Positions 1 to 46,604 of a stretch of DNA of 46,604 nucleotides are shown piece after piece. Below the pieces are notes generated by a model that was not told the DNA's origin, ran no database searches, and was given only the letters and a program-made list of their open reading frames with translations. Each line of letters begins with the position of its first letter. Position 1 is the first letter of the stretch. The position numbers and the translations under genes are program-made. The stretch spans positions 1 to 46,604 of the IMG/VR virus record IMGVR_UViG_3300044632_001448; one strand, written 5' to 3'. Source of the DNA: a virus.

Positions 1-175
1 GACCCGGTTGATCACTTATAGCATCATATCTTTCTGAAGGATATAAACTTTCCTTATGAATTTTTTCTAAAATCTTTGAACCAAATTGTTTAATAATTTG
101 ATTCTGTGCTTTGCCCTCAAGAATTAAAATTTGTATGGAAACTTCTTCCGATAAAAATTGCTTGAACCTTTTCAT
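1..175 (-). CDS. Partial phage protein, N-terminal part (runs off left edge)
   Basis: The reading frame starts at 175 and stays open to base 1, giving 58 residues that begin MKRFKQFLSEEVSIQ. The start MKxFKxFLxEE is common on small structural and prohead-associated proteins of T4-like phages, but no family can be assigned from this fragment. There is no Shine-Dalgarno sequence. An ATAAATA box lies exactly 5 nt upstream of ATG, the arrangement seen at other late genes here. It diverges from the early operon that starts at 233. Confidence 0.6.
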   Translation of the reverse strand, partial: MKRFKQFLSEEVSIQILILEGKAQNQIIKQFGSKILEKIHKESLYPSERYDAISDQPG

Positions 176-180
176 GTAGA

Positions 181-187
181 TATTTAT
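181..187 (-). promoter_or_regulatory. Late promoter box, ATAAATA
   Basis: On the minus strand ATAAATA is followed by 5 nt (TCTAC) and then the ATG at 175. In T4 the start point lies about 6 nt past this box, so the predicted transcript begins at the AUG. It lies back to back with the early promoter at 199-226. Confidence 0.6.
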
Positions 188-198
188 CACTCTCTTGC

Positions 199-226
199 TT
201 GACTATGGCTGGGTAAGGGCTATACT
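199..226 (+). promoter_or_regulatory. Early promoter TTGACT-N16-TATACT
   Basis: The -35 is TTGACT (199-204), the spacer 16 bp and the -10 TATACT (221-226). ATG at 233 follows the -10 by exactly 6 nt, so the predicted start point is the A of AUG. The same geometry recurs at 1847-1874, 2580-2607 and 7529-7556. Confidence 0.85.
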
Positions 227-232
227 ATGGGC

Positions 233-445
233 ATGAGAATCAAACCATCTACTACCGGACAAAAGATCGCTAACGAAATTGAACAACTCCGTGCCGAGCG
301 TGACGAGGCTAGGCGGATGTACTGCCGTGGATACACAGACTTCTTCCCAAATCCTGCATATGACGAACTGGGTCTAGAAGAAGCGGCAATGGAAGTGGCA
401 AAGTCATTTGGCTGGGACTGCTTCAAGGAGTACGACAATGCTTAA
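233..445 (+). CDS. Small phage protein, ERDEARR/GWDC type (copy 1)
   Basis: 70 residues, function unknown. A short coiled-coil-like stretch (EIEQLRAERDEARRMY) is followed by a C-terminal GWDCFKEYDNA. The protein at 1130 shares LERERDEARR and GWDCYKE, so the two are paralogues. ATG 233 is chosen over ATG 227 because it lies 6 nt after the -10 box, matching other leaderless starts here; no Shine-Dalgarno is possible. It is the first gene of a compact early operon. Its last codons contain the AAGGAG that serves the next gene. Confidence 0.7.
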   Translation: MRIKPSTTGQKIANEIEQLRAERDEARRMYCRGYTDFFPNPAYDELGLEEAAMEVAKSFGWDCFKEYDNA

Positions 446-701
446 GGCCAAGAAAGAAACCAAGTACCACTACTTCTTTCAGTACAACCGTGGAAACTAT
501 TTTGAAATTTCCCGTGGACTGGAAAAGCGTTACAACCGAATGTTCGTTGGGTCCGGTATGATGCTGGAAGGCAAGTCATTCGACCTGCACTTCTACTGCA
601 CCGCCAAGGAATACAAGCGCATAGTTGCTTGCGCTCGTCGTCGTTACGGCTATATTCGTAGCATCACTCGCATGACCAAACAGGAATACAACAAGGACTA
701 A
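438..701 (+). CDS. Small basic phage protein, unknown
   Basis: 87 residues, rich in Lys, Arg and Tyr, starting MLKAKKETKYHYFFQYNRG. No recognised domain. The start is decided by an excellent Shine-Dalgarno AAGGAG (425-430) 7 nt before ATG 438; the ATG overlaps the upstream stop by 8 nt, which suggests translational coupling. A longer in-frame start at 408 is rejected because it has no such site. Confidence 0.65.
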   Translation: MLKAKKETKYHYFFQYNRGNYFEISRGLEKRYNRMFVGSGMMLEGKSFDLHFYCTAKEYKRIVACARRRYGYIRSITRMTKQEYNKD

Positions 702-702
702 T

Positions 703-939
703 ATGGCTACCAAGACCAAGACCAAGACCAAGAGCCCGAAGCGCTTCTTCAAAGCAATGGACAAACTTTCTATTGTCATTGAACAGATTGATCTTCTGCG
801 CAATGATGTCAGAGATGGAACCATCTCGCAGGTTGAGATTGAAGATATGTTGGACAAGATCTCGCATAACATCTATGTGGTTGAAGATGACTTCCTCAAG
901 CACGAAATCGACTATATCAAACATTCAGAAAAGAAATAA
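703..939 (+). CDS. Small phage protein with Lys-Thr N-terminus
   Basis: 78 residues. The N-terminus is a run of alternating Lys and Thr (MATKTKTKTKSPKR), the rest an acidic, probably helical segment (IVIEQIDLLRNDV, VEIEDMLDKI). Function unknown. AAGGA (693-697) precedes ATG by 5 nt and the gene follows the previous stop by 1 nt. The next gene also begins MATK with a Lys-rich start, perhaps from local duplication of the 5' end. Confidence 0.65.
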   Translation: MATKTKTKTKSPKRFFKAMDKLSIVIEQIDLLRNDVRDGTISQVEIEDMLDKISHNIYVVEDDFLKHEIDYIKHSEKK

Positions 940-941
940 AC

Positions 942-1124
942 ATGGCTACCAAGAAAAAGAACACCAAGACCGTTACCAAGACCCTCAGCCTCTTTCCCGA
1001 ACAGGGTGTGTTGGGCTTCCTTATGGATGTTGCCGTCACCGTCATTTTCCTTGGGACGGCATTCATGATGATGATGCTGTGCGTTCAGCTGGCTGAGAAG
1101 ATCACCATTACCTTTGGAAAGTAA
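942..1124 (+). CDS. Small membrane protein, unknown
   Basis: 60 residues: a basic N-terminus (MATKKKNTKTVTK) and one clear transmembrane segment at about residues 28-47 (VAVTVIFLGTAFMMMMLCVQ). The positive-inside rule would place the N-terminus in the cytoplasm. It follows the upstream stop by 2 nt in the same early operon. Single-pass early phage membrane proteins often act on host functions, but nothing specific can be said here. Confidence 0.6.
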   Translation: MATKKKNTKTVTKTLSLFPEQGVLGFLMDVAVTVIFLGTAFMMMMLCVQLAEKITITFGK

Positions 1125-1129
1125 TACCA

Positions 1130-1414
1130 ATGAGTGAAGATTGGCACAATCCTAATAGACCAAAATTAAAAAACATCAAGGACGAGGATGTTGCATACGA
1201 ACTGCGTGAACTTTCAAAGTATACCAGTCTCACTCCAGAAATTATCAATATAATTTGCCACGGTTACGCTAGGATCTGTCAGTTGGAACGCGAGCGTGAC
1301 GAGGCTAGGCGCGAGATATGTAAAAATGTCGCCGCCATCTCCGCATCGGTAAATGCAAAGCAATGGGCGCAAGAGCGCGGCTGGGACTGCTACAAGGAGG
1401 ACGGCAATGTTTGA
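1130..1414 (+). CDS. Small phage protein, ERDEARR/GWDC type (copy 2)
   Basis: 94 residues, function unknown. The C-terminal half repeats the gene at 233: QLERERDEARRE, a variable helix, then a C-terminus GWDCYKEDGNV. The N-terminal half (KLKNIKDEDVAYELREL) is unique to this copy. The end of the gene again contains AAGGAGG that serves a downstream gene overlapping by 8 nt, so gene and overlap architecture were probably duplicated together. Confidence 0.65.
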   Translation: MSEDWHNPNRPKLKNIKDEDVAYELRELSKYTSLTPEIINIICHGYARICQLERERDEARREICKNVAAISASVNAKQWAQERGWDCYKEDGNV

Positions 1415-1721
1415 CAAACACAAAATGTCCCAAGAGCGTTGGAACTACCTCATGCAGCCCTTTGATGGTGATGAGAGCGTCATGCTGACCGCACAGGAAC
1501 TTGACGATGGATGGCATTGGTGCGATGAATGGGACGGGCTTCTCATTCACGCTGATGACCGTGAGTTTGAACATTGCAAGTGTGACTTCATGAAGAAGTT
1601 CCGTACACCGGAGCGCATGGAGAAGATGAAGCAGCAACAGGCTTTGGACGATATGGCAGATATGGACAACGCATTGGGATTCTTTGGACCCAATGACAAC
1701 AATGAAATGGATGGGATCTAA
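1407..1721 (+). CDS. Acidic small phage protein, unknown
   Basis: 104 residues, rich in Asp, Glu, Met and Trp (ELDDGWHWCDEWDG in the middle, DDMADMDNALGFFGPNDNN near the end). No family recognised. The start is fixed by AAGGAGG (1394-1400) 6 nt before ATG 1407; it overlaps the upstream gene by 8 nt. Its stop codon overlaps the next ATG (TAATG). Confidence 0.65.
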   Translation: MFDKHKMSQERWNYLMQPFDGDESVMLTAQELDDGWHWCDEWDGLLIHADDREFEHCKCDFMKKFRTPERMEKMKQQQALDDMADMDNALGFFGPNDNNEMDGI

Positions 1722-1840
1722 TGGTAGAACATACTGTACCATTTTGGTGCTTTGCGATTGCTACGTTTCTACCAGTGATTGCTTTAGGAATTGCAGAAGT
1801 TTTAATTTACTTTAAAGAAACATATAAACAAAAGTATTGA
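1721..1840 (+). CDS. Very small membrane protein
   Basis: 39 residues, MVEHTVPFWCFAIATFLPVI followed by ALGIAEVLIYF and a basic tail (KETYKQKY). The hydrophobic part at about residues 8-31 is long enough for one transmembrane helix. Its ATG shares one base with the upstream stop (TAATG). It is the last gene before the promoter at 1847. It is a real candidate because of the tight coupling and clean helix, but no function is known. Confidence 0.5.
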   Translation: MVEHTVPFWCFAIATFLPVIALGIAEVLIYFKETYKQKY

Positions 1841-1846
1841 TTATGC

Positions 1847-1874
1847 TTGACTGCTAATTGCATTAGGGTATACT
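1847..1874 (+). promoter_or_regulatory. Early promoter TTGACT-N16-TATACT
   Basis: TTGACT (1847-1852), 16 bp, TATACT (1869-1874), 6 nt, ATG 1881. The -10 to ATG stretch reads TATACTATGAGCATG, nearly identical to TATACTATGGGCATG at 221-235. Confidence 0.85.
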
Positions 1875-1880
1875 ATGAGC

Positions 1881-2477
1881 ATGAAAGATCCGCTACAAAG
1901 CGAATATCCTCAATTTAAACACAAGAAAGAAACAGATGGAGTACTTGTGTATGACTTCAACAAGTTAAAATATTTTCTTGGAAAGAGCGATGATAATGGC
2001 TTTGGTGGCGCAAGTTCTATTTTTCTAGAAAATAATGCTGCGATCAATGTATCAAATCAATATGCTCTTAAGGTGTTTTGGAATGAGAAAGAAGCCAAAA
2101 ATGCTTGGCTTCGCCAGCGTCGTGCAGCAAAGGCTGGTCTCGCTCCTCCTGTCGGAAAACGCATTGTACTTGTAGATGGCTACGGGAATCCTGTTCGCTG
2201 GGGCTACCAAACATGCTTTGCTGATATGGCACAATCCAAAAAGAATCTTGAAAAAGTTTGTCGTGCAATGAAGATTCTTCTTTCCCAAATCACTACGCCA
2301 GTTGATGATGTTCCAAAAGAATACATCATCAACGGAACATGTGTTCTTGGTGGCGATTTGCATTGCGATAATATTGGTGTTTGGTGTGGGCGTTATGTGT
2401 GTATTGATTTTGGTCATCATTCGGTGATTCAAAAATCTGGACGTGCTTTAAAAACCAAAGTTTGGAAAGCAAAATAA
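1881..2477 (+). CDS. Protein kinase-like / phosphotransferase-fold protein
   Basis: 198 residues. Kinase-fold motifs appear in order: an ALKVFW strand whose Lys would be the ATP-binding lysine (about residue 64), a helix with Glu (NEKEAKNAWLRQ), a catalytic-loop-like GDLHCDNIGV (about residues 157-166) and a metal-binding IDFGHHS (about 176-182). This order (K, D...N, DFG) is that of small protein or aminoglycoside-type kinases; the Asp, Asn and DFG Asp are all present. It is shorter than typical kinases, with a reduced C-lobe, so it could also be a catalytically reduced relative. Placed directly on an early leaderless promoter, it may modify host proteins early in infection; that role is inference. 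ATG 1875 is an alternative start. Confidence 0.65.
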   Translation: MKDPLQSEYPQFKHKKETDGVLVYDFNKLKYFLGKSDDNGFGGASSIFLENNAAINVSNQYALKVFWNEKEAKNAWLRQRRAAKAGLAPPVGKRIVLVDGYGNPVRWGYQTCFADMAQSKKNLEKVCRAMKILLSQITTPVDDVPKEYIINGTCVLGGDLHCDNIGVWCGRYVCIDFGHHSVIQKSGRALKTKVWKAK

Positions 2478-2487
2478 AAAAATAAAG

Positions 2488-2494
2488 ATAAATA
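2488..2494 (+). promoter_or_regulatory. Possible late box ATAAATA upstream of tRNA-Pro
   Basis: ATAAATA lies 7 nt before the first base of tRNA-Pro. It matches the late box used elsewhere, but the stretch is very A-rich, so chance is likely enough to keep confidence low. Confidence 0.3.
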
Positions 2495-2501
2495 AAAGAC
2501 A

Positions 2502-2575
2502 CGGGCATTAGCTCAGCTTGGTAGAGCGCTTGCTTTGGGAGCAAGAGGCCGAAAGTTCGAATCTTTCATGCCCGA
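2502..2575 (+). tRNA. tRNA-Pro (UGG)
   Basis: Full cloverleaf, 74 nt: acceptor CGGGCAT/ATGCCCG, D-arm with GCTCAGCTTGGTAGAGC, anticodon stem CTTGC/GCAAG with loop TTTGGGA (anticodon TGG), T-loop TTCGAAT. CCA is not encoded. It follows the kinase-like gene and ends 4 nt before the next early promoter. Confidence 0.95.
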
Positions 2576-2579
2576 TTGA

Positions 2580-2607
2580 TTGACAAACACCCAAGACAGG
2601 ATATAAT
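2580..2607 (+). promoter_or_regulatory. Early promoter TTGACA-N16-TATAAT
   Basis: Perfect -35 (2580-2585) and -10 (2602-2607) hexamers with the 16-bp spacer used throughout. ATG 2614 is 6 nt past the -10, so the mRNA should begin with AUG. It drives the unit with tRNA-Glu, SpoU-like, tRNA-Gln and GroES-like genes. Confidence 0.88.
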
Positions 2608-2613
2608 AAGACT

Positions 2614-2778
2614 ATGAAAAAGATTCTTAGCAAGTTGATGGTTCCTTTCATGATTCTGATGATGATCAATATGATTGGACTTGTATTCCACAAGAACTAC
2701 GAGGGTGCAGTCATTGGTAGCATCGTTGGAATGCTTGTTGGCTTCATGATTCTTGAAGTCCGAGCAAAGATTGAATAA
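2614..2778 (+). CDS. Small two-segment membrane protein, leaderless
   Basis: 54 residues: MKKILSKLMVPFMILMMINM, then IGLVFHKNYEGAVIGSIVG and MLVGFMILEVRAKIE. Two hydrophobic segments (about residues 8-25 and 31-47) are joined by a short polar loop (HKNYEG). Unknown function; size and shape would suit a small inner-membrane effector. The ATG coincides with the predicted transcription start and there is no Shine-Dalgarno. It is followed 13 nt later by tRNA-Glu. Confidence 0.65.
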   Translation: MKKILSKLMVPFMILMMINMIGLVFHKNYEGAVIGSIVGMLVGFMILEVRAKIE

Positions 2779-2791
2779 CAGATAGTAGTTC

Positions 2792-2865
2792 GGCCCTTTC
2801 GTCTAGTCGGTCTAGGACACGGCCCTTTCAAGGCCATAACATGGGTTCGAATCCCGTAAGGGTCA
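2792..2865 (+). tRNA. tRNA-Glu (UUC)
   Basis: 74 nt: acceptor GGCCCTT/AAGGGTC (one G-U pair), anticodon stem GGCC/GGCC with loop CTTTCAA (anticodon TTC), T-stem ATGGG/CCCGT with loop TTCGAAT. No encoded CCA. The next gene starts 2 nt after its discriminator base (A-TT-ATG). Confidence 0.93.
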
Positions 2866-2867
2866 TT

Positions 2868-3095
2868 ATGACACTTCCACACGAAGAATACAATAGTCTT
2901 GTAAATACTAAACAATTTTTGTTCGATCTTTTGGATCCAAAAGTTACACCCGGTGTTCCAAAAGCAATAAGAGAACGGGCAAGAGCAGTTTTAAAACATT
3001 ATCCCTTTGACATGACTCTAAGAGAGTTTTACAAAGAAAGCATGCACCACCCTGATTGTGGAATTCATGGTTGGGGAAAAGGAAAAGACGAATGA
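2868..3095 (+). CDS. Conserved small phage protein (FLxDLLDPxxTPxVPKxIRxRA type)
   Basis: 75 residues. The core FLFDLLDPKVTPGVPKAIRE, ending in ARAVLKHYP, is recognisable from many phage and prophage small proteins of unknown function (I recall the BPSL0761-type family; not checked). The start follows tRNA-Glu by TT, the same spacing as behind tRNA-Gly and tRNA-Tyr, and has no Shine-Dalgarno, so tRNA 3' processing would leave UUAUG as the 5' end. The stop overlaps the next start (ATGA). Confidence 0.75.
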   Translation: MTLPHEEYNSLVNTKQFLFDLLDPKVTPGVPKAIRERARAVLKHYPFDMTLREFYKESMHHPDCGIHGWGKGKDE

Positions 3096-3547
3096 ATCCA
3101 AAAGAAATTATTGAAGTAAATGATGAGATTGATGTGTTGGTCGCCAAATATCCTGTTGTATTCAAGAACATGGATAAGTCCTCATACTATTCTCTTCCCG
3201 CAGGTTGGGTTTCCAGAGTTGACAAACTCTGTGCAGATTTGACTGTTCTTCTTGAAGAACATCTGAAGAACAATACTTACAATCCTGATGAATATCCGTT
3301 TACGGTTCTTCAAATTAAAGAAAAGTTTGGTGGACTTCGATTCTACTTTACTTCCCTTTGCGAAGATCATGACTTTCACAAAGAACTGTGCAAGTTGGTA
3401 GATAGAGCCGAAGATGACACATATTCTATTTGTGAAGTAACTGGAAAGCCCGGAAAACTTTGCAAACTTGGAAGCCAGCATCATACCTTTTGTGAAGAAA
3501 TCAGAATTGCCAATGGGTTTAAGGTACTTGGAAATGGAAACTCGTAA
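3092..3547 (+). CDS. Conserved phage protein with GGLRFY and CExTGxPG motifs
   Basis: 151 residues. Contains GWVSRVDKLCADL, QIKEKFGGLRFYF, an acidic segment, then ICEVTGKPGKLCKLGSQHHT near the C-terminus. This pattern (GW..L...C, KEKFGGLRFY, CExxGxPG) belongs to a widespread but uncharacterised phage and bacterial family; the Cys/His positions suggest a small metal site. ATG 3092 overlaps the previous stop (ATGA) and has AAAGGA upstream. Confidence 0.7.
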   Translation: MNPKEIIEVNDEIDVLVAKYPVVFKNMDKSSYYSLPAGWVSRVDKLCADLTVLLEEHLKNNTYNPDEYPFTVLQIKEKFGGLRFYFTSLCEDHDFHKELCKLVDRAEDDTYSICEVTGKPGKLCKLGSQHHTFCEEIRIANGFKVLGNGNS

Positions 3548-4103
3548 TATTATTGATCATTATCATTATTGGAACGATGATGCTATCAGAGCAGATTTGG
3601 ACGAAAAACGTTTTAATTATTCAGTTGTTTGTTGTAATATTGGCAATGATTTTAATATTGCAACCGTTATTCGTAACGCTAATGCATTTCTTGCGAAAGA
3701 AGTTTTAATTTATGGGCATAAAAAATACGACAGGCGGGGGACTGTTGGGACTCATCACTACACCAATTTTCGTCATGTACGCGATATTGATTCTCTTTCC
3801 GTTTTTTTGGATATGCACTCTTCTGGATATGGTGATAAATCCGCAGGAAAAAAAGTCAGAGTAATTGGTATAGATAATGTTCCTGAAGCAAAAGATATCA
3901 ATGCTTATACCTTTGATCCTAATATTCATTATATTATGGTTTTTGGGCAGGAACAAATTGGCATTCCTTCAGACGTTCTAAGTATGTGTGATGATGTTCT
4001 GTACATTCCTCAGTATGGTTCTGTTCGCAGCATCAATGTTGGTTGTGCAAGTTCAATTATAATGAATCAGTATTGTTCACAAATTTACTCCTCGGTGGTG
4101 TAA
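3534..4103 (+). CDS. SpoU/TrmH-type RNA 2'-O-ribose methyltransferase
   Basis: 189 residues, the length of a minimal SPOUT methyltransferase. The three SpoU motifs occur in order: motif 1 NIGNDFNIATVIRNANAF (about residues 35-52, with the conserved Arg and Asn), motif 2 IMVFGQEQIGIP (about 136-147) and motif 3 YIPQYGSVRSINVGCASSI (about 159-177). The family transfers methyl from S-adenosylmethionine to a ribose of tRNA or rRNA. ATG 3534 is chosen because of AAGG 9 nt upstream; it overlaps the preceding gene by 14 nt. Its last 15 nt are also the first 15 nt of tRNA-Gln, so stop and acceptor stem share sequence. Whether the phage tRNAs or host RNA are substrates is open. Confidence 0.85.
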   Translation: METRNIIDHYHYWNDDAIRADLDEKRFNYSVVCCNIGNDFNIATVIRNANAFLAKEVLIYGHKKYDRRGTVGTHHYTNFRHVRDIDSLSVFLDMHSSGYGDKSAGKKVRVIGIDNVPEAKDINAYTFDPNIHYIMVFGQEQIGIPSDVLSMCDDVLYIPQYGSVRSINVGCASSIIMNQYCSQIYSSVV

Positions 4104-4159
4104 AGGTAGCACAAGAGGCTTTGAACCTCTTTGTCTTGGTTCGAATCCAAGCTGAGGAA
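4089..4159 (+). tRNA. tRNA-Gln (UUG), overlapping the methyltransferase gene
   Basis: 71 nt: acceptor TCCTCGG/CTGAGGA, anticodon stem AGAGG/CCTCT with loop CTTTGAA (anticodon TTG), T-stem CTTGG/CCAAG with loop TTCGAAT. Its first 15 nt are the last codons and stop of the SpoU-like gene, so 5' tRNA processing would cut the coding message. Confidence 0.92.
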
Positions 4160-4172
4160 CTAGGAGAATATT

Positions 4173-4424
4173 ATGAAACCAGTAGGAAAATGGGTATTGG
4201 CTAAGTCGCTTATTGGTGGTGAAAAGACCACAGAAGCAGGCATTATTTACAACGAGAAATCAAAGTCAAAGATCATTCCAGCAAAAGTAACTGCAGTTGG
4301 GAATAAACTAACTGAAGATATTAAAGTTGGTGATGTTATTTGGTGGGATTTGAGCAAAATTAAAGATGGCTATGGCGAATGCCATGTAGTCCATCAAGAC
4401 TGGGTTGAATTCGTAGAACGGTAA
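4173..4424 (+). CDS. GroES-like co-chaperonin (Cpn10 fold)
   Basis: 83 residues, slightly short for Cpn10 (about 95). Features that fit: N-terminal MKPVGKWVLAKSLIGGEKT, then TTEAGIIYNEKSK as the mobile-loop/GGIIL equivalent, IIPAKVTAVGNKL as the (P)xGxVxAVGxG strand, and DIKVGDVIWWD as VKVGDxV. T4 uses gp31 in this role to let host GroEL fold the capsid protein. TAGGAGA precedes ATG by 8 nt, so this gene uses a Shine-Dalgarno although it follows a tRNA. It is the last gene of the unit. Confidence 0.7.
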   Translation: MKPVGKWVLAKSLIGGEKTTEAGIIYNEKSKSKIIPAKVTAVGNKLTEDIKVGDVIWWDLSKIKDGYGECHVVHQDWVEFVER

Positions 4425-4431
4425 AAGAAAC

Positions 4432-4490
4432 AACCCCGAACTTCTCGGGATTGTCGGACCTAAGATGCGATCTTAAGTGGGGTTTTTTAT
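4432..4490. terminator. Branched terminator between convergent units
   Basis: AACCCC (4432-4437) can pair with GGGGTT (4479-4484) before a T-run. Inside are hairpin CCCGA/TCGGG (4435-4449) and hairpin TAAGAT/ATCTTA with a GCG triloop (4461-4475). The first hairpin competes with the outer stem. The minus-strand reading also ends in a G/T-rich run, so it may serve both directions. Confidence 0.65.
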
Positions 4491-5278
4491 TTAGAAGCTC
4501 CATAATCCATTGTCCAATGGCCACCAATTCCTTGGTGTTTTACTTTTAATCTTCTTTGTTTTGCCATTTGTGTAAGTTGATCTAAAAATTGACTATTGTG
4601 TTTGTCTGCATCCAATTCACTTTGGCTAATATTAGATCTAGAATCAGCAGCGTCCATTCCGGTCCTGACTCCTTGAATATGTTGCAATGCTCTTGTCAAA
4701 CCTTCATCGGTTGTAACATCATATTCAACTGGATTTCCTCCCCAGCTATTCAACAACCCAATTTTTTGTGCAATTGAATCTGTTCGCGTTGCAACCTTTT
4801 CATCATTGCCCCGGTCATCTGAATCATTAAATTGGCCAACTACTCCATTTTCATTTAATTTACGAAGAGCAGGAAAACCACCAAAAGTCAAAGATTCTGA
4901 AAGTTGAATTTTTGTTCCGTTATCTTTAAATTTATTTGTTGTGGTTTGTTTTTTGTTTGACAAAATATTTGAAGCACTTTCAACCAATGGTGAATTCTTG
5001 TTAACCATATGCATAAGGCATCTTAAACCCGGATTATTATTATTATAATTTCCACCAACGCGGTCTAGTGCTTCTTCAATTTTCTTGTTCTTTTTCTTGG
5101 CTATAGCCTTTTTAATAGCCTTGTCTTTTGAGCCAAAGTACTCTTCGGTCCCGGATTCAACTTCTCCGTCCCCATCGTAGTCTTTGTCAGCTTTTTTAGA
5201 CTTCTTTAATTGTTTTTCTAAAAGATCTATGCGGTGTAATAGATTTTCTAAAATTTCTTGGTATTCTCTATTATTCAT
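4487..5278 (-). CDS. Phage structural/prohead-type protein with EF-hand-like loop
   Basis: 263 residues. A coiled N-terminus (residues 1-28) is followed by KADKDYDGDGEVESGTEEYF and then a Lys-rich KDKAIKKAIAKKK. A DxDxDG calcium-loop-like stretch followed by a run of Lys is a recurrent element on prohead or scaffold-associated proteins of T4-like phages. The C-terminal half (GGNPVEYDVTTDEGLTRALQ) is not recognised. A CTAAATA late box lies 5 nt before ATG, inside the end of the upstream gene; there is no Shine-Dalgarno. Confidence 0.6.
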   Translation of the reverse strand: MNNREYQEILENLLHRIDLLEKQLKKSKKADKDYDGDGEVESGTEEYFGSKDKAIKKAIAKKKNKKIEEALDRVGGNYNNNNPGLRCLMHMVNKNSPLVESASNILSNKKQTTTNKFKDNGTKIQLSESLTFGGFPALRKLNENGVVGQFNDSDDRGNDEKVATRTDSIAQKIGLLNSWGGNPVEYDVTTDEGLTRALQHIQGVRTGMDAADSRSNISQSELDADKHNSQFLDQLTQMAKQRRLKVKHQGIGGHWTMDYGASK

Positions 5279-5282
5279 AATA

Positions 5283-6140
5283 TTATTTAGTCTTTTTAAG
5301 ACTCAATCTTTCATCTTGCTTTTGGGTGATATAGGTGTTAATTTTGTCAAAATAACCCAAATTTCTAAGTTCTTTAAAAATTAAATTTTCTACTGAAAAT
5401 TCTCCAGATTTTTTCAGTCCTGCAGAACGCATCTCTCTGAACTTCTTTTTCATTTTTTCAAAAGATTCATCTGAAGCGTTACTAGAAATTAAATTTTCAA
5501 TCTTATGAATAAAATCTAGAACCTTCATACGTATTTCGGGGTCATCAAGATTTACTTCTTCTTGTTTGGGTTCATTAACCCAGTCATCATGAACTATGCT
5601 ATACGAACCTTGGTTTGAAGGAGTAGATTCGTCTATATCTTGTGCATAAAGTTCTACATCATGATCATATATTTTTATGTCATGTGATTGAGCCCATAGT
5701 TGCTTTTTGTCTTTTAAATATTCATCTAAAATTTCTGGGCAATCTGCAATTTTATCTTTATCCACAAGAATATGCAAATCAATGTCAGAGAAATCTGTGT
5801 AATTATAATTTGCATTACCACCAACAAAAATTATGTCTTCGATTGCTTCTGCAGGAATCTTAGCAAACTTTGACCATACATCTGCTATTTGAAGAAGTTT
5901 ATTTCTTACATCTTCTTTTAATTTTCCATTTTCCCAAAGTTTTGGATTTAGTTCAGCATGATATTGTAAAGTTAGCTCATTAGCTTCTTTTACATACTGT
6001 TTGAATCCTTTTCTTTCTTTCTTGGATATTTCTATAGCAGCCAATTGATCAGTAGCTTCTTCTTTGGTAGAATGTGTACCGAGAAGCTTTTCTCCGGAGG
6101 AATCCCTAACCTCCCATTTATTGCCGCGCTTTACAATCAT
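5283..6140 (-). CDS. Nucleotidyltransferase-fold protein with small N-terminal phage domain
   Basis: 285 residues. Residues 1-40 (KWEVRDSSGEKLLGTHSTKE, ending in AAIEISK) form a short domain often fused to phage proteins. Residues about 100-170 carry an NTase signature: FVGGNANYNYTDFSDIDLHI with GG and the metal-binding DxD (Asp-Ile-Asp), and a third acidic residue in HDVELYAQD. Such proteins transfer nucleotides to proteins, RNA or small molecules; the target here is unknown. The C-terminal 80 residues are helical and charged. The promoter is late-type, so it may be a virion or late protein rather than an early host-takeover enzyme. Confidence 0.65.
   Translation of the reverse strand: MIVKRGNKWEVRDSSGEKLLGTHSTKEEATDQLAAIEISKKERKGFKQYVKEANELTLQYHAELNPKLWENGKLKEDVRNKLLQIADVWSKFAKIPAEAIEDIIFVGGNANYNYTDFSDIDLHILVDKDKIADCPEILDEYLKDKKQLWAQSHDIKIYDHDVELYAQDIDESTPSNQGSYSIVHDDWVNEPKQEEVNLDDPEIRMKVLDFIHKIENLISSNASDESFEKMKKKFREMRSAGLKKSGEFSVENLIFKELRNLGYFDKINTYITQKQDERLSLKKTK
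5284..5290 (-). promoter_or_regulatory. Late promoter box, CTAAATA
   Basis: Box, then ATATT (5 nt), then ATG 5278. The box overlaps the TAA stop of the upstream gene (ACT AAA TAA). Confidence 0.6.
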
Positions 6141-6145
6141 AAAGA

Positions 6146-6152
6146 TATTTAT
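6146..6152 (-). promoter_or_regulatory. Late promoter box, ATAAATA
   Basis: Box, then TCTTT (5 nt), then ATG 6140. It lies just downstream of the tmRNA terminator. Confidence 0.6.
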
Positions 6153-6159
6153 GGCAATA

Positions 6160-6193
6160 AAAAACCCGGTTTTTCAGATGCGGGAAAACCGGG
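6160..6193 (-). terminator. Rho-independent terminator after tmRNA
   Basis: Minus strand: CCCGGTTTT (6193-6185), a loop, AAAACCGGG (6173-6165), then TTTTTTATT. The stem is 9 bp and perfect. It ends the stable-RNA transcript. Confidence 0.88.
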
Positions 6194-6488
6194 AAACCCC
6201 ACTGCTTTAAGCAGCCATTGCTAATTCGTTAGCAATTATTTTTTGCAACTGTTTATTTGCGACACTTGTTACCCGTGTCGGGTATCTCCTTCTTCATTAC
6301 TTTGCGCCAATCTATTCCTTTCGACCCCGTGACCCGAAGCCTAGGACTTCGGGAAATGCCCCGCTGCTACGAGGACTTGGCTCGCCGTTTTCAGAGGATT
6401 GCAGATTCTCTGACTTAGGCTAATGGAGTCGGGGGGATTCGAACCCCCGTCTTGTACGCATTTCAATCCATTATCAACAATACCATTA
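6194..6488 (-). ncRNA. ssrA: Circularly permuted (two-piece) tmRNA
   Basis: Read on the minus strand the acceptor piece comes first: a P2 strand, then T-arm GGGGG-TTCGAAT-CCCCC and CGACTCC-A ending at 6424. A 95-nt intervening segment (6423-6329) follows. The coding piece then begins GGGGTCG at 6328. GGGGTCG pairs with CGACTCC over 7 bp with a G-U at the third pair, the G3-U70 identity element for alanyl-tRNA synthetase. Downstream are a PK1-like element (ACCCG/CGGGT, 6283-6271, whose loop can pair with GTGTC 6265-6261) and a tag frame from GCA 6260 to TAA 6209-6207: ANKQLQKIIANELAMAA. A shorter tag from GCT 6233 (ANELAMAA) is possible. CTGCT-TAA-AGCAG forms a P5-like hairpin around the stop. 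P2 pairs include CGCA (6306-6303) with TGCG (6460-6457). PK2-PK4 appear absent. Confidence 0.88.
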
Positions 6489-7106
6489 TTATGTAGTAGG
6501 CTTTATATCGTAGTAATAATTGTCATCGTGACCATCGATGATCCAACGATCACTCTCACCTTCGCACTTCCATGCCTTGTTGTCAACCTTGAAGTCCGGT
6601 TTTTCCGGGAATGGCTTGGTGACAAATGACATGTTTTTCCAAAAAATTCTATTGTTTGGCTGGAGTGTATAGTTTCCGTTGTCCAGTGCAATCATGTGAA
6701 GGCACTTGTATTGCGTAGGTTCCTCTGAATAGGCATTCCTATACCAATCAAAGGTCATCACATAGTCGCCCCAATGCTCTGTCTTGTCTTTCAGAACAAC
6801 TTTTGCTCTGCAATCAAATAGAGCATCGTATTCAACAGTGGATACATTCTCATGGAAACAATCCCAGAGTTGCAAATGATCCAGTGGCATTAAAGGAGCC
6901 TCTGGCTTCCAGCATAGCATATGAACAGGGACTCTGCTACGAACAATTCCGTAGTCAGTCATGACATGAAAAGTCATGGCATATCCAGCACATGACTGTG
7001 CACCGAATACCAAAACCTTGTCAAATTCTCCCTTATGCTGCTCATGTTGGTACATGTGCTCTTTACGAAGATAACAATAAAAATGAGGTATGTTCACATT
7101 GTGCAT
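6489..7106 (-). CDS. Conserved phage protein of unknown function, between tRNA-Tyr and tmRNA
   Basis: 205 residues, rich in aromatic residues and Cys/His; the central VPVHMLCWKPEAPLMPLDHL and HLQLWDCFHENVS look well conserved in character, but I cannot name a family. The start at 7106 is 2 nt after the tRNA-Tyr 3' end (A-TT-ATG). A longer frame reaching back through the tRNA is rejected because its first 29 codons are tRNA sequence. Its stop abuts the acceptor piece of the tmRNA, so the CDS sits inside a stable-RNA transcript and its message would be released by RNA processing on both sides. Confidence 0.7.
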   Translation of the reverse strand: MHNVNIPHFYCYLRKEHMYQHEQHKGEFDKVLVFGAQSCAGYAMTFHVMTDYGIVRSRVPVHMLCWKPEAPLMPLDHLQLWDCFHENVSTVEYDALFDCRAKVVLKDKTEHWGDYVMTFDWYRNAYSEEPTQYKCLHMIALDNGNYTLQPNNRIFWKNMSFVTKPFPEKPDFKVDNKAWKCEGESDRWIIDGHDDNYYYDIKPTT

Positions 7107-7108
7107 AA

Positions 7109-7190
7109 TGCGAGCTGAAGGATTCGAACCTTCGTAGGCAATGCCAGCAGATTTACAGTCTGCCCTCGTTGACCGCTTGAGTAAACTCGC
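7109..7190 (-). tRNA. tRNA-Tyr (GUA)
   Basis: 82 nt class II tRNA: acceptor GCGAGTT/AGCTCGC, anticodon stem GCAGA/TCTGC with loop CTGTAAA (anticodon GTA), a long variable arm (TGGCATTGCCTAC) and T-arm GAAGG-TTCGAAT-CCTTC. No encoded CCA. It lies 4 nt downstream of tRNA-Thr. Confidence 0.94.
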
Positions 7191-7194
7191 CAAA

Positions 7195-7266
7195 AGCCAC
7201 TTGTGGGATTTGAACCCGCAACCTATGCTTTACAAAAGCATTGCTCTACCGTTGAGCTAAAGTGGC
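7195..7266 (-). tRNA. tRNA-Thr (UGU)
   Basis: 72 nt: acceptor GCCACTT/AAGTGGC, D-arm GCTCAACGGTAGAGC, anticodon stem ATGCT/AGCAT with loop TTTGTAA (anticodon TGT), T-loop TTCAAAT. The T-stem GCGGG/CCCAC has one C-A mismatch at its second pair. Discriminator base U. Otherwise canonical. Confidence 0.88.
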
Positions 7267-7415
7267 TAAAACGGGCATTGAATCCTTTTTCCAAGGCCGA
7301 TCAAGCCTTGGGAAGTATAATACTAGCCCTTCGCGTTCTTCTGAGGTATTCGCGCCCCACCTCTGATTACTGCGGGGTATCAGTTATCCCTAAGCAGCTT
7401 TATAGACCTTCAAAT
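7267..7415 (-). ncRNA. Structured spacer RNA or degenerate tRNA sequence
   Basis: 149 nt between the Met-like tRNA and tRNA-Thr, without a credible CDS. On the minus strand CTGAT/ATCAG encloses CCCCGC, which can pair with the following GTGGGG to form an H-type pseudoknot; GAGGT/ACCTC is an alternative. Nearer tRNA-Thr, GGGC...GCCC encloses a 7-bp hairpin CCAAGGC/GCCTTGG with a 7-nt loop TTGATCG, followed by GGATTCAAT resembling a T-loop. It could be one or two decayed tRNAs or an unknown RNA; the fold is by eye only. Confidence 0.4.
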
Positions 7416-7484
7416 AGCGGATTTGGGAGTTGCACCCAATTCTCCAGATTATGAGCCTAGCGAGTTTCTGTCTCTCTCATCCGC
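7416..7484 (-). tRNA. Atypical tRNA-like RNA with CAU anticodon (Met or Ile2)
   Basis: 69 nt: acceptor GCGGAT/ATCCGC (6 bp), anticodon stem CTAGG/TCTGG with loop CTCATAA (anticodon CAT), T-stem TTGGG/CCCAA. The T-loop is TGCAACT, with G where U55 belongs. The D-arm (GAG-ACAGAAA-CTC) lacks the GG pair. U55 and G18 normally contact each other, so both partners have changed together. It starts 12 nt after a perfect early promoter, so it is transcribed. It may be a working but deviant tRNA or a tRNA mimic. Confidence 0.6.
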
Positions 7485-7496
7485 GATATCTGTAGT

Positions 7497-7524
7497 ATTA
7501 TATATCAATAGATGTCATAGTCAA
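7497..7524 (-). promoter_or_regulatory. Early promoter for the stable-RNA unit
   Basis: Minus strand: TTGACT (7524-7519), 16 bp, TATAAT (7502-7497). It is divergent to the promoter at 7529; the two -35 boxes are halves of the palindrome AGTCAATTAATTGACT (7519-7534). Confidence 0.85.
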
Positions 7525-7528
7525 TTAA

Positions 7529-7556
7529 TTGACTTACTCTTTTTACAGGATATATT
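7529..7556 (+). promoter_or_regulatory. Early promoter TTGACT-N16-TATATT
   Basis: TTGACT (7529-7534), 16 bp, TATATT (7551-7556), 6 nt, ATG 7563: the leaderless geometry. Confidence 0.82.
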
Positions 7557-7562
7557 GTTGTC

Positions 7563-7925
7563 ATGGCTAAAAAGAAAAGAACCAAAACAGTTCCATACAT
7601 TCTCAACGATTTTGATATGGTTGAATATCTTCTTTCAGACAATGATGAAACTTTTAATAAATCTTTGGCTGAAATGCCATTTTCTTTGCTTCTGCAAAAT
7701 TATGCAGATTACTGTGAGGCAATTGGTTCATATGCTGGTAAAGGAAAGAAAGATGCTAAAGACAATCCTATGGATAAACTTTATGAGCGCAAGCATATTC
7801 TTAATGATGAATTGAAGAAGATGATGTTTGATGCACGTGAACAATGCAGCAGATCAGATTATCATTATGATAGAACAGCTGATGAATTGTGGGCTTTGAA
7901 AAATAAAAATAAGAAGAAGGATTAA
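7563..7925 (+). CDS. Small charged phage protein, leaderless
   Basis: 120 residues. A Lys-rich N-terminus (MAKKKRTKT), a helical middle (MPFSLLLQNYADYCEAIGSY) and a Lys-rich end (LKNKNKKKD). No domain recognised. It stands alone between an early promoter and a terminator, a monocistronic unit. It has no Shine-Dalgarno; ATG sits on the predicted transcription start. Confidence 0.7.
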   Translation: MAKKKRTKTVPYILNDFDMVEYLLSDNDETFNKSLAEMPFSLLLQNYADYCEAIGSYAGKGKKDAKDNPMDKLYERKHILNDELKKMMFDAREQCSRSDYHYDRTADELWALKNKNKKKD

Positions 7926-7952
7926 AAAAGGCCCTTTCGGGCCTTTCTTAAT
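7926..7952 (+). terminator. Rho-independent terminator
   Basis: AAAGGCCC-TTTC-GGGCCTTT followed by CTTAATTT. It overlaps the stop of the convergent gene at 7948. Confidence 0.85.
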
Positions 7953-10900
7953 TTCTGTAGTTCAGAGGCATTATTCCCCTTGAGTAGAAGTCGTAAGGAT
8001 ACGTTGCTCCAGCCCAACCACTGGTGTTTCCATAAATCGGAGCACCTGTCAAGGATACTTGACGCAACATATTCAAGAACCCGTCAAATGTTGGTTGCTT
8101 AACATTTTCTCTCCAGAATGTAGCTGCAGAAAGCTGCCAGAAACCACTTCCACCATTAGCTGCATATGCCGATGGATTGGCAGCAAAGGCAGCTGCATTG
8201 AATACCTTCGTTGGAGTTGCGAAACCAAGTGCGTTACCTTCTTGATTTTGTTCCGTAGAAGCTCTATAATAACCAGTCAAACTGCTAAAGTTACGATCAG
8301 CATTTACATCCAAGTTTCCGCAAGAACCTCTCGCAAAATCATCATAACTCATTACATAACCCTTAGTCGGCTGATCATACAATACACCGCTGAATGTAAG
8401 CCCCGTGTTGGCTAGGTTATTGAACTTTCTGTATACATCCACTGCGGAATACAGATCGATCAAATATTTTTGTGGAGAGTATAAATACGACGCGTAATTG
8501 AACGGCAGTGTATAAGAAGTTCCTCCAGTTACAATTGTACTTGGTACACTATATGGATTTTTACTGGCTGGTAATGGACCAGTATTTTGATTCCATCTAA
8601 AGCAGGTAGGTGTTTGCTCATCAGTAAGATAACCGGAATAGAATGCATCTTGTGTTGCACCTAAAACTGGATTTCTAGGGTTTTGGAACCATACATTGTA
8701 TTCTACTGCCAACCAGTTTTTCCATTCTGCTTCGGCTGTAGTGCTTTGATATGAAGTTGCAGTTGATCCTGTTTCTAGTTGTGCACCCCATACCAATACC
8801 GAACCAAATCCGGTAGAATTTTTATCAGCTATACCAACTTCAACAGCCGTATTTGTTGGAGCAAAAGAAGTGGAGTAACGAGCCCAATCGTTAGTTACAG
8901 TTATTGGAGTTTCGCCTGAACCACCATTGAAATGGTAGAGGATCAATCCCGTGTTTCCGCTGACTCGTTTAATCCACATCGAATATGTGCAAGTATTTCC
9001 AACACTCAGCGCCGAACGTTGAGCAGTTGTTGGTACCTGTACTACTCTTGAATAATTTTGTGTAAATCTTACCGAGTTTGCATTTGTAGTTCCTATTGGT
9101 GTTGGTCCAAATGTTGGTCCAGAAACTACTGGATTCAAACTTGTTGACCAAGAACCGGGATATGCAAAATTTTCACTATTCATTAGTAGATTCTTGTTAT
9201 TGAATCTAAGAGTTCCTATGTCTATACCTCTTAAAAGAGATGGGTCTCCAGAAGGAGCACCTGTATCCCAACCAGCACCAGTAACTCCCATGTTTATTAA
9301 GGAGAAAGATTTATTTGTTCTGGCTTCAACGTAAGATTGTATTCCGGCTGCACGCAATCTTTCTTGGATATACCAATCGGTTAATTCATATGAATTTCCT
9401 CTTGTATAAGAAGGAGGCAGTTGTTCAAACAATCCTACAGTTGCGGGAGTTGCAGAATCTACAGTAGCATCAAATGTGCACGAAAGTGTTCCGGCAGTTC
9501 CAAGACTGCTCTTTATGCTTATGATTTCATCAACAAATTGGTCAACGTAAGAATAATATAGATCATTGGCACCTTGAGTTGTGCCTGCTATGGCATAGCA
9601 ATCATCCCATAGCTTCAATGATCCTTCGTAGAAAGTGATACCGTTTGTTCCTGCTGCGGTATTTCCCCACCTATTTTCCCAATAACCATTTGTACCTTGG
9701 AAATACATCATAACATTGCAGCCTTCACTCATTGCTGTAAATCCTAAACCAGCTTTGGCTGCACAAGCACCAACAGGATTCAATGTCCCTTCAAGCAATC
9801 CTTTTATTGCCGAAGTAAATCCTTTCCATCTTGCTGGACAATATGCTGCATCGGTAGTACTTGTATATACACCCCTTCTTCTATTAACAATATCTTTGAA
9901 TGGATATGCCAACTGTGGAATTTGTCCAAGAGGATAAGAAAGATAGAATGATCGTGCACCCCAATTGTAAGCATCTATACACAATTCATAGAATACGTTA
10001 TGCCACGGACTTGATACTTCAGGATTCACCGGATCATATTCAAAATCATAGGCTCTTCCTCTAGCCAGCGGTGTGCCAAAGTTTCCAGTATATGGAAGTC
10101 CTTGGAAAGTTGTTACAACCGTCTTATTCAAAGATAACCATTTTGCGTATTCTGTGTTATTTCCTTGGGCTTCTACGCTACCATCGGTAGATGATGGGCC
10201 AAACATGTAAAATGTATCTTTCAATGTCTGTGGTTGAACAACAGGTGGTGTACTTGTAGGTGTTGTTATCCATGTACCTACACACGAACCGCTTAAGACT
10301 TTGCTTGGTACCAAAGCTGACTCTGGATATTCAAATATTGTTTCGGGTTTGATTGTTGTACGCCATAGATATGAACCATCGGCTTTCGGTGCACCGCTAG
10401 TAATATAATCCGCAAGCCAGCTTATTCTACTTGAATCGGCAGTTTCAATGGTATATCCACCCAAATTATCATTCAAGTCTTTAATTGTTTCATTTAGCAA
10501 CGCAATATCTTGAACGTATGTGGTAAATCCTCTTGCAAAATAATCTCTATCTGGTAATTGGGTTTCATTTTCATATATTGAGAATGAGACTGAATTCCAA
10601 TAAGCAAAAGATTTTACACCATGCATTCCAATATGTCTTACTAATTCATAATAATATGCAGAGTTTCCGGGACCACCAGCCGTATATCCCATTACATTCG
10701 AATATCCCGTACCAATGTCTGCAAAACCAACAGTTGGTGCAACTCTAGTATCATTGTAAGCACAGATACCTGCATATTTTACAGAGGCGATCCAAGGTGT
10801 CATTGGAACATTTGGTGCCCCTCTTTTTGCTGATCTGACTTCTTGCATTGCTTGAGTAAAGCTTGTCCAAGGTCCTTTTGATAAAGTTACTCCTGTTGCT

Positions 10901-12756
10901 CCTGACACAGCCAAAACTAAGAAAGTTGGGTTTTCTGGTTTTACAAATACGTTTCCCGGAGAAACAGTTGCATCAATCTGTGTTATTTCTCCATATAAAA
11001 CTGGAGATGTTGCATTTCCAACATATGAAGAATTGAATTGAGGATGACCAAATGGATCTGGTGCTCCATAAGTTGGTCCACCGTCAGATTTAAAATATGC
11101 ATAATTTGATACTGTTGCATTGGGATATCTTTGTAATGTTGGATTTGCCCAAATTTCGTTATTCACAACAGTTTGATGTTGTTTAGTAATATTATTCCAA
11201 ACCAAGTAGGCAACTTTGTCATTTGATTGAGAAACCGCTGGTCCTCTGATATTTGCAGCAGTAACACCATATGAATTCATAAATGAATTCCAAGAAGACA
11301 AACCACGCCATTCTTGATAATATCTTGGATCACTTACATATCCGACGGTAGCACCTGTAACACCAATAATTCCAAAATTTTGTGGATAATTTGATTCATT
11401 GTCGCCAATTACATAATCAACAACAACGCCTGTTGCACCAAAAATATCCAATAATTGATTATAGAATTGTGATCCAGCTGCTATACCAAAATCATTCCAC
11501 GGACCGGGATAATTATTTGCTAAATTAGTTCCCGTGAATGGAAACACATTATTAAAATATTCTCTACTAGCTGCACCAGTTGCACCAATTTTATCTGAGG
11601 TGAGTTTAAACCAATCATCTCTATTGAACAAGGTTGGTTGGAATGCTCTTTTTCCTTCTGGTAACTTCTTTAGCTGACTGGTGATTCTATTAATTTCTGA
11701 ATTTTGTGTCCATCCACTTGTATTATCAATTTCCCATCCACTGATTCTATAAAAGTTAACAAAAGGCCAAACATAAGTTATTCCATTAGTTGGACCATAA
11801 TTTAGCCAAGCAGTTTCATTATAATCATAAACTGGACCAGTAGATCCTATACTTCCTCCTCTGGCATCTCTGAAACCGTTGCTTCTTGAATATTCTGTAG
11901 CAATAGAACCTTCTTCTAATTGAGCACCCCAAAGATATACAGTTACACCAGATGTTTCTGATGCTGAATTACTTCTGCTTAAAATATAAAAATCTAATCC
12001 TGTTTGATTTGCTTCTGTTGAGAAAGTGTGTGAATATCTTTGCCATCCACTTCCTGTAAATGTAATAGATGGTTGAATATCATTAGATGCGACAGCTCCT
12101 GTAACATTTCTAAATCTAAATGTACCTCCGGTAGCACCATCTGTTATATTTCTATAATATGAGAACGTATAAGTCGTTCCGGGTTTTAAATCATATTGAG
12201 TTTGTCTTATTGCTGCATAACAACCTCCACCAGCGGTTGTTCCAAAAGCAATAGCAGTATTAGATCCATCTGGAGCAGTTATGCCTGTTTGTATTGATCT
12301 AATATTTTGATTGTTCCAAACTGCAGATTGGTCATTATCGATTGAAGTTAAATTTAAATTTTCACTGAATGCTGCTAAATTTTTAGAATTATCAGATCTG
12401 GTCCAATATTCTCCAGACCAAACCCATTGATTTGGCCAAGCCCAAGCAAAAGCCAAGATAGCAGATCTTTCTGCCGTTGTTCGTCTTATTACTCCCGGAT
12501 CAATAGATGTATCGTCTATATCAGAATAGGAACTCATTTCAGACATTTCAGCAAATGCAGCAGCCTGAGAAATATCGATAGCATGTCCATATTGGTTCAC
12601 GAACATTTGCAGTTCTGGCACAAAACTATAAAGTAAACCATTATAGTTAATATTTGGTGGCAAAGAACCCAAACTTCTTGAATTTTCTAAAAGAAATCTA
12701 TTCTGTAAATAAGGTGCTTGGAAAGAATTTAAATATTGTCTTATTATATGATTCAT
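7948..12756 (-). CDS. Giant tail/fibre-type protein with two carbohydrate-binding-like modules
   Basis: 1602 residues, the longest protein here. Two copies of a jelly-roll-like module end in the hallmark VYLWGAQLEEGSIATEY (module about residues 112-293) and VLVWGAQLETGSTATSY (about 1190-1343); this WGAQLE.G..AT.Y signature marks sugar-binding modules common on phage tail proteins. Between them lie long Trp/Tyr-rich regions (for example YYELVRHIGMHGVKSFAYWN, ARSFYLSYPLGQIPQLAYPF) that could be a glycan-processing or receptor-binding barrel; no catalytic site can be proven by eye. N-terminal MNHIIRQYLNSFQAPYL may attach it to the tail. Expression is from a full TATAAATA late box. Confidence 0.65.
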   Translation of the reverse strand: MNHIIRQYLNSFQAPYLQNRFLLENSRSLGSLPPNINYNGLLYSFVPELQMFVNQYGHAIDISQAAAFAEMSEMSSYSDIDDTSIDPGVIRRTTAERSAILAFAWAWPNQWVWSGEYWTRSDNSKNLAAFSENLNLTSIDNDQSAVWNNQNIRSIQTGITAPDGSNTAIAFGTTAGGGCYAAIRQTQYDLKPGTTYTFSYYRNITDGATGGTFRFRNVTGAVASNDIQPSITFTGSGWQRYSHTFSTEANQTGLDFYILSRSNSASETSGVTVYLWGAQLEEGSIATEYSRSNGFRDARGGSIGSTGPVYDYNETAWLNYGPTNGITYVWPFVNFYRISGWEIDNTSGWTQNSEINRITSQLKKLPEGKRAFQPTLFNRDDWFKLTSDKIGATGAASREYFNNVFPFTGTNLANNYPGPWNDFGIAAGSQFYNQLLDIFGATGVVVDYVIGDNESNYPQNFGIIGVTGATVGYVSDPRYYQEWRGLSSWNSFMNSYGVTAANIRGPAVSQSNDKVAYLVWNNITKQHQTVVNNEIWANPTLQRYPNATVSNYAYFKSDGGPTYGAPDPFGHPQFNSSYVGNATSPVLYGEITQIDATVSPGNVFVKPENPTFLVLAVSGATGVTLSKGPWTSFTQAMQEVRSAKRGAPNVPMTPWIASVKYAGICAYNDTRVAPTVGFADIGTGYSNVMGYTAGGPGNSAYYYELVRHIGMHGVKSFAYWNSVSFSIYENETQLPDRDYFARGFTTYVQDIALLNETIKDLNDNLGGYTIETADSSRISWLADYITSGAPKADGSYLWRTTIKPETIFEYPESALVPSKVLSGSCVGTWITTPTSTPPVVQPQTLKDTFYMFGPSSTDGSVEAQGNNTEYAKWLSLNKTVVTTFQGLPYTGNFGTPLARGRAYDFEYDPVNPEVSSPWHNVFYELCIDAYNWGARSFYLSYPLGQIPQLAYPFKDIVNRRRGVYTSTTDAAYCPARWKGFTSAIKGLLEGTLNPVGACAAKAGLGFTAMSEGCNVMMYFQGTNGYWENRWGNTAAGTNGITFYEGSLKLWDDCYAIAGTTQGANDLYYSYVDQFVDEIISIKSSLGTAGTLSCTFDATVDSATPATVGLFEQLPPSYTRGNSYELTDWYIQERLRAAGIQSYVEARTNKSFSLINMGVTGAGWDTGAPSGDPSLLRGIDIGTLRFNNKNLLMNSENFAYPGSWSTSLNPVVSGPTFGPTPIGTTNANSVRFTQNYSRVVQVPTTAQRSALSVGNTCTYSMWIKRVSGNTGLILYHFNGGSGETPITVTNDWARYSTSFAPTNTAVEVGIADKNSTGFGSVLVWGAQLETGSTATSYQSTTAEAEWKNWLAVEYNVWFQNPRNPVLGATQDAFYSGYLTDEQTPTCFRWNQNTGPLPASKNPYSVPSTIVTGGTSYTLPFNYASYLYSPQKYLIDLYSAVDVYRKFNNLANTGLTFSGVLYDQPTKGYVMSYDDFARGSCGNLDVNADRNFSSLTGYYRASTEQNQEGNALGFATPTKVFNAAAFAANPSAYAANGGSGFWQLSAATFWRENVKQPTFDGFLNMLRQVSLTGAPIYGNTSGWAGATYPYDFYSRGIMPLNYRN

Positions 12757-12784
12757 TTGCTTTTACCTAAAAATATGCTATTGT

Positions 12785-12792
12785 TATTTATA
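12785..12792 (-). promoter_or_regulatory. Late promoter TATAAATA
   Basis: Exact match to the T4 late consensus, 28 nt upstream of ATG 12756. A weak AGG lies 12-14 nt before that start. It overlaps the 5' end of the divergent gene region at 12796. Confidence 0.7.
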
Positions 12793-12795
12793 ACT

Positions 12796-13002
12796 ATGAC
12801 AAACAAGGATCTTGAAGCTAAAATTTATGAATTTGGACAAGTAATGTACCGTTTGGGACGCATGGAAACTGATGGAAAAGACACCACAAAAGAATATAAT
12901 AAAATGGTCAAGTCCAGAGAAGAACTAACTAAAGAATTTGATTTTCATTTTAATTCTTCAAAGTTGGATAGAAAAATCACACAAACTTTGGGATTAATCT
13001 AA
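12796..13002 (+). CDS. Small charged helical phage protein
   Basis: 68 residues, MTNKDLEAKIYEFGQVMYRL then an acidic/basic helical sequence (KEYNKMVKSREELTKEF). Probably all-helical; function unknown. ATG 12796 is preferred to an in-frame ATG at 12736 because the longer form would run through the late promoter and the start of the divergent gene. Its 3' end overlaps the convergent gene at 12994 by 9 nt. Confidence 0.6.
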   Translation: MTNKDLEAKIYEFGQVMYRLGRMETDGKDTTKEYNKMVKSREELTKEFDFHFNSSKLDRKITQTLGLI

Positions 13003-13191
13003 AATATCACCAAAAGTGGCTTTTATGACCGCTTCAACATTTGGAACATTTGATCTGCTCAAATATTGCATGAGTTGTTTACGCATTTCTTGTTTCCATG
13101 AAGCCAAACCATCTTTTGAAGCATTTTGAGATGCACCAAAAGTTGTTTCCACATTGTAAACATTTCCTTCATTTATTTTCTTTGACTTCAT
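12994..13191 (-). CDS. Small phage protein, unknown
   Basis: 65 residues starting MKSKKINEGNVYNVETTFG, with QNASKDGLASWKQEMRKQLM in the middle. The length and short Gln/Ser/Asn-rich start resemble small virion or scaffold-associated proteins, but there is no firm match. GGCTAAACAATG shows a CTAAACA variant of the late box 2 nt from the ATG; this is too close to be confident. Divergent to tRNA-Gly. Confidence 0.55.
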   Translation of the reverse strand: MKSKKINEGNVYNVETTFGASQNASKDGLASWKQEMRKQLMQYLSRSNVPNVEAVIKATFGDILD

Positions 13192-13209
13192 TGTTTAGCC
13201 TGCTATAAT
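13182..13209 (+). promoter_or_regulatory. Early promoter for tRNA-Gly
   Basis: TTGACT (13182-13187), 16 bp, TATAAT (13204-13209) with a TG before the -10 (extended). tRNA-Gly begins 10 nt downstream, so only about 3 nt of 5' leader would be trimmed. Confidence 0.85.
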
Positions 13210-13218
13210 AGTTATATC

Positions 13219-13290
13219 GCGGCTGTAGTATAATGGCCATTACTCTAGCCTTCCAAGCTTGATATGAGAGTTCGATTCTCTCCAGCCGCA
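13219..13290 (+). tRNA. tRNA-Gly (UCC)
   Basis: 72 nt: acceptor GCGGCTG/CAGCCGC, anticodon loop CTTCCAA (anticodon TCC) on stem CTAGC/GCTTG with one T-T mismatch, T-arm GAGAG-TTCGATT-CTCTC. The next gene begins 2 nt after the discriminator A. Confidence 0.9.
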
Positions 13291-13292
13291 TT

Positions 13293-13595
13293 ATGCCAAG
13301 AATTCGTAAAACTTCCAATCAACCAAAACGCAAGCCTAAAAAGCTTGAGCCTATTGTTGAAAAAATTTATCCGGAGTTCATTGAAAATTTTAAAAAAGAA
13401 CTCAAAGAAAAAACGCCATTTACGATAAAAGCTGACCAATATTCTCAAGGATCAGCCTATCATGTAGGGGTGTTGAAGAAACAAGGAAATGTCCATAGAT
13501 GCATTTGGATGGTTGGATTTGCCACTGGATCGGATCATTTAAGTCCATTTTGGAGTTCACAAGCATATAAAGAATGGACTCCAAATAATAGCTAA
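13293..13595 (+). CDS. Small basic phage protein starting directly after tRNA-Gly
   Basis: 100 residues. Very basic N-terminus (MPRIRKTSNQPKRKPKK), then a globular part with GSAYHVGVLKKQGNVHRCIW and a C-terminal SPFWSSQAYKEW. It could bind nucleic acid; no family recognised. Start A-TT-ATG after the tRNA, no Shine-Dalgarno. Confidence 0.65.
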   Translation: MPRIRKTSNQPKRKPKKLEPIVEKIYPEFIENFKKELKEKTPFTIKADQYSQGSAYHVGVLKKQGNVHRCIWMVGFATGSDHLSPFWSSQAYKEWTPNNS

Positions 13596-13598
13596 ATA
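13592..13598 (+). promoter_or_regulatory. Late promoter box, CTAAATA
   Basis: The box overlaps the stop of the preceding gene (AGC TAA ATA) and precedes ATG 13607 by 8 nt. Confidence 0.5.
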
Positions 13599-13606
13599 TT
13601 TGTACC

Positions 13607-13855
13607 ATGTACGACAAATACTTTGTAGCAAATCAATTTACTTTAGGATCAGCAAAATTACCTAAACACAAAGGAATTTTATTCAACGGGGGAACTGCCG
13701 GAACTGTAGGAACCGCGACAGTTCACTTTGTTACTAGTGCTGGTTCTACGCTTGCTGGATCAATTTTAATCAATTCAAGTCCATATATTTTTCCAATGCA
13801 AGTATATGCTTTAACTGCATTACCCGGTGGTTTTACTGCTTGGTACATAAATTGA
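13607..13855 (+). CDS. Small Gly/Ala/Ser-rich, probable virion protein
   Basis: 82 residues, MYDKYFVANQFTLGSAKLPK then a beta-rich, Gly/Thr-rich middle (GILFNGGTAGTVGTATVHFV) and PMQVYALTALPGGFTAWYIN at the end. The composition is that of small decoration or tail proteins. A late box 8 nt upstream supports a structural role. No known family assigned. Confidence 0.6.
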   Translation: MYDKYFVANQFTLGSAKLPKHKGILFNGGTAGTVGTATVHFVTSAGSTLAGSILINSSPYIFPMQVYALTALPGGFTAWYIN

Positions 13856-13859
13856 TTTA

Positions 13860-14066
13860 ATGTCAAACGAAATTCGTTGTTTAATAACGAATGAATTTTT
13901 AAAACCGGGGCAGTGGTATTGGTATTCATGGGAAATGGATGCTGCAATATCTGAAAAAGGCATGACAGAAATACAAACTCGTCGTTTTGATCCAGACGAC
14001 GAGTTTGCTCGTATACTATGGAATGAATGGTCTTGGAGTGCCCATATAGGACACATAGACCTTTAA
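13860..14066 (+). CDS. Small Trp-rich phage protein
   Basis: 68 residues: MSNEIRCLITNEFLKPGQWY, then WSWEMD-like and WNEWSWSAHIGHIDL. Seven Trp residues are unusual for the size. No Shine-Dalgarno is evident; it starts 4 nt after the preceding stop. Function unknown. It overlaps the convergent gene by 4 nt. Confidence 0.55.
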   Translation: MSNEIRCLITNEFLKPGQWYWYSWEMDAAISEKGMTEIQTRRFDPDDEFARILWNEWSWSAHIGHIDL

Positions 14067-14632
14067 CGCTTACCGCGAAGCATTCTGTTAACGATTCCTT
14101 CTATTCCCTCTTGCTCGTCTTCTTGGCGAGCATAGTAAGCGGCCTCTTCGTCTTCTTGTGCTGCAAGTTCTTTGTCTTCTTCAGTCTCAAAACCAGCTTC
14201 GGCTCTGGCTTGTCTTGCAAGCTTTGTTGGAGCGCGCATCAAGTTTGGATCAATTGGATTGTCTTCGTCTTCAATGTTATTATCTCTGGCATCTACTGCA
14301 ACATCTAGGGCATCAACCTTGCCGTCACCAGTCATATCTACTTGTGTTGGCATTGCGTCCTTGGCCTTCTTAGCAGCCAAAATTTCTGCATAAATTTGGG
14401 CAGATGTCTTCTTAACATCTCCAGCAAACTTTGGATCAATGTGTGGGCCCTTTGGTGGTCTTCCGGGACCATCAGAACTGGTCATAAGCTCTTGCTGTGC
14501 TCTTTGCAAATCAGCAGGGTTAATGCCTAATTGCATAGATTCCTCTAGCATTACTTTGCCTTTGAAATGTGCTTCTACAGAAGCAGCTTTGAGGCTGTGA
14601 ATCCAACTATAATACCCTTTAGTGTTTTTCAT
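14063..14632 (-). CDS. Structural-type protein with dockerin/EF-hand-like loop
   Basis: 189 residues. The central VDMTGDGKVDALDVAVDARD (about residues 98-117) matches a DxTGDGxVDxxD calcium-binding loop like that of dockerins and EF-hands. The C-terminal third is very acidic (ETEEDKELAAQEDEEAAYYA) and ends in a basic RMLRGKR. Such proteins occur among prohead and tail genes of T4-like phages. A CTAAATA box 5 nt before the ATG and no Shine-Dalgarno mark it as a late, leaderless gene. Confidence 0.6.
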   Translation of the reverse strand: MKNTKGYYSWIHSLKAASVEAHFKGKVMLEESMQLGINPADLQRAQQELMTSSDGPGRPPKGPHIDPKFAGDVKKTSAQIYAEILAAKKAKDAMPTQVDMTGDGKVDALDVAVDARDNNIEDEDNPIDPNLMRAPTKLARQARAEAGFETEEDKELAAQEDEEAAYYARQEDEQEGIEGIVNRMLRGKR

Positions 14633-14637
14633 AAAAA

Positions 14638-14644
14638 TATTTAG
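14638..14644 (-). promoter_or_regulatory. Late promoter box, CTAAATA
   Basis: Box, TTTTT (5 nt), ATG 14632. Three bp away the early promoter of the opposite strand begins (14647). Confidence 0.6.
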
Positions 14645-14646
14645 AC

Positions 14647-14674
14647 TTGACTTTATTTCTCCATGATATATAAT
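14647..14674 (+). promoter_or_regulatory. Early promoter TTGACT-N16-TATAAT
   Basis: TTGACT (14647-14652), 16 bp, TATAAT (14669-14674), then 7 nt to ATG 14682: one more than the usual 6. Confidence 0.85.
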
Positions 14675-14681
14675 AAAAACT

Positions 14682-14825
14682 ATGCTAGATATGAGTGCAG
14701 GAAAAGGTGATACTTACCGACCGGTAAATCATGAAGTTTATTGCAAAAATTGGGATAAAATTTTTGGATGTCAGAAAAAGAAGTCGAAAAGCTCAAGAAA
14801 AAAGTCCAAGAACTCCAAAAAATAA
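14682..14825 (+). CDS. Conserved small phage protein (MSAGKGDxxRPVN...IFG family)
   Basis: 47 residues: MLDMSAGKGDTYRPVNHEVY, then CKNWDKIFGCQ and a Lys/Ser tail (KKKSKSSRKKSKNSKK). The core GKGDxxRPVN...N.D.IFG is a very common small phage and bacterial protein of unknown function, which normally ends near IFG. Here the basic tail is encoded in the stretch shared, in another frame, with the next gene. ATG 14691 (MSAGKGD) is an alternative start. Confidence 0.7.
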   Translation: MLDMSAGKGDTYRPVNHEVYCKNWDKIFGCQKKKSKSSRKKSKNSKK

Positions 14826-14908
14826 ACATGCAATTGATTAAAGCTGGTGCTATGTTAACCAAAGAAAATATCGTTTTAAAAGAAAAGCTTGACAAACTCA
14901 AGAAATGA
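14768..14908 (+). CDS. Small coiled-coil protein, overlapping out of frame
   Basis: 46 residues, MSEKEVEKLKKKVQELQKIN and then MQLIKAGAMLTKENIVLKEK ending KLDKLKK. Heptad-like Leu/Ile spacing predicts one long coiled coil. The first 58 nt overlap the previous gene in a different frame, so 14768-14825 is dual-coding. No strong Shine-Dalgarno (a weak GGGA is far upstream). Function unknown. Confidence 0.55.
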   Translation: MSEKEVEKLKKKVQELQKINMQLIKAGAMLTKENIVLKEKLDKLKK

Positions 14909-14922
14909 GATAATATTTAAAC

Positions 14923-15096
14923 ATGCCTAATTCAAAACAACGTATTGCTGCTCGTAGACACAAGAAGCGTTATGAACGTCAAAAGGCAAAGCGTGCCGAG
15001 TCGTTAATGAACGCAAAGGTTGCCACTCTCCGTAAGCTTGACGGAATTGGTCAACTTCCCCTTTCAGTCAAGCATGAGAGATTGCCAAATGGCTAA
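14923..15096 (+). CDS. Small highly basic phage protein
   Basis: 57 residues: MPNSKQRIAARRHKKRYERQ with a Lys/Arg-rich helix, then LMNAKVATLRKLDGIGQLPL. It could bind RNA or DNA. TAATATTTAAAC precedes ATG without a Shine-Dalgarno. The stop overlaps the next start by 8 nt. Confidence 0.6.
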   Translation: MPNSKQRIAARRHKKRYERQKAKRAESLMNAKVATLRKLDGIGQLPLSVKHERLPNG

Positions 15097-15388
15097 GTCT
15101 GCACCTGATATGCCTTTTGCGGATGTTCGCAAGAAGTATGATCGTATTGATTGTTTTTTTACCTACTATGATGGCGAAAAATGCACATTTGATTTTTATG
15201 GAACAGACGCTGCAGGAAATGAAGTAAGAATTTCCTTGGGCGGTTGTCCTGCATGGATCAAGCATCTTTCATTTGGATCTAATGATCCACTAAATATTAG
15301 CAAAGCCATTGACCGTCATGTTCGCTATCTTTCGGTTACAGATAACACCGGTAAAGTAGTTTATGAACAATTTTTTGATACCAACTAA
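15089..15388 (+). CDS. Small phage protein, unknown
   Basis: 99 residues beginning MAKSAPDMPFADVRKKYDRI. Beta-rich middle (FFTYYDGEKCTFDFYGTDAA) and a C-terminal ITDxTGKVVYEQFF-like strand. No family recognised. The start at 15089 overlaps the upstream gene by 8 nt; the longer frame from 15020 is rejected because it would overlap most of that gene's 3' half. Confidence 0.6.
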   Translation: MAKSAPDMPFADVRKKYDRIDCFFTYYDGEKCTFDFYGTDAAGNEVRISLGGCPAWIKHLSFGSNDPLNISKAIDRHVRYLSVTDNTGKVVYEQFFDTN

Positions 15389-15396
15389 GGAAATAA

Positions 15397-15816
15397 ATGA
15401 ATAATTCAGATTACAATGATTTTAGAAATTGGCAAAACAATGGGGATGATGAAAACAACCCATTCAATCCAAACGGATTTTTTTACTATGGTCCAGTAAA
15501 TGACCAGTTTAAAAAGATGTGGGAAAGTATGCAAGGAAACAATCAAGAAGATCCCATGAACTACATGAAGGAATATCTTAATATTGATGATATCCTAAAG
15601 GAAGTTATGAATCCTTCAAATAAAATGTCAAGGCCAAATAAAAAGGCACAGAGACCAAAAACTACTACAGTTACTTTTACTCAAGAAGAGTACATGAAGC
15701 TTATTGAAATTCGTGGCTATCTTTCAATTACTGAGCAATATGCACACGTCAAGGCTCTTGATAAAGTACTCACTCAGATTTCAATGTTACCTCCCGATCC
15801 AAGGAGACCGAAATGA
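15397..15816 (+). CDS. Asn/Pro-rich phage protein, unknown
   Basis: 139 residues. The first 45 residues are very rich in Asn, Asp and Tyr (NNGDDENNPFNPNGFFYYG); the C-terminal half is helical (TVTFTQEEYMKLIEIRGYLS) and ends DPRRPK. AAGGA 6 nt upstream of ATG is a good ribosome site. Coupled to the next gene by ATGA. Confidence 0.6.
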   Translation: MNNSDYNDFRNWQNNGDDENNPFNPNGFFYYGPVNDQFKKMWESMQGNNQEDPMNYMKEYLNIDDILKEVMNPSNKMSRPNKKAQRPKTTTVTFTQEEYMKLIEIRGYLSITEQYAHVKALDKVLTQISMLPPDPRRPK

Positions 15817-16034
15817 GCAATTATACTCCCGGTGAAGGATATGATAAAGGATTTCAGTGTCGTATGAATGGTGGTCAAAAACCTACACAAGCTATTTCAA
15901 CATCAGATCCATACTGGCAGGAATATGCTACTGGCTGGAATGATGCTGACACAAAGATCATTAACGAAGCCAGAGAAAGAAATGAATGCACAAAACCAAA
16001 GTGCTGTAAAAGTAAAAACTTTATTCAGGATTGA
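15813..16034 (+). CDS. Small RMF-like domain protein
   Basis: 73 residues. GYDKGFQCRMNGGQKPTQAI, then PYWQEYATGWNDAD: the order GYxxG...G...P....YW..Y..GW..A resembles the ribosome modulation factor / CrpP-type fold, which in bacteria binds ribosomes or small nucleic acids. A C-terminal Cys-rich tail (CTKPKCCKSK) is extra. The match is by pattern only. AAGGAG lies 6 nt before ATG; the stop is followed directly by a terminator. Confidence 0.45.
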   Translation: MSNYTPGEGYDKGFQCRMNGGQKPTQAISTSDPYWQEYATGWNDADTKIINEARERNECTKPKCCKSKNFIQD

Positions 16035-16062
16035 AAAAGCCCCGAAAGGGGCTTTTTTATCT
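16034..16062. terminator. Bidirectional rho-independent terminator
   Basis: AAAAAGCCCC-GAAA-GGGGCTTTTTTA: GCCCC/GGGGC with a GAAA loop, flanked by A-run and T-run, so it can work on both strands between convergent genes. Confidence 0.9.
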
Positions 16063-17604
16063 TCTTACATATGGTTCCAAAGTTTGTTTCATTACCGCTC
16101 TCAATCCCGGTTCTACTCTTCCTAAAATTAAATCCATAGTTTCAGGATCCATTTGTGCGCTTGTCATTTTCCCAGTTGCAGAATCTTTAACCATTATTGA
16201 TTGCGCTGTTTCTGTAGAAAAGTCTGGTGATGGTCTAACTTTTACCTCAGCTCTTCCGGGGCGAGTTTCTAGACCAAATCTAAAATTAGATTGGGCAAGC
16301 AATCCTCTTTGTTTTGTTCGTGGAACAAAGGTTGGTAAAAATGGAAATTTGAATTTTTTAGATGAAACGTCTGGGAATATGGCTAAATCTTCTCCAGTTT
16401 CATTTTTCAGTGCAGCATCTTTTAATTGTGAACCATGTGTTTTATCTAATTGGCGTAATGCAGCTCTTGTTTGTTCTTTTACTTTTTCTACATCTTCTGG
16501 ATCTAAATCTGTATCTTTCATGGTTTCTTTTATTTTTCCCATGATATCTGCCAATGAACCAAAATTACCGTAATCCCTAACATTTATTCTTCCACCACTT
16601 GTATTAGTATGACCTTTAATATCCTTTCCTTCTATTTCCATTGTTTCTGGATTTAAATAAAAGGAATCTGTTCCATTTTTAGGAACTGCTTTGCCTGCTA
16701 TATCTTGTAATTTATCTTCTACGCCCCGTACAAGTTCTCTGCTACCAGTCTTATTAGCAGTAGTAAGACTTTGCCCACCCAATACTAATTGGCCCAGTCT
16801 TTCGGTGGCAACACCGGGAATAGGTTTTCCTTTTTTATCAAAATCTTCTGGTGGTGGGCTGACTACATTTTGCACCATAATTTCAACTGGATCATTTTTT
16901 CCTTCACCTAAAAAGTTTTTAGATGGGTATGTAATCCAGAACAAATCTTGATCACCGCTTATTGGATTTTTTCCAACAACACCAATTTTTGCTGCTTTAT
17001 TTCTTCTTTGAAATCTTTGAAGATAATTCTTTGTTTCACTATCGGGAACATCTTTCCATTGTTTTGCTCCTTTAAACGAAACTAATTCTTCTGGGCATAC
17101 TTCAAATACTTCACACCCATCAAAGTATTTTGGCTTCTTTCTTTTTTGCAAACCCATTGCAAGAACTGGATCATATCCCAAAACACTTCCGTTATTTTGC
17201 ACTGGCCCTGCTGGAACTCCTAAACCACCAGCACCACCGCCTGAAGTCGTATCTTCTAACAATGAAATGTAACTTATTTCTTGATTTACATTGGCTGCGA
17301 TGTATCCTTCAAGAAACAAACTGTATTGATCAAATGGGAGTTGGCAGTCTTCGCCAAACATATTTAAAGTTGCCATATAGTTTGACAACTTTGCCTTTGT
17401 CGTACCATATGGTAATTCTTCAAATATCTTTTTTAGTTTTATTACCAAATATTCAAATGAGTCTATGCTGCTTTCGGGCTTTATGATATTGCCATTTGCA
17501 TCAATGGTTCCAGCATTATATGCTTCCAAGGCTGTATAAGGGCCACTGAGAGCCTGTGCCAGCTTGTAGAAGTAGAATGAGGATACGTATGAACTTGGTC
17601 TCAT
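16057..17604 (-). CDS. Probable virion structural protein, unknown
   Basis: 515 residues. N-terminal MRPSSYVSSFYFYKLAQALS and a helical region to about 110, a Gly-rich linker (DTTSGGGAGGLGVPAGPVQN), then a central CEVFEVCPEELVSFKGAKQW and an ITYPSKNFLGEG strand; the C-terminal part is helical and charged. No family I can name; position and late promoter suggest a prohead, neck or tail component. CTAAATA lies 6 nt before ATG and there is no Shine-Dalgarno. Confidence 0.55.
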   Translation of the reverse strand: MRPSSYVSSFYFYKLAQALSGPYTALEAYNAGTIDANGNIIKPESSIDSFEYLVIKLKKIFEELPYGTTKAKLSNYMATLNMFGEDCQLPFDQYSLFLEGYIAANVNQEISYISLLEDTTSGGGAGGLGVPAGPVQNNGSVLGYDPVLAMGLQKRKKPKYFDGCEVFEVCPEELVSFKGAKQWKDVPDSETKNYLQRFQRRNKAAKIGVVGKNPISGDQDLFWITYPSKNFLGEGKNDPVEIMVQNVVSPPPEDFDKKGKPIPGVATERLGQLVLGGQSLTTANKTGSRELVRGVEDKLQDIAGKAVPKNGTDSFYLNPETMEIEGKDIKGHTNTSGGRINVRDYGNFGSLADIMGKIKETMKDTDLDPEDVEKVKEQTRAALRQLDKTHGSQLKDAALKNETGEDLAIFPDVSSKKFKFPFLPTFVPRTKQRGLLAQSNFRFGLETRPGRAEVKVRPSPDFSTETAQSIMVKDSATGKMTSAQMDPETMDLILGRVEPGLRAVMKQTLEPYVRR

Positions 17605-17610
17605 TTATAA

Positions 17611-17617
17611 TATTTAG
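17611..17617 (-). promoter_or_regulatory. Late promoter box, CTAAATA
   Basis: Box, TTATAA (6 nt), ATG 17604. Confidence 0.6.
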
Positions 17618-18012
17618 CTTTCAGTCTGGGAAAGCTTTCTATCAACTCTAGGATCAGTATTAAGTTGATTGTAATTTACTTCTGGAATATTTTTTATTGA
17701 AAATTCAAGAAAAACAGTAAAAGATTTTAAATAAGAGTGTAATCTGGGTTCCAATTTAAAAAATAATATGCGAGCACATTTTTCATCACCAAAAACATTT
17801 TTTAGAATTATAAGATGATTTATTATTAATCGTTCTCTTATAGACTTCAAAGTTTTATGTTTGTGAATTTTTTGAAGTAATCTCTTTATGTACTTCATTC
17901 TTTTTAAATCATCTACAAATTCATTTTTTCCAGAACATTCTGGGTTAAAATAATATCTCTGACAGAATTCCATAAAATTAGATTCTGTCAGAGATGTTAA
18001 ATTATCTGGCAT
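17614..18012 (-). CDS. Conserved T4-like phage protein (NFxxFCxxYYxNP type)
   Basis: 132 residues from ATG 18012. Motifs NFMEFCQRYYFNPEC, FVDDLKRMKYIKRLLQKI, RLIINHLIILKNVFG and ARILFFKLE are typical of a small protein conserved in many T4-like phages without known function (I recall the DUF7207 group; unverified). All-helical prediction. A GTG start at 18033 would add 7 residues and overlap the upstream stop by 17 nt; GTG has a possible AGG 8 nt upstream, so either start is possible. Confidence 0.65.
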   Translation of the reverse strand: MPDNLTSLTESNFMEFCQRYYFNPECSGKNEFVDDLKRMKYIKRLLQKIHKHKTLKSIRERLIINHLIILKNVFGDEKCARILFFKLEPRLHSYLKSFTVFLEFSIKNIPEVNYNQLNTDPRVDRKLSQTES

Positions 18013-18016
18013 TTGT

Positions 18017-18571
18017 TCAGTGCATGCATCCACAGTCAGAACCTACCGAATCATTATTATAAGAAGAACTTTCAGTAGGTACAATCATCATGTTGACTTT
18101 GCGGAGTCCTGTTGGCATACGTTGTACGTTTACAATTAATTTTAAGGAGTGGCCTAATTTTTCTTTAATTCCATCTCCTTGCTTGAATCCTTTTACATTC
18201 ACATCATCATATGGATTTTGGCCATAAACACCAAGTTGTGGGCTACCGTACTGAACTAGTTCGTAGCCATTTTCACCATCTTGAAGATGACCACCACACA
18301 TGAAGTCCAAACCAAAATGATTCAGTTTTTGTTTTACAACACTTGTTATTCCATCTGGGTCAATGTAATCCCGACTTGAAAAGCCACTTAACATTGAATT
18401 AATAGCATCTACCGAAAATGGTAGCTTTAGATTAAATGTTCCTTTGTCAGTTAAAATGGAAGGTCCATTTGGCTTTTGTGGATCACCAATGTATACACCA
18501 CCACCTTCAGTGTGCTCTGGGGCATTTTCGACAATTGTGTTAATTTTTCCGAGTAGTTGTTTAAATTTCAT
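18017..18571 (-). CDS. Probable virion-associated protein, unknown
   Basis: 184 residues: MKFKQLLGKINTIVENAPEH, then a region with IGDPQKPNGPSILTDKGTFN and FGLDFMCGGHLQDGENGYEL, ending in a Cys/His tail (SDCGCMH). MKFKQLL resembles the short N-termini of other structural proteins of this phage. No family assigned. Late box CTAAATA 11 nt upstream, with a weak AGAGAAG between. Confidence 0.5.
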   Translation of the reverse strand: MKFKQLLGKINTIVENAPEHTEGGGVYIGDPQKPNGPSILTDKGTFNLKLPFSVDAINSMLSGFSSRDYIDPDGITSVVKQKLNHFGLDFMCGGHLQDGENGYELVQYGSPQLGVYGQNPYDDVNVKGFKQGDGIKEKLGHSLKLIVNVQRMPTGLRKVNMMIVPTESSSYNNDSVGSDCGCMH

Positions 18572-18582
18572 GGCTTCTCTTT

Positions 18583-18589
18583 TATTTAG
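18583..18589 (-). promoter_or_regulatory. Late promoter box, CTAAATA
   Basis: Box, 11 nt (AAAGAGAAGCC), ATG 18571. The longer gap leaves room for a weak ribosome site. Confidence 0.5.
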
Positions 18590-18591
18590 GG

Positions 18592-19743
18592 TTAATTTTT
18601 TGTGTTTCTATATTCTATTAGGCCAAATAAATCCGCTTTATAAGGTTTACCATGTAAATTTTTTAAAGCCTTTTCAGCAATATCTTCTGATAGCTTTTTC
18701 CACTTTCCACCTTTACTCTTGTAGCATTTTGCTGCCCATGCATTTGCATATGCGCTGGGATATACATCAAACTTTTTCTTTGCCTGAGCAATGCAAGAAC
18801 TCCATTGTTTTGGATTCTTTGGTTTGTTTTTCTTTTCTTCTTTTAGTTCTTTGCCTTCTTTTAGCATTGTGCTAACTGGCGTTGAACTCCATGTTTTGCA
18901 TGCCCAATAACGGGCTTTCCAACGTGGTCCCGGTGTGTCGCAATTATGGCGTGCTCTAAAATTTCTTCTGCGATCAGGATCATCGCGTTTAATTTCCATG
19001 TTTGGATCACCAAAGTTTACTTTGACTACATTACCTTTGTCATTTTTTACATAAACTTTATATTTTTTGACATCACCGCGCATAATTTTATTAAGCTTTA
19101 CTTTTTTCTTTTCTTCTTCATAAAGCTCTAATTTTTCACCAAAATCTTCGGTTTCAAATCCCTCGGCGGTATCAACAAATCCCATTACGGTGTTTGGTTC
19201 AAAAGATTCAATTAACTGACATCCGTTTTCATCGGTCATTATAATATCCAACAAACCATCTTTTTCTTCAATTAAATCTATATTAAATATTTTTCCCGAT
19301 TCAGAAATAATTAAATCAAAAGGAAGCAGTTCATTGGCTTCTATGGTGCTGAATTCAAGTGGAACTACGTTTGTTCCCTCAATAATAAAAATATCAAAGG
19401 CTTCTTTTAGTTTTTTGACACCAGTATCAACAAATACTGGTTTCTTTCCTTTTCCTTTGACATCTCCTTTATCGCTTCTACCCGCTTTCTTTTGGGCTAC
19501 TCTTTTTCTGCGAACAAAAGAAGCAATACCTTCTTTGCCTAACTTCTTTGCTTTTTGTTTGCTAAGACATGCTGCATAAGCTTCGCCTTCTTCTGCGTCG
19601 CCACACTTTCCAGCTCGTTCACCTTTAGTGTTATATCTATCCCAGCCCGGACCACCACCAGCAGATTCTTTATTGAACCACTTACCAAGTCCGGACTTGG
19701 CATATACTTTTTCGGTGATGAGCTTTACGGTCTTAGATATCAT
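18592..19743 (-). CDS. Structural protein with GWDRYNTKGERAGKCG and YPSAYANAWA domains
   Basis: 383 residues. Three recognisable blocks: residues about 20-75 with GGGPGWDRYNTKGERAGKCG (DUF5872-like), a central KVNFGDPNMEIKRDDPDRRR followed by FRARHNCD and ARYWACKTW (a Cys-rich block known from T4-like capsid/prohead proteins), and a C-terminal SSCIAQAKKKFDVYPSAYAN with AWAAKCYKSKGGKW. ATG 19743 overlaps the upstream stop (ATGA) and AGGGAAG precedes it, so it is coupled to the 791-residue protein; a TTG 6 nt further up is rejected. Probably a virion protein; exact place unknown. Confidence 0.6.
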   Translation of the reverse strand: MISKTVKLITEKVYAKSGLGKWFNKESAGGGPGWDRYNTKGERAGKCGDAEEGEAYAACLSKQKAKKLGKEGIASFVRRKRVAQKKAGRSDKGDVKGKGKKPVFVDTGVKKLKEAFDIFIIEGTNVVPLEFSTIEANELLPFDLIISESGKIFNIDLIEEKDGLLDIIMTDENGCQLIESFEPNTVMGFVDTAEGFETEDFGEKLELYEEEKKKVKLNKIMRGDVKKYKVYVKNDKGNVVKVNFGDPNMEIKRDDPDRRRNFRARHNCDTPGPRWKARYWACKTWSSTPVSTMLKEGKELKEEKKNKPKNPKQWSSCIAQAKKKFDVYPSAYANAWAAKCYKSKGGKWKKLSEDIAEKALKNLHGKPYKADLFGLIEYRNTKN

Positions 19744-22115
19744 TTCCAACTTCCCTTATTTTGTTTTTCACCTTCTTTGTGTCCATTATCAGATCTATTT
19801 TTAGATTTATTTCGAACACGTAGATTATTTATGCCTTTTGAACCACCGTTTCTTAAAGGCTTTTTGTGATCAATGTCTTTACCATCCCCCTTGCGAACTT
19901 TGCCTTTTTTAATCATAAGTTCTCTGGCAGCGGTTCGGGCAGCTCGTTCTTTTCTCTGCTTTGCTTTGCCGTGGTAGTTCTTGTATTCTTTCTTGTAATC
20001 TCTTTCGTATTCTTCATCAACCATATCCATAAAATTATGCATTGCTTCCGGATTTTCTAGAACCCGGACCATTACTCTTTCATAGAGTCTTTTTAGAATA
20101 CTTTCATAATTGATATCTTCAGTTTCTTCAAGAAGAACAGAAGAACCACCTTCAAAAAGATTTCCTTCTTCTGGAGTCAAAATTCCAGATCTAACCATAC
20201 TGGTCAATACAAAATTATTTGTCAAAGCTTCGATAAGAATATCGTTTACAAATATCTCTGCTTCACCCAGCATTTGAGTTGTGATCTTTTCGTTATTTTC
20301 TACAGGTATCTTTATTGTTTTCTTTCCAATTCTTACGTAGTTGTATTGAACTGCGTTAAGATCTTTAGGAGAGAATCCCGGCAACAAGCTGGCATTCATG
20401 GAAATGTCATTGTTGTTTACCATATTTTGAACAAGCAACTGCATTGGATTGATTGTCTTAATATCAACCAAAATATCCTTTAAGGAAGACTTGTTTTCTT
20501 TTGCTTCAACGATTGCTGTAAACTTTTTCAATTTTTCTGCAGAAGAAGTTTTATAACTTCCTATGTTCGATGTGGTCATTACGTCCTTTGCTGGTTTGAA
20601 CTCAAGATCCACACTTTGTGCAATTTCATTAAAATAATCATCAGTCATTGGAAATACACCATTGACTGTGACAAGATGATTGGGTGCCATTTCAGGTGGA
20701 ACAATGTTGTCTCCTCTTATAGCCGACTTCAAAAGAATCGAAGCAATGGCGGTTTTGAGGGGTGACTTTTCTGAAGATTTGGCACCTTTCAGGAGTGATT
20801 TGCCTGCAGTAAGCCAGCTATCCTGATAATTGCTTAATGATGCTGCTGGATTCAAATTACCATTTTCATCGATAATTGGTCCAATATCATTTCCTTGAGA
20901 ATCTTTTAATTTTAATGATTGTAATTCTTTTACAAGTTTTTCATCCTTTAATATAGATGGAAGCATTTCATCTGGTATTAAAGTAGTTGAAAACTTTGCG
21001 GTAAGTTCGGATCCTTGTTGCATAAGAGCAGAAAGCTTTGGATCATTTTGTATCATCTCTGGGCTGCTCATTGCCTGCATTAAAGCATTGCCAACCAAGC
21101 CTTTGAACGACTTGTTTGACTGATCGAATTGATTTGTGGAAAGTGCAATTTCACCACCTGCAGAAATCTTAAACTTATAGTTTCCACATTCCATGTCAAC
21201 AGAACCTTCGGAGTTAACTCCTTTTGTTCCGTTTTCTACGTTGGAGACAAGATTTTGAATGCACTCGTCACCAATCTGAGAAAGAATTTTCTTGGCGGTA
21301 AAGAAAGCAGTTCTTGTAAATTCTGTTGCAGTTGGAGCCACAGCAGAATAAGTTTGCATTTCTTGTTCGCCAGCACCGGCCTTAATCTTTGCCAAAAACA
21401 CCAAAGCATTTAAGACTTGTTGGTTGTATGGTAAATTAGAAATAGGACTAATGTTGAACTTGACGCTGAGAGCTTCATAGCTCATATTGTCAAAGTCAAC
21501 GTTTGATGGTGGTTTGCGCAACATCTTGAAATACTCTTGACGCATTTCAAGAGGCATTTGTGAAAGTTGAGCACCATCCATTTGAGACATGGCCTTGAAA
21601 ATATCTTCTTTAGAAAGACGTTTTCCTTTTCTTGGTGATTCTTCTTGATCTTGCTCCGATGGCTTTTGTTCTTTTTTGGTTTCTTTTTTCTCTTCCTCTT
21701 TGCCCTTACCTTCTTTCTTAGAAGGCTCTTTGGTCTTTACGTCACCAAACAAAAGTTGAGATGCGCGAGTTTGTTCAAACTTTGGATCTTTTGTTGCTTG
21801 TTGGGCTTCTTCTAGGCTTAGGCTTTCTTTGCTCAAAAGCTCATGTCTACCCTTGTCATAGGAATCTTTAAAAATTAATTGAACCCGACCGCTGCCAGTT
21901 CTAACTAAAATTACTTCTTTAATTAGTTCTTGCTTAGATTTCTTTTCTCTGGGAATCTGCTTGGCTCTTTCAGCGCGCTTGCGTGCAGCATCCTTGGCCT
22001 TGTTATCGGTTGCGTTTGATTTTAGACGCTCTTTGCGCATGGATTGGCCTGTTTTGGCTGTTTTATCCATGCTGCGAGCTTCGTCCAATTTTAGTATAAG
22101 ATCGGTGAAGTTCAT
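19740..22115 (-). CDS. Large structural-type protein with C-terminal HNH-like domain
   Basis: 791 residues. Residues 1-70 are basic and helical; 130-170 is a low-complexity Lys/Glu linker (KEGKGKEEEKKETKKEQKPS). The middle is a large helical/beta body with no known match. Residues about 700-791 form an HNH-type block: RKERAARTAARELMIKKGKV, GDGKDIDHKKPLRNGGSKGI (IDHK...LRNGG) and NNLRVRNKSKNRS. This end recurs on T4-like virion proteins and may be a DNA-binding rather than a cutting domain. Late box 7 nt upstream, no Shine-Dalgarno. The stop is coupled to the next gene. Confidence 0.65.
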   Translation of the reverse strand: MNFTDLILKLDEARSMDKTAKTGQSMRKERLKSNATDNKAKDAARKRAERAKQIPREKKSKQELIKEVILVRTGSGRVQLIFKDSYDKGRHELLSKESLSLEEAQQATKDPKFEQTRASQLLFGDVKTKEPSKKEGKGKEEEKKETKKEQKPSEQDQEESPRKGKRLSKEDIFKAMSQMDGAQLSQMPLEMRQEYFKMLRKPPSNVDFDNMSYEALSVKFNISPISNLPYNQQVLNALVFLAKIKAGAGEQEMQTYSAVAPTATEFTRTAFFTAKKILSQIGDECIQNLVSNVENGTKGVNSEGSVDMECGNYKFKISAGGEIALSTNQFDQSNKSFKGLVGNALMQAMSSPEMIQNDPKLSALMQQGSELTAKFSTTLIPDEMLPSILKDEKLVKELQSLKLKDSQGNDIGPIIDENGNLNPAASLSNYQDSWLTAGKSLLKGAKSSEKSPLKTAIASILLKSAIRGDNIVPPEMAPNHLVTVNGVFPMTDDYFNEIAQSVDLEFKPAKDVMTTSNIGSYKTSSAEKLKKFTAIVEAKENKSSLKDILVDIKTINPMQLLVQNMVNNNDISMNASLLPGFSPKDLNAVQYNYVRIGKKTIKIPVENNEKITTQMLGEAEIFVNDILIEALTNNFVLTSMVRSGILTPEEGNLFEGGSSVLLEETEDINYESILKRLYERVMVRVLENPEAMHNFMDMVDEEYERDYKKEYKNYHGKAKQRKERAARTAARELMIKKGKVRKGDGKDIDHKKPLRNGGSKGINNLRVRNKSKNRSDNGHKEGEKQNKGSWK

Positions 22116-22122
22116 CTCAAAT

Positions 22123-22129
22123 TATTTAG
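22123..22129 (-). promoter_or_regulatory. Late promoter box, CTAAATA
   Basis: Box, ATTTGAG (7 nt), ATG 22115. It overlaps the 3' end of the preceding gene. Confidence 0.6.
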
Positions 22130-22725
22130 CCTTCAGAAGATTCATTATATTTTTCTAAAGGATTATATAGCTTTAAATTTTTATAAGTTTTGGCTTTACC
22201 TACGGCTACTTTTCTGAGATTTGCATAATCCAAATTGTTTACTCTGGCAAATTCACTTAAATTTGGAATTTGCAAAATTTCATTAGTATTAATATCAACT
22301 AGTGTTACTGCATTGGTTATTGCAATTTTTTTATTCTTTTCTTTCTTTTCTTTTAAATGACTACCAGTAGTTTCTTTTACAGGACGTATTTCAACAGCAG
22401 TCCAGCCTTTATAGGTCTTTCGTTTACCATTTAAAAGTTCACATATTTTTACTGCAGTGAGGCCATTTTGTTTTCCAAATTCCGTCATATTCTCAAAGAA
22501 TACTTTTTCACCACTGTCGGCTCGTTTTAGCCAATATCCATTCTTTTCGTCAACAGGACTAGTCCATTTCCAATATCTTCCATCTTGCTTGAAGAAACCA
22601 CCATTTTGTTGGACAAACAAAGCTCTAAATTTTGCAGCTTTTGAATTGTCATTCATTTGCTGCCAGAGCTTTGTTCCCCTACTGTTTACTGTTTCTTCTA
22701 GAGTTTTATTCTGTTGGTAATGCAT
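22126..22725 (-). CDS. Tandem NUMOD-like DNA-binding protein without nuclease domain
   Basis: 199 residues. Two copies of a helix-turn-helix module typical of intron-homing endonuclease tails: FFENMTEFGKQNGLTAVKIC then LLNGKRKTYKGW (about residues 75-110), and IPNLSEFARVNNLDYANLRK then VAVGKAKTYKNLKLY (about 152-190). The N-terminal 70 residues contain GGFFKQDGRYWKWTSPVDEK, a possible AP2-like or other sheet. No catalytic nuclease motif is visible. ATG overlaps the upstream nuclease gene by 20 nt. It may be a regulator or a remnant of a homing nuclease. Confidence 0.55.
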   Translation of the reverse strand: MHYQQNKTLEETVNSRGTKLWQQMNDNSKAAKFRALFVQQNGGFFKQDGRYWKWTSPVDEKNGYWLKRADSGEKVFFENMTEFGKQNGLTAVKICELLNGKRKTYKGWTAVEIRPVKETTGSHLKEKKEKNKKIAITNAVTLVDINTNEILQIPNLSEFARVNNLDYANLRKVAVGKAKTYKNLKLYNPLEKYNESSEG

Positions 22726-23380
22726 TTAATTCTCTATATTTTTTTATCAAATTAAAAAGATGTTTCACGTAATGCAAAGGCTTACCTTGAAACACCTGAA
22801 GAATACCATCTTCGCATGCAATTATTATTGCAAAGTTTTCTACAATTATTCCTGTTCTTTCTTGAAACATCAATGCATATGCCGTGGCCTGTGCAAAGTA
22901 ATTATCAATATCTTGTTTTCTTTTTTCTTTAGTACTTGCTTTAAAATCTATGATAGACAATTTCCCATCATATTCTGCAATGCAATCCGTTCTTCCGGCT
23001 AACCCTAAAGTTTTTGACCATAGAGGGGTTTCAATAGCAATAATATTGTCTATCTTGTCTATTTCTGGCTTTGCTAATGCAAATAAAGATTTTTGCATGG
23101 AGTGAACTTCATCCATGTTTATTTCTTCATTGTTTATGTAATTTTCAAGAAGCGAGTGAAATTTAGTTCCGCGAGATGTTACTCTCTTGCTTTCTTCTGG
23201 ATTTTTGGCTCGCCAATTTGCAAAAAACTTTTGTTTTTCAAAACCAACTACGGTAGTGACGCTGGGAAAAGTTCCTTCAGGAGTCTCATAAAATCGTTTA
23301 CCGTCTACGGTTACTTCTTTCAAAGAACCATTTAATATAGTAGGATTATGAGTAAACTTCTTAAAATTAGATAACGACAT
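22706..23380 (-). CDS. PD-(D/E)XK nuclease (RecB/Cas4-like exonuclease)
   Basis: 224 residues. Core signature: RGTKFHSLLENYI (conserved His), GRTDCIAEYDGKLSIIDFKA (Asp, then IIDFK with D and K of the PD-(D/E)XK core, about residues 128-147), and YFAQATAYALMF (QxxxY motif). This arrangement is that of RecB-family and Cas4-like exonucleases common in T4-like phages. Metal-dependent DNA cleavage would serve recombination or host DNA breakdown. AAGGTG precedes ATG by 9 nt, and a TTAAATA box lies 26 nt upstream, so this late-type unit has a leader. Confidence 0.78.
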   Translation of the reverse strand: MSLSNFKKFTHNPTILNGSLKEVTVDGKRFYETPEGTFPSVTTVVGFEKQKFFANWRAKNPEESKRVTSRGTKFHSLLENYINNEEINMDEVHSMQKSLFALAKPEIDKIDNIIAIETPLWSKTLGLAGRTDCIAEYDGKLSIIDFKASTKEKRKQDIDNYFAQATAYALMFQERTGIIVENFAIIIACEDGILQVFQGKPLHYVKHLFNLIKKYRELNALPTE

Positions 23381-23405
23381 GATAATTCACCTTATAATAA
23401 CACAT

Positions 23406-23413
23406 ATATTTAA
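23406..23413 (-). promoter_or_regulatory. Possible late promoter box, TTAAATA
   Basis: TTAAATA on the minus strand, 26 nt from ATG 23380. Unlike boxes at 5-8 nt, it leaves a leader with a Shine-Dalgarno. Confidence 0.4.
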
Positions 23414-23424
23414 CAATGCCAGAA

Positions 23425-24545
<1,121 letters not shown>

Positions 24546-24546
<1 letters not shown>

Positions 24547-25676
24547 TACATTCCCTTGCGGCGGCTAGCTGCTCTGGCAATTCTCTCTTCCATATCTGCT
24601 TTCTTCTGAGCTTCTTCTTCAGATTCATCTGCAGCATTTTGAGCCATTTTGGCTTGGTTACCACCAGCAACTCCGGTAGCCTTTGTATTTAACTGTTCTG
24701 CAGATGTTCCTTTTCCTGTCATCTTTCCGTAGATGTCATAAATTCCTTTACCCGCAACATCAGAAACCGTGGTTCCCTTTTCATCTACTTCTATATTAGA
24801 AATTGCTTCACCAGCTTTATAGCCACCATAAGCAGCCAATCCAGCTAATGCTCCTGTTCCTGCAGCTACGCCAGCAGCCTTTAGACCAATAAGACCACCA
24901 CCTTTAAGAGCAGTTCCTGCTGCAGCAGCAGCTGTACCAAAGCCTGCACCACCTACAGCTTCACCAGAAATATCTCTTGCAACTTGATTTTCAACACCAG
25001 CAACATCCATTGCTGTATCCGAAATTCCTCTTCCAACTTCATAACCTACCATTCCTGCGCCAAATCCTGCAAGACCTCTTCCTAATCCTTTGGCCATATT
25101 AATCGATTTTTGTCCTACGGATGGTTTACCAGATGATGGTGTTACTTTTGCGGATCCAGCAGTAGGGGGAGCAGATTTCTTAGCGGCTGCAGCCTGTCTA
25201 GCTGCTTCGGCTTCCGCTTGTTGTTTACCTTGCGCAGCTTTTCTCATTTCTTCTGCTTTTTGCTTTATATAATCATCAAAGCCAGCTTCACTTGGTCTCG
25301 GAGCTCTTCCTGCTGATGGATTTGGTGCAGATTTTGGAGTTGGTTTTGGTTCTGCTTTTGGTTCTGGTTTTGCTTGTGGCTTAGGTTCGGGTTTTGGTTC
25401 TGCTTTTGGTTCAGGTTTTGAAGCTGGTTCTGCTTTTGGTTCTGTTTTTGTTTGACCTTTAGCTTGTCTTGCTTTTTCTCTTTTATTTCTAAGAGTTTCA
25501 CGCATAGCAGCAGCCTGTTCTGGATTTTGTGCATTTCCAGACACCCATGCTTCAATTTGTTCGTCGCTCATTCCACTTATATCTTCACTTAGAATTGTAT
25601 ATAAAGAAGAAAGCTTTTCATATTTTTCTTGTAAAGAAATTGCTTTATTGTAATAAAGTTTAGTTATTTGGTCCAT
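24546..25676 (-). CDS. Structural-type protein with Pro/Glu/Lys linker and Gly/Ala-rich hydrophobic region
   Basis: 376 residues. Helical N-terminus (residues 1-70), a PKAEPKPEPKPQ-type linker (about 75-115), an Ala/Gln-rich helix, then from about 200 a Gly/Ala-rich hydrophobic tract (GLGRGLAGFGAGMVGYEVGR, then GTAAAAAGTALKGGGLIGLK) resembling membrane-inserting segments of ejection or pore proteins. The role in virion DNA entry is inference. AGGA precedes the start; 2 nt separate it from the upstream stop. Confidence 0.5.
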
Positions 25677-25678
25677 GA

Positions 25679-27034
25679 TTAAATCCTATAAGTTTTTGGA
25701 GCTGTTTGTGATGTAGATTGTGTTTTTGTGCCAGTTTGTGATTGGCTTGCCATCTTTGTTTCAGCTTCTTTTCTTCTAACTTCATCAGCTCTTTTAGCTA
25801 GATCTGCAACAACTGAACGATTTTCTGCGTCTTTGGCTGCTTTTTGTTCTGGAGTTCTAAATTTAATTTCAGCTTCTCTTTGAGCCATTCCTGCAATCTT
25901 CTCATCAGACATATCTTTTGAGCCTTGTAGTTCTCTTTGAGCTCTTAGTCTATTGACTGCGATTGTTCCTCTGCCACTGGCAGATTGTTTAGACATATCA
26001 ATCTGACCCATTCTAACAAGTCTTTCCTCGGCCTCTTGTCTTCTTTGTTGATTTCTATTTGCCCAATAAGATTTTCTTCCCTCAATATACTTTTGTTTAT
26101 CTTGGTCTGATGGTGCTTGATTGGGTTTTGTTGGTTTGTCGCCAAAGATTCCGCTTTGACCGCCTCTATTTGGATCGTTCATTGCAGCTATTTGATCCGG
26201 AGTTTGTTGAGTTATGTCTTTACCAACAAATGTTTGATCACCAGAAGTCTGAGCTGGCTCTGAAACAGGAGTTGGTGCTGCTGGTGTTTCTTCGGCTGCA
26301 GCTGCTTGTGTTTCTTCTGGAGAAGCTATTTGTGAATCGGGTACCCAAGATGGTTTTGGACTATATTGTCTTCCAGAACCTGTTGTTACAACATCTGGGG
26401 CACCAACTTCTCTACGTTCTGCTTCATCTGCAGCAATTTGATTGAGACCTTCTTCTCTTTTTAGTTTACCAGACAATTCACGCATTCTCATTTGTTCTGC
26501 TGTAAGTGGAACACCGGGCTTAGTAACTTGGTTTTCAATTTCTTTTTCTAGGTCAGCTGAAGTCAGACCACTTCCACCTGCAGATTGTTCAAGATCAAAT
26601 TGATCTTGACTACGTGCCATAGCAGAACGAATTTTATTTTGTCTTGCTCTTTCTTGTGATTGCTCACCAGACATCGTTTTAGACGGAGGTAAAAAATCTT
26701 TGGCTTTAGCTGTCAATCCGCCCACCAAATCATCCCACCAACCTTCATTTAATGATCTGAATGGATTGGTATCCATATTCTTAGTAAAAGCTTTGCATTC
26801 TGGCTTAAATCTTTTTTCATTATTTTGAATTTGATCTAATGCTTGACGAATGGTATTAACGGTGTTAGAATTACTACCGTTCGTTGATTGTTTATAAGGC
26901 TTATTCTGTTCTAAGATAGTTTTTACACTATCAACAACTCTAGAAGGTTTATTAACATTTTCGTTAATTTTCTTCTTTGAGGACATAAAATCCTTAACTT
27001 CCCAATAAAATTGTCTATCTTGTTTTTTATCCAT
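25679..27034 (-). CDS. Gln/Glu/Ala-rich probable virion protein
   Basis: 451 residues. N-terminal MDKKQDRQFYWEVKDFMSSK, a WWDDLVGGLTAKAKDFLPP helix near 100, then a long low-complexity, highly charged helical region (QNKIRSAMARSQDQFDLEQS and AEEETPAAPTPVSEPAQ-like linker) to the C-terminus. No family. Together with the two following genes it forms a group of disordered structural proteins. The CTAAATA box is 10 nt upstream; no Shine-Dalgarno. Confidence 0.5.
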   Translation of the reverse strand: MDKKQDRQFYWEVKDFMSSKKKINENVNKPSRVVDSVKTILEQNKPYKQSTNGSNSNTVNTIRQALDQIQNNEKRFKPECKAFTKNMDTNPFRSLNEGWWDDLVGGLTAKAKDFLPPSKTMSGEQSQERARQNKIRSAMARSQDQFDLEQSAGGSGLTSADLEKEIENQVTKPGVPLTAEQMRMRELSGKLKREEGLNQIAADEAERREVGAPDVVTTGSGRQYSPKPSWVPDSQIASPEETQAAAAEETPAAPTPVSEPAQTSGDQTFVGKDITQQTPDQIAAMNDPNRGGQSGIFGDKPTKPNQAPSDQDKQKYIEGRKSYWANRNQQRRQEAEERLVRMGQIDMSKQSASGRGTIAVNRLRAQRELQGSKDMSDEKIAGMAQREAEIKFRTPEQKAAKDAENRSVVADLAKRADEVRRKEAETKMASQSQTGTKTQSTSQTAPKTYRI

Positions 27035-27044
27035 GGCTGTAAAA

Positions 27045-27051
27045 TATTTAG
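27045..27051 (-). promoter_or_regulatory. Late promoter box, CTAAATA
   Basis: Box, 10 nt (TTTTACAGCC), ATG 27034. It faces away from the plus-strand box at 27058. Confidence 0.5.
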
Positions 27052-27057
27052 ATTTTC

Positions 27058-27064
27058 ATAAATA
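27058..27064 (+). promoter_or_regulatory. Late-type box ATAAATA for HNH gene
   Basis: ATAAATA, 10 nt, ATG 27075, with AAAAGG in the gap. Only 6 bp from the oppositely directed box at 27045-27051. Confidence 0.5.
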
Positions 27065-27074
27065 CTTAAAAGGT

Positions 27075-27560
27075 ATGAAAAAGCAGGTTCTCTTGCTAAA
27101 TCAAGATAGTACACCGCTCAATATTATCACTATCTCTAAAGCTTTTAAGCTAGTTGCTAAAAATAAAGTTTGGATAGACGATTCACAAGAATGCTACGAG
27201 ATAGCATCAATATCAAAAATTATTAAAATTCCAAAGATTTTAATATTAAAATATTACGTAAAATTGCCCTATAAAAGGGCTAGCGCAAATAGAAAAAATA
27301 TACTTAGAAGAGACAACTATTGCTGTCAATACTGTGGTATTGACTTATGTGATAAAACTGCTACTTTGGATCATATTATTCCAAAATCCAAAGGTGGAGC
27401 GTCCAATTGGGTCAATCTTGTGACGGCATGCAAAGATTGCAATCTTTTTAAAGGAAACAAAAGCCTAAAAGAAGCAAAAATGCAACTTAAGTCAAAACCA
27501 AAAGAACCTTCTTATGGATTTTTGTTTGACCAGATGCTAATTAGTTTTAGGAAACCTTAA
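27075..27560 (+). CDS. HNH endonuclease
   Basis: 161 residues. N-terminal KKQVLLLNQDSTPLNIITIS is typical of a class of HNH proteins. The HNH core is RRDNYCCQYCGIDL (first CxxC), LDHIIPKSKGGASNWVNLVT (DH..P.S.GG...N) and ACKDCNLFKGNK (second CxxC), about residues 90-141, complete with zinc ligands and catalytic His. It cleaves DNA, perhaps as a free-standing homing nuclease or in packaging. ATG 27075 is chosen for AAAAGG 3-7 nt upstream; an in-frame ATG at 27033 lies before the promoter. Confidence 0.85.
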   Translation: MKKQVLLLNQDSTPLNIITISKAFKLVAKNKVWIDDSQECYEIASISKIIKIPKILILKYYVKLPYKRASANRKNILRRDNYCCQYCGIDLCDKTATLDHIIPKSKGGASNWVNLVTACKDCNLFKGNKSLKEAKMQLKSKPKEPSYGFLFDQMLISFRKP

Positions 27561-27561
27561 T

Positions 27562-27861
27562 ATGCCGAATTATTCATTTAAATGTGATTCTTGTGACCAT
27601 TGTTTTGAGTTATTTTTAAAAATGAGCGAATCTGACACTCCATTAACGGAAAAGTGTCCAAATTGCAAAAAGAAAAAAGTAAAAAAAGATTGGTCGGAAC
27701 AAAAAAATTCTATCGCAATGGATACTACTCTTTCACCAACCAAAGTAAATGGTGGCGCTTGGAAAGAGGTAATGGATAGAGTTAAGTCAAATGTTCCAAA
27801 AAGATTCCACGATAAACTTAACTATTCTTCATCAATGAATGGGGGGCGTTATGTTAGGTAA
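27562..27861 (+). CDS. FmdB-type zinc-ribbon protein
   Basis: 99 residues. MPNYSFKCDSCDHCFELFLK and EKCPNCKKKKVKKDW give two CxxC pairs of an FmdB-like zinc ribbon at residues 8-11 and 33-36. The rest is charged with KRFHDKLNYSSSMNGGRYVR at the end. FmdB-like ribbons are frequent in phages and may bind DNA or proteins. It begins one base after the HNH stop (TAAT ATG). The 3' end overlaps the convergent gene by 30 nt. Confidence 0.75.
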   Translation: MPNYSFKCDSCDHCFELFLKMSESDTPLTEKCPNCKKKKVKKDWSEQKNSIAMDTTLSPTKVNGGAWKEVMDRVKSNVPKRFHDKLNYSSSMNGGRYVR

Positions 27862-28383
27862 CATCGCCTTCAAAATATAATAACTATCGATAACATCCGT
27901 AACCGGATTACTCAAAGTTTTCTGATCAAAGACCGACAAAAGATCGGTCTTTGTTTCTTTTGTGAAGGCTTCGTACATTGCCTGTTTGTCAGCATTACCT
28001 TTGCCCGTGGCGCATTTCTTTACTCTGGATGGCTCAATGATGGTCACTGGAATGGCAAGCTTATAGAGCTTATGCTTTAGGATTCCCATATTCTCAGCCA
28101 GATTAAATACCCGGCCTTTGGAACCAAATGAATACCCTTCTACGGCTATATCTGCAGCCCCTATACAAAGATTTGAAGCCCATTCCGATATGGTGTCAAA
28201 CCTATCAACATCCAGAACATATTCCTGAAAAGATTCCCCAGTAATATTTGGAGCAATTTTATCAGCATATTTTTTGGTATTTGTCAGATAATAAAAGAAA
28301 CAATTTTCAAATTTAAATTCTCTACGCTCATCATAGAGGCAGAGGCAGGGGCAGGTTATAGAGTAATCTATGCCTATTAACAT
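27832..28383 (-). CDS. RuvC-like nuclease (Holliday junction resolvase family)
   Basis: 183 residues. RNase H/RuvC fold: MLIGIDYSITCPCLCLYD (first catalytic Asp, GIDYS), ADIAVEGYSFGSKGRVFNLA (Glu in the VEGYxxG position) with ENMGILKHKLYKL, VTIIEPSRVKKCATGKGNAD (EPxxVKK..TGxGxAxK) and PVTDVIDSYYILKAM (final Asp). This set matches RuvC-like resolvases used by phages without T4 endonuclease VII. It would resolve branched DNA before packaging. Start 28383 is preferred to 28392; neither has a good Shine-Dalgarno. Confidence 0.82.
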   Translation of the reverse strand: MLIGIDYSITCPCLCLYDERREFKFENCFFYYLTNTKKYADKIAPNITGESFQEYVLDVDRFDTISEWASNLCIGAADIAVEGYSFGSKGRVFNLAENMGILKHKLYKLAIPVTIIEPSRVKKCATGKGNADKQAMYEAFTKETKTDLLSVFDQKTLSNPVTDVIDSYYILKAMLPNITPPIH

Positions 28384-28411
28384 ATGGAACATATATATCT
28401 ATACCTTGGTC

Positions 28412-28491
28412 AGAAGTGGTGGTTCCTTAGCAGTCTGATGAAATATACTTCGAACATCCCAAAAGGACTGCGTGGAATACCCACCACCTCT
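28412..28491 (-). ncRNA. Long hairpin leader before RuvC-like gene
   Basis: Between late box 28500-28506 and the RuvC-like ATG the leader folds into one imperfect hairpin: AGAGGTGGTGG (28491-28481) with CCACCACTTCT (28422-28412), TTCC with GGAA, and GCAGTC (28471-28466) with GACTGC (28435-28430); the apical loop is about 30 nt. No known riboswitch recognised. It could be a cis-acting leader or a small RNA. Confidence 0.5.
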
Positions 28492-28499
28492 GCCTAAAA

Positions 28500-28506
28500 T
28501 ATTTAT
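28500..28506 (-). promoter_or_regulatory. Late promoter box, ATAAATA
   Basis: ATAAATA (minus) right after the tRNA-Asn terminator; predicted transcripts start near 28494 and carry the hairpin leader. Confidence 0.5.
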
Positions 28507-28543
28507 GTAAAAATTCCACCCTTGTGGGGTGGAATTTTTTATT
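28505..28543 (-). terminator. Rho-independent terminator after tRNA-Asn
   Basis: Minus strand: AAATTCCACCCCACAAGGGTGGAATTTTTAC; stem ATTCCACCC/GGGTGGAAT with a CACAA loop and T-run. It ends the replication-gene transcript. Confidence 0.88.
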
Positions 28544-28548
28544 TTATG

Positions 28549-28621
28549 CTCCTCCGACTGGATTTGAACCAGTGACCCGAGAGTTAACAGCTCTCTGCTC
28601 TACCAGCTGAGCTACAGAGGA
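28549..28621 (-). tRNA. tRNA-Asn (GUU)
   Basis: 73 nt: acceptor TCCTCTG/CGGAGGA, D-arm GCTCAGCTGGTAGAGC, anticodon stem GAGAG/CTCTC with loop CTGTTAA (anticodon GTT), T-arm CACTGG/CCAGT with TTCAAAT. Discriminator G. It follows the reductase stop by 7 nt. Confidence 0.95.
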
Positions 28622-28628
28622 AAGTAAA

Positions 28629-30518
28629 TCAGACTATCTGACATCCACCTGCACTACAGGCAAACTCCTTTGCGGATTCAGTATTGTCTTCTGCCTCGTA
28701 TTTAGACAGATCTTTAAAGTTAACTTTAACCTTAGGATGTGCTGAATAGGTTGCAGAATCAATCTGCTCAAAAGGTGCCTGAGCATAGGTGTGGCTGTCG
28801 CCACCGGGAAGGAACGAGATGCCTGTTGCGACATCAAAGTTTTCCCAGAGCCAGTTACCGACTTCAAGGAATTCAGAGTCCTTGTAGTTGACGGTGATTG
28901 ATGGCTTGTGATGGCAGAAGTGCTCTTGATAAGTTTTCCACAGATCAAGATGGTCCAGTGCGCGAAGTTCCTCAGTGGTCATGGTTCCCTTTGGAGCCTT
29001 CATCGCAAACGTAAAGACGGCAGTAGAAGTTGGGTTGATGACATCATCCTCGCACGGGACGCCTTGATCCTTCATTAAATTGTACAGAGGATCTTTCTTG
29101 TCCAGACGAATTCTGCGGTAATAATAATCCGCATAGCGAGGATGCAGACCCGAGGCAGAGTCCACCAAACACGATGTAGTGCCTTCAGGCTTCACGCAAG
29201 TAACTGACTTGCTAGGATTGATTCCCAACTTCTCTGCCCACTTGAGATTCGTCGCAGTCGAATGATCACGAAGAGTCTCAAGAAGACGAACAAGCTTTGG
29301 CTTGCCTTCCAAACCACTGGTAAGCTTGTTGTCAAAAATACCTGTCATGGATACGCCAAGCAATCTTTCCTCTTCACAGTTCTTCTTCCACTCTGGACGA
29401 AGGTATGGGAAGTTGGTAAAGGTAGATTGAACAGTACCGATGATTGTAGCGATTTCAATCTTCTTCTTCAGTGTTGCGGCAGTATCGTCTTGACGAACTA
29501 CGACTGTAGAAAGATTGCAAAATTCAAATGGTTTGAGAATGATCTCTGAGCATGGGTTTGTACCATATTCGCAGTCTGGATCGCGGCCAGACTTTGCAGC
29601 CTGTTCCTGTAGTGCCTTACGATTGATCATTCCACGCTCACCGCTGTGGCTGTTGTAGAGTGATGTCCATTCTTCAAGGAATTGTCCCATTGGGGGACGA
29701 CCACGATAAACAGCAGAGTTGTTGGCATATGAACGGAAGCCAGCCTGCTCCCACCATGCACCACTCTTGCAGAGTGCCATCTCACGATCAGCAAGATCGC
29801 TCAACGAGATCATGGCAGAACGGCGAACGCCACCAACAATAACTGCGTTTGCAATAGCACAGCAAACATCGTGACATTCAAGAGCAGTCAATCTGCGCCC
29901 TTGTGCATTGTAGAATACTTTTACGACAAACTTGAATAGATTGTCTAGAGGAGCAGGCCCACTGGCACGACCGCCAAAGGTCTTGAGTCTTGCACCAGCA
30001 GGACGAATCTTGCTTAAATCCCATTTAACGTGACGACCCGCATAGAGGTGATCCATAATGAACTTGATTGCGTTGCCCCAACCTTCCTTGGAGTCCTCAA
30101 CAACATAAGTTATATTGAAAGACTTTTCAATCTTGTTAGCAACTTGTGGAAGCTTATCGGTGTATTGACGTTCAACAGAATAACCAACGCCGGTTCCATT
30201 CATCAGAACTACAAAAAGTTCTGCAAATGATTCAAGAGAATCGATTGGTAGATAAGAACAATTGTACAAGCAAGTGTTATCATGATCCAATGCAGGACCA
30301 GCAGTCATTAGGCTGCGCATTGAAGGAAGAACTTCTAGATTGAGAATTGCTTCCTTGACATCAGGGCGTTCTGCAAGTTGTGGAACCTTACCCGTAAAAT
30401 ACTTCCACCATCGATCTACACATTCATCCCAAGTCTCACGACGATTTTGGTCGTTGAGCCAGCGAGAGTAGCGAGAGATAAAAATAAACGATTGAAATGG
30501 TGATAAAATTTCGGCCAT
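28629..30518 (-). CDS. nrdJ: Class II (adenosylcobalamin-dependent) ribonucleotide reductase, monomeric type
   Basis: 629 residues. Reduces ribonucleotides to deoxyribonucleotides for phage DNA synthesis with B12 as radical source. Visible: NTCLYNCSYLPIDSLESFAE near residue 82 (first redox Cys), NGTGVGYSVERQYTDKLP, the active-site NPCSEIILKPFEFCNLST (about 318-335), PEGTTSCLVDSASGLHPRYA (about 442-461), and the C-terminal CSAGGCQIV thiol pair. It resembles the monomeric RTPR type (739 residues in Lactobacillus leichmannii) but is about 110 shorter, so accessory parts are trimmed. TAGGA precedes ATG and a CTAAATA box overlaps the upstream ThyX stop. A B12-requiring enzyme needs a host that makes or imports cobalamin. 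Confidence 0.88.
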   Translation of the reverse strand: MAEILSPFQSFIFISRYSRWLNDQNRRETWDECVDRWWKYFTGKVPQLAERPDVKEAILNLEVLPSMRSLMTAGPALDHDNTCLYNCSYLPIDSLESFAELFVVLMNGTGVGYSVERQYTDKLPQVANKIEKSFNITYVVEDSKEGWGNAIKFIMDHLYAGRHVKWDLSKIRPAGARLKTFGGRASGPAPLDNLFKFVVKVFYNAQGRRLTALECHDVCCAIANAVIVGGVRRSAMISLSDLADREMALCKSGAWWEQAGFRSYANNSAVYRGRPPMGQFLEEWTSLYNSHSGERGMINRKALQEQAAKSGRDPDCEYGTNPCSEIILKPFEFCNLSTVVVRQDDTAATLKKKIEIATIIGTVQSTFTNFPYLRPEWKKNCEEERLLGVSMTGIFDNKLTSGLEGKPKLVRLLETLRDHSTATNLKWAEKLGINPSKSVTCVKPEGTTSCLVDSASGLHPRYADYYYRRIRLDKKDPLYNLMKDQGVPCEDDVINPTSTAVFTFAMKAPKGTMTTEELRALDHLDLWKTYQEHFCHHKPSITVNYKDSEFLEVGNWLWENFDVATGISFLPGGDSHTYAQAPFEQIDSATYSAHPKVKVNFKDLSKYEAEDNTESAKEFACSAGGCQIV

Positions 30519-30541
30519 AATTAAATTCCTAAGTGGGTGTT

Positions 30542-31255
30542 TTATTTAGTTGTTAGAGTCTGCCACGAAACCGGAAAAAGAGGAGCAATTAATTTATCAA
30601 TTGCTTTTGCATATTCCTGAATTTCCCATTGGGCATGTGCGTCAATTCTCAAGTTATAAACGCGGGCAAATGCATAGAGAGAACCAGTCCACACAAATTC
30701 CGTATAAGTTCCTTGTGGCAATATTGAACGCGCCTGTTCAGGAGCAACACCATCAGCCAAAAGTTTATTGTAAAGATCCAAACATTCCTTTGCAACGCCA
30801 TTATACTCCTGACGAAGTTTGATGCACGTATCCATATCTTCAATTGGACCACTGCTGCCTTGCTTGGCTCCATCAGTAGGAGAACTTCTCCACAGTGGGG
30901 TGTAGATCTCCGGTTCAAATGTAACATAACGGCGACTAACCTCATTCATTGTGAGGCCAATCTGATGCTTGCCCAATTGTGCACGAACAAAGATTGGGCA
31001 CTTAATTCGAAGCGTGATCTGCGGATGGCAGAACGGAGTAAAGTGATTATGCTTTCCGAGATATTTAATTAACTTTGCATCACGTTCAGGAAGTTTTTTT
31101 CCTGTGATGTTTCCAGTCCAATGCTGTTCACCTTCCCAATAACTTTCTTTATTAAAAGAAACTCTTGCTGCATTAACAACACTCAGATCAGAGCCCATAT
31201 AATCCACTAGATCGACGTGTCCGTGATCTAGGACAAAATACTTAGTCTGCTCCAT
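30542..31255 (-). CDS. thyX: Flavin-dependent thymidylate synthase ThyX
   Basis: 237 residues, normal for ThyX. Makes dTMP from dUMP with FAD and methylene-tetrahydrofolate. Visible: LVDYMGSDLSVVNAARVSFN near the N-terminus, HNHFTPFCHPQITLRIKCPI (His-rich ThyX strand) and RAQLGKHQIGLTMNEVSRRY, the place of the RHR..S motif, here KHQ instead of RHR; NExSRRY is kept. C-terminal RSILPQGTYTEFVWTGSLYA fits the dUMP site. Start 31255 is chosen because upstream in-frame codons lie in the previous gene; overlap is 14 nt. Confidence 0.88.
   Translation of the reverse strand: MEQTKYFVLDHGHVDLVDYMGSDLSVVNAARVSFNKESYWEGEQHWTGNITGKKLPERDAKLIKYLGKHNHFTPFCHPQITLRIKCPIFVRAQLGKHQIGLTMNEVSRRYVTFEPEIYTPLWRSSPTDGAKQGSSGPIEDMDTCIKLRQEYNGVAKECLDLYNKLLADGVAPEQARSILPQGTYTEFVWTGSLYAFARVYNLRIDAHAQWEIQEYAKAIDKLIAPLFPVSWQTLTTK
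30543..30549 (-). promoter_or_regulatory. Late-type box, CTAAATA, before the reductase
   Basis: Box overlapping the ThyX stop (ACT AAA TAA); 24 nt to ATG 30518, with TAGGA in between. It may give extra transcription to the reductase and tRNA-Asn. Confidence 0.45.
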
Positions 31256-31490
31256 TTTTATGTTCTGTATCTCTGTCATCCTTCTCATCCTCATCATTAT
31301 CAACAAGTTCAATTGTAACACCAGTAACTTTAGTAAAGTCTGCAGCGTATTCACGCGCTCTATGCCAAAGTTCAGGATTCATTTCTTTTACATATTCTCC
31401 AAAACGTTGAACGAATATTAAATAAGCTTCGCTAGCTTTTAAAATATCTTCTTCAGACATGTCTTCATTATCTTTATTATTTTTATTCAT
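31242..31490 (-). CDS. Small acidic phage protein, unknown
   Basis: 82 residues: MNKNNKDNEDMSEEDILKAS, a helix with AYLIFVQRFGEYVKEMNPEL, and an acidic end (VDNDEDEKDDRDTEHKNGAD). Helical and very acidic; unknown function. It begins 1 nt after the primase stop and overlaps thyX by 14 nt, so it belongs to the replication operon. Confidence 0.6.
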   Translation of the reverse strand: MNKNNKDNEDMSEEDILKASEAYLIFVQRFGEYVKEMNPELWHRAREYAADFTKVTGVTIELVDNDEDEKDDRDTEHKNGAD

Positions 31491-31491
31491 T

Positions 31492-32478
31492 TTAAATTTT
31501 CTTCCAGTAAGTATACTTCATTTTAGCCTTTAGTCCAGAATAAACATTATTAATGATTAGTCGCATTACCAAATTTTGGCCATACACTTTAACCATATCA
31601 TTAATGTCTTTCTTATCAATTTCGGGTGGCCAGATTACTACGTTTCTTCCAGCATCTATGTACTTTCCGACCAAAGTAACAATTTCTGTGTTGCGAGGCT
31701 CATTGTCAAAAATAAAAATTACTTTTGACTTTTGAATTTTTTCAGGCAATTCTTCAATCCAACCAGCACCTTGCATTGCAATTCCATTTGGAATAAACAT
31801 GGAATCAATTGGTCCTTCAGTTACAAATACAGTGTCGTATGGATTTACTTTATCCAAATTGTACCAAAGGCGTTCTTGATTATCTGCCTTTAGTGTGATG
31901 TAGCGAATTGCAGGGTTTCCTTCGTCAAACGATCTTCCCTGAACTCCAATAAGTTTGCCATCTTCATCGTAAAATGGTATGACCAGTCTGGCTTCAGCCT
32001 TGCCTTCTCTATCAAAAGCTGACATGACTTTACTAAAATCAGAGCAGTAATAAAAATTACTATACTTTTCTTTCGGTATTTGTCTAGATTCAACATATTT
32101 TACTGCCTTGTGCTCATTATTTAGCAAGTCAATCCGCGTTCCAAGATCACTGAAAACCGGTTGTCGTTTTTCTGGTTTTTCAATTTTAATAGGTTCTGGG
32201 TTTTTATCTTTAAAAACTTCAAACGCATATTCTTTGCAGAGTGTCGGGCTAATAGACTCAAGAACACCATATAAATTACAGGCAAAACCGCAATTGTGAC
32301 ATTTGTATACATAATGACCTTTGTTCTCAAAAAAGTATCCCCTTGTCTTGGACTTATTCTTTTTTGAGTCACCACACTTAAAACATCTGCATGTGGCTAA
32401 TGTTTCTTTCTTCCACTTAAACTTCTCAAGTGAACCAGAAACAAGATTTACAAACTTCTTGTCTATATATATGCTCAC
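31492..32478 (-). CDS. 61: DNA primase, T4 gp61-like, zinc-binding and Toprim
   Basis: 328 residues. N-terminal zinc-binding part with CRCFKCGD and YVYKCHNCGF (two CxxC pairs, about residues 30-61); Toprim core VFVTEGPIDSMFIPNGIAMQ (Glu of EGxxD, about 216) and KVIFIFDNEPRN (DxD-type segment). Synthesises RNA primers together with the gp41-like helicase encoded upstream. ATG overlaps the helicase stop by 4 nt (ATGA). Confidence 0.88.
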   Translation of the reverse strand: MSIYIDKKFVNLVSGSLEKFKWKKETLATCRCFKCGDSKKNKSKTRGYFFENKGHYVYKCHNCGFACNLYGVLESISPTLCKEYAFEVFKDKNPEPIKIEKPEKRQPVFSDLGTRIDLLNNEHKAVKYVESRQIPKEKYSNFYYCSDFSKVMSAFDREGKAEARLVIPFYDEDGKLIGVQGRSFDEGNPAIRYITLKADNQERLWYNLDKVNPYDTVFVTEGPIDSMFIPNGIAMQGAGWIEELPEKIQKSKVIFIFDNEPRNTEIVTLVGKYIDAGRNVVIWPPEIDKKDINDMVKVYGQNLVMRLIINNVYSGLKAKMKYTYWKKI

Positions 32479-33890
32479 GCCGATTCCTCAAACGTCCAGT
32501 TCACAGCCTTGTTCTTTTTCTTTCCAAATTTTGGATTAAAAGACTGACCATCTGAACCAGATGCATATCCCTCTTCTTCTGTATTGTTGGCGTTGACAAG
32601 ATTGTTGCTGGTGTTGTCCACATCATAGAATTTCATCTTTGACTTGTTTACACCAATCAAGAACTTTCTATTCTTGGTTAGATCGTTACCGCGATTCTTT
32701 AGTTGCTTGACCATCAATTGGCCAGCTTCGGCAAGTTCTTCGTTCTCAATAAGAGCAAAGAAGAAATCCGCAGTCTGTGGCAAACCAAAGCTTTCCGATG
32801 TATCTGTCATCTCCATGTCACTGCTCTTCGCACCTTCGCGGTTTACCTGAGTAGCAGTCCACAGAGGAACATTAAATTGTTTGGCCAAACCACGCAACTC
32901 TTCAGCGATTCCCTTTACATAGGTATAGCTATTCATTCCGTTGCCTAGTTTGAATCTTGCACAAGAACAAATATTCAAGTAGTCTACAAAGATTACATCG
33001 GGTGTAAACTTCTTCTTGATCTTTAACTCTTCCATCAAGTTGCGGAAGTGTGTCACGTTTGCTGCAGCAGTTGGGTATTCTTTAATAATCAACTTTCCAC
33101 GGCAAATCTTCTTTAGGTTGTCCACTTTGCTTTCGTATTGAGTAAGAGGCATTTGCTCAAGAATATGCATATCCGTATCAAGAAGGTTTGCATCAATTCG
33201 TTTTGCAATTTCTTCTTCTGCCATCTCAAGAGTAATGTAAAGAACATTCATATTCTGTGCTAAACATGCTGCTGCATGGTGACACAAGAATGCACTTTTA
33301 CCTACACCCGATGCTGCCATAACAACGTTCAGTGTTTTCTTGCGAGTACCACCCCGTGTGATCTTGTTGAACATTTCCAGATCGAAGCCAATTTTTTCTT
33401 CAACTCTATGGTAGTATTCATAACGCTCATCAACGTCCTCAAGAAAATCGTGCCCTACTCTGGTATCGAATGATACCGAAAGAGCCTTTGACATAATCTC
33501 TGGGATAGCATTTTGAGTCTTTTCTTTATCCTTGCCCTCAATGATACCAATGGATTCCATGATACCATTATAAATGGCTTTTTCCTTGCAGAACTTTTCA
33601 GTCTGCTCAACAAGCCAAACAGTATCTGATTTCTCCCCTTCCTTGAACATATCATCGGATATGGAAACACACTTCTTGAATTCAATTTCTCCAAGAGAGG
33701 TTTCATTTTCAAGCGATACCAATATGGCATCTTTGGTTGGAAGGCTGTTGTATTTAAGAATAAACTTAGATACAATGTTAAAGACAGTCTTTTCCGACTT
33801 GTCCTGAAAGTATGCTTCCTGAAGGAAGGGTACAACCTTCCTTGAATAGTCCTCGTTCAAAACGAGGTTTTTCAAGATTACTGATTCCAT
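32475..33890 (-). CDS. 41: Replicative DNA helicase, DnaB family (T4 gp41-like)
   Basis: 471 residues. N-terminal helical domain to about 165, then RecA-type motor: Walker A MAASGVGKSAFLCHHAAACL (about 190-210), Walker B DVIFVDYLNICSCARF (about 301-316) and GLAKQFNVPLWTATQVNREG (motif H3/H4 region, about 339-358). C-terminal tail is Asn-rich and basic. Unwinds DNA ahead of the polymerase. ATG lies 6 nt after TATAAT, so the mRNA may be leaderless. Confidence 0.92.
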   Translation of the reverse strand: MESVILKNLVLNEDYSRKVVPFLQEAYFQDKSEKTVFNIVSKFILKYNSLPTKDAILVSLENETSLGEIEFKKCVSISDDMFKEGEKSDTVWLVEQTEKFCKEKAIYNGIMESIGIIEGKDKEKTQNAIPEIMSKALSVSFDTRVGHDFLEDVDERYEYYHRVEEKIGFDLEMFNKITRGGTRKKTLNVVMAASGVGKSAFLCHHAAACLAQNMNVLYITLEMAEEEIAKRIDANLLDTDMHILEQMPLTQYESKVDNLKKICRGKLIIKEYPTAAANVTHFRNLMEELKIKKKFTPDVIFVDYLNICSCARFKLGNGMNSYTYVKGIAEELRGLAKQFNVPLWTATQVNREGAKSSDMEMTDTSESFGLPQTADFFFALIENEELAEAGQLMVKQLKNRGNDLTKNRKFLIGVNKSKMKFYDVDNTSNNLVNANNTEEEGYASGSDGQSFNPKFGKKKNKAVNWTFEESA

Positions 33891-33896
33891 TTTTGT

Positions 33897-33924
33897 ATTA
33901 TACTCTTAATTTAAGTTAAGTCTA
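33897..33924 (-). promoter_or_regulatory. Early promoter TAGACT-N16-TATAAT, helicase
   Basis: Minus strand: TAGACT (33924-33919; one mismatch to TTGACT), 16 bp, TATAAT (33902-33897), 6 nt, ATG 33890. Confidence 0.72.
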
Positions 33925-34242
33925 TTAACTGTCTTGATGAACATCATCTTCTAGATCTGACGAATCATTTTTCTTTACTTCTACACCACTCTCAACAATT
34001 TTAACAAAAATTTCACCTACAGTGTTTGTAAAATTTATTTCATTTTTATCAAAATCATCTGGTGCATTGATAATATCAATTTCCATAGTAACGTTTAGAT
34101 CGTCATTTTCTTCTTTGAGACTGATTTTGCCATACTTATAAACAATACCAGCATATTCCCCATTTTTTATTATTATGGGGCAGGTTTGTGTCGGGTCTGT
34201 GCTTGCATCATTTAAAAATTCAAATTCAATCTTGCTGTCCAT
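33925..34242 (-). CDS. Small acidic phage protein between uvsX and helicase genes
   Basis: 105 residues: MDSKIEFEFLNDASTDPTQT, two beta-like segments (GIVYKYGKISLKEENDDLNV) and a C-terminal acidic end (SSDLEDDVHQDS). Unknown; its place suggests a replication accessory. Start 34242 overlaps UvsX by 17 nt; a longer frame from 34272 is rejected because its first ten codons are UvsX sequence in another frame. Confidence 0.55.
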   Translation of the reverse strand: MDSKIEFEFLNDASTDPTQTCPIIIKNGEYAGIVYKYGKISLKEENDDLNVTMEIDIINAPDDFDKNEINFTNTVGEIFVKIVESGVEVKKNDSSDLEDDVHQDS

Positions 34243-35248
34243 ATTTAAAATCTTTCTGTATAGCTGCGTCAAGTTTATCTAGTATGTCCTTAGTATAATA
34301 CTTTTCTGGGTCGTCGTCAATATTTTTTTCAAAAACTTTAGACCCATCAGGTAATTCAATTCTTGTAGAAATCTTTTTAAAGATTCCATACTTAATAGCT
34401 AAATCCGTGAGACCATAATAACGACTTAAGCCACTTGTGTAATTAAGTCTAGTTTCAACTTGAGTATTTTCTTTTACAAATCTATTTTTGTAATTTGTGC
34501 ACTTAATAAAGTTACCAACAACACCTTCATCAGTTTTGTCCTTTGACTTGGAAAGAGTCAAAATAGTACTTGCCGCATACTTTAATCCAACTCCACCACC
34601 AAGTTCCTTAGTTGGAACATATGAACCAATAACTTGATAAGTGTGGTTTGTAAGAAGCATTGGAATATTTGCTTTACCAAGCTTTAAAGTCAATACTCTG
34701 AATGTTGCCTTTGTTTGCTGAGCCTTTGTCATGTCTCTGACATTTTTGCCTTCAGCAGAATCATTCATTTCTTTTTCTGTTGACAACATGCCCAATGAGT
34801 CAAGAACCATAAACATTGGCTTGCGGTCATCTTCTGGAGTTTCAAGAACATCATTGACGATCTTAAGTGCTTGTATCTTGAAATCTTCAATAGTTGCAAC
34901 AGGAACCACTGCAATTCTTTCTTTGTCAACTCCTCTTGACTCAAACATATTGGTGGTAACCGCTTGCTCTGTGTCAAAATAAATAACAATTCCTTCTGGA
35001 TTGTCTTTAAGAAATTGTGAAACAATTCCAAGAGCATAGAAAGTCTTTCCCGTAGCCGGATCTCCTGCTAAGCATGAGATCTTGTTGTTTGGAAGACCGC
35101 CGTATAAAGAACCAGACAAAAGGGCATTTAGTACATATGAACCAGTGTCAATAAATCCCGTGACATCAGACCCATCAATACCTTCCGCGACAACTTTTGC
35201 GTCTGGATTATTTATCTTTGAAATTAAGCTTTTTAAATATTTTGACAT
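34226..35248 (-). CDS. uvsX: UvsX-type RecA recombinase
   Basis: 340 residues, close to UvsX and RecA cores. Walker A AGDPATGKT (about residues 61-69), Walker B MFMVLDSLGMLSTEKE (about 142-157), the ATPase glutamine/loop region LLTNHTYQVIGSYVPTKELG and GGGVGLKYAASTILTLSKSK. Catalyses strand exchange and recombination-dependent replication. It starts 24 nt after the preceding gene, with an A-rich region and no strong Shine-Dalgarno. Confidence 0.9.
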   Translation of the reverse strand: MSKYLKSLISKINNPDAKVVAEGIDGSDVTGFIDTGSYVLNALLSGSLYGGLPNNKISCLAGDPATGKTFYALGIVSQFLKDNPEGIVIYFDTEQAVTTNMFESRGVDKERIAVVPVATIEDFKIQALKIVNDVLETPEDDRKPMFMVLDSLGMLSTEKEMNDSAEGKNVRDMTKAQQTKATFRVLTLKLGKANIPMLLTNHTYQVIGSYVPTKELGGGVGLKYAASTILTLSKSKDKTDEGVVGNFIKCTNYKNRFVKENTQVETRLNYTSGLSRYYGLTDLAIKYGIFKKISTRIELPDGSKVFEKNIDDDPEKYYTKDILDKLDAAIQKDFKYGQQD

Positions 35249-35272
35249 TTATTTTTTTCTTTTGGGTTTTCA

Positions 35273-35557
35273 TTAGCGAAGTTTTGATTTTCCACGTTTT
35301 GCATTTCTAGTTTTAATAATAACGGCAGCATAGTTTTCTTTTACTATGCTATGATCAATTTTTAAAGAATCAATAATCACTTCATCATCAACATCAAGAA
35401 GTCTATCACCAACCATATAACATGGGCCACCTTCAAAGTCAAATAAGTCAACGCCATGGCGAGTATACAAAGACCTACCTTCGACTTTGTAAGATCCATC
35501 TTCAAGAAGTGTTATAATCCGCTCATCACCATATCTAGATCTAATTTTCTTTATCAT
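35273..35557 (-). CDS. Small phage protein, unknown
   Basis: 94 residues: MIKKIRSRYGDERIITLLED, GSYKVEGRSLYTRHGVDLFD, a beta-rich pattern, then a basic end (RNAKRGKSKLR). No recognised family. AGGAG lies 9 nt before ATG. It belongs to the polymerase-uvsX stretch. Confidence 0.6.
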   Translation of the reverse strand: MIKKIRSRYGDERIITLLEDGSYKVEGRSLYTRHGVDLFDFEGGPCYMVGDRLLDVDDEVIIDSLKIDHSIVKENYAAVIIKTRNAKRGKSKLR

Positions 35558-35560
35558 TTA

Positions 35561-35800
35561 TTAATACTCCTGATTGACTGCCTTAAGCAATTCCATCTCT
35601 TCTTTCAACTCTTCTAGCTCTTCTTTGAGTTTATTGATTACTATATTCTGTCTCTGAATTTCTCTCTTCTGTTCTTCAATGACACTATTATTTGAAAAAT
35701 TTATTTCGTGTTTTGAATTAGAACTAAAAATATATTTACCATCAATAAATTCAGACTTTTTTGTACTATACTGTTTATATTTTTTAGAAAAACTTTTCAT
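35561..35800 (-). CDS. Small coiled-coil phage protein, leaderless
   Basis: 79 residues from ATG 35800: basic N-terminus (MKSFSKKYKQYSTKK), then a C-terminal coiled coil (LKEELEELKEEMELLKAVN). ATG 35800 lies 6 nt past a TATAAT box. A longer frame from TTG 35818 would include the -10 box, so it is rejected. Unknown function. Confidence 0.6.
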   Translation of the reverse strand: MKSFSKKYKQYSTKKSEFIDGKYIFSSNSKHEINFSNNSVIEEQKREIQRQNIVINKLKEELEELKEEMELLKAVNQEY

Positions 35801-35806
35801 TTTTTT

Positions 35807-35834
35807 ATTATACCTCAAACAAAGAAAGAATCAA
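35807..35834 (-). promoter_or_regulatory. Early promoter TTGATT-N16-TATAAT
   Basis: Minus strand: TTGATT (35834-35829) inside the last polymerase codons, 16 bp, TATAAT (35812-35807), 6 nt, ATG 35800. Confidence 0.72.
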
Positions 35835-38316
35835 GTGTTACTTCTTGAGTTATTGACCATCCAATAGCCTGAATAATATTATCAAGAGGCTCGTTGAATG
35901 TTTTCTCAAATTGCTTTTGACGGTCTATATACTTTTCAAGATTAAACTGCTTGGGTGGTTTGTTTATAAACCCTATTACCGCATCTCTGCCACCCATTCC
36001 ATATGGGTTTGGAACCTTCACAAATACGAACTTTATTTTGTCATTTTCCTTTATTGCTGCAACTTCCTTGTCTATGTTTAGCTTCTTAATATATGCATTG
36101 TGTAACAGAGCAGCCTTTGTTGCAATAGGTGTACCAGACTTGTATATATCGGAAGTGTCTAGGTACTTACCAATACCTTTAACTCCGCGAGGAGAGGCAA
36201 TGTCTTCTATAGGTAATTTCATAAACTCATCATAGAATTTATTCACATCATTGCGCAACTCCTCGGGAGTTTTGGTAAGGATAATTTTAATGCAGTCTTT
36301 TAACTTATTTCGAACAATTGCTGGCGTACTGCTTCTTGCAGTTTCAAGGCCCATGATTTTAAGCTTTGGTTCCTTGAAGCGAACTCCTTCCAAATCTTGA
36401 ACCAATAGAGCATATCGCTTCTTTGCAATAAACATTCCCGCTGAAGCAATTGCCTCTCGCTTGAAGAAAATTTTATTTTGAGAACAACCTAGGGTTGTAG
36501 CCAAGAGTTCCATTTCTTTCTTGAATTCTGGCTGTATCTTTTTCTCACAAACATCATTGATAAATTGAGTTATATCTTCAATGTTTGTTTTTGCCGATAC
36601 CTTCTGAACAACTGCATCCAAATTAAGGTATACAGAATCCGTATCTACAGCCAATACATAATCCTTATCATCTTTTGTAAGATTTTGAATATAAGAATTC
36701 ATGGCTATTTCTGCCTTGCGAATGATAACTTGTCCAGTTACAGTAACTGCAGTAGCCAATTCTGGAGAAGAATATACAAACGCAGGATTTCCTAGGCATC
36801 CATAAAGGCTGTTTGCCAAAATCTTTTTTACTGACTGACGAATTTTGAGAGCAGCAATTTTTGGAATAAGATCCTTATTCTTAGTCTTCTCGTATTCTTT
36901 TTCCAAATCAATCATCTTTGACTTTGCTTCTTTTCGCTGATTGAATGTGCGTTCAATCAATATAGGAATAAAGCCAGAAATTTGATTGGTAAACATACTG
37001 CCATTGCATGCTAAACATGCATTTTTACTTATTGCATCACCAACCATATCAGGAATATCTTTTCGTTTACTACGAAGAAAGTCATCTGCATTTAATGATG
37101 CATCTTTGTAAACACAAGTTTCGGGAGAAATATTCCATTGCATGATAATAGAAGGATATAGGCTAGTGGCATCAAAACTAACCACATTTTTGTATAGCCC
37201 CGGAGTTACTTCTTTTACATATGCACCGACAAATTGATCGTCTTTTGCGTAACTTCGCTTAAGAGGAGGAATTACATTCTTTTTTGCCAAATAATCACAG
37301 CAAATGGTTTCCCAAATGCGTGTTGCAAAGAATACAGTATCGAACGTAATCTTTGCTTCGTATGCAATAGATACAGCTAGATCAATAAGTTTTAATTTAC
37401 TGTCAAGTTGCTCAACCAACAATACGTCTTGTACATTATATTCAGCAAACTTCTGAAAGTTTTGCGTATAGAAGTCACGCATCGACCCATATTCGCTGTA
37501 ATCCAGTTTTTGAGCATCTAGTTCCACCTTTGCTATGAAGTTTAGGGCGTAACTTTCCTGACTGGTACCAGAAAACTTTTTATACAAATCCATGTAATCC
37601 AAAATGGTATATCCGGGGAATTCATAAATTTTGTAATTCTTCCCACCAATATCTGTTTCCCGCATTTTCATCAGACCAAAAGGCAACCAACTTTGAATTT
37701 CTGATTCATCAAAAAACAGCAACGCCCTACCTATTATATAGGGTATATCAAAGAGCTTAATGTTCCATCCTGTAATAATATCTACATCTTCTTTTGAAAG
37801 AACTTCAAAAGTTTTCTTTATGAGTTCTTTTTCAGAACTGGTTATGATAACTTTACAATCTGGAAGATCTATTTGCTTTGATGTGATCACGTAGGTAAGA
37901 CCCCCTACACGAATACTCATCAAATTAATCTTTTCATTGGGTTTATCCAAATCCGGGAATCCACCCTCAGTTTCACATTCAAGATCTAGATAGGCTACTT
38001 TGACCGTGGAAAGATCGTATTCCACCTCAGCCTCATAAGTCTCCATGATATATTGAGTGATAAAATCAGTGTTTCCATAAATCGGGCAATCATCTAATTC
38101 CCTATATTGATCCAAAAATTGTCTGCAATCATACAGCGTGTCAAACCGCATTCGGTTGACTTTGACCCCGTTCAGGGTACGATATTTGGTCTCTTTGTCC
38201 GTTTTAATAAACAAAGAAGGTTTAAAAGAAATGGTGTCCGTAAAACGTTCACCATTCTTGTATCCTCTAACGAGAATTTTGTTGCCTTTTAGGGCACACG
38301 CCGTGTAAAATTTCAT
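35815..38316 (-). CDS. 43: Family-B DNA polymerase (T4 gp43-like)
   Basis: 833 residues, slightly under T4 gp43. 3'-5' exonuclease: VAYLDLECETEGGFP (DxE, about residue 107-121) and DVDIITGWNIKLFDIPYI (about 175-192). Polymerase: motif A SFDATSLYPSIIMQWN (about 378-393), motif B KKILANSLYGCLGN (about 493-506), motif C AVDTDSVYLNL (about 553-563). Replicates the phage DNA. ATG overlaps the preceding stop (ATGA), so it is coupled to the DUF1599-like gene. Confidence 0.95.
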   Translation of the reverse strand: MKFYTACALKGNKILVRGYKNGERFTDTISFKPSLFIKTDKETKYRTLNGVKVNRMRFDTLYDCRQFLDQYRELDDCPIYGNTDFITQYIMETYEAEVEYDLSTVKVAYLDLECETEGGFPDLDKPNEKINLMSIRVGGLTYVITSKQIDLPDCKVIITSSEKELIKKTFEVLSKEDVDIITGWNIKLFDIPYIIGRALLFFDESEIQSWLPFGLMKMRETDIGGKNYKIYEFPGYTILDYMDLYKKFSGTSQESYALNFIAKVELDAQKLDYSEYGSMRDFYTQNFQKFAEYNVQDVLLVEQLDSKLKLIDLAVSIAYEAKITFDTVFFATRIWETICCDYLAKKNVIPPLKRSYAKDDQFVGAYVKEVTPGLYKNVVSFDATSLYPSIIMQWNISPETCVYKDASLNADDFLRSKRKDIPDMVGDAISKNACLACNGSMFTNQISGFIPILIERTFNQRKEAKSKMIDLEKEYEKTKNKDLIPKIAALKIRQSVKKILANSLYGCLGNPAFVYSSPELATAVTVTGQVIIRKAEIAMNSYIQNLTKDDKDYVLAVDTDSVYLNLDAVVQKVSAKTNIEDITQFINDVCEKKIQPEFKKEMELLATTLGCSQNKIFFKREAIASAGMFIAKKRYALLVQDLEGVRFKEPKLKIMGLETARSSTPAIVRNKLKDCIKIILTKTPEELRNDVNKFYDEFMKLPIEDIASPRGVKGIGKYLDTSDIYKSGTPIATKAALLHNAYIKKLNIDKEVAAIKENDKIKFVFVKVPNPYGMGGRDAVIGFINKPPKQFNLEKYIDRQKQFEKTFNEPLDNIIQAIGWSITQEVTLDSFFV

Positions 38317-38630
38317 TTCTTTGTGTCTTTGTCCTTAAGAAGTCCAGCAAGTATGACACTATAGTTAATGATGTCAACTATGGCGTCATAAACGCTTTCA
38401 TTCTTTAAACATAGCTCTCCACGGTTAAGATATGTGGATATTCTTGACATCTTATCGGTCATACGAATGAGAACTCCTAACTCGGCAGTTGAAAAGCCAA
38501 GATATTCAGCGCGCCTGAAGTTCATAAACGGATCTGATGTAGAAGCATAATCATTATTCTTCTTTTCCATCAATTCTTTGGCTTCGCTACAAATTTTGTC
38601 ATGCAATTCAAATAGTTCATTTCTAGTCAT
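38313..38630 (-). CDS. MazG-like / nucleotide-modification-associated (DUF1599-type) protein
   Basis: 105 residues: MTRNELFELHDKICSEAKEL, then KKNNDYASTSDPFMNFRRAE, LGFSTAELGVLIRMTDKMSR and SVYDAIVDIINYSVILAGLL. The KxxDYA...DPFxNFR...RxxDKxSR...DxIxDIxNYs pattern is that of all-alpha NTP-pyrophosphohydrolase-like proteins found with phage nucleotide metabolism genes. It leads the polymerase transcript, so it may act on dNTP pools; the exact substrate is unknown. Start 38630 matches the promoter and lacks a Shine-Dalgarno. Confidence 0.68.
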   Translation of the reverse strand: MTRNELFELHDKICSEAKELMEKKNNDYASTSDPFMNFRRAEYLGFSTAELGVLIRMTDKMSRISTYLNRGELCLKNESVYDAIVDIINYSVILAGLLKDKDTKK

Positions 38631-38639
38631 AGTTTTACC

Positions 38640-38667
38640 AGTATAGCCCAAAGAAAGGATACGTCAA
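38640..38667 (-). promoter_or_regulatory. Early promoter TTGACG-N16-TATACT for polymerase unit
   Basis: Minus strand: TTGACG (38667-38662), 16 bp, TATACT (38645-38640), then 9 nt to ATG 38630, so a leader of about 3 nt. Back to back with the late box at 38670. Confidence 0.78.
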
Positions 38668-38669
38668 GT

Positions 38670-38676
38670 CTAAATA
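38670..38676 (+). promoter_or_regulatory. Late promoter box, CTAAATA
   Basis: CTAAATA, 19 nt, ATG 38696, with CGGAG in the gap: a late transcript with a leader and ribosome site. Confidence 0.6.
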
Positions 38677-38695
38677 TTAAGACACGGAGTTTTTA

Positions 38696-39286
38696 ATGGA
38701 TTTAACTAAAATATTTGAAGTATCAGCATATTCTGTAGCCGGATTATTAGGTTTAGGCTATGGAATTACAAAATTTTGGAAATCCAAAATTAAAACAGAC
38801 AATTTTATTGCAATTCATACAGAGATCCATGAATTGTTAACCGAACTTCGTCTTACTGGAAAATCTATGCGTGCCACCATTCTCCAATTTCACAATGGGG
38901 AATATTTTATGGATGGGATTTCAATGCGTAAATTTTCAATAACCCATGAATCCGCACACAAAGGTTATACTTCACAGGCTATAAAGTTTAAAAATGTTCT
39001 TTGCTCGCTTTTTATTCCTCTTTTAAATAAGGTAATTGAAGACAAACCCATAATTTATCAAGTTGAGGCAATGTCTGACAGTTATGCAAAGCATTTTTTT
39101 GAAGATGAAAACATTTCACACTATTCCTGCCTTCCTTTAAAAAACAAAAATGTTACTGTTGGTTTTATTCTTCTTCAATGGCACTTTGATTTTCCACCGG
39201 ATATAGCCAATGAAGAAATAATAATTAAACATTTTGATACAATTAGAGATTCTATTCAAATACAACTTTCATATCAAAAGAATTGA
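38696..39286 (+). CDS. Membrane-anchored GAF-like protein
   Basis: 196 residues. N-terminal membrane segment (AYSVAGLLGLGYGITKFW, about residues 12-29), then a GAF-like globular part: KSMRATILQFHNGEYFMDGI (about 62-81), FSITHESAHKGYTSQAIKF, and a C-terminal LPLKNKNVTVGFILLQWHF strand. The R..I.QFHNG...G pattern recurs in phage membrane proteins. A GAF-like fold might sense a ligand. It is upstream of two small membrane genes, a possible lysis cassette. Start has CGGAG 10 nt upstream. Confidence 0.55.
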   Translation: MDLTKIFEVSAYSVAGLLGLGYGITKFWKSKIKTDNFIAIHTEIHELLTELRLTGKSMRATILQFHNGEYFMDGISMRKFSITHESAHKGYTSQAIKFKNVLCSLFIPLLNKVIEDKPIIYQVEAMSDSYAKHFFEDENISHYSCLPLKNKNVTVGFILLQWHFDFPPDIANEEIIIKHFDTIRDSIQIQLSYQKN

Positions 39287-39293
39287 GGACAAT

Positions 39294-39728
39294 ATGCCTA
39301 CAGAATTAATATCTTTATTGGGTGGTGGTGTTACGGGGTTTCTGTTCCGTTACTGGGCACAGAGAGCACAAGATCAAAAAGACATATTCAAAATGGTCAT
39401 TGAGGCCAACAAACAAACAACAGATAACCAAGATAAAGCAGCACAACGAGTCCCACTTGATTTAGGCAAAGGAGTGAGACAATTAATAGTTCTTTCATGC
39501 CTTTTTGCAGTCGTTGCAGCACCATTTGTTCTTCCGTTCTTTGGGATTTCAACATTTGCCGAATTTACTCAGAAACAACCTGAAAGTTTCTTTGGTTTGG
39601 TTCCGGAGACAACTCGTAAATATTTTGTAGAAATACCGGGTTATCTGTTTGCTGAAGAAAATCGACAAGTTCTTTTGGCCGTCGTTGGATTCTACTTTGG
39701 TACAGCTGCAGGAGGAAATAAATCATGA
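39294..39728 (+). CDS. Small membrane protein, holin candidate
   Basis: 144 residues. Hydrophobic stretches at residues 4-20 (LISLLGGGVTGFLFRYW, weak), 63-82 (LIVLSCLFAVVAAPFVLPFF) and 124-140 (QVLLAVVGFYFGTAAGG), with a charged helix between (QDQKDIFKMVIEANKQTTDN). Size and pattern resemble phage holins. The role is inferred from neighbours and topology only. GAGGAC lies 4-5 nt before ATG 39294; a frame from 39234 overlaps the preceding gene. Confidence 0.5.
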   Translation: MPTELISLLGGGVTGFLFRYWAQRAQDQKDIFKMVIEANKQTTDNQDKAAQRVPLDLGKGVRQLIVLSCLFAVVAAPFVLPFFGISTFAEFTQKQPESFFGLVPETTRKYFVEIPGYLFAEENRQVLLAVVGFYFGTAAGGNKS

Positions 39729-39970
39729 AATACTTAATACCACTTTTTCTTTTCCTATCTTCATGTACAACACCTCAAATTGTATCACCATTGACCAAAG
39801 AAGGTGAACCAATTCACAGTGTTTTAAAAGAACCATTTTTTGGAACTCCTAGCCAAGCCTCCGAATGGAGCTTTTGGTATGTTATTATTTGTGCTATAAG
39901 CCTGTGGGCTGTATGGAGAGAATTTAAGTCAGTTAAATGGCCGAAGCAACCCGAAAAAGAAGATAAATAA
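39725..39970 (+). CDS. Small lipoprotein with C-terminal membrane helix, spanin-like
   Basis: 81 residues. N-terminal signal with lipobox (MKYLIPLFLFLSSCTT, Cys at 15), about 30 periplasmic residues, then a transmembrane helix (WSFWYVIICAISLWAVW, about 48-64) and a basic tail (REFKSVKWPKQPEKEDK). A lipidated N-terminus plus a C-terminal helix is the topology of a unimolecular spanin, which links outer and inner membrane for lysis; the linker is short for that job. Coupled to the holin-like gene by ATGA. Confidence 0.5.
   Translation: MKYLIPLFLFLSSCTTPQIVSPLTKEGEPIHSVLKEPFFGTPSQASEWSFWYVIICAISLWAVWREFKSVKWPKQPEKEDK
39963..39969 (+). promoter_or_regulatory. Late promoter box, ATAAATA
   Basis: ATAAATA overlapping the stop of the lipoprotein gene, 16 nt before ATG 39986, with GAGGA in the gap. 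Confidence 0.5.
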
Positions 39971-39985
39971 ACATACGAGGATAAT

Positions 39986-42103
39986 ATGGGCGTAAAGAAA
40001 CAGATGGACACATTTTTTGCCAGTTTGGGTGAACAAACTGGTCGCAATGGAAGACTTGTCAACACTCCAATGGGACCATTCCGATGGAATGATGTCATGG
40101 AATTGTGGGAAAACGTGAATAATGGAATGGTTTTGAATAACATTTCTTTCATGGATGAGTTTGCCATGATGGATTACGATACTTTAGGGGGTGGGGGTGG
40201 TGAAGGCAGATTAATTACTGCTATATTAGATTTAAATTTTATGTTAGGTTCATTAGATCCTCGTATTACCTTTACAAGAACTACACAAGCATCTTATATA
40301 AATTCTAGTGGAAATCTAGCTTGGGCAGATACAAATTTAGTTCCAAATAGTTCTAATATAGGAAGTACATTTTGGTTTGCAGATTCTAATTGGGTTGCTG
40401 GTTCTACATCCTATGTTTCGGATCCTTTTGGAACAACAACTGGATTTAATTTTTCAGTAACTCCTAATACATTTGCAGCAGTTAGAACTTTAACAAGTAC
40501 AGTATTTGATCCAGACATAATTTCTGGAATAACACATACTCAAAAATATTGGATAAAAGGTGACACTGGAACACAAGCTAGATTTGTTGTATTAAGTGCA
40601 GCTACTGGTAGTACTGCATATATGACAATAGTCAAAGGAAGCACAACAGGATCTCCTGTAAGTTTTATTGCTTCAAATCCATCTGGCGTTGCAAATTTAG
40701 ATATTAGTTCTGACATTTTATATAGTTCAACTGCATGGACTGAGATAGAACTCAAAATTAGAGCAGAAGGACATAATCCATCCACTAGTGCAGTATTGTG
40801 CTACTTGGCAGCCACATCAGCACCAGCAGGAATTACAAAAACTAATCAAGTAGCGGGATTAATGATATATCCCGGAGAAGAAAATGTTTCTTACATTCCA
40901 ACTTATGGTCTTCCATATAGTGCTCCAAGATTTGATTATTCGTTGACTGGAGCAACATTGGGTCTTTTGGTTGAACCTGATGTGACAAATTTAGCACTTT
41001 CTTTATATACCCAAGCGGGTTGGGGTAGAACTAATACTAATTTTAATCCATCCACTTTTTCAACAAGAGCTCGTCCTTTTTATACAGAAGTAGGACCAGA
41101 TAATAGACTTTCCGGATCAGTTTTTGTATCTTCATCGGGATCACTGTCAATACAACCTTCATCAAGCATTGTATTTGGAACTTCTCAAACAGCAAATAGA
41201 ACATTCAGCACTTGGCTAAAAGGTTGGTCTGGAAACACTGTAGCTGCCTTCGGAATATATGGTAGTGCTGGACAAATTGAATTTAATGTTGTTGATAGAA
41301 CTATATTTGGACCCGGTACTTTAGGTGGGATTAGCAGCGGAGCATTATATGCAGGTGGTTCTTATTATACATTTACCTCTGTATTAGGTTTATCAAGCAC
41401 TGCTTGGACCAGAGTTTCAATGTCTGTATCTGGTACAGGATTTGTTGGTTCAGATAATTATGTAATATTTCCAATTGGTTTAACAAATTATTCAGATAGC
41501 GTAGAAAGAGGTGCTGTTGTTGCTTATCCTCAATTGGAAGCTGGATTGCGAGCAACATCTACTGCATATCCAAGAGATCATTTAGCCACACAGATTAAAA
41601 GACAAGATATAGTTAGTATACAAGGAATTTCTTTTGCATCTTGGTTCAAACAAAACAATGATGGAACTGTAATTGCAACGGTAATACCGGGACTTACTGC
41701 AACTTCTCAAATAAACAACTACGTTTGGTCGATAAACAATGCAGCAGCAACAAATAGCATAAGACAAATAAAAGGTGTGACATCAAATAATTTGTTGAGC
41801 AACTACATAATAAATAGTGCAGGGTTTACAATCCCAACACTTAATAATGTATTTGTACCCAATACCACAAATAAAATTGCAATGGCGTGGTCTGTTGGAA
41901 CTGGTGGCTTGTTTGTAACTGCAAATGGTCAGGGTGGCACAAGTGGCAATCTAATTGGTGCTACTTATCCAACAGGGTTGACACAAATGAGCATTGGTGT
42001 TAATGAAACATTATCTGGTAACAATTTCAATGGATGGATTCAACGAATCCAATACTTTGATCAAAAATTGTCTGAATCAGATATACAATCTAAAACAGTT
42101 TAA
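39986..42103 (+). CDS. Tail/baseplate-associated protein with sugar-binding and lectin-like modules
   Basis: 705 residues. Residues 1-75 (MGPFRWNDVMELWENVNNGM and a Gly-rich linker) form a tail-attachment-type N-terminus. ITFTRTTQASYINSSG near 95 and LGLLVEPDVTNLALS near 328 are phage tail signatures that introduce sugar-binding modules ending in AGLMIYPGEENVSYIPTY and AVVAYPQLEAGLRATSTAYP. The last 160 residues look like a LamG/concanavalin-type sheet. Probably part of the adsorption apparatus. GAGGA precedes ATG. Confidence 0.65.
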   Translation: MGVKKQMDTFFASLGEQTGRNGRLVNTPMGPFRWNDVMELWENVNNGMVLNNISFMDEFAMMDYDTLGGGGGEGRLITAILDLNFMLGSLDPRITFTRTTQASYINSSGNLAWADTNLVPNSSNIGSTFWFADSNWVAGSTSYVSDPFGTTTGFNFSVTPNTFAAVRTLTSTVFDPDIISGITHTQKYWIKGDTGTQARFVVLSAATGSTAYMTIVKGSTTGSPVSFIASNPSGVANLDISSDILYSSTAWTEIELKIRAEGHNPSTSAVLCYLAATSAPAGITKTNQVAGLMIYPGEENVSYIPTYGLPYSAPRFDYSLTGATLGLLVEPDVTNLALSLYTQAGWGRTNTNFNPSTFSTRARPFYTEVGPDNRLSGSVFVSSSGSLSIQPSSSIVFGTSQTANRTFSTWLKGWSGNTVAAFGIYGSAGQIEFNVVDRTIFGPGTLGGISSGALYAGGSYYTFTSVLGLSSTAWTRVSMSVSGTGFVGSDNYVIFPIGLTNYSDSVERGAVVAYPQLEAGLRATSTAYPRDHLATQIKRQDIVSIQGISFASWFKQNNDGTVIATVIPGLTATSQINNYVWSINNAAATNSIRQIKGVTSNNLLSNYIINSAGFTIPTLNNVFVPNTTNKIAMAWSVGTGGLFVTANGQGGTSGNLIGATYPTGLTQMSIGVNETLSGNNFNGWIQRIQYFDQKLSESDIQSKTV

Positions 42104-42621
42104 TTTATACCAGTTGATCCAAATCCACCAACCCGGTCTGTCTTCAGGCCGGGTTGGTTGTATATTTCACCAAAATTTACTTGCTCATACTTTACAACTT
42201 CACCTTGAGCTATTCTATCTCTGTTGTAAATTTTAATAGGCTCTTGTAAGTTAGTGTTAATCATAATTAACTTGGTTTCATATGTGTAGTCTTCATCAAT
42301 TACACCTTCACAATTTGCCAGAGTCAAACCGTACTTTAAAACCATTCCAGATCTTGGATGAAGTCGAATTGAATATCCGCTTGGAATATCAAAGGTCAAC
42401 CCAGTACGTACCATTGCACGTTCTCCCGGCATAAGAAGAATATAGTATTGATCTTTATCATGATCATACTGTGGTTCAATCTCGCTAGTTTCTTTGCCTT
42501 CCCACACCTTTACTTTTTCATCTTTGGGAATATATGCAGCAAGATCAAAACAAGCAGCCATTTTGGTTTGGTAATTTGGATCAACTACATTTTGGTGTAC
42601 TTTAAAGTATTTTAAAATCAT
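42100..42621 (-). CDS. dut: dUTP pyrophosphatase
   Basis: 173 residues, normal for a trimeric dUTPase. Motif 1 MAACFDLAAYIP; motif 2 HPRSGMVLKYGLT; motif 3 LANCEGVIDEDYT; motif 4 YNRDRIAQGEVVKYEQV; motif 5 RVGGFGSTG at the C-terminus. Hydrolyses dUTP to dUMP, feeding ThyX and keeping uracil out of DNA. ATG sits 6 nt past TATAAT, so it is leaderless. The 3' end overlaps the convergent gene by 4 nt and carries that gene's terminator. Confidence 0.93.
   Translation of the reverse strand: MILKYFKVHQNVVDPNYQTKMAACFDLAAYIPKDEKVKVWEGKETSEIEPQYDHDKDQYYILLMPGERAMVRTGLTFDIPSGYSIRLHPRSGMVLKYGLTLANCEGVIDEDYTYETKLIMINTNLQEPIKIYNRDRIAQGEVVKYEQVNFGEIYNQPGLKTDRVGGFGSTGIN
42126..42166 (+). terminator. Terminator within the dUTPase coding end
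   Basis: ACCAACCCGG (42126-42135) pairs with CCGGGTTGGT (42148-42157) over 10 bp, loop 12 nt, then TGTATATTT. It ends the plus-strand tail gene while its arms encode the dUTPase C-terminus on the other strand. Confidence 0.7.
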
Positions 42622-42627
42622 ATAAAC

Positions 42628-42655
42628 ATTATATTACATTAAATTTAAAAGTCAA
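42628..42655 (-). promoter_or_regulatory. Early promoter TTGACT-N16-TATAAT, dUTPase
   Basis: Minus strand: TTGACT (42655-42650) overlapping the upstream stop region, 16 bp, TATAAT (42633-42628), 6 nt, ATG 42621. A consensus example of the leaderless promoter. Confidence 0.88.
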
Positions 42656-42987
42656 GGCCAACGTATATTTTGAATTGCATCACAGACAGCTGGTCTTGTT
42701 TCTTCGGTACCATCCCATGTTATTGATAAAATTTGTTGTTCCAAAGAATTAGAAATAGAACGAATATTTTGTATATCTGTTTTAATTTGTTCTGTTTCTT
42801 CTACAGACAATAATCCCAATGCTGCATTACGTTGTTTGAATTCTGGGACTTTATTTAAAATCAATTCTTTGGCTTGATTACGAATGATTTCTAATTGTTT
42901 AACCACACAGTGTTCAACAATTCTTTCATCTATAATAAAATAAGAATTTGTAAGTTCATCAAAAATTTGTTCTTTTATATATTGCAT
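42652..42987 (-). CDS. Small helical protein following the tail fibre gene
   Basis: 111 residues, mainly helical: MQYIKEQIFDELTNSYFIID, KQLEIIRNQAKELILNKVPE, then LLSVEETEQIKTDIQNIRSI. Placed 2 nt after the fibre gene; small helical proteins at this place often help fibre assembly. No domain recognised. Confidence 0.55.
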   Translation of the reverse strand: MQYIKEQIFDELTNSYFIIDERIVEHCVVKQLEIIRNQAKELILNKVPEFKQRNAALGLLSVEETEQIKTDIQNIRSISNSLEQQILSITWDGTEETRPAVCDAIQNIRWP

Positions 42988-42989
42988 AA

Positions 42990-45956
42990 TTAAACAATTC
43001 TATATTCTGTATATAATCCGGTTATACTTCCAGTATTGCCAGTAACATAATCAATATATCCTAAAGTTACACCAGCTGCAGGTAAAGAAGTTGGAAAAGT
43101 AAAACCACCCGGATCAGAAAATATGCTATAATTAGCATATCCTGCAGTCCATTGACCAGAACCAAATGAAGGTCTAAGATTATTTGGTAATGTATATAAT
43201 GTTGGTGTATTATCAAATATTGTGGCTATATAAAAATATCCTGCCGGGACTGTAAGAAGTCCTGAAGCATTTGTAACCGAAGTTGATCCAACTCCAGATG
43301 CAACAGTGATTGATGTTGATGAATATAATAAATTTTTTGGAAATCCACTATTTATATCTACATCATATACTCCAATAAAACAGTTACCAGTAATACCTGT
43401 AAGAAAACTTGGAAATCTTATTGTGTGTAAAGTACTTTGTTTTGGTGCATTATGTAATGTAAAATATACTCTATTTTGTAAAACTTTACCAGTTCCACTA
43501 CTAGGGCTATATGTAATTTGACATGGAATATAATAAGGTATTTTTGAGGTAAATGATGTTATACCACTTGGAAATGAAACGCATGTAATTGCTGTACTAG
43601 TAAGTCCAACCGGTATTGAATCTGCACCAATTGATCCGGTAGAACCATTAATTGTAGAAACAACATTTCTAAAAGTTTGTCCGTTTAAATTTATTGTACC
43701 ACTAAAAGTTGCACCAGCAGCACTAATACCACTTGGAGCATTTAGCAATCCATAAATTGTTGCAGAAGTTGCTGCAGATGCGCCAATAACTGTAGTATTA
43801 TTACCAAATCCAACAGCATCTGAACCAATCACAATTTCATTACTTGAAGTTGTGTTTCCAGAACGTGCTTGGAATCCTATAAAAATTGAATCATTTGAAC
43901 TACCTAGTGTTTGCCCTGCAGTGCCAGCAAATTCACCTGCTCTAGAACCAATTGCAACATTTTCGCTACCTGTAAGATTGTTGCGTAGAGCGTTACGACC
44001 AATCAGAGTATTTGACGCGCCAGTTCTATTAAAATAACCCACCTCGTCACCAATGGCAACATTATAACCAGCACTAAATGTGTTATATAAACTGTTTGCA
44101 CCAATTGATACGTTTGCGGTATAGACACTTGTACCGCCTGTGCCTGCACCAAGAGCTTGATGACCAATTACAACATTAGAACTTCCGGTAGTGTTTCTTA
44201 CAGTTGAATACGTACCAATAGAAACATTTTGGAGACCTGTCGTATTGGCGACCAGACTAGATGCACCAAATGACATATTATATGAACCGGTAGTATTATT
44301 TTGTAGGGCGCCTCCTCCAACTGCAACATTGTATTCTGCTTGTCCTGAATTCCAATTGTTGGTGGTTGTATTTAATAAAGCATTTGCTCCAATTGCAGTA
44401 TTATTTCTTCCATTAACATTGTTTCCGAGTGCCCCATTTCCAATTGCAGTATTAAAATCTCCTGCTTGATTGAGTCTTAAAGTATTTCTTCCAATTGCAA
44501 CGTTATTTGCTCCAGTAGTACCCGAGAAATATGCACTTACTCCAAATGCAATATTGGTATCAATATTGGAAGTTCCTCTACCAATTGTCATACTATTTAC
44601 TCTAATATCATTAGAAAAAGTACCACCAGCAGCACTCAAATCACCAGAAATTCCTAAAACTCCTGAACCCGGTTCTATACTAATTCCAGATGTACCACCA
44701 GAAACTATTCTTCCGTTATTTGTATTATGTTCAAATCTTATGAAATCATTTGCATTATTTCTGGTACTAGTACTAGAGTAAATAAACAAAGTAGGATTTG
44801 TAAAAATTGTTGTAGGATTACGTGTACCACCAAACCCCGTAGAATTTGAATCAATGAGTGAAAATATATTCGAAGTTACCCCTAAAGGTAAAGTTACTTG
44901 AAGATTAAACACACTGCTTGAATTTATACCACTTCCAACAAACCTTAAATTTTGGTTTGTATTCATGGAAAAATTTTTACCAGCACTCATAACAAGATCT
45001 GTTCCAAATAATAAACTTCCCTGATTCAAAGATCCATCTGTATTTCTTATAGTTCCAATTTCAGAAAAGAATTGTCCTTGTCTAGAATTTATATACAGTC
45101 CATGGAAAGTGGTACCGGATGTACCTGTTCTAAAATCAAATCTACCAGAAGTGTTATTTGAAATAAATTCTGCATTTTGCAGGTTTATATTTCCACTAAA
45201 GGTTCCACCAGAAGCACTTAAGCCAGCATTAAAAGTATTGAGTGCCGTAAAGATATTTGTTCCACCAACAGTTACACCAGTAACATCACCAGTGAGGCCG
45301 TTAAATGAAACTACATAATTACCTACAGGTCCCGTATCACCTTTGGGACCAGTTGGGCCTGTGGGACCTGTGGGACCTGTAAAACCTATGGGACCAGTTG
45401 GGCCTGTGGGACCTGTGAAACCTATGGGACCAGTTGGGCCTGTGGGACCTGTGAAACCTATGGGACCAGTTGGGCCTGTGGGACCTGTGGGACCTGTAAA
45501 ACCTATGGGACCAGTTGGGCCTGTGGGACCTGTAAAACCTATGGGACCAGTTGGGCCTGTGGGACCTGTGAAACCTATGGGACCAGTTGGGCCTGTGGGA
45601 CCTGTGAAACCTATGGGACCAGTTGGGCCTGTGGGACCTGTGAAACCTATGGGACCAGTTGGGCCTGTGGGACCTGTGGGACCTGTAAAACCTATGGGAC
45701 CAGTTGGGCCTGTGGGACCTGTGAAACCTATGGGACCAGTCGGACCTATGGGACCAGTCGGACCTGTGGGACCAGTCGGACCTGTGGGACCAGTTGGACC
45801 TGTGGGACCAGTTGGACCTGTGGGACCAGTTGCTCCAGTATTTCCAGATGTACCAGAACTATAAACATCCCATGCAGTGCCGTTCCATTGCCATGAACGA
45901 CCCTCATATGAGTAAATTTCATTAAGTGCTGGTGATGTAGGAAAATCTAATGCCAT
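42990..45956 (-). CDS. Tail fibre with collagen-like triple repeat and YadA-like head repeats
   Basis: 988 residues. N-terminal [20 protein letters not shown] then AWDVYSS, a tail-attachment motif; about residues 35-205 are Gly-x-y collagen repeats, mostly [12 protein letters not shown]. The middle has beta-structured fibre sequence ([20 protein letters not shown]). Residues about 460-740 contain repeated NTAIGxxAL / NVAIGxxA units of the YadA-like beta-roll. The end [20 protein letters not shown] closes the shaft. Likely trimeric receptor-binding fibre. ATAAATA 7 nt before ATG, no Shine-Dalgarno. Confidence 0.8.
45340..45840 (-). repeat. 36-nt tandem repeat encoding collagen-like [12 protein letters not shown]
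   Basis: Plus strand shows repeats of CCTGTGGGACCTGTGAAACC plus ATGGGACCAGTTGGG, a 36-nt unit, several nearly identical; shorter 9- and 18-nt units lie toward 45750-45840. It lies inside the fibre gene; copy number could vary by slippage or recombination. Confidence 0.85.
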
Positions 45957-45963
45957 GTGTTAA

Positions 45964-45970
45964 TATTTAT
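45964..45970 (-). promoter_or_regulatory. Late promoter box, ATAAATA
   Basis: Box, TTAACAC (7 nt), ATG 45956. Confidence 0.6.
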
Positions 45971-45984
45971 GTTATATTGCATAC

Positions 45985-46604
45985 TTACCAGAACTTAAGA
46001 GTACGCCACATTTCCTGACCAGTATGACGCATGACGTACAGATATGTTAAACCATCAACAGTTTTTACAATTTCAAATTTATTGCTGAGGGTTGCTGTAC
46101 CATGAGCATATGGAATAGATGTTGCTGCTTCTACTTGGAACTTAGAAAGATCTAGTTGATAAATACGGTTTGTAGCATCTTTGGTGAAGTAATACGAATC
46201 AACTCCGTCATAGACATACATGGAACCCGTAGTCAAAGTAGTTGTAATTGGTGTAATGAATGGCGTGAGTTCCCAAGTTGATGTTGGGATGTCAAATATA
46301 TCAAAAATATTTGAACCACCACCACGGGGAGAAATCAACCATCTTCCTTTCTTTTCTACATCGGAAAGACCAAACAGCCATTTTATATCAATACCTGTGC
46401 TTCTTGCTGGAATTTCATAAATTGCATAGAATGTATCTGTGTTGTTGGAAGTTAATGTAGGTATCGTAATTACTGTTGCAGTATTTGACGTTACTGAAAC
46501 TTCTACGGTTGCTGTACCAGCAGAAGAAGAAGCGGTTCCAGCAATATAACGAATTCTTTTTCCTGCCAGATAGTTTGTTGGGAAATTTTTATTTGCATCA
46601 GTAA
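45985..46604 (-). CDS. Partial tail-type structural protein (runs off right edge)
   Basis: The frame is open from base 46604 to the stop at 45985, 205+ residues without a start. It includes TNYLAGKRIRYIAGTASSAG, repeated Thr/Val strands, EIPARSTGIDIKWLFGLSD, EKKGRWLISPRGGGSNIFDI and LTYLYVMRHTGQEMWRTLKF at the C-terminus. Beta-rich; resembles large virion proteins of marine T4-like phages. An internal TTG-start fragment (46338) is rejected because the reading frame continues upstream. Confidence 0.65.
   Translation of the reverse strand, partial: TDANKNFPTNYLAGKRIRYIAGTASSSAGTATVEVSVTSNTATVITIPTLTSNNTDTFYAIYEIPARSTGIDIKWLFGLSDVEKKGRWLISPRGGGSNIFDIFDIPTSTWELTPFITPITTTLTTGSMYVYDGVDSYYFTKDATNRIYQLDLSKFQVEAATSIPYAHGTATLSNKFEIVKTVDGLTYLYVMRHTGQEMWRTLKFW

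Follow-up and report, generated by a model that had tools for sequence, protein, structure and literature searches.

A TrmH-like methyltransferase gene of phages that ends inside a tRNA-Gln gene

Protein genes whose 3' ends lie within the 5' part of a tRNA gene on the same strand have been annotated in phage T5 (AY543070), where the HNH endonuclease genes hegD and hegC run 23 nt into tRNA-Gln2 and 14 nt into tRNA-Ser2, respectively, and the end of T5.069 lies 24 nt inside tRNA-Asn. Among the SPOUT methyltransferases, TrmH from E. coli accepts tRNA-Gln as a good substrate and TrmH from T. thermophilus carries at its motif-1 position R41, which is essential for activity (PMC11640301); the Trm3/TARBP1 family is characterized by the lack of a sizeable C-terminal extension (PMC9508554). 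Our literature search for phage TrmH-like enzymes encoded beside tRNAs returned nothing. Here we describe a phage locus in which both themes meet, as the stop codon of a TrmH-like methyltransferase gene is located in the 5' part of a same-strand tRNA-Gln gene. Since T5 genes end inside tRNAs as well, this type of overlap is not new. Different from T5 are the kind of protein, an RNA methylase instead of an HNH endonuclease, and the conservation across dozens of phages of the methylase/tRNA-Gln pair, the acceptor stem of which covaries. Thus, the architecture is of a known kind, and the novelty lies in the family of the enzyme and its tight tie to tRNA-Gln.

The window, by which we mean the complete 46.6-kb virus contig that was analyzed, carries T4-type replication genes (DNA polymerase, PHROG 262; UvsX, PHROG 97; DnaB-like helicase, PHROG 19) and, according to ARAGORN, seven tRNAs and one tmRNA. 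An additional tRNA-like match to RF00005 at 7415-7485 on the minus strand (34.8 bits) has no counterpart among the ARAGORN calls. On the plus strand tRNA-Glu(ttc) at 2792-2865 (ARAGORN, Rfam) is followed by an ORF of 151 aa at 3092-3547, for which Pfam and PHROG searches gave no significant match and whose 3' end overlaps the start of the SpoU gene (3534-4103, 189 aa) by 14 nt. The TAA stop codon of the latter (4101-4103) lies inside tRNA-Gln(ttg) with the anticodon UUG, called by ARAGORN at 4089-4160 and matched by Rfam RF00005 at 4089-4159 with 63.8 bits, and the 15-nt overlap claimed in the earlier note is therefore exact. Read in the protein frame the shared bases 4089-4103 (plus strand) are TCC TCG GTG GTG TAA, codons 186-189 and the stop; read as nt 1-15 of the tRNA they are the 5' strand of the acceptor stem (nt 1-7), nt 8-9, the 5' strand of the D-stem and the first two bases of the D-loop. 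Next in the putative operon is a gene for a GroES-like co-chaperonin of 83 aa at 4173-4424, also on the plus strand (Pfam Cpn10, 2.1e-6; PHROG 3188, 8.7e-8).

The SpoU-type identity proposed for the protein is borne out by Pfam PF00588 (SpoU_methylase; E 8.4e-20, 71.8 bits against a gathering cut-off of 29.7) and by intact catalytic motifs, with N41 and R47 (motif 1, Asn..Arg), E140 (motif 2, Glu) as well as S166 and N168 (motif 3, Ser-x-Asn) being invariant in 26 relatives and R47 aligning with the motif-1 arginine of TrmH. A profile search against solved structures put the TrmH enzymes of Aquifex and E. coli and the TARBP1 domain at the top. The earlier note had asked for a structure prediction and a search against TrmH, TrmL and TrmJ, and these gave an RNA methyltransferase fold: starting from an AlphaFold2 model for which only close relatives had been used (mean pLDDT 75, pTM 0.77), Foldseek returned TrmH (1v2x) as best match with E 4.7e-9, and VIA-align superposed 163 residues on TrmH with Z 17.5 and rmsd 3.0, the TrmL and TrmJ structures scoring lower (Z ~13.6 to 15.9). 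As the rRNA methylase AviRb ties with TrmH at the same Z of 17.5, the fold does not single out TrmH. All curated family profiles score far below their cut-offs, namely TrmH (NF008295, 34.2 of 227 bits), RlmB (TIGR00186, 40.4 of 160 bits), TrmL (TIGR00185, 30.1 of 190.6 bits) and TrmJ (TIGR00050, 21.8 of 167 bits; NF011694, 12.7 of 280 bits). RlmB is the best NCBIfam match (E 2.2e-10) with an alignment that spans only profile positions 75-237 of 240, and a PHROGs search yielded no convincing family (best E 0.013). By profile and fold together the protein is nearest to TrmH and we regard it as a TrmH-like SPOUT 2'-O-ribose methyltransferase with tRNA as its putative substrate. It shares the SPOUT fold, motifs 1-3 and a short N-terminal helix region with TrmH, Trm3 and TARBP1, and like Trm3 and TARBP1 it has no sizeable C-terminal extension, unlike T. 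thermophilus TrmH, which needs an extension of this kind. With only ~20% identity, a score far under the TrmH equivalog cut-off and an occurrence so far restricted to phages it is nevertheless distinct from TrmH. RlmB and AviRb have the catalytic domain in common with it, but they possess a separate N-terminal domain that is missing here, and the RlmB score, although the best in NCBIfam, amounts to a quarter of the cut-off.

The nearest named relatives are annotated as ‘tRNA-methyltransferase’ in the Rhodococcus phages Trina and NiceHouse (ASZ74850, QLF83277) and show 27-31% identity over nearly the full length. Unlike the tRNA-linked gene of the window, they have no tRNA gene within 4 kb, and an RNA ligase gene lies ~1 kb away from them. 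Among cultured phages, INPHARED contains no close relative. Scanning GTDB genomes with a pattern, which reaches only close relatives, confirmed no cellular relative, and for a homologue from a 484-kb phage no relatives were confirmed in IMG/VR. The same database contained 97 relatives of the window enzyme, and the best 80 of them were fetched for the locus counts given below.

In most of these 80 loci a tRNA-Gln adjoins the SpoU gene, and in 36 of them the overlap is kept with the stop codon at the same place of the tRNA and a length of 15 nt (16 nt in a few ARAGORN calls); a relative of the GroES-like gene is present in 31 of the 36. Counting upstream ORFs of at least 60 aa that end inside a tRNA in the same loci, we found 44 among 68 tRNA-Gln, but none among 37 tRNA-Glu, 25 tRNA-Gly and 11 tRNA-Thr and only two each among 19 tRNA-Pro and 26 tRNA-Tyr. 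The overlapping tRNAs comprise 18 distinct sequences, in each of which all 21 tRNA pairs form, with shuffled and slid controls being far below the real pairing. Four of the seven acceptor pairs change on both sides, and the 5' base of each lies inside SpoU codons. The last codons occur as TCC TCG GTG GTG, TCC TTC GTG GTG, TCC TCT GTA GTG, TCT TCT GTA GTG and TCC CTT GTG AGG, each paired with an altered 3' acceptor strand outside the gene, and the protein tail varies with Ser, Phe or Leu as residue 187 and Val, Met or Arg as residue 189. Since the acceptor pairs covary across the gene boundary, it is selection on the tRNA that sets the sequence of the overlap, and the tail of the protein follows. 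Covariation and conservation also rule out that the overlap is an accident of annotation. In one relative the tRNA-Gln (L032:5544-5615) is similar to that of another locus (L031:1818-1889) except for its anticodon arm and T arm, which suggests recombination inside the tRNA gene.

We sorted the junctions of these best 80 of the 97 relatives into states ourselves and used this sorting on the SpoU tree. Besides the 36 overlap loci there are 23 in which the tRNA-Gln starts ~16-18 nt downstream and a conserved hairpin covers the SpoU stop; this hairpin (ACTCTGGGCCYC...GRGGCTTT) is terminator-like and lies just before the tRNA-Gln in L014, L019, L023, L027, L047, L062 and L064. One locus (L012) has a 7-nt spacer. 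Four loci (L020, L029, L033, L063; for example L029:5576-6085) contain a cassette of an HNH gene and a different tRNA-Gln, with nt 8-10 of the tRNA being the HNH stop codon, and L068 has this second tRNA-Gln type alone, so that in five loci the slot of the lost original is filled by a different tRNA-Gln. In L071 and L073 a GIY-YIG gene on the opposite strand is inserted between SpoU and tRNA-Gln; in both a TATAAT box is found right before the tRNA-Gln and the C-terminus of SpoU is altered. The tRNA is partly deleted in L034, whose 88-kb contig yielded no tRNA-Gln, and lost in the L045 group, the SpoU stop having moved in both cases, and six loci (L069, L070, L074, L077, L078, L080) have no tRNA-Gln nearby. 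As L034 and the loci with a lost tRNA keep the SpoU gene, the enzyme can persist without an adjacent tRNA.

The HNH cassettes sit in three separate overlap lineages of the SpoU tree, in which they have replaced the overlapping tRNA-Gln, and the mobile endonuclease seems to take along a substitute that is again a tRNA-Gln. In 52 loci of a separate set of 80 from IMG/VR (L086-L165) this HNH family lies no more than 60 nt from a tRNA boundary, compared to ~10 expected from the local tRNA density, next to many tRNA types and in nine loci with the HNH stop within the 5' part of the tRNA. Such an association with tRNAs resembles that of SegB (PMC13096335).

Regarding transcription, an exact sigma70-type consensus TTGACA-N16-TATAAT (12/12) is located at 2580-2607 on the plus strand upstream of tRNA-Glu and, by its match to the consensus, is likely the operon promoter, with tRNA-Glu presumably on the same transcript as the SpoU gene. 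Sigma70-like sites upstream of SpoU were detected in 31 of the best 80 relatives, mostly 0.7-1.2 kb away, and no promoter-like site was found inside SpoU in any of the 80 loci. Promoter-like sites being present only upstream, co-transcription is likely, and judged from these consensus matches one transcript probably runs through SpoU and tRNA-Gln and, in the window, ends with the GroES-like gene. This is in line with the proposal that the enzyme shares a transcript with both tRNA-Glu and tRNA-Gln. That the 3' coding region of SpoU hides a promoter or an RNA element was rejected because synonymous sites vary normally just upstream of the overlap (0.48 in codons 171-180) and because of the missing internal promoter-like sites. 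A T4-type late promoter motif (TATAAATA) was also considered and occurs in the window no more often than by chance.

Our preferred reading, to which we assign a probability of roughly one half, is that a phage-specific enzyme of the TrmH class acts on tRNA, with the tRNA-Gln encoded at the 3' end of its own gene probably among the substrates, that both are made from one polycistronic transcript and that the overlap itself is mechanical. The UAA at nt 13-15 in the D-arm would supply the SpoU stop codon, the overlap would have arisen mechanically once the tRNA came to abut the ORF, and its sequence would be held because the tRNA must fold. We infer tRNA as the substrate, tRNA-Gln as a preferred one and position 18 as the site. 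A modification of phage tRNAs had been suggested in the earlier note and is plausible in view of the conserved adjacency to tRNA-Gln, the five refilled loci and the precedent of E. coli TrmH, but the persistence of the enzyme in loci without an adjacent tRNA-Gln weakens it. The missed equivalog cut-offs, the structural tie with AviRb, which leaves some probability to an rRNA substrate, the structure model made with close relatives alone and the distant Rhodococcus phage relatives that are not beside tRNAs also count against this reading.

The strongest competitor, which we consider a serious though less probable alternative, is pure genome compaction, with overlap and adjacency having no functional meaning and the pair being kept through kinship and recombination as blocks. 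Phages pack their genes tightly and tRNA genes are natural donors of stop codons, as seen in a survey of 442 tRNAs near HNH genes from 80 diverse phage loci, in which the first in-frame stop ends most often at tRNA nt 10 or nt 15; the length of 15 nt is therefore mechanical and expected as such. In the same survey 23 upstream ORFs of at least 100 aa (~5% of the 442 tRNAs) end inside the tRNA, most commonly at nt 10, and the three T5 genes likewise end in tRNA-Gln2, tRNA-Ser2 and tRNA-Asn. Compaction is further consistent with the 14 changes on the SpoU tree by which overlap, spaced and lost states interchange. Against it speaks that the remaining tRNA types of these loci hardly ever show an overlap and that a replaced slot takes a different tRNA-Gln and not any tRNA, even if a single mobile cassette may be common to the replacements.

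Clearly less probable is that the enzyme modifies rRNA in the manner of RlmB or AviRb, for example in order to adjust or shield the ribosome of the infected cell, and that the adjoining tRNA is incidental. The top NCBIfam match to RlmB and the structural tie with AviRb would fit such a role, but the 189 aa correspond to the catalytic domain plus ~25 residues without the N-terminal domain of the RlmB/AviRb type, the genetic linkage is to tRNA genes and TrmH comes first in the solved-structure profile search.

RNase P cleaves at the 5' end of tRNAs. It follows from the anatomy of the locus that each transcript would either be translated with its stop codon intact or be cut by RNase P at the 5' end of the tRNA, which would leave a methylase message that has codon 185 as its last and lacks a stop. 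With a shared transcript, the SpoU stop would therefore be removed from every message that yields the tRNA. The tie between enzyme and tRNA output put forward in the earlier note is a hypothetical one. A possible rescue partner is the permuted (two-piece) tmRNA encoded at 6207-6484 on the minus strand (RF04321, 76.4 bits; ARAGORN; tag ANELAMAA); permuted tmRNAs have been described from aquatic phages (PMC9004378). One might imagine that maturation of tRNA-Gln generates stop-less methylase messages, that rescue by the phage tmRNA tags the enzyme for degradation and that the enzyme thus falls as tRNA-Gln matures, a feedback that we regard as improbable. Of the 31 contigs with the overlap 25 carry a phage permuted tmRNA, compared to 0 of the 21 spaced contigs, many of the contigs being short, and the feedback would fit this split because with a spacer the cut would leave the stop codon in place. 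However, phage lineage explains the correlation as well as function does, and the tmRNA also occurs in lineages without the tRNA. A strict link between overlap and tmRNA can be dismissed, as the tmRNA also accompanies junctions that lack the SpoU overlap, namely those of L034, of the L045 group and of the HNH loci.

Finally, the idea that methylation shields the phage tRNA-Gln from host anticodon nucleases, also raised in the earlier note, is very improbable. Defences that target tRNAs, and phage tRNAs that evade them, are well documented (PMC10264068, PMC11555353, PMC13096335), but the nearest relatives methylate G18 in the D-loop, the anticodon-loop enzymes TrmL and TrmJ rank lower, neither a nuclease against tRNA-Gln nor a host is known here and nothing in the locus points to a nuclease.

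In summary, a TrmH-like branch that has so far been seen only in phages and is genetically tied to tRNA-Gln offers a concrete enzyme and a candidate substrate with which the modification of phage tRNAs could be studied, an aspect of translation and of the evasion of defences in phages about which little is known. The junction of SpoU and tRNA-Gln is a repeated landing site of homing endonucleases, one of which seems to bring its own tRNA-Gln in place of the original. If the feedback via tmRNA were true, a regulatory circuit would be contained within a single 15-nt overlap. Furthermore, the locus is a case of a conserved protein gene whose last codons are imposed by a tRNA, and the compensatory changes extend beyond the gene.
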